Positions 1 to 64,000 of a DNA stretch of 64,000 nucleotides are shown piece after piece. The position numbers and the translations under genes were made by a program. The stretch is from the NCBI GenBank assembly GCA_028710605.1, contig JAQTTU010000010.1:1-64000 (forward strand), in the 5' to 3' direction. Each line of letters starts with the position of its first letter. Position 1 is the first letter of the stretch. The DNA is from Sideroxydans sp. (GTDB taxonomy: Bacteria; Pseudomonadota; Gammaproteobacteria; Burkholderiales; Gallionellaceae). Below the pieces are notes generated by a model. That model saw nothing but the letters and a program-made list of their open reading frames with translations. It ran no database searches and had not been told where the DNA came from.

Positions 1-24
1 AACTTTTTCCCGTCGCTCAAAACA

Positions 25-56
25 CAACAACCACCTTCTGAATCAGGTGGTTGTTG
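25..56 (-). terminator. Perfect hairpin with T-rich tail at the left end of the CRISPR array
   Basis: A perfect 12-bp stem (CAACAACCACCT paired with AGGTGGTTGTTG) encloses an 8-nt loop. Read on the minus strand it is followed by TGTTTTG; on the plus strand no T-run follows. It therefore looks like a Rho-independent terminator for leftward transcription, which would fit an array read on the minus strand. It is not experimentally supported. Confidence 0.55.
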
Positions 57-63
57 CGCTGCG

Positions 64-1024
64 AGTTTAGCAGATTGGGATTTGCACTCTGACCGGAACT
101 GCCTGCGGCACGATGTCAGGCAGATTGATAGTTTAGCAGATTGGGATTTGCACTCTGACCGGAACTGCTGTTTTCATGTGGTAATATCTGACACAAGTTT
201 AGCAGATTGGGATTTGCACTCTGACCGGAACCTTACGCGCAAGCTCTTAACTCTCGGTCAGAGTTTAGCAGATTGGGATTTGCACTCTGACCGGAACATG
301 AGCGCCCTGAGCGAATTAATTGTCAAGAGTTTAGCAGATTGGGATTTGCACTCTGACCGGAACATCGACGGCGTCTCCTCGCTCTTCGGCTGGAGTTTAG
401 CAGATTGGGATTTGCACTCTGACCGGAACATCTTGACCCGCTCCAAACATTTCAACGGGAGTTTAGCAGATTGGGATTTGCACTCTGACCGGAACCCGGC
501 TTGTCCGCCTGGATACGCCAGCACGCAGTTTAGCAGATTGGGATTTGCACTCTGACCGGAACGCGATGTGATCATGAGTGCGTTTGCCGGGAAGTTTAGC
601 AGATTGGGATTTGCACTCTGACCGGAACAACCACCCCGTCCTCAACCAAGTGCTACATAGTTTAGCAGATTGGGATTTGCACTCTGACCGGAACGCGAAC
701 TGGTGCAACTCAGATATTCAGCCTAGTTTAGCAGATTGGGATTTGCACTCTGACCGGAACACGAACGGCAATGACATCTTCGAAGGAATTAGTTTAGCAG
801 ATTGGGATTTGCACTCTGACCGGAACAAGCGTGCAGACAAAATGAATGCCAATAGCAGTTTAGCAGATTGGGATTTGCACTCTGACCGGAACCAGCCCTT
901 CAACGCTTCATTCTTGAAATTCAGTTTAGCAGATTGGGATTTGCACTCTGACCGGAACAGGTGCAGCCATGACAACTTTTGCGTACCTAGTTTAGCAGAT
1001 TGGGATTTGCACTCTGACCGGAAC
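64..1024 (-). CRISPR. CRISPR array, 15 repeats and 14 spacers, probably type II-C
   Basis: Fifteen identical 36-bp repeats start at 64, 130, 196, 262, 328, 394, 460, 527, 593, 659, 725, 791, 857, 923 and 989. Thirteen spacers are 30 nt and the seventh (496-526) is 31 nt. Thirty-six-bp repeats with 30-nt spacers are typical of type II systems. Read on the minus strand the repeat begins GTTCCGGTCAG and ends CTGCTAAACT. The end resembles the extended -10 (TGnTAnAAT) that lies at the 3' end of Neisseria and Campylobacter type II-C repeats, where each repeat carries its own promoter. This, with the leftward terminator at 25-56, favours minus-strand transcription. No cas gene is present to the right, so cas genes would have to lie left of position 1 or elsewhere. 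Because the 66-bp period equals 22 codons, open frames run through the array by chance. Confidence 0.98.
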
Positions 1025-1028
1025 AAGA

Positions 1029-1103
1029 CGCTGAACCGCCACCCCGCAAGGGGGTGACAGTTCAACGTCGCGCTCCGCGCAGTTTTGCAGGAATTGGGGT
1101 TGG
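1029..1103. ncRNA. Candidate tracrRNA anti-repeat or degenerate terminal repeat
   Basis: Positions 1081-1103 match the first 22 bases of the plus-strand repeat at about 18 positions, with a two-base insertion at 1091-1092 (AGTTT-GCAG..ATTGGG-TT). On the minus strand this would be followed by a hairpin at 1070-1080 (GCGC/GCGC) and a longer one at 1029-1067 whose two mismatches become G-U pairs only on the minus strand. On the plus strand another hairpin (TGCATGC/GCATGCA) follows at about 1110-1141. A bulged partial complement of the repeat next to structured sequence is what a tracrRNA gene looks like, but orientation is unresolved and a decayed repeat is equally possible. Confidence 0.35.
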
Positions 1104-1195
1104 TGTTATTGCATGCGTTGCGAGAATTTCGGATGCATGCATGGGGCTGAAATGTTGGCTTGCACACTACTCTTTTGAGCTGACCACCTTCGTCG

Positions 1196-1228
1196 CAACC
1201 CAATAAATACGGGCATCTCCATTCATGC
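1196..1228 (+). repeat. Partial copy of the 68-bp dispersed repeat family
   Basis: The sequence AATAAATACGGGCATCTCCA matches the left half of the family whose fuller copies are at 11961, 31986 and 34663. The right half (AGATCGCCTATTG) is absent. Confidence 0.6.
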
Positions 1229-1372
1229 CTGATTGCAGATTGGCTGTTGGCGCGGCTTTGAGCGGTTTTGCATTATTGGTTGATGCCGTTCCAGAGAAGC
1301 GCTGCTATTTCTCCGTTCGCACCGAGCAGGTCAAAGGGCTTTGTCGCGAACTCCTTGAATGCATTTATTCCC

Positions 1373-1405
1373 CCGTTCATGGTTCGACAGGTACACCACG
1401 AACGG
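1373..1405. repeat. Palindrome, CCGTTC...GAACGG
   Basis: An 11-bp imperfect inverted repeat (CCGTTCATGGT / ACCACGAACGG, one G-T pair) with an 11-nt loop containing TCGACAGG. Similar 'TTCGACAGG' palindromes are common in proteobacterial intergenic DNA. Only one copy was seen in this window. Confidence 0.6.
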
Positions 1406-1473
1406 AGGAATAAACCTAAAAAACGTTGTTGCACTTCGCCAACTTAACGAAGAGGCAAGCAGGATGCGGAGTT

Positions 1474-1551
1474 CCCTCACCCCAACCCCTCTCCCGGTGG
1501 GAGAGGGACTTTGCTCCCTTCTCCCACCGGGAGAAGGGCTGGGGATGAGGG
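1474..1551. repeat. G/C-rich double palindrome, family A
   Basis: Two short palindromes (CTCTCCCGGTGGGAGAG and CTTCTCCCACCGGGAGAAG) are flanked by an outer inverted pair, CCCTCACCCCAACC and GGCTGGGGATGAGGG. Related copies lie at 4681, 7201, 9031, 39086, 46530 and 60957. Confidence 0.85.
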
Positions 1552-1632
1552 TTTGCGCTCTATAGACACAAATTGAACTGCGTTTTTTAGGATAAATCAG
1601 TGTCTCGCTGGTTTGATTTTTTCCTTGCCGCA

Positions 1633-2991
1633 TTATGCGGCGGCTATTCCGCCGGGATTTTTGTGTTGCAAATTGTCGCGCACGAAGTTGATATGTAAAC
1701 GCAATTCATACAGCAAATCGCCGAAGGCGGCGGGCACAACAATTTTGTTTGCCGCGTCTTCGATGAGTTGCAATTTGCGCATGAATTCGTCGCGCCGCGC
1801 GGGATCGAACGAGGATTTGATGGCTTCGCGTTCGAGTTCGAGCAGGGCGCGATACCAGCGGTAGATGCGCGATTTGATGCGCCAGCCGTAGATGACCGGG
1901 GCGATTTTGATGGCGGGGATGAGCAGCAGAATAATCGGCACGATGGCTTCCAGCGAGCGCGAGATCAGGCTGGCGAGCCAGAACGGGAAGGTGCGGTAGA
2001 GGAAGCTTTTGCCGGAGTTGTAGAAGCGTTTTGCATCTTCGCTGACGGGCAATTCGTGTTCTTCCGCATTGGGAAATTCGCCGCGTTTTTTGTACAGGCC
2101 GGGTCTGGCATGCACTTCGCGCGCGGCTTCGAGCAGCACGTCGGACAAGGCGGGATGCAGGGTGTCGCGCGCGATGAGTTCCACTGTGGGGCCGATCAGC
2201 AGCAGGTCTTCGGCGGGAATGTTTTTGCCGAAATCGAGCGAGCCTTGCGGCAGTTGCAGTTTGTTCAGGTAGTTGATGCGGCGCGTGTAGCCCTCGGCCT
2301 GGGTGAAGTTGAACAGGCGAATGTCCGTGTCGCGCATCATCGAGCGAATCAGTTTGGATGAGGTGGAATCGCTCATCAGGAATATGGCATCGGTGCGGTT
2401 TTCGCGCAGGGCTTTTTCCGGGTCGTCCGATAGATTATCGGTGAGTGTCGTGCCGTCGCCCGGCTTGATGCCGTTGGCTTCCAGCAGCGCGAGCGCCAGG
2501 GTGCGCGTGCCGCTGCCTTCGGCTCCGATGTCCAGCCGCCCGCCTTTGAATTCGGACAGCAAGGTTCTTTTTTTGCCGCGATAAAAGATGGTCAGCGGTT
2601 GGGTGGAAATGCTGCCCAGCGACATCAGGTGTTCGACTTCGATGCCCTTGGTTTCGCCGCCCATGACGAAGCCGACATCGACTTTGATTTTCGGGTCGGC
2701 CAGTTTTTTCAGGTTATCCACCGAGCCTTCTGTGGCGATGATATTCAGCGTGATGCCCTGCTTGGCCAGAATCGCTTTATATCTTTCCGCGCTGCGGTTA
2801 AAGGAGCTGTCTTTTGGTCCGCCCGCGATGGTGAGCACAGTGGGGGCGGCGGAATTGATGAACACGATCACCGCCAAGCCAATGGCGAGCAACACCAGCA
2901 GGATTACGCCCAAAGCGGCATACAGGCTCATGCCGAACAGCGCGTTGAGTCTGGCTTGGGTTTTGTTGAAAAAAATTTTAAAGGGCATCAT
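1633..2991 (-). CDS. TAXI-family TRAP transporter solute receptor, membrane-anchored
   Basis: The 452-residue product resembles TAXI solute-binding proteins of TRAP transport systems, which capture small organic solutes outside the inner membrane. A hydrophobic segment (about residues 22-48) is followed by the TAXI-like core beginning TIAGGPKDSSFNRSA and containing the IGAEGSGTRTLALALL stretch. A second hydrophobic segment (about residues 340-365, AIVPIILLLIPAIKIAPVIYG) precedes a charged helical tail, so the protein is anchored at both ends rather than free in the periplasm. No TRAP membrane subunit (DctQ/DctM type) lies beside it, so whether it takes part in transport or only senses a ligand cannot be told. 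The gene seems to be a single unit, separated from the ion channel gene upstream by a palindrome at 3010-3066. The start is ATG at 2991, with a second ATG directly after it. Confidence 0.8.
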   Translation of the reverse strand: MMPFKIFFNKTQARLNALFGMSLYAALGVILLVLLAIGLAVIVFINSAAPTVLTIAGGPKDSSFNRSAERYKAILAKQGITLNIIATEGSVDNLKKLADPKIKVDVGFVMGGETKGIEVEHLMSLGSISTQPLTIFYRGKKRTLLSEFKGGRLDIGAEGSGTRTLALALLEANGIKPGDGTTLTDNLSDDPEKALRENRTDAIFLMSDSTSSKLIRSMMRDTDIRLFNFTQAEGYTRRINYLNKLQLPQGSLDFGKNIPAEDLLLIGPTVELIARDTLHPALSDVLLEAAREVHARPGLYKKRGEFPNAEEHELPVSEDAKRFYNSGKSFLYRTFPFWLASLISRSLEAIVPIILLLIPAIKIAPVIYGWRIKSRIYRWYRALLELEREAIKSSFDPARRDEFMRKLQLIEDAANKIVVPAAFGDLLYELRLHINFVRDNLQHKNPGGIAAA

Positions 2992-3009
2992 GGCTATGTC
3001 AATTATTCT

Positions 3010-3066
3010 GTAGGTGCGAATTTATTCGCACAAACAATATTGTCGTGCGAATAAATTCGCACCTAC
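3010..3066. repeat. Inverted pair of GTAG-headed REP-like palindromes
   Basis: GTAGGTGCGAATTTATTCGC on the left is mirrored by GCGAATAAATTCGCACCTAC on the right, with about 12 nt between. Each half is itself a palindrome. The GTAG head plus hairpin in opposed pairs is the layout of REP/BIME elements. It lies between the receptor gene and the end of the channel gene and may act as a transcription barrier. Confidence 0.75.
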
Positions 3067-4091
3067 GCAGGCACGCTCTGGATCAACTGTTCCAGCCGCA
3101 TACGTCCTTCGGGGTTGACCATCACCATCAACACATCGCCGGAGGCCAGCACGCTGTCGGCGGCGGGGTTAAATACCCATTTGCTTTGGTGTTGCAGCGC
3201 CATCACCAGACAGTCCTGATTACCCTGATACAGTTCGCGTAAAACCTTGCCGTCCATATTGTGCGGGATGGACACTTCTTCCATGCGCAGGTCGCCTTCA
3301 GCTTTTAACATTTCATCCATGAAGCCGGCCACGTTGGGGCGCACCATGGCCGAGACCAGACGCTGTCCGCCGGTAAAGTCCGGCAGCACAATTTCATCCG
3401 CTCCGGCGCTCTTGAGCTTGGAGACATTTTTCAGTTCGTGGCAGCGCGCGATGACGCGGATGTCGGGGTTGAGTTGTTTCGCGCTGAGGCTGATAACCAG
3501 GTTGTGGTTGTCTTCGTGCGCCACGGCAAACAGGCCGATGGCATGTTTGATCCCGGCGGCCAGCAACACTTCATTGTCGGTGGCATCGCCCAGCACGTAG
3601 AGCTGGGAAGGGTGGTGCTCGATGTAGTTTTGCAGCGTGTTTTTATCGCGGTCTATCATGACGAAATGCCGCCCGGTGATCGCCAGCTCGTGCGAAACAT
3701 TGCTGCCGATCTGCCCCACGCCGCACACGATGTAGTGGCCTTTCAATTGCCCGATCTTTTTTTCCATTTTGTTTCTCCGCCTGACTTCATTGAATTCGCC
3801 TTCCAGCATGAATGCGGTGACTGTCGATAACACGTAGCCCAACACGCCGATGCCGGTGAGGCCGATGAACACGGTAAACAGCTTGCCGTATTCGTAATGC
3901 GAGACATCCACCGACTCGACGTAACCGATAGTGGTGACGGTGATGAAGGTCATGTAGAAGCAGTCGAGCCAGGAATATTGCGGCCCGCCCAACCAGCGGT
4001 AGCCGAATGTACCTATCGCCAGAATCGCAACCGCCGCCAGCAGCGACCACAGCAGATTGCGCGTCGTTTTGGACAAGCCGCTTTTCATCAT
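3063..4091 (-). CDS. Potassium-channel-like protein with RCK (TrkA-N) domain
   Basis: A two-transmembrane channel module (pore region [15 protein letters not shown]) is joined to a Rossmann-fold RCK domain ([15 protein letters not shown], then MIDRD) and a C-terminal TrkA-C-like domain. This is the architecture of MthK-type, ligand-gated potassium channels of the inner membrane. The filter reads TIGYVE where potassium channels have TVGYGD: the second glycine is replaced by valine (GTC codon), so ion selectivity is uncertain. I chose ATG at 4091, giving 342 residues, because it overlaps the stop of def as ATGA and begins just before the first membrane segment; a longer frame to 4193 would lie inside def. 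It is probably co-transcribed with def. Confidence 0.85.
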
Positions 4092-4621
4092 TCGTCCCGC
4101 ACTTCGGCACCGGAATGCATCACATCGCTGAAGCCGAAATCCTTCATGTCGAGAATGCGCATCGGATACAGCACGCCGTCCAGATGGTCGCATTCGTGCT
4201 GCACCACGCGCGCGTGGAAACCGCTCACGGTGCGGTCTATCAGCGCGCCGAATTCATCGCAGCCCTGATAGCGCAAATGCGTGTAACGCGGCACCAGACC
4301 GCGCATGCCGGGCAGGCTGAGACAGCCTTCCCAGCCGTCTTCCATCTCCTCCGAAAGCGGCGTGAGCACGGGATTGATGAGCACGGTCTGCGGCACGACT
4401 TCCGCATCGGGATAACGCGGATTTTGATCGACACCGAAAATCACCACGGCCAGATTCACGCCGATCTGCGGCGCGGCCAGACCGACACCATCCTTGGCAT
4501 GCATGGTGTCGCGCATGTCCCGCAACAATTCGCGCAGCTCCGCCGTGTCGAACACATGCACCTCTTCCGCCTGCCGCAGCAGACGCGCATCGCCCATGCG
4601 TAAAACTTCTCTAGTTGTCAT
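4088..4621 (-). CDS. def: Peptide deformylase
   Basis: Removes the formyl group from the N-terminal methionine of nascent proteins in the cytoplasm. All three family motifs are present: [10 protein letters not shown] (about residue 44), EGCLSLPG (about 97) and HECDHLDG (about 139); the cysteine and two histidines bind the catalytic metal and the glutamate is the catalytic base. The length of 177 residues is normal for the family. It is not beside fmt here, unlike in many bacteria. Instead its stop overlaps the start of the channel gene, and a G/C-rich double palindrome at 4681-4780 separates it from the phosphorylase gene upstream. Confidence 0.97.
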
Positions 4622-4680
4622 TGGCCACCTGCAAAATTCTGTTTCCCCCGCGAAAGAACATAAGCATTAATTTACCCAGT

Positions 4681-4780
4681 CCCTCCCCCTTCAAGGGGGA
4701 GGTCAGGTGGGGGATGGGGCGGAATTTTTGAACATTTAACCCCATCCCCACCCCAACCCTCCCCTTGAAGGGGAGGGAGA
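4681..4780. repeat. G/C-rich double palindrome, family A
   Basis: Two palindromes (CTCCCCCTTCAAGGGGGAG and CTCCCCTTGAAGGGGAG) are separated by an outer inverted pair (GGTGGGGGATGGGG and CCCCATCCCCACCCC). It fills most of the gap between def and the phosphorylase gene. Confidence 0.85.
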
Positions 4781-4836
4781 AATACTCCGGATCAATAAAG
4801 TTGGCACTTACGGGGCGTTCGCGGGAATGACGGAAT

Positions 4837-5583
4837 TCAATCGCCATCTTGTTCCACCACTCGTTCGAGGATATTGCGCACGCGCTCCATCGCCGGATTA
4901 ATTACAGCACCCACATTTTCCAACTCGATGCCGTCGCTGCTGTTGCCGCGTCCGGCGGCGTGGTTCGCCACCACGGCGATGGTGGCGAAAGGCAGCCCCA
5001 GTTCTCTGGCCAGCGCCGCTTCCGGCATGCCGGTCATCCCCACCATGTCTGCGCCGTCGCGCTCCAGCCGGTTGACCTCTGCCGCCGTTTCCAGCCGGGG
5101 GCCTTGCATCACGGCATGCACGCCGCCATCCACACATTCCTCGCCCGCCAGCTTCGCCGCAATCAAAATCTGCTGGCGGATTTTTTCGCTGTATGGCTTG
5201 GTGAAGTCGATGTGACTGACCATGCTGTCTTTGCCGTCGAAATAGGTGAAGTTGCGGCCATAGGTATAGTCGATGATCTGGTCGGGTGTCACCAGCGTGC
5301 CCGGAACCAGATCGGCGCGTATGCCGCCGACCGAGGTGACCGCAATGACGCGCTTGGCTTTTTGCTCGAACAGCGCCCACAGGTTGGCGCGATAGTTCAC
5401 CTCGTGCGGCGGGATGTTGTGGCCGTAGCCGTGGCGCGCGATAAACATCACCTCGTGCCCGTTGATGATGCCGAACGTCATCGGCCCGGACGGCTCGCCA
5501 TAAGGCGTGCGTATCACCTGGCGATGGGTGATCTTGAGGTTGGCGAGTTGGGTGAGTCCGGTACCGCCGATGATGGCTAACAT
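4837..5583 (-). CDS. S-methyl-5'-thioinosine phosphorylase (PNP/MTAP family)
   Basis: The 248-residue protein belongs to the MTA/purine nucleoside phosphorylase family: GGTGL near the N-terminus binds phosphate, RHGYGHNIPPHEVNYRAN (about residues 50-67) and the MVGMTGMPEAALARELG region (about 180) shape the active site. In gammaproteobacteria and betaproteobacteria the relatives with this sequence type mostly act on methylthioinosine in sulfur salvage, after deamination of methylthioadenosine. Substrate choice between thioinosine and thioadenosine cannot be settled by eye. The start ATG at 5583 has a good ribosome binding site (CAGGAG). The next gene upstream is hpt, another purine salvage gene, so the pair may work on the hypoxanthine produced here. 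Confidence 0.85.
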   Translation of the reverse strand: MLAIIGGTGLTQLANLKITHRQVIRTPYGEPSGPMTFGIINGHEVMFIARHGYGHNIPPHEVNYRANLWALFEQKAKRVIAVTSVGGIRADLVPGTLVTPDQIIDYTYGRNFTYFDGKDSMVSHIDFTKPYSEKIRQQILIAAKLAGEECVDGGVHAVMQGPRLETAAEVNRLERDGADMVGMTGMPEAALARELGLPFATIAVVANHAAGRGNSSDGIELENVGAVINPAMERVRNILERVVEQDGD

Positions 5584-5607
5584 AAATTACTCCTGAAACA
5601 AAATCTA

Positions 5608-5729
5608 CCACAGAGACACAGAGACACGGAGAACGTCAAAACCAAAAGCTAAACAACCCGCAAAAGAATTTCTTAATCACGCTTTTGTTTCTTGTATTTG
5701 TTTTTCTCTGTGCCTCTGTGTCTCTGTGG
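5608..5729. repeat. Inverted repeat with CCACAGAGACACAGAG arms
   Basis: The left arm CCACAGAGACACAGAGACAC is mirrored by the right arm ending TGTCTCTGTGG, with a unique middle of about 70 bp. A second pair with the same arm type lies at 9462-9533. It sits between the phosphorylase gene and hpt. Confidence 0.85.
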
Positions 5730-5739
5730 TGAATGGTTT

Positions 5740-6291
5740 TCACACCTCTTTAACCGCATAAATCGCGGGCAAATTGCGCCACGCGCCGTGTATGTCCATG
5801 CCGTAGCCGAACACGAAACGATCCGGCAGTTCCATGCCGACGAAATCGGCATGGATGGGCTTGCGCTTGCCGATATTTTTGTCGGCAAACACCGCGCAGT
5901 AAAACTGCGCCGCACCGAGTTCCATCACGCGCCGTTTGATCGCGAGCATGGTCTGGCCTTCATCCAGAATATCGTCCACCACCAACACCACGCGCCCGGC
6001 GACATTTTCGCGCGGCGCGACTTTCCAGTGCAGTTCGCCGCCCTGCTGGTCGTCGCCGTAACGCGAGACATGCAGGTAATCGAAGTCCAGCGGAAAATCC
6101 AGCATGGGCAGCAACTGTCCGGTGAACACCACCGCGCCGCCCATCACCGACAGCAGCAGCGGATGGCGCTCGGCAAATGCGACATTGATCTCGTTCGCCA
6201 CACGCCGCACGGCATGCTGCACTTCATCCGCGCCGAACAATAATTCGGATGAGGCTAACACCTCGCGTGCCTGACTGGCGCTCAGCATCAC
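5740..6291 (-). CDS. hpt: Hypoxanthine-guanine phosphoribosyltransferase
   Basis: Joins hypoxanthine or guanine to PRPP to make IMP or GMP in purine salvage. The PRPP-binding motif [15 protein letters not shown] is at about residues 100-114, and the family pattern FTGQLLPML with downstream [11 protein letters not shown] is seen before it. The length of 183 residues is normal. The start ATG at 6291 overlaps the stop of galU as ATGA, so the two are translationally coupled. Its product works on the base released by the phosphorylase encoded next door. Confidence 0.93.
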
Positions 6292-7157
6292 GCCAACGTT
6301 TGAAGATAGGCGGCGAATTCATCGCGCAATTCTTCATGCTGCAAACCGAACGCAACTTGTGCCTTGAGATAACCCAGCTTGGAACCGCAGTCGTAGCGGA
6401 TGCCGTCGAAACGGTAAGCCAGCAATTTTTCATCGCGCATCAGCGCCTCGATGCCGTCGGTCAGCTGTATCTCGCCACCCGCACCGGGGTTGATGTGTTC
6501 CAGATGATGGAAGATGCGCGGGGTCAAAATATAACGCCCGACCACCGCCAACGTGGAGGGCGCATCCTCGGGCTTGGGCTTTTCCACGATGGCATGCACG
6601 CGTTCGATATGGTGCGCAAGATTGGTGCTGCTGACGATGCCGTATTGTTTGGTGTGTTCGCGCGGCACATCCTGCACGCCGAGAATGGAACATTGGTACT
6701 GCGCGAACACATCCACCATCTGTTTGATAACGGGCGGTTGGCCGTCGATCAAGTCGTCGGCCAGAATCACCGCGAACGGCTCATCCTGGATCACCGGCTT
6801 GGCGCACAGCACCGCATGCCCCAAGCCCAGCGGCTCGGCCTGACGGATGTAGATGCAGTTCACATGCTTGGGCACGACTTCCTGCACATAGCTCAGCAGT
6901 TTCAGCTTACCGCTCGCTTCCAGCGTCGCTTCCAGTTCGTAGGCCTTGTCGAAATGATCCTCGATCGCGCGCTTGTTGCGCCCGGTGATGAACACCATGT
7001 CGGTGATGCCCGCCGCCACGGCTTCTTCCACCGCATACTGGATCAGCGGCTTGTCCACAACCGGCAACATCTCCTTGGCCGTGGCCTTGGTGGCGGGAAG
7101 AAAACGGCTGCCCAAACCGGCAACGGGAAATACGGCTTTGGTAATTTTTCGTTTCAT
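6288..7157 (-). CDS. galU: UTP-glucose-1-phosphate uridylyltransferase
   Basis: Makes UDP-glucose for polysaccharide and lipopolysaccharide synthesis. The nucleotidyltransferase signature [20 protein letters not shown] is at residues 10-29, and the sugar-binding stretches [11 protein letters not shown] and GRYILTP follow. The 289-residue length matches GalU. The start ATG at 7157 is preceded by AAGG. It is followed closely by hpt with a four-base overlap and preceded by a G/C-rich double palindrome at 7201-7300 that separates it from ligA. Confidence 0.97.
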
Positions 7158-7200
7158 GACCTTCCTTGTTTATATATCCAAAAAATTCATCAGCACGAAA

Positions 7201-9533
<2,333 letters not shown>

Positions 9534-9563
9534 TAAAAAAGGTTTGCTTTTAAGCATGTTTGG

Positions 9564-10613
9564 TTACGAGAACAACCTTAGCGCCTGCGCGCTGCCCGGT
9601 GTGATGTGGCCGGTTTGCATGAGGTCGGCGGTGGCGGCGACTTGCGCGCGGATCTGCGCGAGCGCGCCGTCGTTCAAGGCCACGCGCTGGTCGTCGGTCA
9701 TGGTCAGGCGCAATGTATTTTCCAGCTCGCGCGCCAGCGCCACCATTTCGTCGAAACGGCGCACCGGCTCGTTCACGCGCGGAATATCCAACAGCAGGGT
9801 CAGGCTGTCGGCGCGCGACTGGTTGAGGGTGTGATGCTGAAAGGGTGCGCCGTCGGACGCGCTCAGGTTGAACAGTGTCGCGCCCTGCCCGTCCAGCAAA
9901 TGGAAATTGCCGTCGGCCTGCAAGCTCATGCCCAACTGTTCCGCCGCATTCGCCACTTCGGTACCGAACATTCTTCGGTCGCCGCTGGTCAACAGGTTGA
10001 TGCCAATCATCTGATCCACATCGGCGCAGAAACGGTCCAGCTCTTGCGCGCGGCGCACGGCATCCTGCACCGGCGGCAAGCGCACCTCGACTTTCAACTG
10101 TGCGGCAATTTCATTCAGCATGTCGTGGAATCCGGCCAGGCGTACTTCGTTCACCGCACCGGTTCTATCCACCAGTTGCAGCCCCAGTTTGAACGCGCGG
10201 TAGCTCTGCGGGCTGTCGGGAATCATGCGTTCCCACAGGCCGCTGGCGGTATTCAGGCCGCAGGCGCTGACGCTTTTGCCGAAATCGAAACGGCGCTCCC
10301 ACAAAATTTCCAGCGCTTCGACCGACAGCGGAGATTTGAGCAGAAAGGTGACGACGTAATCGGTCGCGTCGTTGAGCAGGCCGCACATCTCATCCGCCGC
10401 TTCCGCAACGGCGGGCGGCGCAGCCAACGGATCGCGGCTGTCCGCGCCGATATTTTCCGCAGGCTGCATTTGATGCGCCACCTCGGCGGGCGGCTCGGCC
10501 AGCGGTTTGCCCATGCTGCGCCGGAAGCGCCATTGTTGCCATTGGCCGTACAGAAAAACCCCGGCCACTACAACAAGGCCTATGGTCAGCAAGCTCAACT
10601 GGAATTCACTCAT
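9564..10613 (-). CDS. zipA: ZipA-like cell division protein
   Basis: A membrane-bound FtsZ anchor. The protein has an N-terminal membrane segment (LSLLTIGLVVVAGVFLYGQ, residues 6-24), then a short basic stretch, a Pro/Ala/Glu-rich linker and a C-terminal domain (about residues 200-340) matching the ZipA FtsZ-binding fold, including QADGNFHLLDGQGATLFNL and TLLLDIPRVNEP. The N-out topology and the position just upstream of ligA both fit ZipA. Betaproteobacterial ZipA is divergent, so the call rests on architecture and context as much as on sequence. Confidence 0.85.
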   Translation of the reverse strand: MSEFQLSLLTIGLVVVAGVFLYGQWQQWRFRRSMGKPLAEPPAEVAHQMQPAENIGADSRDPLAAPPAVAEAADEMCGLLNDATDYVVTFLLKSPLSVEALEILWERRFDFGKSVSACGLNTASGLWERMIPDSPQSYRAFKLGLQLVDRTGAVNEVRLAGFHDMLNEIAAQLKVEVRLPPVQDAVRRAQELDRFCADVDQMIGINLLTSGDRRMFGTEVANAAEQLGMSLQADGNFHLLDGQGATLFNLSASDGAPFQHHTLNQSRADSLTLLLDIPRVNEPVRRFDEMVALARELENTLRLTMTDDQRVALNDGALAQIRAQVAATADLMQTGHITPGSAQALRLFS

Positions 10614-10669
10614 GGCACGTACCGGAGATGAAAGTTCGAATGGTAACGATTATCCTAGAAAAAGCAGTT

Positions 10670-10799
10670 GCCCGCAGATTACGCAGATTTCCGCAGATTA
10701 AACAACACATAACCTTGGTCTGCTTGCTCACCTTCTGGATGGTCCAATACTCATTCGCAACCGTCTGATAATCTGCGTTAATCTGTGTAATCTGCGGGC
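10670..10799. repeat. Inverted repeat with GCCCGCAGATTACGCAGATT arms, family B
   Basis: The left arm GCCCGCAGATTACGCAGATT is mirrored by the right arm ending TAATCTGTGTAATCTGCGGGC. The middle is unique. Other copies are at 13172, 43139 and 50297. It lies between nagZ and zipA. Confidence 0.85.
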
Positions 10800-10832
10800 T
10801 GAACTGCGGTTTTAAGAATTATCGCAAATTGC

Positions 10833-11882
10833 CTATGCCAGCGGTAGTTCGCCTTCGCGCATGCCGATGCTGGCGACCTCGTGCAGGGCTTTGACGAATT
10901 CGGCGTTTTCGTGCAGTTGCACCAGGCTCGCCGGATGCGCGCGCCCGTGCATCTGCGCCAGCCGCGCTTTGCTCTGCACCGGCATGTCCCACTTCAATCC
11001 GGCCAGCAACTCGTCGGCGGACTCGGGCTTGTTGCATACCAGCACCATGTCGCAGCCCGCATGCAGCGCCGCTTCCGCGCGCTGCACGATGCCGCCCGCC
11101 ACGGTCGCGCCTTCCATGCTCAAGTCGTCGCTGAAAATGCAGCCCTCGAACCCCAGCTCACCGCGCAGAATATCTTTCAGCCACACTTTGGAAAATCCCG
11201 CCGGATGCGCATCGACTTTGGGATAAATCACGTGCGCGGGCATCACCGCCGTGAGGCCGAAATGCACCATCTGGCGGAACGGGATCAGGTCGCACAGTTC
11301 GATGTCGGTGTAGCTGCGCTCATCCACCGGAATCTCCAGATGCGAATCGGCGCAGACGAAACCGTGACCGGGAAAATGTTTGCCCACCGTCGGCATGCCG
11401 CCCTGCTTCAGCCCCTGCAACAGACTGTGCGCCAGTTCGGCGATGGCTTGCGGTTCGGAATGAAACGCGCGGTCGCCGATCACGCAGCTCGCGCCGTAAT
11501 CCACATCCAGCACCGGCGTGAAACTGAAATCCACGCCGCACGCGCGCAACTCCGAGGCCAGCACATAACCCACATGGTGCGCCAGATGCCGCGCGCGCTT
11601 CGGATGAACGTCCCACTCGCGCCCCAGCTCACGCATGGGCGGAATGCGCGTAAAGCCGTCGCGGAAACGCTGCACCCTGCCGCCTTCGTGATCGACCGCG
11701 ATCAGCAACGGCGGCGTGCGCAAGGCATGAATGCTGGCGGTCAACTCGGCAAGTTGCGCAGGCGATTCGTAATTGCGCGAAAACAAAATCACCCCGCCCA
11801 CCAATGGATGGCGCAAGCGCGCCTCGTCCTCCGCCGTCAAGCGCTTGCCCAACACATCCAGCATCACCGGACCGTTACCCAT
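10833..11882 (-). CDS. nagZ: Beta-N-acetylhexosaminidase
   Basis: A cytoplasmic family 3 glycosidase that removes N-acetylglucosamine from recycled muropeptides. The signature [18 protein letters not shown] is at about residues 167-184; the histidine and aspartate of the HG...DSH loop are the acid/base pair of this family, and FSDDLSMEG (about 246) carries the nucleophile aspartate. The length of 349 residues is normal. The start ATG at 11882 has the site GGAGCAGG before it. It follows acpS, with one copy of the 68-bp repeat family between them. Confidence 0.95.
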
Positions 11883-11960
11883 ACCTGCTCCTTGATTGGT
11901 TTACTGCAACGCGGCGGATTATAAAGGCATTGCAGAATACCGACGATATTTCCAGCCAAC

Positions 11961-12035
11961 GCCTTGCCCGCAAGCCAGTAAATACGGGCATCTACATCGA
12001 GTGCATAGCGTAGATCGCCTATTGGCGGGCGTGTG
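11961..12035 (+). repeat. 68-bp dispersed repeat, family E, full copy
   Basis: The copy starts GCCCGCAAGCCAGTAAATAC, continues with CATCTACATCGAGTGCAT and ends AGATCGCCTATTGGCGGGC. It contains two short hairpins (GCCCG/CGGGC and CGCC/GGCG). It lies between acpS and nagZ. Confidence 0.8.
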
Positions 12036-12050
12036 CAGGCAGTTAGGGTT

Positions 12051-12440
12051 CTATAAAACCGGACGGCCTTCCAGCACCACAAACGCCACCACCATCTCGC
12101 GCTCGTCGCTGATGCTCAGATGATGGTGCGTCACGCCGAGTTGTTGCAAATATACGGATAACATTTCATCGAACTGGAATGAAGGTTTGCCGAGTGCATC
12201 ATGAACGATGCTGATGTGATGCAGCGTCACCGGATGGCGCAGGCCAAGTCCGGTGGCTTTGGCGAAGGCTTCCTTGGCGGCAAAGCGTTTGCCGAGGAAG
12301 CGCGCGGGCTGGGCATGGGCGGCGTATTCCGGCAGTTCCTGCGCGCTCAGAATTTTTTTCGCAAACGCATCGCCGTGGCGCTGCATCGCGGCTTCAATGC
12401 GCGCCACGGCGACGATGTCGGTGCCGATGCCGAAGATCAT
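12051..12440 (-). CDS. acpS: Holo-[acyl-carrier-protein] synthase
   Basis: Transfers 4'-phosphopantetheine from coenzyme A to acyl carrier protein. The N-terminal [13 protein letters not shown] motif (residues 4-16) carries the metal-binding aspartate and [17 protein letters not shown] (about residues 48-64) carries the second metal ligand and the CoA site. The length of 129 residues is normal. Its start overlaps the stop of pdxJ as ATGA, the same coupling seen in many proteobacteria. Confidence 0.96.
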
Positions 12441-13153
12441 GGAACCAGCAGAGCTTTCATTTTTTTCACGGCTTGTTCGAGACCGATGAACACGGATTCC
12501 GCGATGACGGCATGGCCGATGTTGAGTTCGACGATGTCGGGGATGGCAACGATGGGGCGCACGTTGTGGTAGTTGAGTCCGTGTCCGGCGTTCACTTGCA
12601 AACCGAGCGAGTGCGCATGCAGCACTGCGTGCTGGATACGTGCCAGTTCGGCTGCGCGTTCGGGCACGCTGTCCGCGTCGGCGTATTTTCCGGTGTGGAT
12701 TTCGATCACGGGCGCGCCCGCTCGCCAGGCTTCGTCGATCTGTTTTTCATCCGCGTCAATGAACAGCGAAACGCGGATGCCCGCCTCGGTGCAGCGTTGC
12801 GTGGCGCGCTGCACCGCGTCGAAATGTTTGACCACATCCAGCCCGCCTTCGGTGGTCAGCTCTTCGCGTTTTTCCGGCACGAGGCAGATGTCGTGCGGCT
12901 TGATGCGCAGCGCGTTTTCAATCATCTCGTCGGTGACCGCGCATTCCAGATTCATGCGCGTCTGCAACATGCCGCGCAACACTTCGACATCGGCATCCTG
13001 AATATGGCGGCGGTCTTCGCGCAGATGGATGGTGATGGCATCCGCACCCGCTTCTTCGCAGATCAGCGCCGCGCGCACGAGGTTGGGATAACGCGATCCG
13101 CGCACTTGGCGCAGGGTGGCGACATGGTCGATATTCAGTCCGAGTTTGATCAT
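12437..13153 (-). CDS. pdxJ: Pyridoxine 5'-phosphate synthase
   Basis: Closes the pyridine ring of vitamin B6 from 1-deoxyxylulose 5-phosphate and aminoacetone 3-phosphate. The protein begins [22 protein letters not shown], and [13 protein letters not shown] (about residue 42) and [10 protein letters not shown] (about residue 193) are family landmarks. I chose ATG at 13153 (238 residues) because it has a strong ribosome binding site (AAGGAAG) and starts at the conserved N-terminus; an upstream start would add residues encoded by a repeat. It is coupled to acpS downstream. Confidence 0.96.
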
Positions 13154-13171
13154 TTTTAACTTCCTTTTTTC

Positions 13172-13301
13172 CCCGCAGATTACACAGATTAAACAGATTG
13201 AAAAACAATTCAACAATCATTCAGGTGAATGACAACAATAAATGACTCGCAGCATTGTTAGTGTTTGGTTTTCAATCTGTTTAATCTGCGTAATCTGCGG
13301 G
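13172..13301. repeat. Inverted repeat with CCCGCAGATTACACAGATTA arms, family B
   Basis: The left arm CCGCAGATTACACAGATTAA is mirrored by TTTAATCTGCGTAATCTGCGG, around a unique AT-rich middle of about 70 bp. It occupies the gap between recO and pdxJ. Confidence 0.85.
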
Positions 13302-13310
13302 CAAAAGTTT

Positions 13311-14042
13311 TTAAAGTTTCTGCAAATCCCGCATCAGTTCGCGTGTGTGCAATGTCTTTCCGGCAAGGTGGTGGTCTAACAGCATGCGCATCAATTGTTT
13401 GCTCTGGCGCGCGCTGTTCGTGTCGCGGTAGTCGTCGGCGGCCATGTCCAGCAAAGTCTTGCCCGATACCGGCATGCCTTGCGTCGCATCGTCCGTTTCC
13501 GCCACCGCGCCGCGCTCAAGTATATAGCGGTAATTTTTTTCCGGGGCGATGGGTTTGCCGCTGCCCGCTTCGCTATCCAGCGTCAGCGCGTAACCCAGTT
13601 CTTGCAGCATGTGTTTCTCGAAACAGCGCAAGGTGAAGGCATGATCTTCTTCCTGCGCCAGCCGCTGCAAGGTTTGCTGGTAATAGTCGAACAGGCTCTC
13701 GTGCGGATCGTCGCGCGCCATCAGATTGAGCAGCAGTTCGTTCAGATAGAAGCCGCACATCAGCGCCGTGCCTTGCAACTGCGGCTGGCCGCCCTGCCAC
13801 TCCGCACTGTGTAGCGTGCGCAACTCGTGCTTGCCGAACCAGCTCAAGGTCAGCGGCTGGAAATTCATCAGCAGGCCGCGCAATGCCGATCTGGGTCGCC
13901 TTGCCCCGCGCGCCACCAACGGCACGCGCCCGTGCTGCCTGCTGAACACTTCCAATACCAGACTGGTTTCGCGGAACGGATAGCTGTGCAGAACGAAAGC
14001 GGGCGCGTCCTGGATGCGTTGTTTGGAAGTGACGTTACTCAT
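13311..14042 (-). CDS. recO: DNA repair protein RecO
   Basis: Loads RecA onto gapped DNA together with RecR. The N-terminal OB fold shows [23 protein letters not shown] split around residues 13-35, followed by [21 protein letters not shown]-terminal helical part follows; the four-cysteine zinc motif of some RecO proteins is not apparent. The length of 243 residues is normal. The start ATG at 14042 lies eight bases inside the end of era, so the two are coupled. Confidence 0.94.
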
Positions 14043-14928
14043 ACCCCAGCGATTTCAGCATCTGCGCGCTGTCCGCCCAGCCGCTGCGGACTTTGACGAA
14101 CACTTCGAGGAAGACTTTGCCGTCGAAAAGTTTTTCCATATCGAGGCGCGCCTGGGTAGCGATCTCTTTGAGCTTTTCGCCTTTGCTGCCGATAAGCATG
14201 GCTTTGTGCGCATCTTTATCCACCAGAATGGCGGCGTGGATGCGGCGCAGTTTGCCTTCGAGTTTGAATTGCTCGATCACTACGCTGACCGAATACGGCA
14301 GTTCTTCGCCGGTAAAGCGGAATATTTTTTCGCGCAGCAATTCGGCGGCGAGGAAACGTTCGTTGCGGTCGGTAATTTCATCTTCGCCGAACAGGTGCTC
14401 GCCTTCGGGAAGGTAAGGGCGGATGGCATCGAGCAAGGTATCGAGCTGCTTACCCTGACGCGCACTGATCGGCACGATGGCGGCGAAGTGGCGCATGGCC
14501 GATAGTTTTTCGATAAAGGGCAACAGCTCGGATTTATCGGCCAGCAAGTCCGCTTTGTTGATGACCAGAATCACCGGGCAATTTTGCGGCAGCAAGTCCA
14601 GCACTTGCTGGTCGCGCTCGTCGAACTGGCGCGCTTCGAGCACGAACAACACCACGTTCACTTCGCGCAAACTGCTGGTCACCACACGGTTCATGCTGCG
14701 GTTCAGCGCGTTGGTATGCTGCGTCTGGAAGCCCGGCGTATCGACGAACACAAATTGGTTTTTGTCTTCGGTCAGGATGCCGGTGATGCGGTGGCGCGTG
14801 GTTTGCGCTTTGCGCGAGGTGATGCTGATTTTTTGCCCGATGAGATGATTGAGCAAAGTCGATTTGCCCACATTGGGGCGGCCTACGATAGCGATAAAGC
14901 CGCTGTGGAATATTTTGGGTTCGGTCAT
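14035..14928 (-). CDS. era: GTPase Era
   Basis: A ribosome assembly GTPase that binds the 3' end of 16S rRNA. G motifs are [12 protein letters not shown] (residues 16-27), the switch T region, DTPGFQT and NKAD; the C-terminal KH domain contains the [10 protein letters not shown] loop (about residue 238). The length of 297 residues is normal. The start overlaps the rnc stop as ATGA and the end overlaps recO. The order rnc-era-recO is the usual proteobacterial one. Confidence 0.98.
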
Positions 14929-15599
14929 GATTTTCGGGAGATCTGTTGGTAAGCCTTTTCGGCGGCGATTTGTTCGGCGATGCGGCGACTAGCCCCTTCG
15001 CCTTGCGTGGTAAGTTTAAGCCTGGCGATGTCACAGGAGACAATGAAGGTCTGCGCATGTGCTTCGCCTTTGATTTCGACCACATTGTATTGCGGCAGCG
15101 CCAACTTATTGCCTTGCAGATATTCCTGCAACAAGGTTTTGGGGTCTTTGCCCAGCGTTTGCAGGTCGGCCTGAGCAATGAACGGCACGTATAACCGCAA
15201 CACCACTTTTTCCGCCGCCGCAAAATCCGCATCCTGCCATACCGCACCAAATATAGCTTCCAGCGCATCGGCCAAAATCGACGGGCGGCGGAATCCGGCA
15301 CTCTTGCGTTCGCCTTCGCCCAGCAGCAGTTGTTCGCCCAGATTCAGCTGCTGCGCCAAAATCGCCAAAGTCTGCTGGTTGACCAGGTTGGAGCGCAATC
15401 GGGAAAGATCGCCTTCCGGCAAATCTGGATAGGTATCGAAAAGATATTTGGCAATGGTGCAGTTCAGCACACTGTCGCCAAGAAATTCAAAACGCTCGTT
15501 ATGCGCTGCGCTGTAGCTGCGATGCGTCAGCGCCCGCTGCAACAATGACGGTTGCGCAAACTGATAGCCGAGCTGTTGGCAAAGTGCCGCGTGCTTCAT
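14925..15599 (-). CDS. rnc: Ribonuclease III
   Basis: Cleaves double-stranded RNA in rRNA and mRNA processing. The signature [13 protein letters not shown] (about residues 34-46) and [13 protein letters not shown] carry the metal-binding acidic residues; a dsRNA-binding domain fills the C-terminal 70 residues ([20 protein letters not shown] onwards). I chose the ATG at 15599 (224 residues); a TTG start 33 bases upstream is possible but overlaps the DUF4845 stop region. It sits between lepB and era, as is standard. Confidence 0.97.
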
Positions 15600-15606
15600 C
15601 GAAAAA

Positions 15607-15975
15607 TCAGGAACTGCTTGGATTGAAATCAAGCAGCAAGGTGATATTTGCGATCAGCGGAATTTTTACGGAATAACTTGCGCTCAATCTCAAGGGGACT
15701 TCACCCTTTTCAATCTCGATATCTTCTGCAGAAATAACGGTGATTCGTTCAAGGTAGGCTCGTTTGCTGAACGACTGTCTGATTTCGTTTGACGATGCAC
15801 TCGTCATCGCCGGATCGCTAACGATTTGATTAAATATTTGATTGATTTCCACATTTTGAATATAGGCTGGAATAAGTTTCAAGCCGACAATCACAGCTGA
15901 AATCACCACCGCCACCACAAAGAAGAACCCAAGAAAACTGAAACCCCGCTGGTTATTATTATTTGATTTCATCAT
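15607..15975 (-). CDS. DUF4845 membrane protein
   Basis: A 122-residue protein with a short basic N-terminus ([12 protein letters not shown]) and one membrane segment ([20 protein letters not shown], residues 17-36), then a periplasmic part. The 'QRGFS' start resembles the type IV pilin-like leader GFS but no cleavage has been shown for this family. The position between lepB and rnc is conserved in betaproteobacteria, where the same gene is annotated DUF4845. Function is unknown. Confidence 0.85.
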
Positions 15976-15993
15976 CTATTCCTTTCCATTCAT

Positions 15994-16797
15994 TCAATCA
16001 ATAGACAACCCGATACGTTCCCATTCGCCGAAATTCATCCAGATGAAAAACGCCTTGCCCACGATCAACTCATCCGCCACAAAACCCCAGTAGCGGCTGT
16101 CGCGGCTGTTGTCGCGGTTGTCGCCCATCATGAAGTAGTGACCGACCGGAACCGTACAACTCATTTCCTGCTCACTATAACTGCACTGCTCGAATTGGGG
16201 AAACTCGTCAACATTACCCAGATGAATCTGCGGCAAATCCGGGTTGGTCAATATCACATGCTCCCGACCGCCCAGATTTTCCTTGTAACGCTCGGTATGC
16301 AGGAAACGCAAACCGCTTTCGACATAGTTGTATTCGCCGTCGCGCTGCTGTTGCTGCTCGGCCCCGTTTATCCAGAGTTTTTTATCGCGGTAAACAATGC
16401 GGTCGCCAGGCAATCCGATCACGCGCTTGATGTAATCCGTGGAAGGGTTGTTCGGATAGTGGAACACCATCACGTCGCCGCGTTGGGGCTGATTAATTTC
16501 AACGATTTTTTTATTGATGATGGGTAAACGTAAACCGTAGGTATAGCGGTTGACCAGGATAAAGTCGCCCACATGCAAGGTCGGAATCATCGAGCCGGAC
16601 GGGATTTTGAACGGCTCGATCACAAACGAGCGCAACATGAATACGGCGAGGATCACCGGAAAAAAGCTCTTGGAATACTCCACCCACCAAGGCTCGCCGC
16701 TTTCCTTGTTGCGCTTCCCGCGCAACACGTAGATGTCCAGCAACCAGATCATCCCGGTCAGCACCAGCAATACGAACATGATTAAGGCAAAGGTCAT
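15994..16797 (-). CDS. lepB: Signal peptidase I
   Basis: Cleaves signal peptides from secreted proteins at the outer face of the inner membrane. Two N-terminal membrane segments are followed by the catalytic serine motif PSGSMIPTL (about residues 71-79), the lysine region (VNRYTYGLRL then RGDVMVFHYP..YIKRVIGLPGD) and the box GDNRDNSRDSRYWGFV near the C-terminus. The length of 267 residues is normal. It lies directly downstream of lepA, as in most proteobacteria. Confidence 0.98.
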   Translation of the reverse strand: MTFALIMFVLLVLTGMIWLLDIYVLRGKRNKESGEPWWVEYSKSFFPVILAVFMLRSFVIEPFKIPSGSMIPTLHVGDFILVNRYTYGLRLPIINKKIVEINQPQRGDVMVFHYPNNPSTDYIKRVIGLPGDRIVYRDKKLWINGAEQQQQRDGEYNYVESGLRFLHTERYKENLGGREHVILTNPDLPQIHLGNVDEFPQFEQCSYSEQEMSCTVPVGHYFMMGDNRDNSRDSRYWGFVADELIVGKAFFIWMNFGEWERIGLSID

Positions 16798-16815
16798 TTC
16801 TGTTTTTCCGCTTTG

Positions 16816-18609
16816 TTATTTGTCGTCCACACGCAGGATGGCGAGGAAAGCTTCCTGCGGGATTTCCACATTGCCCACTTGCTTCATGCGCTTCTTGCCG
16901 GCTTTTTGTTTTTCCAGCAGCTTGCGTTTGCGCGAAATATCGCCGCCGTAACATTTTGCCAGCACGTTCTTGCGCAACGCTTTGACGTTTTCGCGCGAGA
17001 TGATGTTGGCCCCGATGGCTGCCTGGATCGCCACGTCGAACATCTGGCGCGGAATCAGTTCGCGCATTTTGGCCGCCACTTCGCGCCCGCGATACTGGCT
17101 GTTGGCGCGGTGCACGATGATAGACAGGGCATCCACCTTGTCGCCGTTGATGAGCATATCGACCTTGACCACATCCGCCGTGCGATACTCCTTGAACTCG
17201 TAATCCATGGATGCATAGCCGCGCGATACCGATTTCAGCTTGTCGAAAAAATCCATCACGATCTCGCCCATCGGCATTTCGTATTGCAACAGCACTTGTT
17301 TGCCGTGGTAGCTCATGTCGAGCTGCACGCCGCGCTTCTGGGTGCACAGCGTAATCACTGCCCCCACATATTCCTGCGGCATGTACAGATTGACATGCAC
17401 GATAGGTTCGCGGATTTCTTCGATCTTGGACACGTCCGGCATCTTGGAGGGATTATCCACCATCAATACCGTTCCGTCGCGCATCACTACTTCGTAAATT
17501 ACTGTAGGCGCGGTGGTGATCAAGTCCATATCGAACTCGCGTTCCAGACGCTCCTGCACGATCTCCATGTGCAACAGTCCGAGGAATCCGCACCGGAAAC
17601 CGAAGCCCAGCGCCTGCGATACTTCCGGTTCGTATTGCAGCGAGGCATCGTTCAGTTTGAGTTTTTCCAGCGAGTCGCGCAACGCTTCATATTGGTTGGA
17701 TTCCACCGGAAACAATCCGGCGAAAACTTGCGGCTGCACTTCCTTGAAACCGGGCAAAGCGGTTGCTGCGGGGCGTGTCAGCGAGGTAACGGTGTCGCCA
17801 ACTTTGGCATCCTTCAATTCCTTGATGCCCGCGATCACGAAGCCCACTTGACCGGCGGACAGCGATTCACGCGCCTGCGATTTCGGGGTGAACACGCCCA
17901 CGCTTTCGGTGAGATGCTGCGCACCGTTCGCCATGAACAAAATCTTGTCCTTGGGTTTGAGCGTGCCGTTGACGATACGCACCAGCATCACCACGCCGAC
18001 ATAGTTGTCGAACCATGAGTCGATGATGAGTGCCTGCAACGGCGCGGTCACATCACCCTTGGGCGGCGGCACTTTGACGATGAGCGCCTCCAGAACATCC
18101 TGCACGCCCAAGCCCGTTTTGGCGGAACAATGCACCGCATCATGCGCGTCAATACCGATCACATCCTCGATCTCGGCAATCGCGTTTTCGGGATTGGCAG
18201 AGGGCAAGTCGATCTTGTTCAGCACCGGCACTACTTCCACCCCCAAGTCCAGCGCGGTATAGCAGTTGGCCACAGTCTGCGCCTCGACCCCTTGCGAGGC
18301 ATCCACCACCAGCAGCGCGCCTTCACAGGCGGACAATGAACGCGAGACTTCGTAGGAAAAGTCCACGTGTCCCGGGGTGTCGATCAAATTGAGGTTATAG
18401 ATTTGACCGTCGCGCGCCTTGTAGCTCAGCGCGGCGGTCTGCGCCTTGATGGTGATGCCGCGCTCGCGCTCGATGTCCATCGAATCCAGCACCTGCGCTT
18501 CCATCTCGCGGTCGGACAAGCCGCCGCACAAGTGGATGATGCGGTCTGCCAGCGTGGATTTGCCGTGATCGATATGGGCGATAATGGAAAAATTGCGGAT
18601 ATGTTGCAT
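16816..18609 (-). CDS. lepA: Elongation factor 4 (LepA)
   Basis: A ribosomal GTPase thought to act in back-translocation or initiation. G motifs are [13 protein letters not shown] (residues 11-23), DTPGHVDF and [11 protein letters not shown]-like domains follow and the LepA-specific C-terminal domain is present ([20 protein letters not shown]). The 597-residue length is typical. Gene order mucD-lepA-lepB is as in other betaproteobacteria. Confidence 0.99.
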
Positions 18610-18742
18610 GAGGCTCTATATAAAAAGTGCCGCTCCCGCTTCACAACCTCTTCCCCGATTGAGAGAGAAGGTTGGAAACAGGGTGCGGCGATTTTGCAAA
18701 GCGCGGATTCTAGCCGATTTCGCTGTTATACGTGGCCTGACG

Positions 18743-20137
18743 TTACTTCTCGTCCAAGCGGATTGGCACATAAACAGTACCATCGTTACGGTGCACCAAC
18801 AGCGCGATGTTGCGGCCTTGCGGTACTTTCTTGAGCACCTCGTTAAATTGCTCCACGGTGCGTATTTCAATATTGCCGATGGCGAGGATCACATCGCCTG
18901 GCTGCAATTCGCTGCGCGCCGCCGCGCCTTTCACATCCTCCACCAGCAAGCCGCCTTCCACTTGCAGCTCGGCTTTCTGGTCATCGTTCAGTTCGCTCAC
19001 CTTAAGTCCGAGACGGCTCACACTTTGCGAAGATGATTCGTCCCCTTTGCTATCCGGCGCGCGCGGCTTGTCCGCGCCTTCTTGAATTACCCCGACCACA
19101 AGGGAAACGTCCAGTGTGCTTCCTTTGCGCCAGAGTTGCACGACGACTTTTCCTCCGGGCTTGGTAGCAGCCACGATACGCGGCAAATCGGCAGAATTTT
19201 CGATCATCTTGCCGTCGAATTTTAAAATCACATCGCTGGCACGGATACCGGCCTTGTCCGCCGGGCCGGCCTTTTCCACGCCCGAAATGAGCGCACCAGC
19301 CGCCTTGGGCAAGCCGAAGGAATCCGCCAACTCGCGCGTCACTTCCTGAATCGAGACTCCGATACGACCGCGCGTCACCTTGCCGCTACTGCGCAATTGG
19401 TTAACCACATCCATCGCCACATCAATGGGAATGGAGAACGACAGTCCCATATAACCGCCGGAACGACTGTATATCTGGGAATTGATGCCGACCACTTCAC
19501 CCTTCATGTTGAACAACGGCCCGCCCGAATTGCCGGGATTGATCGCCACGTCGGTCTGGATGAATGGTACGAAATTTTCCTGCGGCAAGGAGCGTCCCTT
19601 GGCGCTGACAATGCCCGCAGTCACGCTGCTGTCGAAACCGAACGGCGAGCCGATAGCCAACACCCATTCGCCAACCTTGAGCAGTTCCGGGTTGCCCAGC
19701 ACAACCTTGGGCAAGCCTGTCGCCTCGATTTTGAGCAATGCCACATCGGTGCGCTTGTCCGCGCCAATCACTTTGGCTTTGAATTCGCGTTTATCGGTCA
19801 GGCGCACGGTGATCTTGTCCGCCCTATCCACCACATGCGCGTTGGTCAAAATATAACCGTCGGCACTGATAATGAAGCCGGAACCCAGCGACTGCGACTC
19901 CTGATCGCGCGGAACCTGCGGCGCGAAACGGCGAAAGAATTCGTAGAAAGGATCGTTCTCCGGCAGAGTGGGAGCGCCATGAAACATTTGAGGTGCACTG
20001 ATGATCTGCGTGGTGCTGACGTTCACCACGGCCGCGCCTTGTTTTTCTACCAGATCGGTAAAGTCGGGCAGGTCTTTGGCGACCGCCGATTGCATGAATA
20101 CCCCGAACAGGGCGAGAAATAACAACCTCAATAACAT
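18743..20137 (-). CDS. mucD: DegP/MucD-type periplasmic serine protease
   Basis: A periplasmic quality-control protease. An N-terminal signal peptide (LLRLLFLALFGVFMQSAVA) precedes a trypsin-like domain with histidine in ILTNAHVVD, aspartate in TDVALLKIE and serine in GNSGGPLF, then two PDZ domains (about residues 265-350 and 375-455). It is the last gene of the rpoE-rseA-rseB-rseC block; in Pseudomonas the equivalent order algU-mucA-B-C-D places MucD in control of the same sigma factor. The next gene downstream is lepA. Confidence 0.96.
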   Translation of the reverse strand: MLLRLLFLALFGVFMQSAVAKDLPDFTDLVEKQGAAVVNVSTTQIISAPQMFHGAPTLPENDPFYEFFRRFAPQVPRDQESQSLGSGFIISADGYILTNAHVVDRADKITVRLTDKREFKAKVIGADKRTDVALLKIEATGLPKVVLGNPELLKVGEWVLAIGSPFGFDSSVTAGIVSAKGRSLPQENFVPFIQTDVAINPGNSGGPLFNMKGEVVGINSQIYSRSGGYMGLSFSIPIDVAMDVVNQLRSSGKVTRGRIGVSIQEVTRELADSFGLPKAAGALISGVEKAGPADKAGIRASDVILKFDGKMIENSADLPRIVAATKPGGKVVVQLWRKGSTLDVSLVVGVIQEGADKPRAPDSKGDESSSQSVSRLGLKVSELNDDQKAELQVEGGLLVEDVKGAAARSELQPGDVILAIGNIEIRTVEQFNEVLKKVPQGRNIALLVHRNDGTVYVPIRLDEK

Positions 20138-20167
20138 GATCTATCAGCCTCCTGATGAATTGAAGAA

Positions 20168-20611
20168 TTATGTCCCGGATCGGGGCAACACGATAGATGA
20201 GACAACCGCCCTCCCGGAAACGGATGGCAACAATTTCGCCAAAACAAAACCCAGCAACAATCCGATGACCGCCCCCGCAGCGGCATAGGTGTCGCGCAAA
20301 ACAACGTCATTTGCCACCCCCCTGCCCGCGATTCCGCCGACCATCAGCAACAGCAGCGGCAGCATGTAAAGCTTCATCGTACCGCGCAACAACACACCGT
20401 CAGGCAAAGATACCTGCACTTCGTCGCCAACTTTGGCACTCGCATCGTTGCGAACTTTAAAAAGGCGGGGTTCGCTGCTACAGAATAATTTGCTCAATGT
20501 GCCGCTTCCGCAGCCGCCTTCGCTGCTACAGTGCCCGCAACCACCGCCCAATGCCTGCACGGATGCTTCATCGCCTTGCACTTCAACAACAATGGCGCGC
20601 ATTTCCAACAT
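20168..20611 (-). CDS. rseC: RseC/MucC family membrane protein
   Basis: A 147-residue inner membrane protein of the envelope stress cluster. A cysteine-rich N-terminal part (GGGCGHCSSEGGCGSG, about residues 22-37) is followed by two membrane segments (LYMLPLLLLMVGGIAGRGV and TYAAAGAVIGLLLGFVLAKLL). Homologs modulate sigma-E activity or take part in SoxR reduction. It ends about 30 bases before mucD and starts beside the stop of rseB. Confidence 0.92.
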   Translation of the reverse strand: MLEMRAIVVEVQGDEASVQALGGGCGHCSSEGGCGSGTLSKLFCSSEPRLFKVRNDASAKVGDEVQVSLPDGVLLRGTMKLYMLPLLLLMVGGIAGRGVANDVVLRDTYAAAGAVIGLLLGFVLAKLLPSVSGRAVVSSIVLPRSGT

Positions 20612-20612
20612 C

Positions 20613-21605
20613 TCATTGACCCGCGTAACGCACAGAATCGGCGATCTGAATCACGGTTTTGGCTGGCACTTCGCCCACCACCGTCACCAGCGAATCACCA
20701 ACAATACGACTGTAGATATTCACCTCGCCCTGCCCTACCAAGCCGTAATGGAGGTTCGTCGTGCCGTTGGTTTTCTCGATAAAAACAGAAATCCCGGCCA
20801 ACCCGTCGGAGAACACCAGATGGATGACCGGCTCTTTGTTTTCCCGGAAAGGACGGCGCATTTCCAATATTTTTTTGAACCCGGCAGGCAACGCATCAAC
20901 CTGCCAGTCGCAATGCTCCGCAAGCGATTCTGCCTTGGGTAATGGAGCAGGATGAAGTTGCCGCGCTGATTCTTCGGCAGGGGCTTTTTCGCGCACGATC
21001 CAACTGTGATCGATATTGCCGTTGATGTTCAATTCCATGAATGCATACTGTTCTATAACGTAGCCGCGATCATCCAGCACAACCGCTTTGAGCAACAAAC
21101 CGGTTGTGCTATCCGCCCACATTTTGCGGGAATAGCGCAGATTATCCCGTGGCTGAAAAATGAAAGTCTGCGCGTGATACCCGGCAACTTCATCATCTTC
21201 TTCCCGCGTGACCGCGTAGTTTTCTTTCAACGTCGCGATCTGCTCCGGTAATAGCGCGGGGAAAGCCGGCCTTATCCGGCGCATCTCCATCTTGACGTGG
21301 TGCCCATCCGCAAACAGCCAGACCTGACCGTTACTGCGAATAATTTCGCGCTTTGCACCGTCCAACTCTTCGCGTCGCTCGTGCTCTCCATCTTTTTCCG
21401 ACACGTGGGTAATTCTCGACATGCCGACTCGCCCGCCCGATTGGTGGACATACACACCGCTGTAATCATTCTGATGTGCCGCAAATGCAATCGTTTTGAG
21501 TTTGTCCGATTCATCGACGGACGCAGCGTCGGCAAAAGCCGATACTGCGCCAAGCTGGAACATCACAAGAATCAAATAACCGGTTTGTCGCATTGCCAAC
21601 TGCAC
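20613..21605 (-). CDS. rseB: Sigma-E regulatory protein RseB/MucB
   Basis: A periplasmic protein that binds and protects the anti-sigma factor RseA until misfolded envelope material displaces it. A signal peptide (GYLILVMFQLGAVSAFA) leads into the MucB/RseB N-terminal domain (YSGVYVHQSGG, SRITHVSEKDGEHERREELDG) and the C-terminal domain (WQVDALPAGFKKILEMRR). The GTG start at 21605 overlaps the rseA stop by one base; an ATG at 21593 would also leave an intact signal peptide. Confidence 0.94.
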   Translation of the reverse strand: MQLAMRQTGYLILVMFQLGAVSAFADAASVDESDKLKTIAFAAHQNDYSGVYVHQSGGRVGMSRITHVSEKDGEHERREELDGAKREIIRSNGQVWLFADGHHVKMEMRRIRPAFPALLPEQIATLKENYAVTREEDDEVAGYHAQTFIFQPRDNLRYSRKMWADSTTGLLLKAVVLDDRGYVIEQYAFMELNINGNIDHSWIVREKAPAEESARQLHPAPLPKAESLAEHCDWQVDALPAGFKKILEMRRPFRENKEPVIHLVFSDGLAGISVFIEKTNGTTNLHYGLVGQGEVNIYSRIVGDSLVTVVGEVPAKTVIQIADSVRYAGQ

Positions 21606-22078
21606 TATCGCCCCACCACTGTTTGAATATAGGCGGCCGCAGGATGTATGTCAGCACCGGGAGAGAATTCCTGATGCGCCAACAGGTAGTCGTCGGCTTG
21701 GGCGGAAGCCTGTCTTACCGCATTGTTTTGTTGTACGGCAGCGATCTGCGGAGCAGGCTCGTTGCCTACTTGCATCGACAGCCACGCCACCAATGCCAAC
21801 GCCATTACCGAAGCGACAGCGGAAAGTGCGAAGTTGCGAACACGTTGGGAGGTGCGACTGTGAGGAGCGATTACGGTGGGTTCAGCTTGCAAACGCTCAT
21901 GAAAGGATTTGCCAAAACTCTTGCAAACATGATCGGGCTGTCGCAAAGCATCGCCGATCAGATGATAGTCCGCCCAATCCTGCCGGGCATCGGGGTGGCG
22001 TTTGAGTTTATCGAAGAAGACATCCGCTCTATCCTCGAACATTTCTCCGTCCATCAATTCAGAGATTTCCTGTTTCAT
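21605..22078 (-). CDS. rseA: Anti-sigma-E factor RseA/MucA
   Basis: Holds the sigma factor RpoE inactive at the inner membrane. The N-terminal cytoplasmic domain (KQEISELMDGEMFEDRADVFF, then DYHLIGDALRQPD) matches RseA_N; a membrane segment (VRNFALSAVASVMALALVAWLSMQ, about residues 82-105) is followed by a short periplasmic tail that RseB would bind. I chose the ATG at 22078 (157 residues), preceded by GGTGGTGAAG, over a GTG three codons upstream. It overlaps the end of rpoE. Confidence 0.94.
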   Translation of the reverse strand: MKQEISELMDGEMFEDRADVFFDKLKRHPDARQDWADYHLIGDALRQPDHVCKSFGKSFHERLQAEPTVIAPHSRTSQRVRNFALSAVASVMALALVAWLSMQVGNEPAPQIAAVQQNNAVRQASAQADDYLLAHQEFSPGADIHPAAAYIQTVVGR

Positions 22079-22080
22079 CT

Positions 22081-22680
22081 TCACCACCTTCTATCTTCAG
22101 TCGTACCCAACAACGGGCGCAGGTTGACTGCAATCGCCTCGCGCGCCCTGAAAATTCTCGATCGTACTGTACCGATGGGACAATCCATCACAGCCGCGAT
22201 CTCCTCATAGCTCAATCCCTCTATTTCCCGCAACGTCAACGCTGTACGCAAATCATCGGGCAGCTCTTGCAGCGAAGAATTGACCACGGCAACCACCTGC
22301 TTGCTCATCAACTCGTTCTCGGGCGTTGCCACTTCATGCAACAGCGAGGCATCTTCGAAATCCTCAGCCTCATCCGCATCAAACGGCGTACTGGTCGGTG
22401 CCCTGCGACCTTGCGCCACCAGATGGTTTTTGGCGGTATTAATGCCGATCCTGTACAGCCAGGTGTAAAACGCGCTGTCCCCGCGAAATGCCGGCAAAGC
22501 GCGATACGCTTTGATAAAAGCATCTTGCGTGACATCTTCGGCTTCGGCGGCATTCCTCACGAAACGCGAAATCAACCGCCCCAGCCGACGTTGATACTTA
22601 GTCACCAACAATTCGAACGCGTGCTTGTCGCCGCGCTGCGCGCGTTCCACCAATTGTTGATCAACCTCCCTGTCACCCAT
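22081..22680 (-). CDS. rpoE: RNA polymerase sigma-E factor
   Basis: The ECF sigma factor of envelope stress (RpoE/AlgU). Region 2 is seen in YQRRLGRLISRFV...AEAEDVTQDAFIKAYRALPAFRGDSAFYTWLYRIG, and region 4 in LPDDLRTALTLREIEGLSYEEIAAVMDCPIGTVRSRIFRAREAI. I chose ATG at 22680 (199 residues), which has the site GGGAAACGG before it; a longer frame would add 47 residues with no family match. It heads the rseA-rseB-rseC-mucD block. About 110 bases upstream a GAACT box with a TCCA box 17 bases on might be an autoregulatory sigma-E promoter, a weak match. Confidence 0.96.
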   Translation of the reverse strand: MGDREVDQQLVERAQRGDKHAFELLVTKYQRRLGRLISRFVRNAAEAEDVTQDAFIKAYRALPAFRGDSAFYTWLYRIGINTAKNHLVAQGRRAPTSTPFDADEAEDFEDASLLHEVATPENELMSKQVVAVVNSSLQELPDDLRTALTLREIEGLSYEEIAAVMDCPIGTVRSRIFRAREAIAVNLRPLLGTTEDRRW

Positions 22681-22825
22681 GCCGTTTCCCGGTTTTAAAT
22701 ATTGAGCCACTCTACGTGGTTCGTCAGTATAACCGGACGGGTGCACATCGTCAGCCTTGCCCGTAACGCACGGATGGACAGCGTTCTTAATATTTAGTTC
22801 ATTTCCACGATTAAGTGACAAGTTT

Positions 22826-22834
22826 TGCTATAGT
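22826..22834 (+). promoter_or_regulatory. Extended -10 promoter for nadB
   Basis: TGCTATAGT is a near-perfect extended -10 element (TGnTATAAT) 33 bases before the nadB start codon. No convincing -35 box is seen, which fits an extended -10 promoter. Transcription would start near 22841. Confidence 0.5.
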
Positions 22835-22866
22835 CTCGGCAATGAAATCCATCTCACCCAATCGAC

Positions 22867-24444
22867 GTGCTGCGCTTTGACACCCTCATTATCGGAAGCG
22901 GATTAGCCGGCTTATCGCTGGCTCTCAAGCTTGCGGATCATCAAACAGTCGCCATTGTCACCAAAAAATCCATGCTGGACGGAGCAAGTGCTTGGGCGCA
23001 AGGCGGAATCGCTGCTGTACTTAGCCCCGACGACAGCGTTGACGACCACATCCGCGACACCCTCACCGCCGGAGTCGGCTTATGCGACCCGGTCACCACA
23101 CGATTCGTCGTGGAACGCGGCGCAGCCGCCATCAGTTGGCTGATCGAACAGGGCGTGCCTTTTTCAAGGGAAGATAACGGCAGCAACAGTTATCACCTCA
23201 CCCGCGAGGGTGGACACAGTCACCGCCGCATCATCCATGCGACTGATGCAACCGGACTGGCAGTGCAACAAACCCTGTCGGAAAAAATTCTTGCCCATCC
23301 GAATGTGACAGTCCTTGAACATCACATCGCAATCGACCTGATCACCGGAAAAAAACTCGGCATTTCGGATCCTCGCTGCCAGGGAGCGTATGTCCTCGAC
23401 TCCGCGCGCGGAGAAGTTGTAACCATCGCGTCGGGCAACACTGTGCTGGCAACCGGAGGGGCGGGAAAGGTTTATCTCTACACCACCAATCCCGACACAG
23501 CCACTGGTGACGGCATTGCCATGGGATGGCGCGCAGGATGCCGCGTCTCCAACATGGAATTCATGCAGTTTCACCCCACCTGCCTATATCACCCGCACGC
23601 CAAGTCTTTCCTCATCAGCGAAGCAGTACGCGGCGAGGGAGGGCTATTGAAACTACCCGATGGCACGCGTTTTATGCCTTGGCATGACGAGCGCGCCGAA
23701 TTGGCACCGCGCGATGTCGTGGCGCGCGCCATCGACTTTGAGATGAAAAAACGCGGTTTGGATTGCGTTTATCTGGACATCTCGCACCAGCCCGAGACTT
23801 TTTTACGCGAGCATTTTCCGAATATCTACGGACGCTGTTTGTCGTTGGGTATAGACATCGCCAAGCAACCCATTCCGGTAGTTCCCGCCATGCACTTCAC
23901 CTGCGGCGGCCTGATGACCGACCTGGCTGCCCGTACCGACATCAATAATCTGTACGCCATCGGCGAATCGGCCTGCACCGGTTTGCACGGAGCAAATCGT
24001 TTGGCCAGCAACTCGTTACTTGAATGTCTGGTGTTTGCCGAAGCGGCGGCTCAAGATATTCTCGGCAAATCAGCATTGGTTCCAGAAACGCTTCCGCCAT
24101 GGGATGAAAGTCGGGTCACCGATGCGGACGAGATGGTGGTGATTTCGCACAACTGGGACGAGCTGCGGCGGTTTATGTGGGACTATGTCGGTATAGTGCG
24201 CACCACGAAACGCCTGCAACGCGCGCAACACCGCATTCATTTACTGCATGAAGAAATCAACGAGTACTATCGCAATTTCCACGTTACTGCAGACCTGCTT
24301 GAATTGCGCAACCTGGTAATGACCGCCGACCTCGTCGTGCAAAGCGCTTTATTGCGCCATGAAAGCCGTGGCTTGCACTTCAGCAAAGATTATCCGCAAA
24401 CTCTGCCAGTCGCCCTCCCGACCATCCTCTACCCCAACAAGTAA
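22867..24444 (+). CDS. nadB: L-aspartate oxidase
   Basis: The first enzyme of NAD synthesis from aspartate, a flavoprotein producing iminoaspartate. FAD binding is shown by IIGSGLAGLSLALKL (residues 7-21) and the active-site loop by GASAWAQGGIAAVL (about residue 39); HPTCLYHP and the family motif GANRLASNSLLECLVF (about 376) carry substrate-binding residues. The length of 525 residues is normal. The start is GTG at 22867, since an in-frame stop lies only 24 bases upstream. It diverges from rpoE, the usual arrangement in this group. Confidence 0.97.
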   Translation: MLRFDTLIIGSGLAGLSLALKLADHQTVAIVTKKSMLDGASAWAQGGIAAVLSPDDSVDDHIRDTLTAGVGLCDPVTTRFVVERGAAAISWLIEQGVPFSREDNGSNSYHLTREGGHSHRRIIHATDATGLAVQQTLSEKILAHPNVTVLEHHIAIDLITGKKLGISDPRCQGAYVLDSARGEVVTIASGNTVLATGGAGKVYLYTTNPDTATGDGIAMGWRAGCRVSNMEFMQFHPTCLYHPHAKSFLISEAVRGEGGLLKLPDGTRFMPWHDERAELAPRDVVARAIDFEMKKRGLDCVYLDISHQPETFLREHFPNIYGRCLSLGIDIAKQPIPVVPAMHFTCGGLMTDLAARTDINNLYAIGESACTGLHGANRLASNSLLECLVFAEAAAQDILGKSALVPETLPPWDESRVTDADEMVVISHNWDELRRFMWDYVGIVRTTKRLQRAQHRIHLLHEEINEYYRNFHVTADLLELRNLVMTADLVVQSALLRHESRGLHFSKDYPQTLPVALPTILYPNK

Positions 24445-24445
24445 G

Positions 24446-24874
24446 TCACCGACTCCACCTGAGCAACACACGCAAGCGGCGAAATGCTTCGCGGCTCATA
24501 TTGTCCGGCAGCAATACAATGCTGCGCTTCCCGCGTCCAGCCAGACTGATGTTCATCAACACCAGAAACGGCACAACCAGACTACCTGCGGAAATCCTGC
24601 CCGTCAGATGTTGACCGTTACGCTGAATCAGCGTGATGCTATTTTCATTTTCAAGAATGAATGCTACGCAGGACTTTGCCAGGTTCAATCCGGCATCACG
24701 TAACCCGATAAACACTGCCGCCGCAATCACAAAAATGGCGGCGAAATTGCGCAATGCATACGCATATGGCAGCGAGTACAAGATGAACAGCAATAACAAG
24801 CAAGATGCCGACAGCAAGAACAACAGAAATCGGGATGGATTCAGTTTGAAATGTTTTTGAAAACCGGCATCCAT
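24446..24874 (-). CDS. YgfX-like membrane protein
   Basis: A 142-residue protein with two closely spaced membrane segments (FLLFLLSASCLLLLFILYSLP, and FAAIFVIAAAVFIGL) and a soluble C-terminal domain ending in a basic region. The layout and the position beside nadB match the YgfX (CptA) family, whose Escherichia coli member affects the cytoskeletal proteins FtsZ and MreB. The usual partner SdhE is not next to it here. It converges with nadB, the two stops being only a base apart, and is the last gene behind the kinase cluster. Confidence 0.6.
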   Translation of the reverse strand: MDAGFQKHFKLNPSRFLLFLLSASCLLLLFILYSLPYAYALRNFAAIFVIAAAVFIGLRDAGLNLAKSCVAFILENENSITLIQRNGQHLTGRISAGSLVVPFLVLMNISLAGRGKRSIVLLPDNMSREAFRRLRVLLRWSR

Positions 24875-24890
24875 CGGGGATGAGCGCCGG

Positions 24891-26123
24891 TCAATACAGA
24901 ATTGCGGAAATCAATCCGATCACCACCAGCGCGATGATCGCCAGCAACAAATATCCGCCGCCATTTGAGGGAGGAGAATTCGGTTTAGTGGCGCGAGGAA
25001 TTGCCGAGTTTGGCATCGCCACGTTTTGCGCATGCAATCCTGAAGCGGAACGGTTGATCTCCTCAATGCTCGGGCGAGCGATTCTCAGGGTTCTAGATAT
25101 CACATCGACATCTTCTTTGCTGGCTGTCAATGCCGCCAGAATCATGGTCGCTTCGGCAGAATCAAAGGAAGGCGACAAACCAAAAACGGCTGCCGATTTC
25201 GACTCGTCCGCCACTTCACCCATCGGTGTAGCCGCAACGCCGGAAGGTAAAACACCCGAGGCGAATTGAGGCTTTTCAGCTTTCGCGTGATCTGGCGGCA
25301 ATGAATCGCGGCACGCGCGCAAGTCGTCGGCCAACTCACGCGCATTTTGATAACGCGCATCCAAGTCTTTTGCCAGCGCTTTGGCCACAATGAAATTCAG
25401 CATTTCAGGCACCGCCGGATTCAGCGTGCTGGGCGGTGCAGGAATGACATTCATGGTTTGATACATGATGGCATTGATGTTTTCGCCGACAAAAGGCGCT
25501 TTTCCTGTCAGCATTTCATACAACATCACACCCAGCGAAAATATGTCGGAACGCTGATCCAGAGTTCTGCCCATGACCTGCTCGGGAGACATATATTTTG
25601 GCGACCCAAGCACCATCCCGGTCTGGGTTCGCACTGCCGCCGACTCCATGCGCGCAATGCCGAAATCAGTAATTTTCACATGCCCGTCACGAATCACCAT
25701 GATGTTGGACGGTTTCACATCCCGGTGCACGATGCCATGCTCATGCGCATATGACAACCCGAGCGCCACTTGCGACACAATATCCAAAACCTGCTTGACC
25801 GGAAGCACAGCCGCATCGTTAAGAACATCGCGCAACTCACGCCCCTGCAAGAACTCCATTGCAATGTAAGCGACTTCGCCGCTCTTGCCCACATCGTAAA
25901 TGGTGACGATATTGGGATGGCTCAATCGTCCTGCGGCTTTGGCTTCCTGATAAAAGCGGCCTTCGTATTCTTCTTTTTCATCTTGAGCCATGCCCAAGTT
26001 GATCGTTTTGATCGCAACGATACGATCGATCAGCGGGTCGGTTGCCTTATAGACAACCCCCATCGCCCCCTGACCGATTTCGGAGATGATCTCATAGCGA
26101 CCTAAGTGGCTATTCATGGCCAT
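24891..26123 (-). CDS. Membrane-anchored Ser/Thr protein kinase (PknB type)
   Basis: A complete eukaryote-like kinase domain covers about residues 8-265: glycine loop IGQGAMGVVYKA, lysine in VAIKTI, catalytic loop HRDVKPSNIM, DFGIAR, and SPEQVMG. A linker rich in Ala, Glu and Ser follows and the chain ends in one membrane segment (LLLAIIALVVIGLISAILY), so the kinase domain is cytoplasmic. It follows a TssQ-like lipoprotein gene and a cyclase/PEGA gene on the same strand, a set that in other betaproteobacteria is found near type VI secretion genes. No secretion gene is present here. Its substrate is unknown. Confidence 0.92.
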   Translation of the reverse strand: MAMNSHLGRYEIISEIGQGAMGVVYKATDPLIDRIVAIKTINLGMAQDEKEEYEGRFYQEAKAAGRLSHPNIVTIYDVGKSGEVAYIAMEFLQGRELRDVLNDAAVLPVKQVLDIVSQVALGLSYAHEHGIVHRDVKPSNIMVIRDGHVKITDFGIARMESAAVRTQTGMVLGSPKYMSPEQVMGRTLDQRSDIFSLGVMLYEMLTGKAPFVGENINAIMYQTMNVIPAPPSTLNPAVPEMLNFIVAKALAKDLDARYQNARELADDLRACRDSLPPDHAKAEKPQFASGVLPSGVAATPMGEVADESKSAAVFGLSPSFDSAEATMILAALTASKEDVDVISRTLRIARPSIEEINRSASGLHAQNVAMPNSAIPRATKPNSPPSNGGGYLLLAIIALVVIGLISAILY

Positions 26124-26135
26124 AGACGGTGCGTG

Positions 26136-26543
26136 TTACTTGGATGATTTGTTTTTAACGCTGCTGAATACCGGCCCCCACACAGGATGACCTGCTTCAG
26201 CCGGATTCAAATTGAAATTTGGATCAAGCTCAAGGGCGCTCTTGAATGACTCGCGGCACATCTTGTCTCTCGACGAAATACAATTAATAAAAGCCATGTA
26301 TTTATTCGCCTCAACCTTCTCGCTAGTGCTGGCTTCCTTGGTGTCCAGCAACTTCTGAAAGCTGGTCATGGCTACCGCATACTCGCCATCCTCATAGTGT
26401 TGAACACCCTTGCTCAACAACCTGGCAGTGGGACTGCTGAGCCATTTGGCTTGACTCCCATCATCACAAGAAACCATGGAGGCGCAACCGCCCAACAGCA
26501 ACACACACAACGCAATCAAAACAACATTTATATTGTTATTCAA
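26136..26543 (-). CDS. TssQ-like lipoprotein
   Basis: A small lipoprotein: the signal peptide NNNINVVLIALCVLLLGGC ends in the lipobox LLGGC, so it should be acylated and exported. The mature part (about 115 residues) has a TPR-like helical repeat (HYEDGEYAVAMTSFQKLL, then CRESFKSALELDPNFNLNPAEAG). This matches the TssQ family of type VI-associated lipoproteins. I chose a TTG start at 26543 because a strong site (GGGAGAG) lies seven bases before it and it gives a normal signal peptide; a farther TTG at 26576 would overlap the cyclase gene. It lies between cyclase and kinase genes. Confidence 0.7.
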   Translation of the reverse strand: MNNNINVVLIALCVLLLGGCASMVSCDDGSQAKWLSSPTARLLSKGVQHYEDGEYAVAMTSFQKLLDTKEASTSEKVEANKYMAFINCISSRDKMCRESFKSALELDPNFNLNPAEAGHPVWGPVFSSVKNKSSK

Positions 26544-26565
26544 GATATCTCTCCCATTCCGGCAG

Positions 26566-27762
26566 TTAATTGACAAATTTGTATTTAATTTTCAATTTCT
26601 CGCCAGCCTTGATTTTAATCGTCTGCTTATACGCAGGGAATGTCGTATTCTTTATTTCAATGACATGCTCCCCCTTGGAAACCCTGAGCCTGGTCAACGG
26701 CGGACTCGCGTCAATCATTTTGCCATCGAGATAAACATCTCCCCACGGCTTGATCGAAAACAAAACCAACCCGGTAGCCGCAACAGCTTGCTCAGTCCCC
26801 TTGGGATTATGAGCACTCTTCCCTTCCTTGGCTGTGTTCTGCTTGGACACTTGAGCCGGCGGCACCAAGTTTGGCGCTGAAGCAACTACGGAAGATGCAG
26901 CCAACGGGCTTGCCTGAGCTACGGAAGATGCCGCCACCGCCACTTTGGGCAAAGCCTTGGCAGGCGCTTCAGTCCTGTGTGCCAACTTAACCACCAACAA
27001 CAGCAGCAACAATAGCGGCAAGGTCAGCATGCCGACATAAAGTGCCTTCTGTTGATTTGATGCGCCCTTAAAAGTCGCGAGCAAGTAGGCTGCCTTTTCA
27101 TCACTCCAGCTCAGTAATATTTTCCACTCAGCCTTGATCTTCGCGCGGATTTTATGCAAGCGATCAACCAGCACTGTCTTTGACTTATAACGAAGCGCCG
27201 GTTGAGTAGCCGACATATCTCCGGCAAAGCCGATTTCATATACCTCATGCTCGCGCACATGCTTATCGGTACGCGCACCGCAATACTGGAACATCCCTGT
27301 GTACTCTTGCGATAAACGAGAAGCCGCATCGTAATACGAGCGCGACACCAGTATCTGTCCCGGTCCGGCGAAACCCATCACCCGTTGCGCGACATTGATA
27401 CCATCGCCAACGATATTGGGTTGACCGTTGATATCTTTTACCAAACGCACCGGCCCGAGATTCACGCCCATGCGCACCAGCAACGGCGGGTCAATGAGCC
27501 CCTCATCGCTCATCAGGCTCTTGCGCATTCTGAGCGCGGCACGGAGAGCATCCTCTACATCGCCCAAAAAACTGATTGCAGCACCATCACCCGTATCCAA
27601 AATGATACGGTCATTGACTGGCACATCGCGGATAGCATTGGACAGAAAGGCGTTGAAACGCTCTTTCTGCGATATTTGCCCTGAAACGGATTTCTTTGAA
27701 TATTCAACAATATCCAGAAAAAATACGCTACAGATAATAGTCTTGTTACCCCGATCTTCCAT
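26566..27762 (-). CDS. Adenylate/guanylate cyclase domain protein with PEGA domain
   Basis: The N-terminal 180 residues match a class III nucleotide cyclase domain (VFFLDIVEYSKKSV with a metal-binding aspartate, then DTGDGAAISFLGDVEDALRAAL). One membrane segment follows (YVGMLTLPLLLLLLLVVKLAH, about 245-265), then an Ala/Ser-rich linker and a C-terminal PEGA domain (VYLDGKMIDASPPLTRLRVSKGEH). This topology suggests envelope sensing tied to cAMP or cGMP production, though some relatives are inactive. It heads a three-gene minus-strand cluster with the TssQ-like lipoprotein and the kinase. Confidence 0.85.
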   Translation of the reverse strand: MEDRGNKTIICSVFFLDIVEYSKKSVSGQISQKERFNAFLSNAIRDVPVNDRIILDTGDGAAISFLGDVEDALRAALRMRKSLMSDEGLIDPPLLVRMGVNLGPVRLVKDINGQPNIVGDGINVAQRVMGFAGPGQILVSRSYYDAASRLSQEYTGMFQYCGARTDKHVREHEVYEIGFAGDMSATQPALRYKSKTVLVDRLHKIRAKIKAEWKILLSWSDEKAAYLLATFKGASNQQKALYVGMLTLPLLLLLLLVVKLAHRTEAPAKALPKVAVAASSVAQASPLAASSVVASAPNLVPPAQVSKQNTAKEGKSAHNPKGTEQAVAATGLVLFSIKPWGDVYLDGKMIDASPPLTRLRVSKGEHVIEIKNTTFPAYKQTIKIKAGEKLKIKYKFVN

Positions 27763-27854
27763 TTATTCCCGCACGCTATTCGCGCCCAATTTTTGATAAT
27801 TCACAAGAATACTACTCAAGCTCTCTGATTCTAACGATAAATATATCAAATTCG

Positions 27855-28700
27855 CTAGTTTTTTCGTGACCTTGCGCGTTGAAGTTTGCCCTTTCTTCCA
27901 TCATCAACCACTTGCCGGGCAACACCCACAGGCAAACCCACCCATTCCAGTATCGCCCTCACCTCGCCATCTCCCAACTCGGCCATCATGCCGCGTTTGA
28001 TGCGCGGTGGCAGATTGATGATGCCAAAACGCACTCGCATTAAACGGCTCACCGGCAACCCCATCGCCTCGAAAGAACGGCGCACCACGCGGTTGCGCCC
28101 TTCTTTCAGCACCAGGTGATACCAGTGATTGAAGCCCTCGCCGCCCGCGTCGGTGAGTTGCTCGAAACGTACCAGCCCGTCTTCCAATTCGATGCCATCC
28201 TTGGTCATCTGCTTCATCTGATCCGGTGTCATCTCGCCCTGCACACGCACTGCATATTCGCGCTCCACCTCGAAACGCGGATGCATCAGCCTATTGGCCA
28301 ATTCACCTGATGTAGTGAAAATGAGCAGACCGCTGGTATTGAAATCCAGCCGCCCGATGGCGATCCACTTCTGACCGCGCAATTTCGGCAACGCATCGAA
28401 TACCGTAGCGCGCTCGTTCGGATCGTCGCGGCTGACGATCTCGCCTTCCTGCTTGTGATACAGCAACACGCGCGGCATGGTTTGCTCGGCCTGAAGCAGT
28501 TGCAGACGCACGACGCGTCCATCCACTTGCACCTTGTCGCCTTCGGACACGCGCATACCCAATGTCGCCACCGAACCGTTCACGTTCACCCGCCCGGCGC
28601 TGATCCATTCTTCCATTTCGCGGCGCGAACCGATACCGGCTTGCGCCAGCACTTTTTGCAATCGTTCGCCCTGCGGGCTTGCTTCAATTTGTTCAGTCAT
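27855..28700 (-). CDS. rluB: 23S rRNA pseudouridine synthase RluB
   Basis: Makes pseudouridine at position 2605 (E. coli numbering) of 23S rRNA. An S4 RNA-binding domain at the N-terminus ([31 protein letters not shown]) is followed by the catalytic domain, with the active-site aspartate in [15 protein letters not shown] (about residue 118). The C-terminal tail is basic. At 281 residues it is of normal length for the family. Its ATG overlaps the recR stop as ATGA. The nearest alternative is RluE/RluF of the same family; the S4 domain argues against RluE. Confidence 0.92.
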
Positions 28701-29296
28701 TCAGTCACCGCTCGTCTTTCCAGCACGGCTTGTGCCAAAGTCCCGCTATCCACATGTTCCAATTCGCCGCCGACCGGCAAGCCGCGCGCGATGCGCGACA
28801 CCTTGATGCCCTGCGCACGCAACAACGTCGCCAGATAATGCGCGGTGGCTTCTCCTTCAACGGTGAAGTTAGTCGCCAGAATCACCTCGCACGCCAATTC
28901 CTGTGCGCGTTTTACCAAACGCTCCAGCGGCAATTCACGCGCGCCCAATCCATCCAGCGGTGAAAGCCGTCCCATCAAAACGAAATACATCCCGCGAAAA
29001 CATTGCGCCTGTTCCATCATCAGCAAATCGGCTGGCATCTCCACCACGCACAACAAATTCGTCTCTCTTCGTGATGAACTGCACAAAACGCAAGTTTCTT
29101 CTTCGGAAAAATTATTGCACTTGGAGCAGTGCTTGACACTTTCCACCGCGTGAGCCAGAGAACGCGCCAAGTGCAGCGCGCCCTGTTTGTCGCGTTGCAG
29201 CAGGTGGTAAGCCATCCGCTGTGCGGATTTCGGCCCCACGCCGGGCAAACAGCGCAACGCCTTGATAAGTTCTTCCAGGCTGGAAGGTGTATTCAT
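28697..29296 (-). CDS. recR: Recombination mediator protein RecR
   Basis: Works with RecO in RecA loading. A helix-hairpin-helix ([21 protein letters not shown], residues 14-34), a four-cysteine zinc finger ([16 protein letters not shown]) and a Toprim domain ([15 protein letters not shown]) are all present. The length of 199 residues is normal. It is tightly packed between ybaB (stop directly before its start) and rluB. The dnaX-ybaB-recR order is conserved across many bacteria. Confidence 0.98.
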
Positions 29297-29626
29297 TTAA
29301 AACGGCAGACTCATTCCCGGCGGCAGATTCATTCCGGCAGTGAATCCGCTCATGCGTTTTTTGGATGTCTCATCGACTTTTTTGTTGGCATCGTTCAATG
29401 CCAGCACAATCAAATCTTCCAGCATTTCCTTGTCGTCCAGCACGCTTTGATCCAGAGTAACGCGGCGCACTTCATGCGCGCAAGTCATGGTTACCTTGAC
29501 CATGCCGGAACCGGACTGCCCTTCCACTTCAACGCTAGCCAACTCGGCTTGCGCTTTTTTCATGTTCTCCTGCATCTTTTGCGCCTGCTTCATCAGCCCG
29601 GCCATTCCGCCCTTCATCATTTTCAC
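29297..29626 (-). CDS. ybaB: Nucleoid-associated protein, YbaB/EbfC family
   Basis: A small dimeric DNA-binding protein of 109 residues. The N-terminal helix ([24 protein letters not shown]) and the core [26 protein letters not shown] are typical of the family. It lies between dnaX and recR, its conserved place. Confidence 0.96.
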
Positions 29627-29641
29627 TTCCTCCGGTTAAAT

Positions 29642-31261
29642 TTATACAGGTCTGATCGAACTCTCGACCAGCTGTGCGCCGAACTGCGCTTGCGCTTCGC
29701 GCACAAAGGTATCTTGCTTGATCGCGTCTTCCGCCTGTTGTTGGCGCGTCTGCTTTTCATGCTGCTCGACGGCAGCGGGGGTCGCCACGTTTTGCTCCAC
29801 CCCCAGTTCAACCGCCAGCCTGATCGGCTTGACGAAATATTCGCTGAGTGCCGCCTGCAATTTATCCTGCGCGATTTTGTTGGTTTGCAAATGTTTGTGT
29901 TGCGGCGCGAGATTCAGCACCAAGCGCCCCTCGGCAAAACTGGCCAGCACACAATTTCTCGCCAACTCGCGCGCCATGCCTTGCAGGTTGAGTTGCGACA
30001 TCAACGTATTCCAGTCCAAATCGGTGCCGCTCGCTGCGCTCTGCACCGGAGCGAACGATCTCGCGGGTGCAGGCTCGGCAGCGACCAGTTTTGACGCGCT
30101 AGCCATAGCCGGTTCAGTGCTCGGCTTCGCTGGCGCGGCTTGCGGCGTAGTCTGCACGACACTCGCCGCTGTGGCTTGCGGCGCAAACGCCAGCATGCGC
30201 AACAGCGTCATGGTAAAGCCCGCGTATTCATCCGGCGCAAGTTCGATTTCATTGCGACCATGAATCACGATCTGGTAATTCAACTGGATTTCTTCCGGCG
30301 TGAATTGCTGCGCCAACTCCAGCAACCGCGCGCGTTCCGGCTCGTCATCCGGGATCGCTTGCGGGATGGTCTGCGCCAGCGCGATGCGGTGCAACAGCGT
30401 CGCCAAGTCCTGCAATGCCGCTTCGAACGCGATGCTGCGCATCGCCATATCGTCGGCAATGCGCAACAGACCGACTCCATCACCGGCACGCAGCGTCTGC
30501 AACAGATCGAACAAATAACCTTGATCGATTGCGCCCAGCATGGTGCGCACCAGCGACTCGTCCACCTTGCCGGAAGAATAGGCGATGGCTTGATCCATCA
30601 AGCTTAACGCGTCGCGCATACTGCCCTGCGCGGCGCGCGCCACCAGATTCAGCGCGCCGTTTTCATACGGAATATTTTCCTGCCCCAACACATATTGCAG
30701 ATGCGTGAAAATCAGCGCGGGCGGCAATTGCTTGAGGTTGAACTGCAAGCAACGCGACAACACGGTAACGGGAATCTTCTGCGGATCGGTAGTGGCGAGA
30801 ATGAACTTCACGTGCGACGGAGGCTCTTCCAATGTCTTCAGCATCGCATTGAAGGCCGACTTCGACAGCATGTGCACTTCGTCGATGATATACACCTTGA
30901 AACGCCCGCTGGTCGGCGCGTACAACGCGCTTTCCAGCAGCTCGCGCATATTATCGACCTGCGTGTTCGATGCGGCATCCAGCTCGATCAAATCAACGAA
31001 ACGCCCGGTGTCGATCTCGGTACACGCGCCGCATACGCCGCACGGCGTTGCGGTGATGCCGGATTCGCAATTCAGGGATTTGGCGAAGATGCGAGCGATG
31101 GTGGTTTTGCCCACGCCGCGCGTGCCGGTGAACAGATACGCATGGTGCAAACGATTCTGCGAGAGCGCGTTGGTCAGCGCCTGGACGACATGCTCCTGCC
31201 CCGCCAGCTGAGCGAAGTTCCGGGGACGCCACTTGCGGGCTAGTACAGAAGTCGCTGACAT
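29642..31261 (-). CDS. dnaX: DNA polymerase III subunit gamma/tau
   Basis: The clamp-loader ATPase. Walker A GTRGVGKTTIARIFAKSLNC (about residues 41-60), zinc-binding cysteines in CGVCGACTEID, Walker B IDEVHML and the sensor region SRCLQFNLKQ are present; the C-terminal half has an Ala/Pro-rich linker and the tau domain that binds the polymerase. I chose ATG at 31261 (539 residues), beginning SATSVLARKWRPRNF; a TTG 12 bases upstream lies in the terminator of the SRP RNA. No A-rich slippery sequence was found, so a separate gamma form by frameshifting is not indicated. Confidence 0.96.
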   Translation of the reverse strand: MSATSVLARKWRPRNFAQLAGQEHVVQALTNALSQNRLHHAYLFTGTRGVGKTTIARIFAKSLNCESGITATPCGVCGACTEIDTGRFVDLIELDAASNTQVDNMRELLESALYAPTSGRFKVYIIDEVHMLSKSAFNAMLKTLEEPPSHVKFILATTDPQKIPVTVLSRCLQFNLKQLPPALIFTHLQYVLGQENIPYENGALNLVARAAQGSMRDALSLMDQAIAYSSGKVDESLVRTMLGAIDQGYLFDLLQTLRAGDGVGLLRIADDMAMRSIAFEAALQDLATLLHRIALAQTIPQAIPDDEPERARLLELAQQFTPEEIQLNYQIVIHGRNEIELAPDEYAGFTMTLLRMLAFAPQATAASVVQTTPQAAPAKPSTEPAMASASKLVAAEPAPARSFAPVQSAASGTDLDWNTLMSQLNLQGMARELARNCVLASFAEGRLVLNLAPQHKHLQTNKIAQDKLQAALSEYFVKPIRLAVELGVEQNVATPAAVEQHEKQTRQQQAEDAIKQDTFVREAQAQFGAQLVESSIRPV

Positions 31262-31271
31262 ATCGTTTGCC

Positions 31272-31300
31272 AAAAAATATCGAGTGCGACACCCTCGAAA
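31272..31300 (-). terminator. Terminator after the SRP RNA
   Basis: On the minus strand TCGAG...CTCGA forms a five-base-pair stem that could extend inwards, followed by a T-run (ATATTTTTT). It lies between the SRP RNA and the dnaX start. Confidence 0.5.
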
Positions 31301-31305
31301 AATAG

Positions 31306-31403
31306 GAGGCGAGCCTTACCCCCGGCACTTGCACCGACTGGCTGTGGCTGCTTCCTTCCGGACCTGACCAGGTTCACCAAAGTGCAATGCGGGGAGACCC
31401 GCC
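31306..31403 (-). ncRNA. ffs: Signal recognition particle RNA, small bacterial type
   Basis: The minus strand carries the SRP core: GGTCAGGTCCGGAAGGAAGC followed by AGCC, which is the conserved Ffh-binding loop, flanked by a long imperfect stem (TGCACTTTG... with ...GGTGCAAGTG). The ends GGCGGG and CTCGCC pair to close the hairpin, giving about 98 nt, the normal 4.5S size. It binds Ffh to target membrane proteins. Its place directly upstream of dnaX is common in proteobacteria. Confidence 0.95.
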
Positions 31404-31534
31404 AATTCGTAAAATCTGGGTCTGGCAGCCAAAACGGCCTCGCCGAGACATGGGCGCATGATAGTCGAAACGCCGCCCAAAAGCCATGCGCTTCACACTG
31501 CAAACGCACACTACGCGCCGCTTCCGGGCCGCCC

Positions 31535-31615
31535 ACACCACCTCGTGAAGATGCCCGTCAATAGGGCATCTTCACGAGATGCTCGATGGAGAATCCCGTA
31601 TTTACTGGCTTGGCG
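31535..31615 (-). repeat. 68-bp family E copy with a perfect 15-bp inverted repeat
   Basis: The right part matches the family (ATCCCGTATTTACTGGCTTG on the plus strand). The left part forms a perfect inverted repeat at 31542-31578: CTCGTGAAGATGCCC, a seven-base loop GTCAATA, then GGGCATCTTCACGAG. Confidence 0.75.
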
Positions 31616-31629
31616 CAATGGAGGCAGAT

Positions 31630-31664
31630 GTAGGGCGCAATAACCAACGGGCATTGCGCCGTAT
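31630..31664 (+). repeat. GTAG-headed palindrome
   Basis: GTAG is followed by GGCGCAAT and, after an 11-base loop, ATTGCGCC, an eight-base-pair stem of the REP kind. Confidence 0.6.
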
Positions 31665-31700
31665 GGCTTCAAAGCAAAACCGTCGGGGGTGGCCCGACAA

Positions 31701-31892
31701 CCAGTCACTTTTTCTTGCTTCGCCAAGAAAAAGTGACCAAAAAGAAGGCGACCCCGGTGCGCCGCCGCTACGCGGTTCCCTGCGTTGCTCGACTGGTCAG
31801 GCGGCTGCGGAACTCGCTACGCTCAAACAGTCCTCGCCGAAATCCCCTGACCAGCCTGCGCTACTCGACGGCGCACAGGGGAGAGAAATTCA
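31701..31892 (+). repeat. Large dispersed repeat, family H, plus-strand copy
   Basis: It begins with a hairpin (CACTTTTTCTTG / CAAGAAAAAGTG) and continues with CGGTGCGCCGCC, TTCCCTGCGTTGCTC, CAGGCGGCTGCGGAACTCGC, CAGTCCTCGCCGA and GCGCACAGGGGAG. An inverted copy lies at 32261-32433. Confidence 0.8.
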
Positions 31893-31985
31893 AAACCAAA
31901 ACCATAGCATGGGCACTTCGTGCCCATGCTGTTTGGCTGATAAGTCACAAACCGCTGATGAAAGTAAGATTTCAAATACCACCTT

Positions 31986-32052
31986 GCCCGCAACGCCCTA
32001 GATTCGGGCATCTCCATCAAGTGCATGACGTAGATCGCCTATTGACGGGCGT
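31986..32052 (+). repeat. 68-bp dispersed repeat, family E, full copy
   Basis: GCCCGCAACGCC is followed by CGGGCATCTCCATCAAGTGC and AGATCGCCTATTGACGGGCG. Full length and same order as the copies at 11961 and 34663. Confidence 0.8.
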
Positions 32053-32100
32053 TCCCACGCGATTGATGTTTTGAATTCGCAGGCTGGGAACGGGTTTGTG

Positions 32101-32150
32101 CCCACCCGGGCTGGTCTGCGCTACTCGGCGCTGTGCAGGGGGAAATAAAG
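32101..32150 (+). repeat. Partial copy of family H
   Basis: Only the final part of the repeat is present: CTGCGCTACTCGGCG, then TGTGCAGGGGGAAATAAAGTC, matching the end of the copy at 31701-31892. Confidence 0.55.
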
Positions 32151-32260
32151 TCAAAAGAAAAGTCAAAAGCCAAAACCCGCGAGGCGGGCAACGCCCGCCT
32201 CGCCAAAACAAAAAAATCGTGCGCAAAGCGCACACCAAACCGCTTCACCGCCTTTGACTT

Positions 32261-32433
32261 ACCTCCCCTGTGCGCCGCCGAGTAGCGGAAAACGTTCAGG
32301 GGAAGTCGGCGAGGACTGTCTGAGCGCGCAGCGCGAGTTCCGCAGCCGCCTGAACGTTTGAGCAACGCAGGGAACCCGAAGGGCGGCGCACCGGGGGCGG
32401 TTTCTTTGGGTTACCTTTCTTGCCATGACATGA
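32261..32433 (-). repeat. Large dispersed repeat, family H, inverted copy
   Basis: Reverse-complemented, this region reads CGGTGCGCCGCC, TTCCCTGCGTTGCTC, CAGGCGGCTGCGGAACTCGC, CAGTCCTCGCCGA and GCGCACAGGGGAG in the same order as the plus-strand copy about 370 bp to the left. Confidence 0.8.
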
Positions 32434-32515
32434 CAACGTAGTTGCGGCGTAGACTTACCTTCAGGTTAGTCGGAGCCAAAGGTAACTGGCTGCCGTGCCA
32501 CCCCTGGCGGTTTTC

Positions 32516-32546
32516 GATGGGTATCGCTGCGCTCAACCCATCCTAC
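32516..32546 (-). repeat. GTAG-headed palindrome overlapping the end of a hypothetical gene
   Basis: On the minus strand GTAGGATGGGTTGAGCGCAG is followed by CGATACCCATC, so GATGGGT pairs with ACCCATC. This type is very common in proteobacterial genomes. The TGA within GGGTTGAGCG is the stop codon of the hypothetical gene at 32533. Confidence 0.75.
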
Positions 32547-32949
32547 GCTTGCTGGCTCTTGTGCGCAGGCGTTTCCCCGGAAAACCAATGTATCGGTCTG
32601 TTGAACTGCGGCCATCGATACTCTCAATAGAAACGGTGAAGTGCGGGCCATAGACAGAGTCGGTGCCAAATCTGGCTATGAGAGTTCTAATTTGCCCCAG
32701 ATCGATGTTGTGTTTTTTGCAAAGCGCGGGGAGTACATTGCTGTAACTTTTGATAGCACCTTGAAGCGTTGCTGAAACTGCACTTCCCGATGCGCTCGCA
32801 TCTAGGAAGTTAATCTCAATATACCCTTGGTCTGATGCAGCAGCTTCGGCGAATACATCCATTTCATAAACCCCGACCAATAAACCAATCCCACTTGCAA
32901 AGGAATCTGCAAGGTTGTGGCCGAGAGATTTGAGTTCGCCGAGCTTCAT
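32533..32949 (-). CDS. Hypothetical protein with a repeat-derived C-terminus
   Basis: A 138-residue soluble protein that I do not recognise. It begins MKLGELKSLGHNLADSFASG and is acidic and regular in composition up to about residue 118, with a likely alpha/beta pattern, so it looks genuinely coding. The last dozen residues (about KRLRTRASKRRMG) become arginine-rich, and the final codons and stop fall in a GTAG-headed palindrome at 32516-32546. The gene may therefore have lost its original end. It lies just downstream of the fumarase gene, with a gap of about 33 bp. Confidence 0.55.
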   Translation of the reverse strand: MKLGELKSLGHNLADSFASGIGLLVGVYEMDVFAEAAASDQGYIEINFLDASASGSAVSATLQGAIKSYSNVLPALCKKHNIDLGQIRTLIARFGTDSVYGPHFTVSIESIDGRSSTDRYIGFPGKRLRTRASKRRMG

Positions 32950-32982
32950 ATTTTCGATGCCTAACGAAACTTACCCGACATA

Positions 32983-34503
32983 TCAAACCGCCTTCACCGG
33001 AATCTTCCCAATCCTCCCCTGCCATTCCTTCGGCCCCGTCTCATGCACCGAAGTCCCATTCACATCCACCGCCACCGTCACCGGCATATCCTGCACGGTA
33101 AACTCATAGATAGCTTCCATGCCGAGATCGCCGAAAGCCAGCACCTTCGATGCTTTGATCGCCTTGGAAACAAGGTAGGCCGCGCCGCCGACCGCCATGA
33201 GGTACACCGCCTTGTGTTTCTTGATCGCCTCGATAGCCTCAGGCCCGCGCTCGGATTTGCCGACCATGCCGATCAATCCGGTCTCGGCCAACATGGTCTC
33301 GGTGAACTTGTCCATGCGTGTGGCAGTGGTAGGGCCGGCGGGGCCAACCACTTCGTCGCGCACTGGGTCCACCGGGCCGACGTAGTAGATGAAGCGGTTC
33401 TTGAAATCCACCGGCAGCTTCTCGCCCTTCTTCAGCATGTCGGTGATGCGCTTGTGCGCGGCATCGCGGCCGGTGAGCAGCTTGCCGTTCAGCAGCAGCG
33501 TTTCGCCCGGTTTAAAGGTGGCGATCTCGTCTGGCGTGATGGTGTCGAGGTTGACGCGGCGCGATTCGGCCGAGGCTTTCCATTCGACCTTGGGCCAGTC
33601 GGCGAGCGACGGTGGCGTCAGTACCGCCGGGCCGTTGCCGTCCAGTGTGAAATGGATGTGGCGCGTGGCGGCGCAGTTGGGGATGATGGCGACCGGCAGG
33701 CTGGCGGCGTGAGTCGGGTAATCCCTGATCTTCACGTCCACCACGGTGGTGAGACCGCCCAAGCCCTGCGCGCCTATGCCCAGCGCGTTGACTTTCTCGA
33801 ACAGTTCCAGGCGCAATTCCTCGATGCGGTTCTTCGCACCGCGCGCCTGCAATTCGTGCATATCGACCGGCTCCATCAGCGACTCTTTGGCCAGCAGCAT
33901 GGCCTTCTCCGCCGTGCCGCCGATGCCGATACCTAAGATGCCGGGCGGACACCAGCCAGCGCCCATCTCGGGCACGGTCTCCAGCACCCAATCCACGATG
34001 CTGTCGGAAGGGTTCAGCGCGGCGAACTTGGATTTATTCTCCGAGCCGCCGCCCTTGGCCGCGAGGATGATGTCCACCTTGTTGCCGGGCACGATCTCGT
34101 AATTGATGACGGCGGGCGTGTTGTCCTTGGTGTTCTTGCGCGAGCCAGCGGGATCGGCCAGCACCGAAGCACGCAGCATGTTGTCCGGGTGCAGGTAGGC
34201 GCGGCGCACGCCTTCGTTGATCATGTCCGACACGCTCATGCTTGCGCCATCCCAGCGCACGTCCATGCCCACCTTGACGAAGACAGACACGATGCCGGTG
34301 TCCTGGCAGAGCGGGCGATGGCCTTCCGCGCTCATGCGCGAGTTGGTGAGTATCTGCGCGATGGCATCGCGCGCAGCGGGCGATTGCTCGCGCTCGTAAG
34401 CACGACCCAGCGCCTGCACATAGTCGAGCGGGTGGTAATAGGAAATATATTGCAGCGCGTCGGCGACGCTGGCGATGAGGTCCTGCTGGCGAATGACGGT
34501 CAT
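32983..34503 (-). CDS. Fumarate hydratase, class I (iron-sulfur)
   Basis: Interconverts fumarate and malate in the TCA cycle. The alpha-like half has the cluster cysteines in RPLCQDTG (about residue 65), AGWCPPGILG (about 184) and IPNCAATRH (about 277); the beta-like half (from about 320) contains GPTTATRMDKFTE and KSERGPEAIEAIKKHKAVY. The two halves are fused in one 506-residue chain, as in FumA/FumB of enterobacteria. The enzyme is oxygen-sensitive. The start ATG at 34503 has the site TTGGAGC before it. It appears to be transcribed alone. Confidence 0.95.
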   Translation of the reverse strand: MTVIRQQDLIASVADALQYISYYHPLDYVQALGRAYEREQSPAARDAIAQILTNSRMSAEGHRPLCQDTGIVSVFVKVGMDVRWDGASMSVSDMINEGVRRAYLHPDNMLRASVLADPAGSRKNTKDNTPAVINYEIVPGNKVDIILAAKGGGSENKSKFAALNPSDSIVDWVLETVPEMGAGWCPPGILGIGIGGTAEKAMLLAKESLMEPVDMHELQARGAKNRIEELRLELFEKVNALGIGAQGLGGLTTVVDVKIRDYPTHAASLPVAIIPNCAATRHIHFTLDGNGPAVLTPPSLADWPKVEWKASAESRRVNLDTITPDEIATFKPGETLLLNGKLLTGRDAAHKRITDMLKKGEKLPVDFKNRFIYYVGPVDPVRDEVVGPAGPTTATRMDKFTETMLAETGLIGMVGKSERGPEAIEAIKKHKAVYLMAVGGAAYLVSKAIKASKVLAFGDLGMEAIYEFTVQDMPVTVAVDVNGTSVHETGPKEWQGRIGKIPVKAV

Positions 34504-34885
34504 AAATTAGCTCCAAATTTTTAGGTGGGCGATTATGGTAGGACGATCCGCTTGCGTCAAATAATCACTATTGAAAATGCTCATGAACTGGGGCAAGCAT
34601 TTCATCGGCAAAGCGAATCTCGAAGTTGCATGAATCGCGGACGGGAATGCAACTCACCGCATGCCAGCAAGCCAGTAAATACGGGCATCTCCATCAAGTG
34701 CATGGGCAAGATCGACTATTGGCGGGCGTTGCGGGGAAAATCAAAAGCGAATGGATACATTGATTCCGATGGAAAAGAAATCGAGTATGCCCCTGAGGTC
34801 TCCTATGGGAGTTTTGTCTTTTCAGAATGCCATGATGGCTCCCAGCAACAATTCTCGTTGCACATACAAAAATAAGGGTTATAGA
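34504..34885. other. Intergenic stretch with one dispersed repeat
   Basis: The gap separates the divergent fumarase and Ig-like lipoprotein genes. It contains a family E repeat at 34663-34731. No gene, promoter or terminator of good quality was seen in the remainder. Confidence 0.6.
34663..34731 (+). repeat. 68-bp dispersed repeat, family E, full copy
   Basis: GCAAGCCAGTAAATACGGGC, then ATCTCCATCAAGTGCATGGG and AAGATCGACTATTGGCGGGC. One base of the otherwise conserved AGATCGCC is changed to AGATCGAC. Confidence 0.8.
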
Positions 34886-37210
34886 ATGGAACAAGGATAT
34901 ATTCACAATTGTACGAATACATTATTGATTGGGGCTGCCTTGCGAACCGCTATATTGAAACATGTCAATTTGTTTGCTTTGATGGTTGCTTCGGCAGCAT
35001 TCCTTTCGGGCTGTAGCGTAGGTTCTTCGTCCTCGGGTTCGACATCCTCCTCAAGCACAACGACGACAACAGCATCCGCAACACTCACACTTTCGCTCAC
35101 CAACTCTAGCGGTTCAACCATCACTTCAATATCGGGTAGCACCCCGGGCGTTGTGACGGCGACATTAATAGACTCAAGCGGATCGGTAGTGCCCAACACA
35201 GTTGTAACTTTTTCCACTGATTCAACTTTGGCAACCATGTCCCCTTCCAATGGAACAGCGCTGACAAATTCTGTTGGGGTTGCAACGATCACACTGACTC
35301 CGGCAAATTTTTTATCGGCCGGCGGTGCAACAACGATCTCGGCTACGGCTCAGGTTGGCTCCACAGCGGTCACCGGCTCTCTCGGGTATTCGATCGGGGC
35401 AACTACTGTCACACTAGATACGCCAACATTCGGCACCGGCTCAGGCTCAGTTGCAGCACCCGGCCTCTCTGCTTACGGAACAACCAGCGTGACCGTAAAC
35501 GTTTATAGCAGCGCAAATCAAATTCCCGCCAACCTGATTTCAACGCCGCAAATTGTCACATTCTCTTCCGCTTGCTCCAGCAGCGGCAAAGCCGCTTTAT
35601 CAACCAGCGTTACAACGGTAAATGGGGTTGCGACAGCTTCTTATCGAGATATTGGCTGTGCGGGTTCGGACCTCGTTACAGCTACGGTAAGCGGGCTGTC
35701 CGTTTCCACGAGCAACACCATCTACGTTGCAGCGCCTTCAGCCGGGTCAATTGTCTATGTTTCTTCTACTCCATCGTCAATATCGCTCGCGGGATCAGGT
35801 GGCGACTCCGTTTCGCAAATTGCCTTCAAGGTAGTTGATGGCACCGGAATGCCTATCAGCGGGAAGAATGTGGTTTTCAATTTGGCAACAGCTATCGGCG
35901 GAGTGACGTTAACCCCGCCCGAAACAAATCCGGCGACACCTGTCACTTCGGACAGTACAGGAATGGTTTATGTGAACGTAAATGCGGGAACAATAAGCGC
36001 GGTGGTTAGGGTGACCGCCTCGACTTGCTCGACCTCATTCAGTTCACTCACCTCACCCTATACGTGTTCAAATTCCGGCAAACTTTTGACTTCCCAATCG
36101 AGCAATCTGGCTATCGCCACAGGAACACCCGCCCAAGACTCATTTTCGGCTAGCGCGTCCGCTCATAACATCGAAGGTTGGTCTATTGACGGCGTTACGA
36201 CCACAATATCGGTAAGAATGTCCGATCACTTTCACAACCCTGTCCCGGATGGAACGTCTGTTTACTTTACAACCGAGGGCGGCTCGATCACTCCGATTTG
36301 CACAACAACAGGCGGGGAGTGCACCGTAGTTCTTTCAAGTCAGATTCCGCGCCCCAGTTCCGCTACTAATGGCTATGGTCGCGTGACTGTGTTGGCTCGC
36401 GCAATCGGCGAAGAAGCGTTCATTGATCTAAACAGCAATGGTCTGGTGGACAACGCCGGTGAAATGATTGACGTAAACCTCCACTCCACCGACATGGGCG
36501 ACGCATTTGTCGATTTCAATGAAAACGGTGTCCGCGATGCGCTGACTGAGCCCTATTTCGATTTCAATTCGAATGGCTATTACACAGCGCCAGCCGCAGC
36601 CGTATCCGGCGATATTGCTCACCTGTCCGACGGAAAATACCGTGGTACGCTTTGCGCCTCCGGGGCGGCGATTTGCAGCACGCAAAAATCAATTGATGTG
36701 CGCGGCGGGCAGGTAATTGTTTTTTCATCTTCGGACGCGAATATCTCTTCGACCGCCATCTCTCCAGTTCCTTTAGTTTCCTGCTCAAACGGTCTTACCC
36801 CCGCCAATACAGTACCTACAGTTATCGCATCAACACCAACCAACATTACAGTCACGGTTGTTGATGCAAATGGCAATGCGATGCCGGCGGGGACGATAGT
36901 TTCGTTTTCCACCAACAACGGGGTCAGCGTCGCCCCGGCGAGTTACACAGTGCCTGACACCATCGGTTGCCGAACCGGATATGCCGGATGCCCGGCCTCT
37001 GCCGGTTCTGCAACTTTCGGCGATATTGGAGTCTCGATGTTAAGTGATGCGGTTTATGTCCCTGCTGCAGGCACAACTCCTGCGTCATGCCAGAACGCAA
37101 TAGTCGATGGCACATTATTCGTGACGGTTACCACCCCCGGCGCGACTACTCCATCGGGAAGCGTCGCTGGAACTATTTCAACATTCTCTCTTGGCCTAAC
37201 TGAGCAGTAA
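34886..37210 (+). CDS. Large surface lipoprotein with bacterial Ig-like domains
   Basis: A 774-residue exported protein. The signal peptide ends in the lipobox FLSGC (about residue 42), then comes a Ser/Thr-rich spacer (about residues 43-65). The rest is a string of Ig-like (Big_1/invasin type) domains, each recognisable by patterns such as VTATLIDSSGSVVPNTVVTFS and SVGVATITLTP. Between about residues 510 and 590 there are three D-x-N-x-N-G motifs (DLNSNGLVD, DFNENGVRD, DFNSNGYY) like calcium-binding loops. At least eight cysteines occur in loops. I chose ATG at 34886 for its AAGGG site and proper signal peptide; a farther start at 34751 is less likely. It stands alone; a role in adhesion is inferred from domain type only. 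Confidence 0.85.
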   Translation: MEQGYIHNCTNTLLIGAALRTAILKHVNLFALMVASAAFLSGCSVGSSSSGSTSSSSTTTTTASATLTLSLTNSSGSTITSISGSTPGVVTATLIDSSGSVVPNTVVTFSTDSTLATMSPSNGTALTNSVGVATITLTPANFLSAGGATTISATAQVGSTAVTGSLGYSIGATTVTLDTPTFGTGSGSVAAPGLSAYGTTSVTVNVYSSANQIPANLISTPQIVTFSSACSSSGKAALSTSVTTVNGVATASYRDIGCAGSDLVTATVSGLSVSTSNTIYVAAPSAGSIVYVSSTPSSISLAGSGGDSVSQIAFKVVDGTGMPISGKNVVFNLATAIGGVTLTPPETNPATPVTSDSTGMVYVNVNAGTISAVVRVTASTCSTSFSSLTSPYTCSNSGKLLTSQSSNLAIATGTPAQDSFSASASAHNIEGWSIDGVTTTISVRMSDHFHNPVPDGTSVYFTTEGGSITPICTTTGGECTVVLSSQIPRPSSATNGYGRVTVLARAIGEEAFIDLNSNGLVDNAGEMIDVNLHSTDMGDAFVDFNENGVRDALTEPYFDFNSNGYYTAPAAAVSGDIAHLSDGKYRGTLCASGAAICSTQKSIDVRGGQVIVFSSSDANISSTAISPVPLVSCSNGLTPANTVPTVIASTPTNITVTVVDANGNAMPAGTIVSFSTNNGVSVAPASYTVPDTIGCRTGYAGCPASAGSATFGDIGVSMLSDAVYVPAAGTTPASCQNAIVDGTLFVTVTTPGATTPSGSVAGTISTFSLGLTEQ

Positions 37211-37398
37211 CTCTATCCGTACACCGAAAAAGACTTGCTTCCAACTTATTCCTCTACCGCAAACAACCTGCCGTGCTCTCTGATAGCACAGCAGAACGAC
37301 GGGGCTGGAATCGTCACACTCCATCTGTATTAGCTCCCCGGCTGTATCAACCTCAATACAGGTTAGAATGCGCGCCAATATTCAGGAGCTTCACTCTT

Positions 37399-38265
37399 AT
37401 GGCAATCCAATGGTTTCCCGGTCACATGACTTCGGCGAAGAAAAAAGCGGCCGAGACGATGGCGCGTATTGACGTGGTGATCGAGGTACTGGACGCGCGC
37501 GTGCCGGAAGCGGGCAGCAATCCGATGATCCGCGAGTTGCGCCTGCATCGGCAGCGGCCTTGCCTCAAGGTGTTGAACAAGACCGATCTCGCCGACCCGG
37601 TGGCAACGCAAGCCTGGCTGGATTTCTATAACCAGCAGGAAGGTGTGCAGGCGGTGGCATTGTCGTGCAAGAAAGCGGGCGATGCGGCCAAGATTCCCAA
37701 TCTGTGTTTGCCGCTCGCGCCGAATCGCGGCACGACGTTGAAGCCGTTGCGCGTGATGATTATGGGCATTCCCAACGTGGGCAAATCGACGCTGATGAAT
37801 ACGCTGCTCAAGCGGCGCGCGGTGGCGGTGGGCGACGAGCCGGCCATCACCAAGAACCAGCAGAGTTTCAACCTCAACGACCACGTGATTTTGATCGACA
37901 CGCCCGGGCTGATGTGGCCGAAGATCGAACACGAGCGCGACGGCCTGATGCTCGCCGCCAGCCACAGCATTGGGCGCAACGCGATCATCGACGAAGAAGT
38001 CGCGGCGTTTCTCGGCGATCTGTTGCTGGAACGCTACCCGGAATTGCTCGCTGCGCGTTACAAATTTCCGCTGGACGATATGGACGGCTACGCGCTGATC
38101 GAAGCCATCGCCAAGCTACGCGGCCTGCGCATTCGCGGCAAGGAATATGATCTGGAAAAAGCGGCGATGACGTTGCTGCAAGACTATCGCACCGGCGCGT
38201 TGGGCCGCATCAGTCTGGAGACTCCGTCCACGCGCGCCGCGATGCTGCAACAGCAGCCGGATTAG
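37399..38265 (+). CDS. rbgA: Ribosome biogenesis GTPase RbgA/YlqF
   Basis: A circularly permuted GTPase acting in 50S ribosome assembly. The order of motifs is permuted: NKTD (G4) at about residue 60 precedes [12 protein letters not shown] (G1) at about 130 and DTPGL (G3) at about 174. The N-terminus AIQWFPGHMTSAKKKA is the family hallmark. I chose ATG at 37399 (288 residues), with AGGAG upstream. It is followed 40 bases later by mlaA. Confidence 0.95.
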   Translation: MAIQWFPGHMTSAKKKAAETMARIDVVIEVLDARVPEAGSNPMIRELRLHRQRPCLKVLNKTDLADPVATQAWLDFYNQQEGVQAVALSCKKAGDAAKIPNLCLPLAPNRGTTLKPLRVMIMGIPNVGKSTLMNTLLKRRAVAVGDEPAITKNQQSFNLNDHVILIDTPGLMWPKIEHERDGLMLAASHSIGRNAIIDEEVAAFLGDLLLERYPELLAARYKFPLDDMDGYALIEAIAKLRGLRIRGKEYDLEKAAMTLLQDYRTGALGRISLETPSTRAAMLQQQPD

Positions 38266-38305
38266 GCCTATAATCCGTCCATCACGGATTCCTAATATAC
38301 TTCGT

Positions 38306-39019
38306 ATGCGTTTCAAACCTTACCTGTTGTTGGCAGGCTGCCTCGCCCTGACCGGTTGCAGTACCGTCCATCTCAGTGCCTACACGCAGGAAAAAGACCC
38401 GTTCGAGCCGTTCAACCGCAAGGTTTATGTGTTGAATGACACCGTGGATCAAGCGGTGCTCAAACCGGTTGCGCAGACTTACGCCAAGGTCATGCCCGTC
38501 CCGGTAAAAACGATGGTGAACAATTTCTTCTCCAATCTGGACGATGTCACGGTCACCGCCAACGATCTGCTGCAATTGAAATTTGCGCAAGCCGCCAGCG
38601 ACGGCAGCCGCGTATTGTTCAACAGCACGTTCGGTATTTTCGGTTTGCTCGATGTGACGACTCGCCTGGAAAAACACAATGAAGATTTCGGCCAGACCTT
38701 GGGCTATTGGGGATGCAACAGCGGGCCGTATCTGGTGATCCCGTTCTGGGGACCCAGCTCGGTGCGTGATGGCGCGGGCTTATATACGGACACCTACTTC
38801 AGCGTCATCAGCAACACCAATCACGTGCCGACGCGCAATTCGATGTGGGCGGTCAAGTCGTTCAACACCCGCGTCAACCTGCTGGATCAGGAAAAAGTAT
38901 TGGATGACGCGACCATTGACCGCTACAGTTTCTTGCGCGATGCCTACCTGATGCATAGACAGAATCTGGTGTATGACGGCAACCCGCCACGCACCAAATA
39001 CGATGAGTATGATGAGTAA
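38306..39019 (+). CDS. mlaA: MlaA/VacJ phospholipid transport lipoprotein
   Basis: An outer-membrane lipoprotein that removes misplaced phospholipids from the outer leaflet. The lipobox LALTGC (about residues 13-18) is followed by the VacJ core: DPFEPFNRKVYVLNDTVDQAVLKP (two stretches), LQLKFAQAASDGSRVLFNSTFGIFGLLD and EDFGQTLGYWGC..GPYLVIPFWGP. The length of 237 residues is normal. It lies apart from any mlaBCDEF genes, though it is often separate in other genomes. A clear terminator follows at 39024. Confidence 0.95.
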   Translation: MRFKPYLLLAGCLALTGCSTVHLSAYTQEKDPFEPFNRKVYVLNDTVDQAVLKPVAQTYAKVMPVPVKTMVNNFFSNLDDVTVTANDLLQLKFAQAASDGSRVLFNSTFGIFGLLDVTTRLEKHNEDFGQTLGYWGCNSGPYLVIPFWGPSSVRDGAGLYTDTYFSVISNTNHVPTRNSMWAVKSFNTRVNLLDQEKVLDDATIDRYSFLRDAYLMHRQNLVYDGNPPRTKYDEYDE

Positions 39020-39023
39020 TAAA

Positions 39024-39052
39024 AAACGGCGGGGATTTCCCGCCGTTTTTTT
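39024..39052 (+). terminator. Rho-independent terminator of mlaA
   Basis: The stem AAACGGCGGG / CCCGCCGTTT with a short loop is followed by a run of seven T, just after the mlaA stop codon. Confidence 0.9.
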
Positions 39053-39085
39053 GAAACTGCACTGCAAATCAAAACCGGACCAGTT

Positions 39086-39183
39086 CCTTCCCCCTGGCAG
39101 GGGGAAGGTTAGGATGGGGGTTGAGTGTGGGATGGTAGCGTTTCTACCCCCTCCCTAGCCCTCCCCCTGCAAGGGGGAGGGGA
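39086..39183. repeat. G/C-rich double palindrome, family A
   Basis: CTTCCCCCTGGCAGGGGGAAG and CCTCCCCCTGCAAGGGGGAGG flank a unique middle with outer arms GGATGGGGG and CCCCCTCCC. It lies between mlaA and htpX. Confidence 0.85.
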
Positions 39184-39196
39184 AAATCAAAACCAC

Positions 39197-39275
39197 CTGC
39201 CCCGCAACCCGCACCAATAGGCGATCCACACACACCACCTCACGCAGATGCCCGTATTCATTGGCTTGCGGTCAA
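39197..39275 (-). repeat. 68-bp dispersed repeat, family E, variant copy
   Basis: Read on the minus strand it has CCGCAAGCCAATGAATACGG, GCATCTGCGTGAGG and GATCGCCTATTGGTGCGGG. The centre differs from other copies. It lies just behind the htpX stop. Confidence 0.7.
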
Positions 39276-39282
39276 GCGCCTA

Positions 39283-40164
39283 TTAGCGGCCTGCGCGCAA
39301 CGCTGCGATGCGCTCCTCCAGCGGCGGATGCGTCATGAACAGTCTGGAAAAACCGCCCTGACTGGAAATCGCCATCGCGGCCATGTTCTGCGGCATCGCG
39401 GCCACTTCGTGGTTGGCTTTCAGACGTTCCAGCGCAGCAATCATTTTCTGCCGACCAGCCAGGTTTGCACCGCCCGCATCGGCGCGGAATTCGCGCTGGC
39501 GCGAGAACCACATGACGATCATGCTGGCAAGAATGCCCAGCACGATTTGCGCGGCGATCTCGGCCACGAATGCGCCTATGCCGGGACCGTTGCGACCATC
39601 ATTCTTGAGCAGCACGCGATCCACCAGAATACCGAACAGCTTGGCGAAGAACACCACGAAGGTATTCACCACGCCCTGGATCAGCGCCAGCGTCACCATG
39701 TCGCCATTGGCCACGTGGCTCACTTCATGCGCCAGCACCGCTTCGGCTTCCTCGCGGCTCATGCTGTGCAACAGGCCGGTGCTCACCGCGACCAGCGCCG
39801 CGTTGCGGTTCCAGCCGGTGGCGAAGGCGTTCACATCGGGCGCGTCGTAGATCGCCACCTCCGGCATGCCGATGCCCGCTGCATCAGCCTGACGGCGCAC
39901 GGTTTCCACCAGCCAGCGCTCGGTCGGGTCTTGCGGATTCTCAATGACCTGCGCGCCCACCGACATCTTTGCCATCCACTTGGACATCAGCAGCGAAATG
40001 ATGGAACCGGAAAAACCGATCACCGCCGACATTACCATCAGCGCGTTGAAGTTGATCGCGCCGCTTTGATCCAGCACCCTGTCAACGCCCAGCAAACGCA
40101 GGGTGATGTTGATGACCAGCAACACCGCGATGTTGGTCAGGACGAATAAAAAGATACGTTTCAT
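39283..40164 (-). CDS. htpX: Membrane metalloprotease HtpX
   Basis: An inner-membrane zinc protease that degrades damaged membrane proteins. Two N-terminal membrane segments ([21 protein letters not shown] and [20 protein letters not shown]) precede the zinc motif HEVSH (about residue 140), and two more segments follow. The cue [11 protein letters not shown] gives the third zinc ligand (E of REFRADAGG). I chose ATG at 40164 (293 residues) over an earlier frame start because it matches the family N-terminus. Often under heat or envelope stress control; no such promoter was identified here. Confidence 0.95.
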
Positions 40165-40340
40165 GCCGCATTCTCCGTAAGTAAATTTTGTGCGCGACAC
40201 GACCACCGCGCGGTTCGCTACATGGGGCACACCTGCGCTTTTTCAAGCGTGGCTTCTGATTCCCATCCGCCGAATAAGTTCGCTTGCCTATTCTCTCATG
40301 CGGCACTAGCATTACCTGACAAATTTCATCAGGGATAGCC

Positions 40341-40886
40341 ATGAACTCACACTACACCCGCACCGCCATCACCCTGCACTGGCTGATCGCCCTGCTGATC
40401 TTCGTTGCCCTGCCGCTGGGCGTATATATGCACGACCTGCCGCTGTCGCCGATCAAACTGCAACTCTACAGTTACCACAAATGGATAGGTGTCACGGTGT
40501 TCATGCTGGCCGTGCTGCGCCTGTCGTGGCGCGTCACGCACCGTCCGCCGCCGCTGCCGGACTCCATGCCAGCATGGGAAAAGCTCGCTGCCGAAAGCGT
40601 GCATTACCTGCTGTACGCGCAGATCTTCGCCATCCCGCTCAGCGGCTGGCTGATGAGCTCCGCCAAAGGATTCCAGACCGTGTGGTTAGGCATATTGCCG
40701 CTGCCCGATTTGATCGGCAAGAACGCGGAACTAGGCGACCTGCTGCATGAAGTACACGAAACGCTCAATCTCGCGCTGCTCTGCCTGTTGCTCGCCCATG
40801 TTGGTGCTGCGCTCAAGCATCACTTCATCCAGCACGACGATATTCTGGCGCGGATGCTGCCGTTCCTGAGAAAAACCCGGCAGTGA
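40341..40886 (+). CDS. Cytochrome b561
   Basis: A four-helix membrane cytochrome of 181 residues that passes electrons in the inner membrane. Histidines expected to bind two b hemes are visible in TAITLHWLIALL (helix 1), YSYHKWIG (helix 2), ESVHYLLYAQIF (helix 3) and LAHVGAALKHHFI (helix 4). CybB-type family. It stands alone between the divergent htpX gene and the convergent beta-barrel protein gene. Confidence 0.9.
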   Translation: MNSHYTRTAITLHWLIALLIFVALPLGVYMHDLPLSPIKLQLYSYHKWIGVTVFMLAVLRLSWRVTHRPPPLPDSMPAWEKLAAESVHYLLYAQIFAIPLSGWLMSSAKGFQTVWLGILPLPDLIGKNAELGDLLHEVHETLNLALLCLLLAHVGAALKHHFIQHDDILARMLPFLRKTRQ

Positions 40887-40895
40887 TAATGTGAA

Positions 40896-41720
40896 TCAAA
40901 ATTTGAATGCCGCCTTGACACCGTATTCGGTAGTTTGGTTTTTCGGTTCATACAAATACTCGATAGCAGTAACACCGTAATGAGTCACAGCTTGTGGCAC
41001 CACTTCGGAGTCATTGATATGCCACACGTTCACAAACGGGCCAAAACTGAAGTCGTCCATTTCATACATCGCACTTAGCCGAAAACCGTATCCGCTATTT
41101 TGCCGGTTGGTGGAATCGGAAATGGCGGAGTAACCGTTGTATCCGAGCACATCGGTTAGCCTTGTCACCTGCTTGCCGAACAGCAAATAGTCGAATTCCA
41201 GAGTGGTGGCCAACACCTCCCGGCTTTGCACCTCGATACGGTGAGTCACGCCCATCGGCATATAGAAATAATTGCTCTCGCGCCGGTAACCGATAGCGCC
41301 CGTACTGCTGTATCCGCGACTGTCGTTGAACAGATAGCGATAACCGAACCCGGCATAAGGCGAGAGCACAAAACTGTTCACCTGAAAATCTCTGCCCATC
41401 AAGGCCCGCGCATCGCAATACCAATCCGGCCTGCCCAGACTTATTCCCGAACCAGAGTAGTCAACTTTCCCATAAGCAAAGCGCACGTCATCTTTGATAT
41501 ACCAGTCGTTGCCCAACACCAGCGTACCGGTATGGCTCAAACCGAACTTGTCGCCGGTCAACGAGACATATGCGGAAGGCTCTTCATAACGGTAGGAAGA
41601 AAAAGTTACGCCGAACTCGTTGCCGCTTCTGGTGTTAACGCTGGCTGGATCGGCAAAAACGGCAGATGAAAAAAAGCACCCAGAGAGGATAAGCCAAAGT
41701 ATGGCGGGATATTTATTCAA
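40896..41720 (-). CDS. Putative outer-membrane beta-barrel protein
   Basis: A 274-residue protein with a signal peptide (LWLILSGCFFSSAVFA) and alternating polar/apolar segments ending in a terminal phenylalanine (VKAAFKF), the usual mark of a beta-barrel inserted by the Bam complex. Aromatic residues are frequent at strand ends. I do not recognise a specific porin family. The start is TTG at 41720, supported by GGAG ten bases upstream; no better start was found before the signal peptide. It converges with the cytochrome b561 gene and diverges from the efflux adaptor gene. Confidence 0.7.
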   Translation of the reverse strand: MNKYPAILWLILSGCFFSSAVFADPASVNTRSGNEFGVTFSSYRYEEPSAYVSLTGDKFGLSHTGTLVLGNDWYIKDDVRFAYGKVDYSGSGISLGRPDWYCDARALMGRDFQVNSFVLSPYAGFGYRYLFNDSRGYSSTGAIGYRRESNYFYMPMGVTHRIEVQSREVLATTLEFDYLLFGKQVTRLTDVLGYNGYSAISDSTNRQNSGYGFRLSAMYEMDDFSFGPFVNVWHINDSEVVPQAVTHYGVTAIEYLYEPKNQTTEYGVKAAFKF

Positions 41721-41967
41721 GAAGATATGACTCCGGTTTGTTGTTCACGTCGGGCTGGTATCGCGCCTTAACAACACGATGGCACAATTTTACCGTTCCG
41801 ACTTGAATTCAGCACCGGCATTTGTACCTCGCCGACGCAATACAAAATATTATTCGGTGCGACGTAAATTTCGCTTTCGTACCATCTGTTCGGTATCATG
41901 CTGCCCGCTGGAGATGCGCGATGAACATCATTCGCGCGCGCAACAAAATTCTGGATGGAGACTGGTA

Positions 41968-43119
41968 ATGAAAACAGCAACAAATTCGCTCACTGCAACG
42001 CTCATCTTCGCGGCCATTTTTTCGCTGGCCGCCTGCGGTTCCAAAGAAGGCGGCGCGCCGCCCGCAGCGGCAGGCGGCATGCCCCCTCCTCCCGAAGTCG
42101 ATGTCATCACCATCTCTACCGGTTCGGTGGTGCTGACGCAGGATCTGCCGGGACGGCTGGAGGCCTATCGTAGCGCGCAGGTTCGCGCACGGGTGGACGG
42201 CATCATCGAGAAACGTTTGTTCATCGAAGGCAGCGATGTGAAGGCGGGCGAGAAATTATTCCAGATCGACGCGCGCAATTATCAGGCCGCGTTCGATTCG
42301 GCCAAGGCCGATGCGGGCGTGGCGCGACAAAACGTGGAGCGCTACAAGTCGTTGCTGGAGGCCAAGGCGGTCAATCAGCTGGACTACGATTTGACCGTAG
42401 CCAAGCTCAAGCAGGCCGAGGCGGCACTGTCCAGAACCAAGCTCGATCTGGAAAACACGCATGTGCCCGCGCCCATCTCCGGGCGTATCGGACGCACACA
42501 AGTGACCGAAGGCGCGCTGGTCGGACACGGCGAGGCCACGTTGCTCGCCACGATTGAGCAGGTCAATCCGATTTACGCCAACTTTACCCAGCCGGGTGTG
42601 GACGTGCTGCGCATGAAGCAGGCGATCAAATCCGGCAAGCTGAAACGCGCCGATGCCAAGGTCGAGCTGGTGCTGGAAGATGGCAGCGTTTACCCGCTGG
42701 CGGGTCAGTTGTTGTTCACCAATCTCGCGGTTGATCCGGGCACGGGCAGCGTGCTGTTGCGCGCCAAGTTCCCCAATCCCGAACAGAGTTTGCTGCCCGG
42801 TATGTTCGCGCGCATCCGTTTCGCCGAGGGGGTTGCCGACAACAGCATCCGCGTGCCGCAGCGCGCGGTGCAAAGCAGCGCGCAAGGGCAGTTCGTGCTG
42901 GTGGTGGATGCGCAAGGCAAAGTCGCGCCGCGTCCTGTTAAAACAGGCAGTATGGTAGGCGGCGATTTCATCATCACCGAAGGCCTGGAAGTTGGCACGC
43001 AAGTGATCGTCAACGGCGTGCAAAAAGCGCGCCCCGGTTCGCAGGTGAAACCCGTGCAATGGAACCCGCAAGGAACACCGAACGCAGCCAGCGCAGTTGC
43101 GGCAAGTGAAAAGAAATAA
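41968..43119 (+). CDS. RND efflux periplasmic adaptor lipoprotein (AcrA/MexA type)
   Basis: Links an inner-membrane pump to an outer-membrane channel. A lipobox (SLAACGS, about residue 20) follows a signal peptide. The barrel-sandwich hybrid domain is seen in VRARVDGIIEKRLFIEGSDVKAGEKLFQID, the coiled-coil hairpin (about residues 90-150) contains RQNVERYKSLLEAKAVNQLDYD, and HVPAPISGRIGRTQVTEGALV closes the lipoyl part. The length of 383 residues is normal. I chose ATG at 41968, with GGAG before it. The pump gene follows at 43293 after an inverted repeat. Confidence 0.94.
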   Translation: MKTATNSLTATLIFAAIFSLAACGSKEGGAPPAAAGGMPPPPEVDVITISTGSVVLTQDLPGRLEAYRSAQVRARVDGIIEKRLFIEGSDVKAGEKLFQIDARNYQAAFDSAKADAGVARQNVERYKSLLEAKAVNQLDYDLTVAKLKQAEAALSRTKLDLENTHVPAPISGRIGRTQVTEGALVGHGEATLLATIEQVNPIYANFTQPGVDVLRMKQAIKSGKLKRADAKVELVLEDGSVYPLAGQLLFTNLAVDPGTGSVLLRAKFPNPEQSLLPGMFARIRFAEGVADNSIRVPQRAVQSSAQGQFVLVVDAQGKVAPRPVKTGSMVGGDFIITEGLEVGTQVIVNGVQKARPGSQVKPVQWNPQGTPNAASAVAASEKK

Positions 43120-43138
43120 ACCATAAAACCCAAGTTCT

Positions 43139-43264
43139 GCCCGCAGATTACACAGATTAACGCAGATTTTTTTTACGGTTGCGATGTGCGCCGAATCACC
43201 CAGACGGTGAATATTTAAATCAATATTGTTTTTTTAATCTGTGACATCTGCGTAATCTGCGGGC
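43139..43264. repeat. Inverted repeat with GCCCGCAGATTACACAGATT arms, family B
   Basis: The left arm GCCCGCAGATTACACAGATT is mirrored by the right arm ending ATCTGCGTAATCTGCGGGC. It sits between the adaptor and pump genes, within what should be one operon. Confidence 0.85.
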
Positions 43265-43292
43265 AAAAGTTTTTTTAGGATAAAAGCTCACC

Positions 43293-46200
43293 ATGCTGCC
43301 AAGATTTTTCATCGACCGTCCGATCTTCGCCTGGGTCATCGCCTTAATCATTCTGCTGTCCGGCGTATTGGCGCTGCGCAATTTGCCGGTCGCCTCCTAT
43401 CCGTCAGTGGCTCCTCCGGCACTTTCCATCACGCTCAATTATCCCGGCGCTTCGGCGCAGGTGGTGGAAGAGACCGCCGTGGCGCTGGTCGAGCAGGAGT
43501 TGAACGGCATCGAGCATTTGCTGTACATGGAGTCGTCCTCCGAGATGGGCGTAGGCACGATCACGCTGACGTTTGAAGCGGGCACGAATCTGGATGTCGC
43601 CTCGGTGGAAACGCAGAACCGCGTCAAGCGCGCCGAGGCGCGTCTGCCGGACGATGTGCGCCGGGTGGGGGTGACCGTGGCGAAATCGGCGCGGAATTTC
43701 CTGATGATTCTCGCGCTGACCTCGCCGGATAAAAGCCGCGACAACGTGGCGCTGGGCAGCTACGCCGCCGCCAACGTGCTGGAGAATATCCGCCGCGTGC
43801 CGGGCGTGGGCGAGGCGATGTTGTTCGGTACCGAATACTCGATGCGCTTGTGGCTCAAGCCGGAAAAACTCCACGCTTACAACCTCACGCCGGGCGACAT
43901 CAGCAAAGCGGTGCGCGCGCAAAACACGCAACTGGCCACCGGCGAACTCGGGCAATTGCCCTCCGCGCCCGGCCAGCAACTGAACGCGGTCATCGTCACC
44001 AAAAGCAGGCTTTCCACGCCGGAAGAATTCGGCAATGTGATCGTGCGCGCCAATGCGGACGGCTCTTCTGTCCGCGTCAAGGATGTGGCCAGAGTGGAGC
44101 TGGGCGCGCAGGATTATTCCATCGCCGCGCGCATCGACGGCGAACCGGCTTCGGCCATCGCCATCCGCCTGTCGCCCAGCGCCAACGCGCTGGATACCGC
44201 CAAAGCGGTCAAGGCCAAGATGGCCGAACTGGCGAAATATTTCCCCAAGGGCATCGACTGGATCGTGCCTTACGACACCTCCAAGTTCGTGGAGATTTCG
44301 ATCAGCGAAGTGGTGAAGACGCTGGCCGAAGCCATGGTGCTGGTGTTTCTGGTGATCTGGCTGTTCCTCGGCAACCTGCGCGCCACGTTCATTCCCGCCA
44401 TCGTGGTGCCGGTCGCGCTGGTCGGCGGACTGGTCGGTTTATACGCCTTCGGCTATTCGATCAACACGCTGACCCTGTTCGCCATGGTGCTGGCCGTCGG
44501 CATCGTGGTGGACGATGCCATCGTGGTGGTGGAAAACGTCGAGCGCATCATGACCGAAGAAGGTCTGCCGCCGCGCGAAGCGACGCGCAAAGCCATGGGG
44601 CAAATCTTCGGTGCGATCATCGCGATCACGCTGGTGCTGTGCGCGGTGTTCGTGCCGATGACGTTCTTCGGCGGCGCGGTGGGCGCGATCTATCGCCAGT
44701 TCGCGGTGACGCTGATCCTGACCATCCTGTTCTCGGTGTTGATGGCGTTGACGTTGACTCCGGCGCTGTGTGCCGCGCTGCTGCAAAATTCGCCCGGCCA
44801 CGAAATGGTGCCTACGGGCGGCTTGCTCGGCTGGTTCAACCGCTTCTTCAACCGAACCACCAAACGCTACGAGTCCGGTGTGTCCGGTGTGCTGAAAAAC
44901 TTGGGTCGCTATCTATTTCTCTATGCCGGTTTGCTGGTGGCGTTGGGCTGGCTGTTCATCAATCTGCCAAGCAGCTTTCTGCCGGAAGAAGACCAGGGAT
45001 ATTTCGTCAACGTGATCCAGTTGCCGCCGGGAGCCACGCGCGAACGTTCGCAAGAGGTGCTCACGCAAGTCGAACAGTACTATCTCCAGCAGCCCGAGGT
45101 TTCGCACGTGATCGGCATTCTCGGCTTTTCATTTTTCGGGCGCGGGCAGAATTCCGCCATGGCTTTCGTGCGCCTCAAGGATTGGGACGAGAGGCCGGGC
45201 AAAGACAGCTCGGCTTCCGCCATGGTGAAGCGCGCCTTTATGGCGCTCTCGCGCATCAAGCAGGCGTTCGTCTTCCCCATCAACGTGCCGCCGATTCCCG
45301 AATTGGCTGCGGTCGGCGGTTTCGATTTCCGCCTGCAAGACCGCTCCGGTCAGGGACGCGAAAAACTGATGGAAGCACGCAACATGGCGTTGGGAATCGC
45401 CGGCAAAAATCCGGCGCTGGTGGGCGTGCGGCCTGAAGGGCAAGAGCCGGGGCCGCAATTGCAGATCGACATCGACCGCCTGAAAGCGCAAACCTTGGGC
45501 GTGAGCATCGCCGACCTCAACGAGACCCTGCAATCGGCGCTGGGCGTGGCCTACATCAACGACTTCGTGCGCGAAGGCCGCATCCTGCGCGTGCAGATGC
45601 AAGCCGAAGCGGAAAACCGCACCACACCGCAGCAGATCATGCGGCTGCCGGTACGCAACGCGCAAGGCGGCATGGTTGCGCTGTCGGAGATCGCCTCGGC
45701 GCACTGGATCGTGAGCTTGCCAAAACTGGATCGCTACAACGGCCTGCCGTCCATGAAAATTTCCGGCAGTGCCGCACCCGGACGCAGCAGCGGCGAAGCC
45801 TTGGCCGCGATGGAAGATGTGGCGACAAAACTGCCGCCCGGTTTCGGTTTCGAGTGGTCGGGAACATCCAACGAAGAACGGCTTTCCGGCAACCAGGCAC
45901 CGTTCCTGTTCGGGCTTTCGGTAGTGGCGGTGTTCCTGTGTCTGGCCGCATTGTACGAAAGCTGGTCTATCCCGGTCGCCGTAATTCTGGTCGTGCCCAT
46001 CGGTATTTTCGGCGCGCTGCTGGCGGTGGATTTGCGCGGCCTGTCCAACGACGTTTACTTCAAGGTCGGCCTGATCGTCATCATCGGTCTTGCGGCGAAG
46101 AATGCCATCCTGATTATCCAGTTCGCCCTCGATCTGCAAAAGAAAGGGCATGAACTGTTTGAAGCCACACTGGAAGCCTGCCGCCTCCGGTTCCGCCCCA

Positions 46201-46418
46201 TCCTGATGACCTCCATCGCCTTCGTGCTGGGCGTGTTGCCGCTGGCCATTTCCAGCGGCGCGGGCGCGAACGGACGGCACGCCATCGGCACCGGAGTCAT
46301 GGGCGGCATGATCGCCGCCACCGTGCTGGCGATATTCCTGATCCCGGTGTTCTTCGTCGTCATCCGCCGCCTGTTCCCGGGCAAAGCGCCGCGTCAGGAG
46401 GATGACGAGCACAATTGA
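43293..46418 (+). CDS. RND multidrug efflux permease (AcrB/MexB type)
   Basis: A proton-driven drug exporter of the HAE1 family. The N-terminus PRFFIDRPIFAWVIALIILL is characteristic; TM4 carries the proton-relay aspartates in GIVVDDAIVVVENVER (about residue 407), and a lysine is expected in the C-terminal half. Two large periplasmic loops and twelve membrane segments are arranged as in AcrB; the length of 1041 residues is normal. It follows the adaptor gene. No TolC-type outer-membrane channel gene is present in the window, so the pump must use one encoded elsewhere. Substrates cannot be predicted. Confidence 0.97.
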   Translation: MLPRFFIDRPIFAWVIALIILLSGVLALRNLPVASYPSVAPPALSITLNYPGASAQVVEETAVALVEQELNGIEHLLYMESSSEMGVGTITLTFEAGTNLDVASVETQNRVKRAEARLPDDVRRVGVTVAKSARNFLMILALTSPDKSRDNVALGSYAAANVLENIRRVPGVGEAMLFGTEYSMRLWLKPEKLHAYNLTPGDISKAVRAQNTQLATGELGQLPSAPGQQLNAVIVTKSRLSTPEEFGNVIVRANADGSSVRVKDVARVELGAQDYSIAARIDGEPASAIAIRLSPSANALDTAKAVKAKMAELAKYFPKGIDWIVPYDTSKFVEISISEVVKTLAEAMVLVFLVIWLFLGNLRATFIPAIVVPVALVGGLVGLYAFGYSINTLTLFAMVLAVGIVVDDAIVVVENVERIMTEEGLPPREATRKAMGQIFGAIIAITLVLCAVFVPMTFFGGAVGAIYRQFAVTLILTILFSVLMALTLTPALCAALLQNSPGHEMVPTGGLLGWFNRFFNRTTKRYESGVSGVLKNLGRYLFLYAGLLVALGWLFINLPSSFLPEEDQGYFVNVIQLPPGATRERSQEVLTQVEQYYLQQPEVSHVIGILGFSFFGRGQNSAMAFVRLKDWDERPGKDSSASAMVKRAFMALSRIKQAFVFPINVPPIPELAAVGGFDFRLQDRSGQGREKLMEARNMALGIAGKNPALVGVRPEGQEPGPQLQIDIDRLKAQTLGVSIADLNETLQSALGVAYINDFVREGRILRVQMQAEAENRTTPQQIMRLPVRNAQGGMVALSEIASAHWIVSLPKLDRYNGLPSMKISGSAAPGRSSGEALAAMEDVATKLPPGFGFEWSGTSNEERLSGNQAPFLFGLSVVAVFLCLAALYESWSIPVAVILVVPIGIFGALLAVDLRGLSNDVYFKVGLIVIIGLAAKNAILIIQFALDLQKKGHELFEATLEACRLRFRPILMTSIAFVLGVLPLAISSGAGANGRHAIGTGVMGGMIAATVLAIFLIPVFFVVIRRLFPGKAPRQEDDEHN

Positions 46419-46443
46419 AATGAACACGGATAGTTCATTAAAA

Positions 46444-46489
46444 CGTAGGTCGGGCTTCAGCCCGACATGTCGGGTTAAAACCCGACCTA
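46444..46489. repeat. GTAG-headed REP-like inverted pair
   Basis: GTAGGTCGGGCTTCAGCCCG is mirrored by CGGGTTAAAACCCGACCTAC. Each half is a hairpin, and the GTAGG and CCTAC ends match those of the elements at 3010, 50358 and 51996. It lies just after the efflux pump gene. Confidence 0.75.
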
Positions 46490-46529
46490 CAACACTCCAT
46501 AAGCGCAAACTTTATTGAGCCGGAATATT

Positions 46530-46606
46530 CCCCCTCCCCTTCGAGGGGAGGGTTGGGGGGGGGGGATGGGGTTAGATGCCCATGAATTTTGAACCCATCC
46601 CCCGCC
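46530..46606. repeat. G/C-rich double palindrome, family A, partial
   Basis: A palindrome CCCTCCCCTTCGAGGGGAGGG is followed by a long G-run and the outer inverted pair GGGGGATGGGG and CCCATCCCCC; the second inner palindrome is absent. It lies between the efflux pump gene and ssrA. Confidence 0.75.
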
Positions 46607-46684
46607 TAACTGGCCATTGGTGGCAATGCAGGAATCGGTGGAAGTTAAATTTCTCATTGTGTTAAAATCCTCCACATTGTTGTG

Positions 46685-46761
46685 AGCAAACTTCGGTTTG
46701 CGAAAACTCCGGCTCAATAAGGGCTTGTTGGACGGCGGTTCAATTCCGCCCATCTCCACCA
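46685..46761 (+). ncRNA. ssrA: tmRNA acceptor piece of a permuted ssrA gene
   Basis: A tRNA-like 3' end lies upstream of the tmRNA body: T-arm GGCGG-TTCAATTC-CGCC, acceptor strand CATCTCC, then ACCA with the CCA encoded (46759-46761). The acceptor strand pairs with GGGGATG at 46792-46798, with a G-U at the third pair, the alanine identity mark. The 5' part has a perfect UUCG-loop hairpin, GCAAAC-TTCG-GTTTGC. The order, acceptor piece before coding piece, shows a circularly permuted gene as known from some betaproteobacteria. A 30-nt linker (46762-46791) that folds as a hairpin separates the two pieces. The 5' end is approximate. Confidence 0.88.
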
Positions 46762-46791
46762 TAAGTGCAGTGATGCCAGTGCGCTTATGAT

Positions 46792-46957
46792 GGGGATGAC
46801 CAGGTTTCGACAGCGAGCAGATAGGTTTCGGGGCGACACGTCAGGCGATCGACGTAAATGAAGCAAGCATGTAAATGCAAACGATGAAAACTTTGCTATG
46901 GCGGCCTAAAAAACCGTTTAGCCGGGGCTGTTGAGCCTTGTCATACAACACAACTAG
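46792..46957 (+). ncRNA. ssrA: tmRNA coding piece of a permuted ssrA gene
   Basis: The piece starts GGGGATGACCAGGTTTCGACAG, split here as acceptor strand, D-loop region and start of P2. The tag reading frame runs from GCA at 46877 to TAA at 46909 and gives ANDENFAMAA, close to known betaproteobacterial tags such as ANDENYALAA. tmRNA rescues ribosomes stalled on broken mRNA and tags the peptide for degradation. The body is shorter than in one-piece tmRNAs, so at least one pseudoknot may be missing. The 3' end is approximate and is taken as the start of the next hairpin. Confidence 0.9.
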
Positions 46958-46999
46958 ATGAGCCTCGGGTGATAATGATCCCGGGGCTCATTGATTTTG
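46958..46999 (+). terminator. Hairpin at the end of ssrA
   Basis: ATGAGCCTCGGG pairs with CCCGGGGCTCAT around a ten-base loop and is followed by TGATTTTG. It may terminate the precursor; the T-tract is short. Confidence 0.6.
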
Positions 47000-47160
47000 T
47001 GGGGCTGCGATTTTGTTATTGATAGACCCCAAGTTAAACGTCAGCTATAACGCCAGCAATGGAAGCTGGATAAGCGATCATGTATGGAGTTTGGAAGAGA
47101 CTGCCGCGCTTGTGCCTGATGCTGCTCCTACAAAGCGCGATAGTTACAAGAAGAAATATA

Positions 47161-47186
47161 AAAATACCTGCCTAAGCAGGTATTTT
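47161..47186 (-). terminator. Terminator of the toxin-antitoxin operon
   Basis: A perfect 11-bp stem AAAATACCTGC / GCAGGTATTTT with a four-base loop, followed on the minus strand by TTATATTTC. It lies just after the antitoxin stop codon. Confidence 0.8.
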
Positions 47187-47202
47187 CACTCTTCAAACAC
47201 CG

Positions 47203-47556
47203 TTATGCCGCCTTTTTTTCTTTACTTGGCGTTGCTTTAACCGCAGGTGATTTTAGAGTTTGCTGTCGTTGTGACTCGACTAGTCCAGAAACGATAGCTT
47301 TCATTTCGCATTCTGCGAAACGTTTCAGCGCATCTCTCATCAAAGGTTGGTAACCAACGCCATGAAAAGTACCAAGCGTCTTAAAGGAATCAATGAGGCC
47401 TTTATCGAGCCTAATGGAAATCATTTGCAAACCAAGCGATTCATCAATTTGATTTGCCAAACTACCATCTACCACACGAACATGCTTCTCATCAGCGCCT
47501 AGCTCTTCAGATTCCCACGCTTCATCCGTACCGAGAATTTTGTCCTTATTGCTCAT
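47203..47556 (-). CDS. Antitoxin of a type II toxin-antitoxin pair (CopG/RHH-like)
   Basis: A 117-residue protein. The middle (SLGLQMISIRLDKGLIDSFKTLGTFHGVGYQPLMRDALKRF, about residues 40-80) has the strand-helix-helix pattern of ribbon-helix-helix DNA-binding antitoxins (BrnA/CopG type), with an acidic N-terminus and a basic, lysine-rich tail ending SKEKKAA. I chose ATG at 47556; the earlier frame overlaps the toxin gene. It follows the toxin gene with a 28-bp gap, the toxin-first order of this family. Confidence 0.75.
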   Translation of the reverse strand: MSNKDKILGTDEAWESEELGADEKHVRVVDGSLANQIDESLGLQMISIRLDKGLIDSFKTLGTFHGVGYQPLMRDALKRFAECEMKAIVSGLVESQRQQTLKSPAVKATPSKEKKAA

Positions 47557-47584
47557 TTTTTTGCTCCAATGTATTGACGCATTA

Positions 47585-47872
47585 TTACTTGCCTTTTCTT
47601 TCATACATATCCACGACTTGTGGACTAGGCTCATATGCGGATTTGATATAAATGTTTCCATCTAAGAAAACAAAAATAACTTTTAATAATCTATTACAGT
47701 TTGTCGGAGCAACAAACCATAAAGTAGGTGGATCAGTTCTATGTTCTTCGCGGTCATCTTCAAGATAGTTTCCTATCTTATTTTCAAAACATTGTTCTAT
47801 TTCTCTGCGCGTTACTCCGTGTTTGTCCGTAAGTTTTTGAAGCAATGTCGGAGAGGTTATGAGTGATCGCAT
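47585..47872 (-). CDS. Toxin of a type II toxin-antitoxin pair (BrnT-like)
   Basis: A compact 95-residue protein: a helical N-terminus (LLQKLTDKHGVTRREIEQCFEN) is followed by a beta-rich part (TLWFVAPTNCNRLLKVIFVFLDGNIYIKSAYEP). This resembles the small BrnT/RelE-like proteins often annotated 'ADP-ribosyl-(dinitrogen reductase) hydrolase' that lie before CopG-type antitoxins. The family label is misleading and the likely action is RNA cleavage or translation inhibition. Two matching palindromes lie upstream. Confidence 0.7.
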   Translation of the reverse strand: MRSLITSPTLLQKLTDKHGVTRREIEQCFENKIGNYLEDDREEHRTDPPTLWFVAPTNCNRLLKVIFVFLDGNIYIKSAYEPSPQVVDMYERKGK

Positions 47873-47878
47873 GTGGGT

Positions 47879-47890
47879 ACTGTATATACA
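47879..47890. promoter_or_regulatory. Candidate operator of the toxin-antitoxin operon, proximal site
   Basis: ACTGTATATACA contains the perfect palindrome TGTATATACA, seven bases upstream of the toxin start, and overlaps a possible -10 box. A TTGACT box lies about 15 bases upstream on the minus strand. It matches the distal site at 47957 in inverse orientation. Confidence 0.5.
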
Positions 47891-47956
47891 TAATGATGCG
47901 CAGTCAACAGGATGTTACCCAATAGCCACAACACAAGAACGCATTTTCAACTCATC

Positions 47957-47969
47957 ACGTATATACAGT
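47957..47969. promoter_or_regulatory. Candidate operator of the toxin-antitoxin operon, distal site
   Basis: ACGTATATACAGT is an inverted, near-identical copy of the proximal site. The two sites are about 78 bases apart, seven to eight helical turns. Confidence 0.35.
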
Positions 47970-48251
47970 TTTTGCGGAATTTGTTTAAGCTTTATTAAAA
48001 AAGCAATAAAACAGGAATAACACGAACAAATTTCAAACTGAGACACTACCAACTATTTTGATCACAAAGAACGTCAATTTATGTTTCATGCTTATCAGCC
48101 GACCACTCATGCTGAACCGAAAACATTTTTATGAAAGTCGTCACAGGCCGCTTAAGGCTGAACTACTGTTCGATGACTTGAGAAACTGTAGGTCTCCTTT
48201 TGTATGAGTTATCCATCAACCAACCCGGAGTATTTTCCGAAATACAAAATA

Positions 48252-48284
48252 TAAAAAAACGGCGACCTAAACTCAGGTCGTCGT
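48252..48284 (-). terminator. Terminator of amtB
   Basis: On the minus strand ACGACGACCT pairs with AGGTCGCCGT (one mismatch) and is followed by a run of seven T. It lies about 34 bases beyond the amtB stop. Confidence 0.85.
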
Positions 48285-48317
48285 TCATAATTTTTTCACA
48301 AAACACTCGCTACAAAA

Positions 48318-49547
48318 CTACCAGCCCGATTCGCGTTCCGGTGTAGCGGTGATGCGGTGGATGCTCAAGTCGGCACCGTTAAATTCTTCTTCGTGGGTGA
48401 GGCGGATGCCGACAAATTTCTTCAGCAAGCCATAGACGATGAAGCCGCCCGCAAGGGCGATGCTGATGCCCAGCAGTGTACCGAGCAATTGCGACATAAA
48501 GCTGACTTTAACAACAGCTCCGTTGATGATTGTCCCATCCAGACCGCCGAAGGCTTTCAAACCGAAGATGCCCGCCGCGATTCCGCCCCATGCGCCGCAC
48601 AGGCCGTGCAGCGGCCATACGCCTAGCACGTCGTCGATTTTCCAGCGGTTCTGGGTGAGGGTGAACATCCACACGAACAGGCCGCCCGCCACGCCGCCGG
48701 TGATTAACGCTCCGAAAGGATGCATCAAGTCGGAACCGGCGCATACCGCGACCAGTCCGGCCAGCGGGCCGTTATGCACAAAGCCGGGGTCGTTGCGGCC
48801 TACCCACAGCGCGACCAGTGTGCCGCCGACCATGGCCATCAGCGAGTTGACGGCGACCAGTCCGCTGATCTTGTCTATGGTCTGTGCGCTCATCACGTTG
48901 AAGCCGAACCAGCCCACGGTGAGTATCCACGCGCCCAAGGCGAGGAAGGGAATGCTGGAAGGCGGGTGACCGGAAATCTGGCCTTCCTTGCCGTAACGTC
49001 CGCGCCGTGCGCCCAACAGCAACACCGCAGCCAAGCCGATCCAGCCGCCCACCGCATGCACCACAACAGAACCCGCGAAATCATGGAATGCTGCGCCGAA
49101 GCTGGAGGTCAGCCATTCCTGCACGCCGAAGCGGTTGTTCCAGGCGATGCCCTCGAAGAAGGGATAGACGAAGCCGACCAGCACGAAGGTGGCGGCGAGC
49201 ATGGGGTTGAAGCGCGCGCGTTCGGCCACGCCGCCGGAGACGATGGCGGGGATGGCGGCGGCGAAGGTGAGCAGGAAGAAAAATTTGACCAGCTCGTAGC
49301 CGTTCTTTTGCGCCAGCTCTTCCGCGCCCATGAAAAAATTGGTTCCGTAAGCGATGCTGTAGCCGATGAAGAAATACGCCAGTGTGGAAATGGCGAAATC
49401 GGTAAGAATTTTGACCAGCGCGTTGACCTGATTCTTTTTGCGCACCGTGCCGAGTTCCAGAAATGCGAACCCGGAGTGCATGGCGAGCACCATAATAGCG
49501 CCCAGCAGAATGAATAATGCATCAGTTCCGACCTTCAAGTTTTCCAT
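48318..49547 (-). CDS. amtB: Ammonium transporter AmtB
   Basis: A trimeric inner-membrane channel for ammonium. The 409-residue chain has eleven membrane segments; landmarks are MHSGFAFLELGTVRKKN (about residue 24), DFAGSVVVHAVGGWIGLAA with the conserved pore histidine region (about 148-166) and GALITGGVAGGLF. The start ATG at 49547 has GGAG upstream. A sigma-54 promoter precedes it, so expression under nitrogen limitation is likely. The usual partner glnK is not next to it. There is no long N-terminal signal peptide. Confidence 0.96.
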   Translation of the reverse strand: MENLKVGTDALFILLGAIMVLAMHSGFAFLELGTVRKKNQVNALVKILTDFAISTLAYFFIGYSIAYGTNFFMGAEELAQKNGYELVKFFFLLTFAAAIPAIVSGGVAERARFNPMLAATFVLVGFVYPFFEGIAWNNRFGVQEWLTSSFGAAFHDFAGSVVVHAVGGWIGLAAVLLLGARRGRYGKEGQISGHPPSSIPFLALGAWILTVGWFGFNVMSAQTIDKISGLVAVNSLMAMVGGTLVALWVGRNDPGFVHNGPLAGLVAVCAGSDLMHPFGALITGGVAGGLFVWMFTLTQNRWKIDDVLGVWPLHGLCGAWGGIAAGIFGLKAFGGLDGTIINGAVVKVSFMSQLLGTLLGISIALAGGFIVYGLLKKFVGIRLTHEEEFNGADLSIHRITATPERESGW

Positions 49548-49581
49548 GTTATCTCCATAAAAGTGCAATCCGGCGCTAGGC

Positions 49582-49598
49582 ATGCAAGCCTTGTGCCA
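49582..49598 (-). promoter_or_regulatory. Sigma-54 (RpoN) promoter of amtB
   Basis: TGGCAC-AAGGC-TTGCAT on the minus strand is a perfect match to the -24/-12 consensus TGGCAC-N5-TTGCW. The predicted transcription start, near 49571, gives a leader of about 24 bases with the amtB ribosome binding site. No clear NtrC site was identified upstream. Confidence 0.85.
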
Positions 49599-49708
49599 CT
49601 TGATGCCACCATTGATTTATAGAGTAATTATGTTTTTACAAGAAAGAGTGTGGAAACAAAATTCCCCATCTTGGTGCTTATCCTTAAATCGCGCACCACA
49701 ACGATGCC

Positions 49709-50263
49709 TTATTTCGGTGCAGACCAATTCCCGTGCAGCATCTTTTCCAGCCAGAACAAACCGACGATGGTTTTGCTTTCGTTGATCTTGCCCAGCCGTA
49801 TCCACTCGATGGCATCGCTCAGCGACAACTCGAACACTTCGAGAAATTCGCCGTCGTCCAGATTGCGCCCCACATGTTCCAGTCCGCGCGCCAGAAAATA
49901 TTCCATGCGCTCGTCGGCATAACCGATGCACGGCCACGCGGTGGTAAGGTGTATCCATTCGCGCGCCACGTAGCCGGTCTCTTCCAGCAACTCGCGTTGC
50001 GCGGTCACCAGAATTTCTTCGCCGTGGTCGATCTTGCCTGCGGGCAGCTCGATGAATTCGCGGCGCGGCGGATAGCGGAACTGGCGCTCCATCACCAGAT
50101 TGCCGTTATCCAGCATGGCCAGCACGGCCACCGCGCCGGGATGGATGATGTATTCGCGCGTGCTGGTGCTGCCGTCCGGCAACAGCACGGTGTCTTTGCG
50201 CACCTCGATGAAATTGCCTTCGTACTTGAGGGCGGTGTCGATTTGTGTTTCGGTCAGGCTCAT
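49709..50263 (-). CDS. Nudix hydrolase, ADP-ribose pyrophosphatase-like
   Basis: Hydrolyses nucleoside diphosphates linked to another moiety. The Nudix box is perfect: GKIDHGEEILVTAQRELL followed by EETGY (about residues 76-98), which binds the catalytic metals. The upstream part (REYIIHPGAVAVLAMLDNG and RQFRYPPRREFIELPAG) is typical of the ADP-ribose pyrophosphatase/NudF group. The length of 184 residues fits. It lies between amtB and the stomatin gene and is separated from the latter by repeats. Confidence 0.92.
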   Translation of the reverse strand: MSLTETQIDTALKYEGNFIEVRKDTVLLPDGSTSTREYIIHPGAVAVLAMLDNGNLVMERQFRYPPRREFIELPAGKIDHGEEILVTAQRELLEETGYVAREWIHLTTAWPCIGYADERMEYFLARGLEHVGRNLDDGEFLEVFELSLSDAIEWIRLGKINESKTIVGLFWLEKMLHGNWSAPK

Positions 50264-50296
50264 GTCAATTCAAATCCATAAACAATAAAAACCTTT

Positions 50297-50466
50297 GCCC
50301 GCAGATTACGCAGATTAAACAGATTAAAACCAGATTATCCATTAGCCGTATTTCACTGTAGGAGCGAGCTTGCTCGCGAAGTGCTTTCGCGAGCAAGCTC
50401 GCTCCTACAAAAACTTGGTACGCGAACCGACCAAAATAATCTGTTTAATCTGCGTAATCTGCGGGC
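50297..50466. repeat. Inverted repeat with GCCCGCAGATTACGCAGATT arms, family B
   Basis: The left arm GCCCGCAGATTACGCAGATT is mirrored by the right arm ending TCTGCGTAATCTGCGGGC. The middle contains a GTAG-headed element at 50358-50408, so one repeat family lies within another. Confidence 0.85.
50358..50408. repeat. GTAG-headed REP-like inverted pair
   Basis: GTAGGAGCGAGCTTGCTCGC is mirrored by GCGAGCAAGCTCGCTCCTAC. The type closely resembles Pseudomonas REP sequences. A second copy is at 51996-52046. Confidence 0.85.
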
Positions 50467-50478
50467 AAGCTCTTGCAT

Positions 50479-51384
50479 TTAGCTCTTCTTCACCACTTGC
50501 ATCGCGGTCGCTACCATGCCTGCGATGTCGGCGGCGTTGCCCGGCAGGATCATGGTGTTGCCTTGTTTGGCGATGTTGCCGAAAGCATCGACGAAACGTT
50601 CGGCGACTTTGAGATTCACCGCAACCAGCCCGTTTTCATTGTTGATGGCGTTGGCCACCACTTTGATGGATTCGGCGGTGGCGTTGGCCACCAGCAGCAG
50701 CGCTTCGGCTTCGCCTTGCGCGTTGTTGATGGCGGCCTGCTTGGAGCCTTCAGACTCGCGGATAGAGGCGGTCATTTTGCCTTCGGCGATGTTGATCTCT
50801 TCCTGCTTCTTGCCTTCCGATTGCGCGATCAGCGCGCGCTTTTCGCGTTCGGCGGTGATCTGTTTCTGCATCGCGGCCAGCACTTGTTGCGGCGGCGTGA
50901 TGTCCTTGATCTCGTAGCGCAGCACTTTCACGCCCCAGTTCGGGCTGGCTTCGTCCAGCGCGAACACCACGGTGCGGTTGATCGCTTCGCGGTCTTCCAG
51001 CAGCTTATCCAGATCGCGTTTGCCGCATTCGGAACGCAGTGCGGTTTGCGCCAGCATGGTGATGGCCGCCAGATAATTGGACGTGCCGTAACTGGCGCGC
51101 GACGCATCGGTGACCTGGTAATACAGCACACCGTCCACTTGCACCTGGGTGTTGTCGCGCGTGATACAGACTTGCGGCGCGATGTCGATAGGAAATTCGG
51201 TGAGGCGGTGACGGTAGGCGATGCGGTCAATGAACGGAATCACGGTATTCAAGCCCGGCTCCAACGTGGTGTGATATTTGCCGAGGCGCTCGACCACCCA
51301 CGCATTCTGCTGCGGCACGATCTTGATCACCTGAAGCGCAAATATGACAGCGAAGATCCCTACTGCAATGACAAAAATATCCAT
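50479..51384 (-). CDS. SPFH/Band 7 membrane protein (stomatin, QmcA-like)
   Basis: Organises membrane microdomains or regulates membrane proteases. An N-terminal membrane anchor (IFVIAVGIFAVIFALQVIKIV) is followed by the SPFH domain (PQQNAWVVERLGKYHTTLEPGLN; QVDGVLYYQVTDASRASYG) and a long helical segment with many Ala/Glu/Lys residues. The length of 301 residues is typical. It lies 10 bases after an NfeD gene on the same strand; stomatin/NfeD pairs are a standard partnership. The start ATG has GGAGAC upstream. Confidence 0.93.
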   Translation of the reverse strand: MDIFVIAVGIFAVIFALQVIKIVPQQNAWVVERLGKYHTTLEPGLNTVIPFIDRIAYRHRLTEFPIDIAPQVCITRDNTQVQVDGVLYYQVTDASRASYGTSNYLAAITMLAQTALRSECGKRDLDKLLEDREAINRTVVFALDEASPNWGVKVLRYEIKDITPPQQVLAAMQKQITAEREKRALIAQSEGKKQEEINIAEGKMTASIRESEGSKQAAINNAQGEAEALLLVANATAESIKVVANAINNENGLVAVNLKVAERFVDAFGNIAKQGNTMILPGNAADIAGMVATAMQVVKKS

Positions 51385-51394
51385 GCTTGTCTCC

Positions 51395-51811
51395 TTATTG
51401 AATTATCAACATCGAACCGACCATGTCTTTGGTGCGCCAAGTCTGGCGCGACCTGTCGGCAACCGCATCGTCCGCCAGACGCGCATCCCATTCCGCGCCG
51501 CGATAGCTGACGCGCGCATTCCGGTCATCTTTCCAACTGACCACGCGCACCTCCTGCCCGATGTCATTCGCCAGATTGCTGCGCTCTTCGGGTTGCGCAT
51601 GCTGTTTCTTCCAGCGATGAGTCCACGCCACGCTGACGGAACACAGCAATGCCGCCAGCACCACTTGTACCGCCCACGACGCGCCGAGGAATGCGGCCAG
51701 CCCCGCCACCGCCAAGCCGAAAGCAACCGCCAGCAAATACAAGGTGCCGGTGAGCATCTCGGATACCACCAAGATCACCGCGAACATCCACCACAACCAA
51801 TGCGCTTCCAT
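51395..51811 (-). CDS. NfeD-family membrane protein
   Basis: The short form of NfeD (138 residues): membrane segments in the first 65 residues (WLWWMFAVILVVSEMLTGTLYLLAVAFGLAVAGLAAFLGASWAVQ, in parts) and a C-terminal OB-fold domain (about residues 80-130) that binds its stomatin partner. I chose ATG at 51811 with GAGGGAGAG upstream; an earlier start would add ten residues of no family match. It is directly followed by the SPFH gene. Confidence 0.9.
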   Translation of the reverse strand: MEAHWLWWMFAVILVVSEMLTGTLYLLAVAFGLAVAGLAAFLGASWAVQVVLAALLCSVSVAWTHRWKKQHAQPEERSNLANDIGQEVRVVSWKDDRNARVSYRGAEWDARLADDAVADRSRQTWRTKDMVGSMLIIQ

Positions 51812-51852
51812 AACACTCTCTCCCTCTGTTTTTTCAAACACAACTTCGTGGG

Positions 51853-51920
51853 AACGCCCGTCAATAGGCGATCTACAACAATCGCTTGATGAAGAATGGC
51901 GTATTTATTGGCTTGCGGGC
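51853..51920 (-). repeat. 68-bp dispersed repeat, family E, copy with changed centre
   Basis: On the minus strand GCCCGCAAGCCAATAAATAC is followed by a divergent centre and AGATCGCCTATTGACGGGCG. It lies just before the NfeD gene. Confidence 0.8.
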
Positions 51921-51995
51921 CAATTGAACAATTTGAAATCAGCCCAACTCACCGGGCCACTTCAACCCAAATAGTTCATTAAGCCGAGAGTTCTT

Positions 51996-52046
51996 GTAGG
52001 AGCGAGCTTGCTCGCGAAGTGCATTCGCGAGCAAGCTCGCTCCTAC
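51996..52046. repeat. GTAG-headed REP-like inverted pair
   Basis: A second copy, nearly identical to 50358-50408: GTAGGAGCGAGCTTGCTCGC and its mirror with a short loop. Confidence 0.85.
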
Positions 52047-52120
52047 AGAGAAAATTCTGCTAATGAATAATCCGGGTTCAATGCTCGCCCGCATTTTGCC
52101 ACGACTTATCAAGCCGCAAT

Positions 52121-52146
52121 AAAAAACTCCCGCACGCGGCGGGAGT
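52121..52146 (-). terminator. Terminator of the complex I operon
   Basis: On the minus strand ACTCCCGC pairs with GCGGGAGT around a five-base loop, followed by six T. It lies 25 bases after the nuoN stop, the end of the operon. Confidence 0.92.
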
Positions 52147-52170
52147 TTTCAGGTAATCCATCAACTGCGG

Positions 52171-53619
52171 CTAATGCAGCAGCGACTGTTGCACCGAAAC
52201 CGCGCACACCGTCATCAGCGTGCCGGGCAGAATACCCAGCGCCAACACGGCGAGGCCGTTGATGGAAATGAGCAGGCTGCTGTCCGGCTGAATGTAGATT
52301 TTTTCGTGGCTCTCGGGCGCATCGAAGTACATCAGTTTGACGATGCGCAGATAGTAGAACGCGCCGACCAGCGAAAACATCACGGCCATGATCACCAGCG
52401 TGATATGCCCGGTTTGAATCGCCGCGTTCAGCACCGAGAATTTGGCATAGAAGCCCACGGTGGGCGGCACACCGGCCATGGAGAACATCAGCAGCAGCAT
52501 CATGAAAGCGAGCCACGGGCTGCGCTGGTTGAGCCCTTTGAAATCGCTGATTTTGTCGGCCTCGAAGCCTTCGCGCGACAGCAGCATAATCATGCCGAAG
52601 CCGCCCAGGCTCATCAGCACATAAACCACGGCGTAGAACATGGCCGAGCCGTAGCCTTCGATGGTGCCGGACATCACGCCGACCAACAGGAAGCCCATGT
52701 GGGCGATGGTCGAGTAGGCGAACATGCGTTTGATGTTGGTTTGCGCGATGGCGGTGATGTTGCCCACGGCCATGGACAGCACGGCGAGGATCATCAGCAT
52801 GCCCGACCAGTGCAGCATCAGCGGCTGCATGGATTCCACCAGAATGCGCATGACGAAAGCGAACGCGGCCAGTTTGGGCGCGGAACCGATGAACATGGTC
52901 ATCGCGGTGGGCGCGCCGTGATACACGTCCGGCACCCACATGTGGAACGGCACTGCGCCCAGCTTGAACGCCAGTCCCGACACGATAAACACCAGACCGA
53001 ACACCAGCAGCGTTTTGTTCGGCACGCCGTGCTGGATCACTTGCGAGATGCGGTTGATGTCCAGCGATCCGGTCGCGCCATACACCATGGACATGCCGTA
53101 CAGCAGGAAGCCTGAAGCCATCGCGCCGAGGATGAAATATTTCATCGCGGCTTCGGTGGAGGTGGCGGAATCGCGCTGCAGCGCGACCATGGCATACAGG
53201 CTCAGCGCGAGCAGTTCCAGCCCGAGATACAGGGTGAGGAAATTGCTGGCGGAAATCATCACCATCATGCCCAGCGTGGAAAACAGCGCCAGCGCCATGA
53301 ACTCGCCGGTGAACAGGCCGCGCGCCATCAGGTAGCTGCGCGAATACACCAGCATCATCGACACCGACAGATAGGTCAGCAGCTTGAGCACGTCCGACAT
53401 CATATCGTCCACAAACATGTGGTTGAACAAATGCGCGATGCCGTCCGTGTGGGTAGCCACGGTAATCAGCGAGCACCCCAGCAAGCTGAATTGCACCATC
53501 AGATAAGTCAGCGTTTTGGTTCGGTTGACCATGAACAGATCCGCGATGAGGATCACGCTCACCATCACGAGCAAAAATATCTCGGCGTAAATCGGGGACA
53601 AGGAAGCGAGAAGATTCAT
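52171..53619 (-). CDS. nuoN: NADH dehydrogenase subunit N
   Basis: A proton-pumping antiporter-like subunit of complex I in the inner membrane. It has fourteen membrane segments; the PF00361 core includes KLGAVPFHMWVPDVYHGAPTAMTMFIGSAPKLAAF (about residues 220-255), with the conserved lysine and glutamate/histidine positions of NuoN. The length of 482 residues is normal. It is the last gene of the operon, eight bases after nuoM. Confidence 0.97.
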   Translation of the reverse strand: MNLLASLSPIYAEIFLLVMVSVILIADLFMVNRTKTLTYLMVQFSLLGCSLITVATHTDGIAHLFNHMFVDDMMSDVLKLLTYLSVSMMLVYSRSYLMARGLFTGEFMALALFSTLGMMVMISASNFLTLYLGLELLALSLYAMVALQRDSATSTEAAMKYFILGAMASGFLLYGMSMVYGATGSLDINRISQVIQHGVPNKTLLVFGLVFIVSGLAFKLGAVPFHMWVPDVYHGAPTAMTMFIGSAPKLAAFAFVMRILVESMQPLMLHWSGMLMILAVLSMAVGNITAIAQTNIKRMFAYSTIAHMGFLLVGVMSGTIEGYGSAMFYAVVYVLMSLGGFGMIMLLSREGFEADKISDFKGLNQRSPWLAFMMLLLMFSMAGVPPTVGFYAKFSVLNAAIQTGHITLVIMAVMFSLVGAFYYLRIVKLMYFDAPESHEKIYIQPDSSLLISINGLAVLALGILPGTLMTVCAVSVQQSLLH

Positions 53620-53626
53620 GTTTGCC

Positions 53627-55120
53627 TCAATTCAGAACTTTGGGAGTAGCCAGATGCACCAGCAGGTCGTTGACCGACGCATGCATGATGTCGGCGAACG
53701 GCAACGGGTATAGACCCATGGCCAGCACGCTGGCGGCCAGAACGACGAACACGATTTTTTCGCGCGTGCCGATGTCGTGCAGATGGGCCACGTGATCGTT
53801 GGTGACCGCGCCGAAGATCACGCGCTTGTACATCCACAGCGTGTAGGCCGCGCCGAAGATCAGCGTGCTGGCGGCGGCGAAGGCGTACCAGAAGTTGGCT
53901 TTGACCGCGCCCATGATGACCATGAATTCGCCGACGAAACCGGACGTGCCGGGCAAGCCGCTGTTGGCCATGGCGAACAGCATGAAGAATGCGGCGAACA
54001 CCGGCATCTTGTTGGCCACGCCGCCGTAATCCACGATCTGGCGCGAATGCACGCGGTCATACAGCACGCCAATACAAAGGAACAGCGCCCCGGCCACAAA
54101 GCCGTGCGAAATCATCTGCAACAGCGCGCCTTCCATGCCGTAAGCATTGAAGATGAAGAAGCCGAGCGTGACGAAACCCATGTGCGAGATGGACGAATAC
54201 GCCACCAGTTTTTTCATGTCGGCCTGCGTCAGCGCGACCAGACCGATATACACCACGGCGATCAGCGACAGCGCGATCATCACCGGAGCCAGATAGTGGC
54301 TGGCATCGGGCGCGATGGGCATGGAGAAACGGATGAAGCCGTAAGCGCCGACTTTCAGCATGATCGCCGCCAGCACCACCGAACCGCCGGTGGGCGCTTC
54401 GACGTGCGCATCCGGCAACCAGGTGTGCACCGGGAACATCGGCACTTTCACCGAGAACGCCATGAAGAAAGCGAAGAACACCAAAATCTGCGCGCTCAGC
54501 GACGGCATCGCCATGCGGTGGAAATCGAGAATCTCGAAGCTGCCGCCGGACTGGCGATACAGATAGAGCAGCGCCACCAGCATCAGCAGCGAACCGAGCA
54601 AGGTGTAGAGGAAGAACTTGAGCGCGGCATACACGCGGTTCGGTCCGCCCCACACGCCGATGATGATGAACATCGGGATCAGCATCGCTTCCCAGAACAC
54701 GTAGAACAGCATCGCGTCCAGCGAGGCGAACACGCCGTTGACCAGACCGGACATGATGAGGAATGCCGCCATGTATTGCGCCACGCGCTTCTCGATCACT
54801 TTCCAGCCGGCGATCACCACCAGCGGCGTGAAGAAACTGTTGAGCAACACGAACAGCACCGAGATGCCGTCCACGCCGAGGTGGTAGTGGATATTGAAAC
54901 GGGTGATCCAGTCTTCGAATACCACGAACTGCATGGCGCTGGTCATGCGGTCGAAACCGGTATAAAGCGGGAGGGTGACCAAGAAGCTCAATATCGCGCC
55001 GACCAGCGCGATGACACGCGCCAGTTGCGCATTGCGGTCGTTGCCGGTCGCCAGCACCAGCAGCCCGAAGATGATGGGTAGCCAGATGACGACGCTTAAC
55101 AGGGGGTATCCGAAAATCAT
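53627..55120 (-). CDS. nuoM: NADH dehydrogenase subunit M
   Basis: The second antiporter-like subunit. Landmarks are FWEAMLIPMFIIIGVWGG (about residue 143) with the conserved glutamate, FSVKVPMFPVHTWLPDAHVEAPTGGSVVLAAIMLKVGAYG (about 220-262) with the channel lysine, and SSISHMGFVTLG. The length of 497 residues is normal. Confidence 0.97.
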   Translation of the reverse strand: MIFGYPLLSVVIWLPIIFGLLVLATGNDRNAQLARVIALVGAILSFLVTLPLYTGFDRMTSAMQFVVFEDWITRFNIHYHLGVDGISVLFVLLNSFFTPLVVIAGWKVIEKRVAQYMAAFLIMSGLVNGVFASLDAMLFYVFWEAMLIPMFIIIGVWGGPNRVYAALKFFLYTLLGSLLMLVALLYLYRQSGGSFEILDFHRMAMPSLSAQILVFFAFFMAFSVKVPMFPVHTWLPDAHVEAPTGGSVVLAAIMLKVGAYGFIRFSMPIAPDASHYLAPVMIALSLIAVVYIGLVALTQADMKKLVAYSSISHMGFVTLGFFIFNAYGMEGALLQMISHGFVAGALFLCIGVLYDRVHSRQIVDYGGVANKMPVFAAFFMLFAMANSGLPGTSGFVGEFMVIMGAVKANFWYAFAAASTLIFGAAYTLWMYKRVIFGAVTNDHVAHLHDIGTREKIVFVVLAASVLAMGLYPLPFADIMHASVNDLLVHLATPKVLN

Positions 55121-55151
55121 GCTTGTTCCTTCAGCTCTTCTCTAATACTGC

Positions 55152-57176
55152 TTATTCGAACCATGTGCGCACTGTGAGCAGTGCGGACACGCCGATAATC
55201 ATCCAAAACGCGTAGTGATACACGTAGCCTGTTTGCAGTCCGCGCAGCACGCCGGAGAACATACCCACCAGTTTCGCCGAGCCGTTCACGAAAAAGCCGT
55301 CGATGATTTTTACGTCGCCGAACTTCCACAGGAAGCGGCTGGCAGCGCGTGCGCCGCCCGCAAACAGCCAGTCATTCGATTTGTCGAGGTAATATTTGTT
55401 TTCCAGCAAGGTGTAGATGGCCGAGAATTTCTGGCGCAAATATTCCGGGATGTCGGGGCGCTTCATATAGAAGAACCACGCGCTGCCCGCCCCTGCCAGC
55501 GCCAGCCACAGCGGCAGCGTGAATATCGAGTGCAGCGCCATCGCGCCCGCGCCGTGGAACTCTTCGCGCAGCACTTCCAGCGCCTGGTGGTTGTGGCCGA
55601 TGTAGATCGCGTCGAGGAAATAATCGCCGAACAGCATGGGCTCGATGGTGATGAAACCGATCAGCACCGACGGGATCGCCAGCAGAATCAGCGGCCATGT
55701 CACCACGCCGGACGGCTCATGCGGTTTCTGTCCCGGCTTCAAACCGTGATGGTGATCTTTCGATGTTTCTTCGTCGTCGTGATCGCCGTGGTGATCGTGA
55801 TGATCCTTGCCGAATCGCTCTTCGCCGTGGAACACCAGGAAGTACATGCGGAAAGAATAGAAGGCGGTGACGAACACGCCCGCGACTACCGCGAAGTAGG
55901 CGAAACCCGAACCGGGCAGCGTTGACAGACCGACCGCCTCAATGATGCTGTCCTTGGAATAGAAGCCGGAGAAGAATGGCGTGCCGACCAAGGCCAGCGA
56001 ACCGATCAGCGAAGTGATCCAGGTGATGGGCAGATATTTGCGCAAACCGCCCATGTTGCGGATGTCCTGATCGTGGTGCATGGCGATGATGACCGAGCCC
56101 GCGCCAAGGAACAGCAGCGCTTTGAAGAACGCGTGCGTCATCAGATGGAACACCGCCACCGAGTAGGCCGATGCGCCCAGCGCCACGGTCATGTAACCCA
56201 GTTGCGACAGCGTGGAATACGCCACCACGCGCTTGATGTCGTTCTGGATCACGCCGAGGAAGCCCATGAACAGCGCGGTGATCGCGCCGATAATCATCAC
56301 GAACGACAGCGCCGTTTCGGACAATTCAAACAGCGGCGACATGCGCGCCACCATGAAGATACCGGCGGTCACCATGGTCGCGGCGTGGATCAGTGCGGAG
56401 ATCGGGGTCGGGCCTTCCATCGAGTCGGGCAGCCACACGTGCAAAGGAAACTGCGCGCTCTTGCCCATCGCGCCGATAAACAGCAGGATGCAGATCGCGG
56501 TCAGCAAGCCCACCGACATGCCGGGGATGGGGGCCATGTCGTTGACATAGTTGTGCGCGTTGTTAAACACCGACTGATAGTCCAGCGTGCCGAACACCAT
56601 CAGCACCAAGCCTATGCCGAGCAGGAAACCGAAGTCGCCCACGCGGTTGACCAGAAAGGCTTTCAAGTTGGCGTAGATCGCCGTTGGGCGCGTGTACCAG
56701 AAACCGATCAGCAGATAGGACACCAGACCCACTGCTTCCCAGCCGAAGAACAGTTGCATGAAGTTGTTGGCCATCACCAGCATCAGCATGGAGAAAGTGA
56801 ACAGCGAGATGTAGCTGAAGAAGCGCTGATAACCGGGGTCTTCCTGCATGTAGCCAATGGTGTAGATATGCACCATCAGCGAAACGAAAGTCACCACCAG
56901 CATCATCATCACGGTCAGGCGGTCGATCAGGAAACCGATCTCCAGGCTGGTATCGCCCGAAGCCATCCATTTATACACCGTGCCGTTGAACAGATGTCCC
57001 GCCATCACGTCCTGAAAAACCGCCAGCGATGCCAGGAACGACACGGCCACCAGCGCGATGGTGATGCGGTGCGACCAAGCGCGTCCCAGCACTTTTCCGA
57101 ACAAACCGGCAGCGAGCGCGCCGACCAGCGGAGCGAGGGGAACCAGTAAATAGAGATTCAGCATATCCATGTGCAT
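55152..57176 (-). CDS. nuoL: NADH dehydrogenase subunit L
   Basis: The largest proton-pumping subunit. Landmarks are FFGWEAVGLVSYLLIGFW (about residue 140), MGKSAQFPLHVWLPDSMEGPTPISALIHAATMVTAGIF (about 225-263) and STLSQLGYMTVALG. It carries the long lateral helix HL in its last third and has a His/Asp-rich loop (about residues 445-475) that is unusual in length. I chose ATG at 57176, which overlaps the nuoK stop by one base, giving 674 residues. Confidence 0.97.
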   Translation of the reverse strand: MHMDMLNLYLLVPLAPLVGALAAGLFGKVLGRAWSHRITIALVAVSFLASLAVFQDVMAGHLFNGTVYKWMASGDTSLEIGFLIDRLTVMMMLVVTFVSLMVHIYTIGYMQEDPGYQRFFSYISLFTFSMLMLVMANNFMQLFFGWEAVGLVSYLLIGFWYTRPTAIYANLKAFLVNRVGDFGFLLGIGLVLMVFGTLDYQSVFNNAHNYVNDMAPIPGMSVGLLTAICILLFIGAMGKSAQFPLHVWLPDSMEGPTPISALIHAATMVTAGIFMVARMSPLFELSETALSFVMIIGAITALFMGFLGVIQNDIKRVVAYSTLSQLGYMTVALGASAYSVAVFHLMTHAFFKALLFLGAGSVIIAMHHDQDIRNMGGLRKYLPITWITSLIGSLALVGTPFFSGFYSKDSIIEAVGLSTLPGSGFAYFAVVAGVFVTAFYSFRMYFLVFHGEERFGKDHHDHHGDHDDEETSKDHHHGLKPGQKPHEPSGVVTWPLILLAIPSVLIGFITIEPMLFGDYFLDAIYIGHNHQALEVLREEFHGAGAMALHSIFTLPLWLALAGAGSAWFFYMKRPDIPEYLRQKFSAIYTLLENKYYLDKSNDWLFAGGARAASRFLWKFGDVKIIDGFFVNGSAKLVGMFSGVLRGLQTGYVYHYAFWMIIGVSALLTVRTWFE

Positions 57177-57487
57177 CAACCTTTCAAGCTGCCGAGATCA
57201 TCCACATTGATGGTGCGCAAATTGCGGAACAGCACCACCAGAATCGCCAGACCGATCGCCGCTTCCGCAGCCGCCACGGTCAGGATGAAGAACACAAAAA
57301 TCTGCCCCGCCGTGTCGTTCAGATAATGCGAGAACGCGATGAAGTTGGTGTTCACCGCCAGCAGCATCAGTTCGATTGCCATCAGCAACACGATCAGGTT
57401 TTTGCGGTTGAGGAAGATGCCGACCACGCTGATCGCGAACAACACCGCGCTCAACACCAGATAATGCGAAAGACCGAGATTCAACAT
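57176..57487 (-). CDS. nuoK: NADH dehydrogenase subunit K
   Basis: A small three-helix membrane subunit of 103 residues. [26 protein letters not shown] contains the glutamates of the proton path, and a second helix, [14 protein letters not shown], carries another. Normal length. Confidence 0.97.
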
Positions 57488-57502
57488 GTGCTCCCCTTTG
57501 AT

Positions 57503-58144
57503 TTAATCTGCGGCGTGCTCGCCCGAAACCACGACATCCTGTGCATCACCCGCTTGATTCGCGGACGGCACGGACACAATGCGCAAACGATCTTCTTTCC
57601 TGACCTTGACCTGCTGGCCGATGTCCTGACGCTTGGCATCGCGGCGGCGACGCAGGGTCAGCGCAATCGCGGCCACCATCGCCACCAGCAGGATCACGGC
57701 GGCCAACTCGAACGGATAAACATAATCGGTATAGATCAGGCGACCCAGCTCTTTGGTGTTGCTGTAATCGGCCGCATGCACGACCGGTGTTTTCCCTGCC
57801 CCAATTTCCGGCGCACCCAGCACCCACACCATCTGCACGCCTATCACCGCCGCCAGCAGCAAGCCGACCGGCAGCCAGCGCAAAAAGCCCACGCGCAATT
57901 GCTCGATGTTGATGTCCAGCATCATCACCACAAACAGGAACAGCACCATCACCGCGCCGACATACACCAGCACCAGCGCGATGGCGAGGAACTCGGCTTC
58001 CAGCAATAGCCAGATGCCCGCACTGCTGACAAAAGCCAGCACCAGAAACAGCACGGCATGCAGCGGGTTGCGCGCGGTAATCACACGCAGCGCCGCGAAC
58101 ACGGTCACGGCGGCAAACAGGTAGAACAGGGTTTCAATGTTCAT
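57503..58144 (-). CDS. nuoJ: NADH dehydrogenase subunit J
   Basis: A five-helix membrane subunit. The conserved AIALVLVYVGAVMVLFLFVVMMLD (about residues 53-76) is present. The C-terminal tail after the last helix is longer than in some species and is rich in charged residues. Length 213. Confidence 0.95.
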   Translation of the reverse strand: MNIETLFYLFAAVTVFAALRVITARNPLHAVLFLVLAFVSSAGIWLLLEAEFLAIALVLVYVGAVMVLFLFVVMMLDINIEQLRVGFLRWLPVGLLLAAVIGVQMVWVLGAPEIGAGKTPVVHAADYSNTKELGRLIYTDYVYPFELAAVILLVAMVAAIALTLRRRRDAKRQDIGQQVKVRKEDRLRIVSVPSANQAGDAQDVVVSGEHAAD

Positions 58145-58158
58145 GGGGCTTCCTCAAA

Positions 58159-58647
58159 TTACCGGTACTTGGCATCGGCAGCTCGGTCCAGAGCGATCTG
58201 CGCTTCGTGTTTCGCGCCGTTCGCCAGCAGCATCTCTTTGGTGTAATACAAGTCACCGCGATTTTCGCCGTGGTATTCATATACTCGCGTTTCGACGATG
58301 GCATCCACCGGGCAGGATTCTTCGCAGAAGCCGCAGAAGATGCACTTGGTCAAGTCGATGTCGTATTGCGAGGTGCGGCGCGAACCGTCAGCGCGTTCGG
58401 CCACTTCGATCCTGATCGCCATGGCCGGGCATACCGCTTCGCACAGCTTGCAGGCGATGCAACGCTCTTCGCCGTTGGCATAGCGGCGCTGCGCGTGCAA
58501 GCCACGGAAACGGAAACTCTGCGGTGTCTTTTCCTCCGGGTACTCGACGGTGATGTGGCGCGCGAAGAAATAACGCCCGGTCACCGTCATGCCCTTGAGC
58601 AATTCGAGCAGCAGGAAACTCTTGAAGAAATTGATGAGATTTTTCAT
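58159..58647 (-). CDS. nuoI: NADH dehydrogenase subunit I
   Basis: Carries two [4Fe-4S] clusters (N6a/b) bringing electrons to the quinone site. Both motifs are intact: [16 protein letters not shown] (about residue 63) and [16 protein letters not shown] (about residue 103). Length 162 residues. Confidence 0.98.
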
Positions 58648-58665
58648 TTTTTTATCCCCGACCGC

Positions 58666-59733
58666 TTACCACAACCAATACGGCGTTTGCATCCACGTGG
58701 CGACCACCACCACCCACACCAGCGTCAGCGGAATGAACACTTTCCAGCCCAAACGCATCAGTTGGTCGTAGCGATAACGCGGGAATGTCGCGCGGAACCA
58801 CAGGAAGACAAACAGCATGAAACTCATCTTGCCCAGCAACCAGAACAGACCGGGAATGGCATCCGTCAGCGCGCCCAGCAGCGGCCAGCCATGGAACGGG
58901 TTGAGCCAACCGCCGAGGAACATCACCGCAGTCAGGATTGCAATCAGCATCATGTTGGCGTATTCGGCTAGGAAGAACAGCGCGAAACCCATGCCGGAAT
59001 ATTCCACGTGGAAGCCCGCCACAATTTCCGACTCGCCTTCGGCCAAGTCGAACGGCGAACGGTTGGTCTCGGCCACACCGGCGATGAAATACACCACGAA
59101 CATCGGGAACAACGGAATGAAGTACCAGCCGAACAGGCCGTAGCCGCTCTGTTGTCCGCGCACGATTTCGCCCAGATTCATGCTCTGCGCCGCAAGCAGC
59201 ACGCACACCAGCGCGAAGCCCATCGCCAGTTCATACGACACGATCTGTGCGGCGGAACGCAACGCGCCGAGGAAGGCATACTTCGAGTTGGATGCCCAGC
59301 CGGCGATGATGATGCCGTAAACCCCGAGCGAGGTCATCGCCAGCAGGAACAGCAGCCCGGCATTCACATCCGCCAGAATCAGGCCGTCACCGAAAGGAAT
59401 CACCGACCATGCCGCCAAGGCGGGAGCAAGCGCCAGCGCGGGAGCCGCGATGAACAGGAACTTGTTGGCACCGGTCGGGATAATGATTTCTTTGCACAAC
59501 AACTTTACGCCGTCGGCGATGGGCTGCATTAGTCCCCACCAGCCCACGCGGTTGGGACCGGGACGAATCTGCATAAAGCCCAGCACCTTGCGCTCGGCCA
59601 GCGTCAGGTAAGCCACGCCTAGCATGAGCGGTGCAATGATGAGCACTATCTTCACCAGCGTCCAGATCGGCAGCCAGGCGGAACCGAACAGGTCCAGTCC
59701 CGTCTGTTGCAATGTTTGCAGCAGTTCCATCAT
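58666..59733 (-). CDS. nuoH: NADH dehydrogenase subunit H
   Basis: The membrane subunit forming much of the quinone chamber. Landmarks are [20 protein letters not shown] (about residues 44-63) and [26 protein letters not shown] (about 230-255). The length of 355 residues is normal. Its start overlaps the nuoG stop as ATGA. Confidence 0.98.
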
Positions 59734-62099
59734 GCGCGCTCCACTGAAATTGTTCCGAACATCGCACCCAGGGCGGCAGTCGCGGCATGGCCAGTCGCCA
59801 CACGCACCACGCCTTTGGGCAACTTATCGTCTGCCGCAGCAAGCAGCATCACACTGCCCTGCCCCTGGCTGACTTTGACTATCTCGCCCGCTTGCACGCC
59901 CAGCTTTTTCAACTCGTCGCTGTGCAACCATGCTTGCGGTGTCACTGCGTCGGCAGTGGCTTGCAATGGCGCGGAACGGCGCACCACGGCATCCGTGGCG
60001 TAGATGGGCACATCGCTCACGCGCTGCAAACCCGAGGATTGAGGAGAGAGGATTGAGGATTGAGTGGCGGCTTGCGACGCATTGTTCAATTTCGCCGGAA
60101 TGTCCATTCCGCCGATTGCCTCGTCGCGCACCGCTTCGGAAGTATCAAACTCGAAACCGTCCACCTTCAGCAAATTGCCCAACACGCGCAACACCTTCCA
60201 TGCCGGACGCGCTTCGCCCAAGGGCTTGACCGCGCCTTTGAAACTCTGCACGCGGCCTTCGCTGCTGATGAATGTGCCAGAAGTTTCGGTGAACGGCGCG
60301 ACGGGCAACAACACATCGGCATATTCCGTTGCCCGGTGTTTGTATGCGCTCATGGCGATCACCAGATCGGCAGCTTGCATGGCGGCGACGGCTTGCTGCG
60401 GGTTGGCACAATCCAGCTCCGCTTCCACATTCAACAACAGGTATGCCTTGCGCGGTGCGGCCAGCATGGATGCGGCATTCAAGCCTTTTGCACCCGGCGT
60501 GGCCTGCGCCAGATAGCCGCCCACACTGTTCGCCGCTTCGCCGAGGAATCCGAACTTGCCGTTGGTGGCCGCAGCGATTTGTTGCGCCAGCGCTTGCAGT
60601 TGCGCGGATTGCGGATGTTGCTGCGCGAAATTGCCGAGCAGCACCACGACGCGTTCGCCGCCGAGCAGACTGCCAGCAATGCCTTCGCTTTGTTTCGCTG
60701 CCACAGCCTTGGATACTTGCGTCAATGTCTCGACCAGCGCATCCGGCGCGACGATGGCTTTGTTTTCCACCTGCATCAACAGATCGTCATCGGCGGAATG
60801 AATAATGTTGGCTTGCGCGCCTTTTCTCACCGCGCGGCGGATACGCGCCGCCAGCAGCGGATGATCCTTGCGCAGGAAACTGCCGACGATCAATAACCGA
60901 TCTGCCTTGCCGATGTCGGCAATCGACATGCCCAGCCACGGCAGGAATTGTCTCGGCTCTCCTCCCGCAAGGGAGGAGACGTTTGCCCCTTCCCCCACTG
61001 GGGGAAGGTTGGGATGAGGGTTGTTACCTTGCTGTTTGCCGTCGGCGCTGAAATCGGATTGGCGCAGACGAAAATCGACGTTGTCGCTGCCGACGCCGCG
61101 CATGAGTTTTTGCAGCAAATAGAGTTCTTCCAACGTGGAGTTGGCGGTCGCCAATGCACCGACCTGCTCCGCACCCGCACCGTTGGCAAGGTGGCGCAGC
61201 CCGTTGGCCGCAAACTCCAGCGCGACCTGCCACGGCACTTCCTGCCATTGACCGTCTTTCTTGATCATCGGCTTGGTCAAACGGTCGGCGGAATTCAATC
61301 CTTCATAAGCGAACCTGTCCTTGTCGGACAGCCAGCATTCGTTGATGTCATCGTTTTCGATGGGGGTCACGCGCAACACGCGGTTGTTTTTGGTGTGCAC
61401 TGCCAGACTTGAACCGAGGCTGTCGTGCGCGCTCACCGAGCGGCGGCGCGACAATTCCCAAGAACGCGCCTTGTAGCGGAACGGTTTGCTAGTCAGCGCG
61501 CCGACCGGGCACAAGTCGATGATGTTGCCGGAGAGTTCGGAATTCACCGTGCCGGACACGAATGACATCACCTCGGCGTGTTCGCCACGGAAAGCTTGCC
61601 CCAGTTCCATTTGTCCGGCGACCTCCTGCAGGAAGCGCACGCAACGGGTGCAGTTGATGCAGCGGCTCATTTCTTCAGCCGACACCAGCGAACCCAAATC
61701 CTTGCCCAGCACCACGCGTTTTTCCTCGTGGTAGCGCGAATGTCCTCCTCCGTAACCGACCGACATATCTTGCAGCATGCACTCGCCGCCCTGATCGCAG
61801 ATCGGGCAATCCAGCGGATGGTTCACCAGCAGAAATTCCATCACGCCTTTTTGCGCTTTCACCGCCTGTTCGGAATGGGTGAACACTTTCATGCCTTCGG
61901 CCACCGGCGTGGCGCAGGCAGGCAGCGGCTTGGGCGCTTTCTCCACTTGCACCAGACACATGCGGCAGTTGGCGGCGATGGATAGTTTTTTGTGATAGCA
62001 GAAATGCGGAATGGTGATACCGGCCTGATGCGCGGCCTCGATCACGGTCGCCCCGTTTTGAGTCTGTATCTTTATGCCGTCGATTTCGATGTTAATCAT
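59730..62099 (-). CDS. nuoG: NADH dehydrogenase subunit G with in-frame repeat insertion
   Basis: The iron-sulfur-rich peripheral subunit of complex I. An N-terminal ferredoxin-like domain has the [2Fe-2S] ligands in HFCYHKK, CRMC and CATPV, followed by the HxxxCxxC cluster region ([18 protein letters not shown]) and [13 protein letters not shown]. The C-terminal part is a molybdopterin-oxidoreductase-like domain. After [11 protein letters not shown] (about residue 355) a family A palindrome is read in frame as [16 protein letters not shown] and about 13 further residues; relatives continue directly with the PWLGM segment. At 789 residues it is correspondingly long. Transcribed between nuoF and nuoH. 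Confidence 0.97.
60957..61022. repeat. Family A double palindrome inserted inside nuoG
   Basis: CTCCTCCCGCAAGGGAGGAG and CCTTCCCCCACTGGGGGAAGG with the outer arm GGTTGGGATGAGGG. The order and the linker between the two palindromes match the copy at 1474-1551. The element is open in the nuoG frame. Confidence 0.9.
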
Positions 62100-62118
62100 T
62101 GCTCACCTGTCCGTCTGA

Positions 62119-63381
62119 CTACACCAAGCAGCGCTTGTGTTCGATGTGATATTCGAATTCCTTGCGGAAGTGTTTAAGCATGCCTTGCACCGGCCATGCA
62201 GCCGCATCGCCCAAAGCGCAGACCGTGCGTCCGGCGATGTTGTTGCACAGGTCGAGCAGCAGATCCAGATCTTCGGGCTTGCCCTCGCCGTGTTCGATAC
62301 GGTGGATGATGCGGTACAGCCAGCCCGTGCCTTCGCGGCAAGGCGTGCATTGACCGCAGGATTCTTCGTAATAGAAATAGGACAGACGCTCCAGCGCCTT
62401 CACCATGCAGGTGGTATCGTCCATCACGATCACCGCGCCGGAACCGAGATAGGAACCGGCTTTTTGCAAGGAATCGTAGTCCAGATTCACGTCCATCATG
62501 ATCTCGGCGGGCAATACCGGCATGGAAGAACCGCCGGGAATCACCGCCTTCAGCTTGTGGCCTTTGCGCACGCCGCCCGCCAGTTCCAGCAATTTCTTGA
62601 ACGGCGTACCCATGGGCAGCTCGAAATTGCCCGGATTGTTCACGTGACCGGAAATCGAGAACAGCTTGATACCGCCGCTGTTGGGCACGCCCAGGTCGGC
62701 AAATTTCTGTCCGCCTTCGCGGATGATGCAGGGAATGCTGGCGAATGTTTCGGTGTTATTAATGGTGGTCGGCTTGCCGTACAAACCGAAGCTGGCGGGG
62801 AACGGCGGCTTGTAGCGTGGCTGGCCTTTTTTTCCTTCGATAGATTCGAGCAATGCGGTCTCTTCGCCGCACACATACGCGCCATAGCCCATGTGGTTGT
62901 GCAGGTCGAATTCGAAATCTAAGCCGAGGATGTTCTTGCCCAAATAGCCCGCTTTGCGCGCTTCTTCGCAAGCCGCCTCCATGACTTCGTAAGCCTCGAA
63001 TATCTCGCCGTGCACGTAGTTGTAGCCGGTCTTCACGCCCATGGTGTAGGCGGCGATGGCCATGCCTTCGATCAACAGATGCGGGTTGTAGCGCAGGATG
63101 TCGCGGTCTTTGCAAGTGCCCGGCTCGCCTTCGTCCGAGTTGCAAACCAGATATTTCACGCCGTCGTAATTGCGCGGCATGAAGCTCCATTTCAAGCCGG
63201 TGGGAAAACCCGCGCCGCCGCGACCGCGCAGGCCGGAAGCTTTCACTTCGGCGATGATCGCCTCGGGGGAAATTTTTTCGGTCAGTACCTTGCGCAATGC
63301 CTGATAACCGCCCGCCTTGATATAGTTATCCAGCTTTGCCAGCCCGTCATTGGCTGTTGCCAAAATGATTTGCGCGCTCAT
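62119..63381 (-). CDS. nuoF: NADH dehydrogenase subunit F
   Basis: Binds NADH and FMN and holds cluster N3. Landmarks are the NADH site [16 protein letters not shown] (about residues 53-68), the FMN site [16 protein letters not shown] (about 83-98) and the cluster motif [15 protein letters not shown] (about 340-354). The length of 420 residues is normal. Its start overlaps the nuoE stop as ATGA. Confidence 0.98.
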
Positions 63382-63857
63382 TGCTTATCCAGTTCTGCCA
63401 GAATCTGGTCGATTTTTTCGTTGGTCAAACGACCGCACAATTGTTTGTTGTTGATGGAAAACATCGGCGCATCCACGCAAGCGCCCATGCACTCGCCTTC
63501 GCGTATGCCGTATTTACCGTCCACCGTGACTTCGCCCAAACTGATACCCAGTTTTTTGTGCAAGTGCTCCAGCGTGTCGCCCGAACCGCACAGTTGGCAC
63601 GACAGGTTGGTGCACACGGTCAGTGTGTATTTGCCCATCGGTTTGAGGTTGTACATGTGGTAGAAAGTCGCCACCTCGAACACGGCCATCTGCGGCATGC
63701 CGAGATAGACGGCGATGTCGGCCATGTCTTCGGGGGCGATCCAGCCCTTCTCGTCTTGCACGAAACGCAACGCCGCCATCACGGCAGACTGGCGCTGATC
63801 GGCAGGATATTTTTTCAGCTCTTTTTCGATGAGCGTAATGATTTGTTGGGATAGCAT
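63378..63857 (-). CDS. nuoE: NADH dehydrogenase subunit E
   Basis: The thioredoxin-like subunit with [2Fe-2S] cluster N1a. The four ligands lie in [10 protein letters not shown] (first and a second nearby cysteine) and CMGACVDAP. The length of 159 residues is normal. Its start overlaps the nuoD stop as TGATG. Confidence 0.97.
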
Positions 63858-64000
63858 CAGCGGTCAATCTCCCCGAAAACAATGTCCTGCGTACCGATGA
63901 TCGCCACCACGTCGGCAATCATGTGGCCTTTCGCCATCTCGTCCAGACTGGCCAGATGCGCGAAACCCGGTGCGCGAATTTTCATACGGTAAGGTTTGTT
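63857..64000 (-). CDS. nuoD: NADH dehydrogenase subunit D, C-terminal end (partial)
   Basis: Only the last 47 codons lie in the window; the gene continues beyond the right edge. The visible end has [18 protein letters not shown], then [15 protein letters not shown] and IVFGEIDR, the well-known NuoD C-terminus that lines the quinone pocket. Confidence 0.97.

Follow-up and report, generated by a model that had tools for sequence, protein, structure and literature searches.

An in-frame palindromic insert in nuoG of Sideroxydans sp. and the association of its repeat superfamily with DUF559 genes

The nuoG gene of a Sideroxydans sp. genome carries an in-frame insert that is a double-hairpin palindrome of a dispersed superfamily, and palindromes of this superfamily are found beside genes for DUF559 (Vsr-like) endonucleases. 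The insert is real, far above chance and, as far as the sampled genomes show, confined to its lineage. Position and abundance give strong support to the view that DUF559 and the palindromes belong together; that DUF559 moves the palindromes, and moved the nuoG copy, is inferred. Our explanation as a whole, in which the nuoG insert is a copy of a dispersed palindrome and DUF559 and the palindromes constitute a mobile unit with MITE-like derivatives, seems likely to us. Coordinates refer to the window, by which we mean the entire stretch of 64,000 nucleotides that was analyzed. Its features around the insert are:

59730–62099, minus strand: nuoG, 789 aa, carrying the in-frame insert (Pfam domains matched)
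60942–61025, minus strand: 84-nt insert encoding 28 residues, 359–386 (ortholog alignment, DNA empty site, AF2 model)
61020–61009, minus strand: head CCCTCATCCCAA, ahead of the first hairpin (sequence reading)
60988–61008, minus strand: first hairpin, CCTTCCCCC-AGT-GGGGGAAGG, stem 1 (sequence reading and fold)
60958–60979, minus strand: second hairpin, TCTCCTCCC-TTGC-GGGAGGAGA, stem 2, past a CAAACG linker (sequence reading and fold)

An earlier note on this DNA had proposed that NuoG contains about 28 residues beyond its usual pattern, and comparison with orthologues bears this out. Residues 359–386 take the place of a single orthologue residue, mostly alanine, with most orthologues reading QQG-A-PWLGM, so that the net gain is 27 codons. 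The insert is absent from all 59 orthologous loci that span the site, out of 60 retrieved from named genomes (the remaining one, L156, stops short of it); three of the 59 (L157, L159, L160) are only 28–31% identical and align loosely. The nearest orthologue, from Sideroxydans DeMMO3_12 (89%, L101), is also without it. At the DNA level, 84 nt stand for three in relatives such as L104, where the empty site reads CAGCAAGGC-GCG-CCGTGG. The target-site duplication that the note had suggested seeking at the insert ends was not visible at nuoG in the comparison with these empty sites.

As RNA, the insert folds into two hairpins at −44 kcal/mol, compared with −32.6 ± 3.6 for shuffled sequences (z = −3.2), and none of 200 shuffles was as good. 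For its 21-nt core, 3 matches were counted in the window, where 0.00 are expected. In an AF2 model built on 22 sequences, in which the Fe-S part is of low confidence, residues 354–383 have pLDDT values below 50 between confident flanks. The insertion and the open frame are read directly from the DNA, whereas translation is presumed; the insert is probably a surviving copy, translated into a disordered loop without known function. In one relative (L103), an ORF adjoining nuoG is 51% identical to the first 104 residues of NuoG and apparently represents a second NuoG-like N-terminal domain.

The repeat superfamily is abundant in this genome, a draft of 35 contigs. A related 21-mer, CCCTCACCCYARCCCTCTCCC, has 165 matches with at most three mismatches, compared with 17 for its reversed control, and the pattern CCYTCYCCCN(3-8)GGGRGARGG finds 272 palindromes per strand, compared with none for its control. 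The 431 kb of sequence that we retrieved (the window, the search loci and stretches picked around matches) contain 162 repeat cores, which we sorted by eye into at least four subfamilies. Family I consists of pairs with the stems outside and the heads facing inward; in 17 of 27 head-inward pairs, the core starts are 27 nt apart. The nuoG copy, which reads PHPNPLPxGEG in one frame, has a GCAAACG tail and a second hairpin in common with a set reading PHPNPLPxGEGAN(V/E)SLRE. A regular expression for this nuoG-like subfamily picked 16 copies, of which at least one was wrong, and missed several recognized by eye; we base no claim on it. GTAG, present at the palindrome head in many family-I copies, is absent from the nuoG copy. 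In its CCCTCACCCC form, the palindrome is GC-rich and, on reading the sequence, free of stops in five of six frames. Rfam has no family for the repeat, and at the gathering threshold the window yielded only tmRNA and SRP RNA. The tmRNA lies at 46667–46992 and matches both betaproteobacterial and permuted tmRNA models.

Further copies in the window are paired:

7203–7299, no strand assigned: family-I palindrome pair, stems outside and heads inward, whose right unit ends ligA (sequence matches)
7273–9459, minus strand: putative ligA ORF, named after the earlier note (ORF list)
39086–39181, no strand assigned: second family-I palindrome pair, between the ORFs 38306–39019 (plus) and 39283–40230 (minus) (sequence matches)

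The proposal that ligA and nuoG carry the same element holds in part. The two copies belong to one superfamily but to different subfamilies, the ligA copy being a member of the paired family I without the GCAAACG and second-hairpin tail of the nuoG copy, and “same family” is therefore true at the superfamily level only. Nor is LigA interrupted by an insertion: the repeat supplies its final residues, SPLQGEG, and its TAG stop.

A dicodon model, with 215 long ORFs as its training set, was applied to the 150 nt that flank each core on either side. Both flanks were coding on the same strand and in the same frame for 37 of the 162 cores, and on the same strand but in different frames for five, all of which lie at boundaries between two genes; four had flanks coding on opposite strands, 83 had one coding flank and 33 had none. 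Removing six second cores and two cores with a stop in view (C19:81980 and C9:68477, by reading also gene junctions) left 29 sites in 28 ORFs. In the retrieved segments of this genome, every one of the 29 is in frame and open through the repeat. Pfam matches were obtained for all 28 ORFs, counting matches anywhere in the ORF, and short gene names were assigned from domains and sequence. The ORFs encode CoaBC, an HI0933-like flavoprotein, BioF, a TgpA-type transglutaminase, a GluRS/GlnRS-like tRNA synthetase fragment, HisH, DnaE, Mfd, a PD-(D/E)XK protein, MetG, a complex-I/hydrogenase-like subunit, NuoG, a nitrogenase-type oxidoreductase, PolA, an S4-domain protein, LeuS, MetH, MoeA, FolC, a TamB-like protein, an ABC ATPase, an RND transporter, an AlkZ-like protein, MnmC (two sites), HrpA, a NUDIX-ThiE fusion, MurC and MurD. 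A candidate in ribBA (C17:89714) was dropped, its ORF being without a Pfam hit. Ten further copies lie outside the 29, one at the start of dapB and nine with one coding flank; one of the nine is the second core of the DnaE site, and another (C24:283478), in an ORF with MutS domains, may be another in-frame site.

In seven proteins compared with repeat-free homologues (NuoG, FolC, HrpA, MurC, MetG, BioF and DnaE), the residues of the insert are missing from the latter. Against solved homologues, MurC residues 348–372 fall into a gap between chain residues 332 and 335, MetG 315–345 into a gap between 287 and 291, and DnaE 464–515 into a gap between 577 and 584, while BioF has nine extra residues. 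The findings that by the earlier note would have refuted it thus did not materialize: there are 29 in-frame sites in 28 recognizable genes, and in the seven proteins compared the repeat-free homologues do not have the residues. Its suggestion that the element can enter coding DNA while keeping the frame open is supported.

The 37 cores with two coding flanks are spread over all six strand and phase classes, with 12, 9 and 3 on the strand of the core and 8, 3 and 2 on the other. Because cores are read in all six classes, no peptide is favored outright; we dropped the idea of one preferred reading frame, as only 12 of the 37 are in the PHPNPLP phase and the rest are spread. A loop in FolC is interrupted in this genome; a search of 34 genomes of the genus matched 32, and 9 of these have the loop occupied. 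In the seven in which we read its sequence, it contains four unrelated palindromes: family I, a CCCTCACC type, a GTAGGTCGGG palindrome and a GGATTCCCGCC palindrome. Among the relatives, L363, L364, L367 and L370 have unrelated palindromes of GTAG type and GGATTCCCGC type in frame in this loop. Empty FolC sites were inspected for target-site duplication only visually, in relatives whose divergence is too great for the purpose. Since all six phases are used and unrelated palindromes share the FolC loop, the apparent keeping of the frame is best read as the survival of harmless insertions: permissive loops and the purging of frame-breaking events explain the pattern. A separate repeat of about 55 nt (approximately GATGRAACYACTARCCAATCGACTAAGCCCGCAAGCGGGCAAGTCGCTGGTTATC) lies within the stem-loops of CCCTC palindromes, as if targeting them, at L224, L242, L332, L335 and L341, and a peptide related to it occurs in a second FolC insert of this genome (L028).

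The genome has four genes for DUF559 (PF04480), a Vsr-like endonuclease domain of the PD-(D/E)XK kind, all above the Pfam curated cut-off with E-values of 1.6e-31 or better. Three are flanked on both sides by palindromes of the superfamily and the fourth (L214) has a related pair on one side only. The family-I locus among them, L211, has a complete pair upstream and a single unit downstream, and is thus no simple two-ended cassette. The nuoG-type subfamily, with GCAAACG and second hairpin, bounds none of the four. In two relatives (L235, L237), a DUF559 gene lies between inward-facing ends of family-I type, as if it had replaced the spacer of a pair. Among solved structures, PDB 3hrl matches, with an E-value of 1e-28 for chain A.

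In a sample of 120 genomes of the family, DUF559 occurs in 83, with 168 matches. We examined the flanks of 73 of these (the four above, 29 returned by the search and 40 chosen by hand, half of the latter for lying in long ORFs), and 71 had full flanks. A pyrimidine-arm inverted repeat lies within 160 nt on both sides of 45 loci and on one side of the other 26, so that none is without one. Outside the family, the 29 best-scoring new loci have a palindrome on both sides in 14 cases, on one side in 14 and on neither in one (L311). Palindromes were found in 18 of 537 single control windows and 0 of 38 nuoG-end windows for the family and in 9 of 229 control windows outside it; these control rates (3–4%) are counted per window, whereas each DUF559 locus offers two. 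Among 61 loci (32 hand-picked from the family and the 29 from outside), the gene is faced by purine heads in 36 of 48 upstream palindromes and by pyrimidine heads in 36 of the 54 lying downstream, and the inward orientation is a majority, not a rule.

Abundance across genomes points the same way. In 298 Pseudomonadota genomes, with our own excluded, at least five palindromes were present in 58 of 76 genomes with a strong DUF559 match (E ≤ 1e-20) and in 15 of the 222 others, an odds ratio of 44, both cut-offs having been picked after seeing the data and the genomes not being independent of one another. When labels were permuted within the 16 taxonomic families that contain both kinds (177 genomes), none of 20000 permutations reached the observed value; by family, the direction was up in 12, down in two and tied in two. 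In the family sample, the corresponding proportions were 68 of 79 and 10 of 41. For the exceptions, namely the 18 strong-DUF559 genomes with fewer than five palindromes of the pattern used and the 15 others with at least five, candidate causes are other stem sequences, incomplete assemblies and loss of the DUF559 gene.

DUF559 cassettes also lie inside genes. In relatives, the domain is found in frame at two sites in HrpA, in the linker of MetG before the tRNA-binding domain, in TrpC-like and ribonucleotide-reductase-like ORFs, and in methylase-like ORFs of two kinds; these host names come from the flanking sequence and, for HrpA, also from Pfam. The HrpA insert of our genome itself contains a DUF559 domain (L213, G000:C8:29427-29750). 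Several Gallionellaceae have DUF559 at this same site (L213, L247–L250, L252, L254, L262, L263), with frames of up to 1676 aa, and several relatives have it in the MetG linker before the C-terminal tRNA-binding domain (L251, L253, L257–L259). Among 34 genomes of the genus, 12 have an interrupted HrpA site and 16 an unbroken one, while one is undecided and five gave no match. Ten of the 12 interrupted sites carry DUF559, and G037 has an unrelated pair of GTAG palindromes instead. Another relative, G052, has 14 DUF559 matches and 116 palindromes and would be a good genome in which to spot recent insertions.

The main rival to DUF559 as mobilizer is that it is a homing-type passenger, which targets pre-existing palindrome pairs and has its gene copied into or beside them, while another enzyme spreads the palindromes. 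A gene entering the spacer of pairs with fixed spacing (27 nt in 17 of 27) would yield the observed cassette, L211 adjoins a complete pair, and the association of DUF559 with the repeats is symmetric, without a direction of dependence. The nuoG-type subfamily, moreover, lacks a DUF559 copy in this genome, and because it bounds none of the four genes there, its presumed mobilizer is assigned through its likeness to the rest of the superfamily. Against homing, the search for such another enzyme among Y1 transposases produced no candidate, as detailed below, and we think homing rather unlikely.

The enzyme in question could have been a RAYT, a Y1 tyrosine transposase, with the palindromes being classical REPs. 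Family I indeed has a GTAG head in many copies and forms dimers, as REPs do (PMC3733652), this genome has Y1 transposase genes, and in relatives unrelated palindromes of GTAG type are found in the FolC and HrpA loops as well. However, no core lies within about 1.5 kb of any of the 10 Y1-transposase matches (9 places) of this genome. Over the 298 genomes the association is, if anything, negative, with at least five palindromes in 22 of 131 genomes with Y1 transposases and in 51 of 167 without (odds ratio 0.46), whereas all 71 DUF559 loci with full flanks in the family have a palindrome on one side or both. We therefore rejected RAYT as the mobilizer and regard this origin as improbable. Natural loop expansion, annotation error or an assembly artefact, to which the draft state of the genome in 35 contigs might lend some credit, can hardly explain an insert whose DNA belongs to a dispersed palindrome superfamily, which 59 of 59 orthologues do not have, whose pattern recurs at 29 sites in 28 genes, and which has a parallel in the different in-frame palindromes at one FolC loop of relatives; we consider such an explanation extremely improbable.

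In the reading we prefer, the palindromes and DUF559 would form a mobile unit, of which pairs and single palindromes may be non-autonomous, MITE-like derivatives. The nuclease might act at the hairpin ends or cut the target DNA, and repair would then copy the palindromic element into the target. Copies within genes would survive only where their length is a multiple of three, their frame is free of stops and their site is a permissive loop. More tentatively, and with slightly less than even confidence, we propose that a Vsr-like DUF559 gene between inverted palindromes represents a widespread, transposase-free bacterial mobile element, which copies itself and its gene-less derivatives and has added segments, or the whole nuclease domain, in frame to NuoG, DnaE, MetG and HrpA. 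Such additions to important proteins would recur because the GC-rich palindromes are nearly stop-free.

Among known systems, the original papers on the palindromic elements of Rickettsia (RPE) reportedly describe several families of palindromic repeats inserted in frame in many unrelated genes and read as new protein segments. Our repeats resemble these in being short and palindromic, in forming several families and in lying in frame in unrelated genes (29 of 29 in-gene sites), but are set apart from them: the sequence is probably different, the palindrome is GC-rich and the host is a free-living betaproteobacterium. REPIN/BIME-RAYT systems and MITEs likewise have palindromes paired at a fixed distance and a relative that bears a gene between similar ends; here, however, the gene codes for a Vsr-like nuclease, not for a transposase or Y1 enzyme, and no target-site duplication was seen. 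For family I, the gene-bearing relatives are L235 and L237, together with the pair and unit of L211, their autonomy being putative; for the nuoG subfamily, none with the same ends was found among the DUF559 loci examined.

In-frame insertion of RPE into ORFs is also cited in PMC3733652, which describes GTAG/CGTC-tagged REPs inside genes of several species as “REP-decorated” proteins. According to this source, over half of the intragenic inserts are dimers or groups, 20–30 residues are encoded, and the hosts include DnaE, DNA polymerase I, UvrA, DNA ligase and tRNA synthetases (PMC3733652). Their GTAG ends may provide TAG stops (PMC3733652), to which we liken the stop of LigA. RAYT is the mobilizer proposed there (PMC3733652), whereas in our case RAYT-type genes are unlinked and the DUF559 nuclease is linked. 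Its text mentions neither Sideroxydans, Gallionella nor DUF559. In-frame insertion of REPs and RPE is therefore already known and the nuoG insert is a further case.

What looks new is the link of such palindromes to DUF559 (Vsr-like) endonuclease genes. A literature search over titles and the beginnings of abstracts, with most subscription journals and bioRxiv preprints outside its coverage, returned no connection of DUF559 or Vsr-like nucleases to REPs and no PHPNPLP motif, and the titles of DUF559 papers did not mention repeats. The DUF559 genes have their Pfam domain in common with PDB 3hrl and with Caulobacter VsrA, to which the SOS response of cells lacking the cytosine methyltransferase ScmA was attributed in a published report, indicating that the domain can be active in vivo (PMC12907096). 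The main text of that report does not contain “palindrom” and does not discuss palindromic repeats (PMC12907096).

The spread of palindromic insertions elsewhere, in Rickettsia and some REP-rich genomes, has been ascribed to RAYT or left unexplained. The link between DUF559 and palindromes across the phylum offers a directly testable candidate for the spread of this common class of repeats, and a possible biological role for DUF559, a domain of unknown function. With at least 29 in-frame sites in named genes and none that breaks the frame, a single free-living genome serves as a natural survey of the loops at which important proteins permit insertion. Fusions that have brought a nuclease domain into HrpA, MetG and further proteins are likewise seen in nature.
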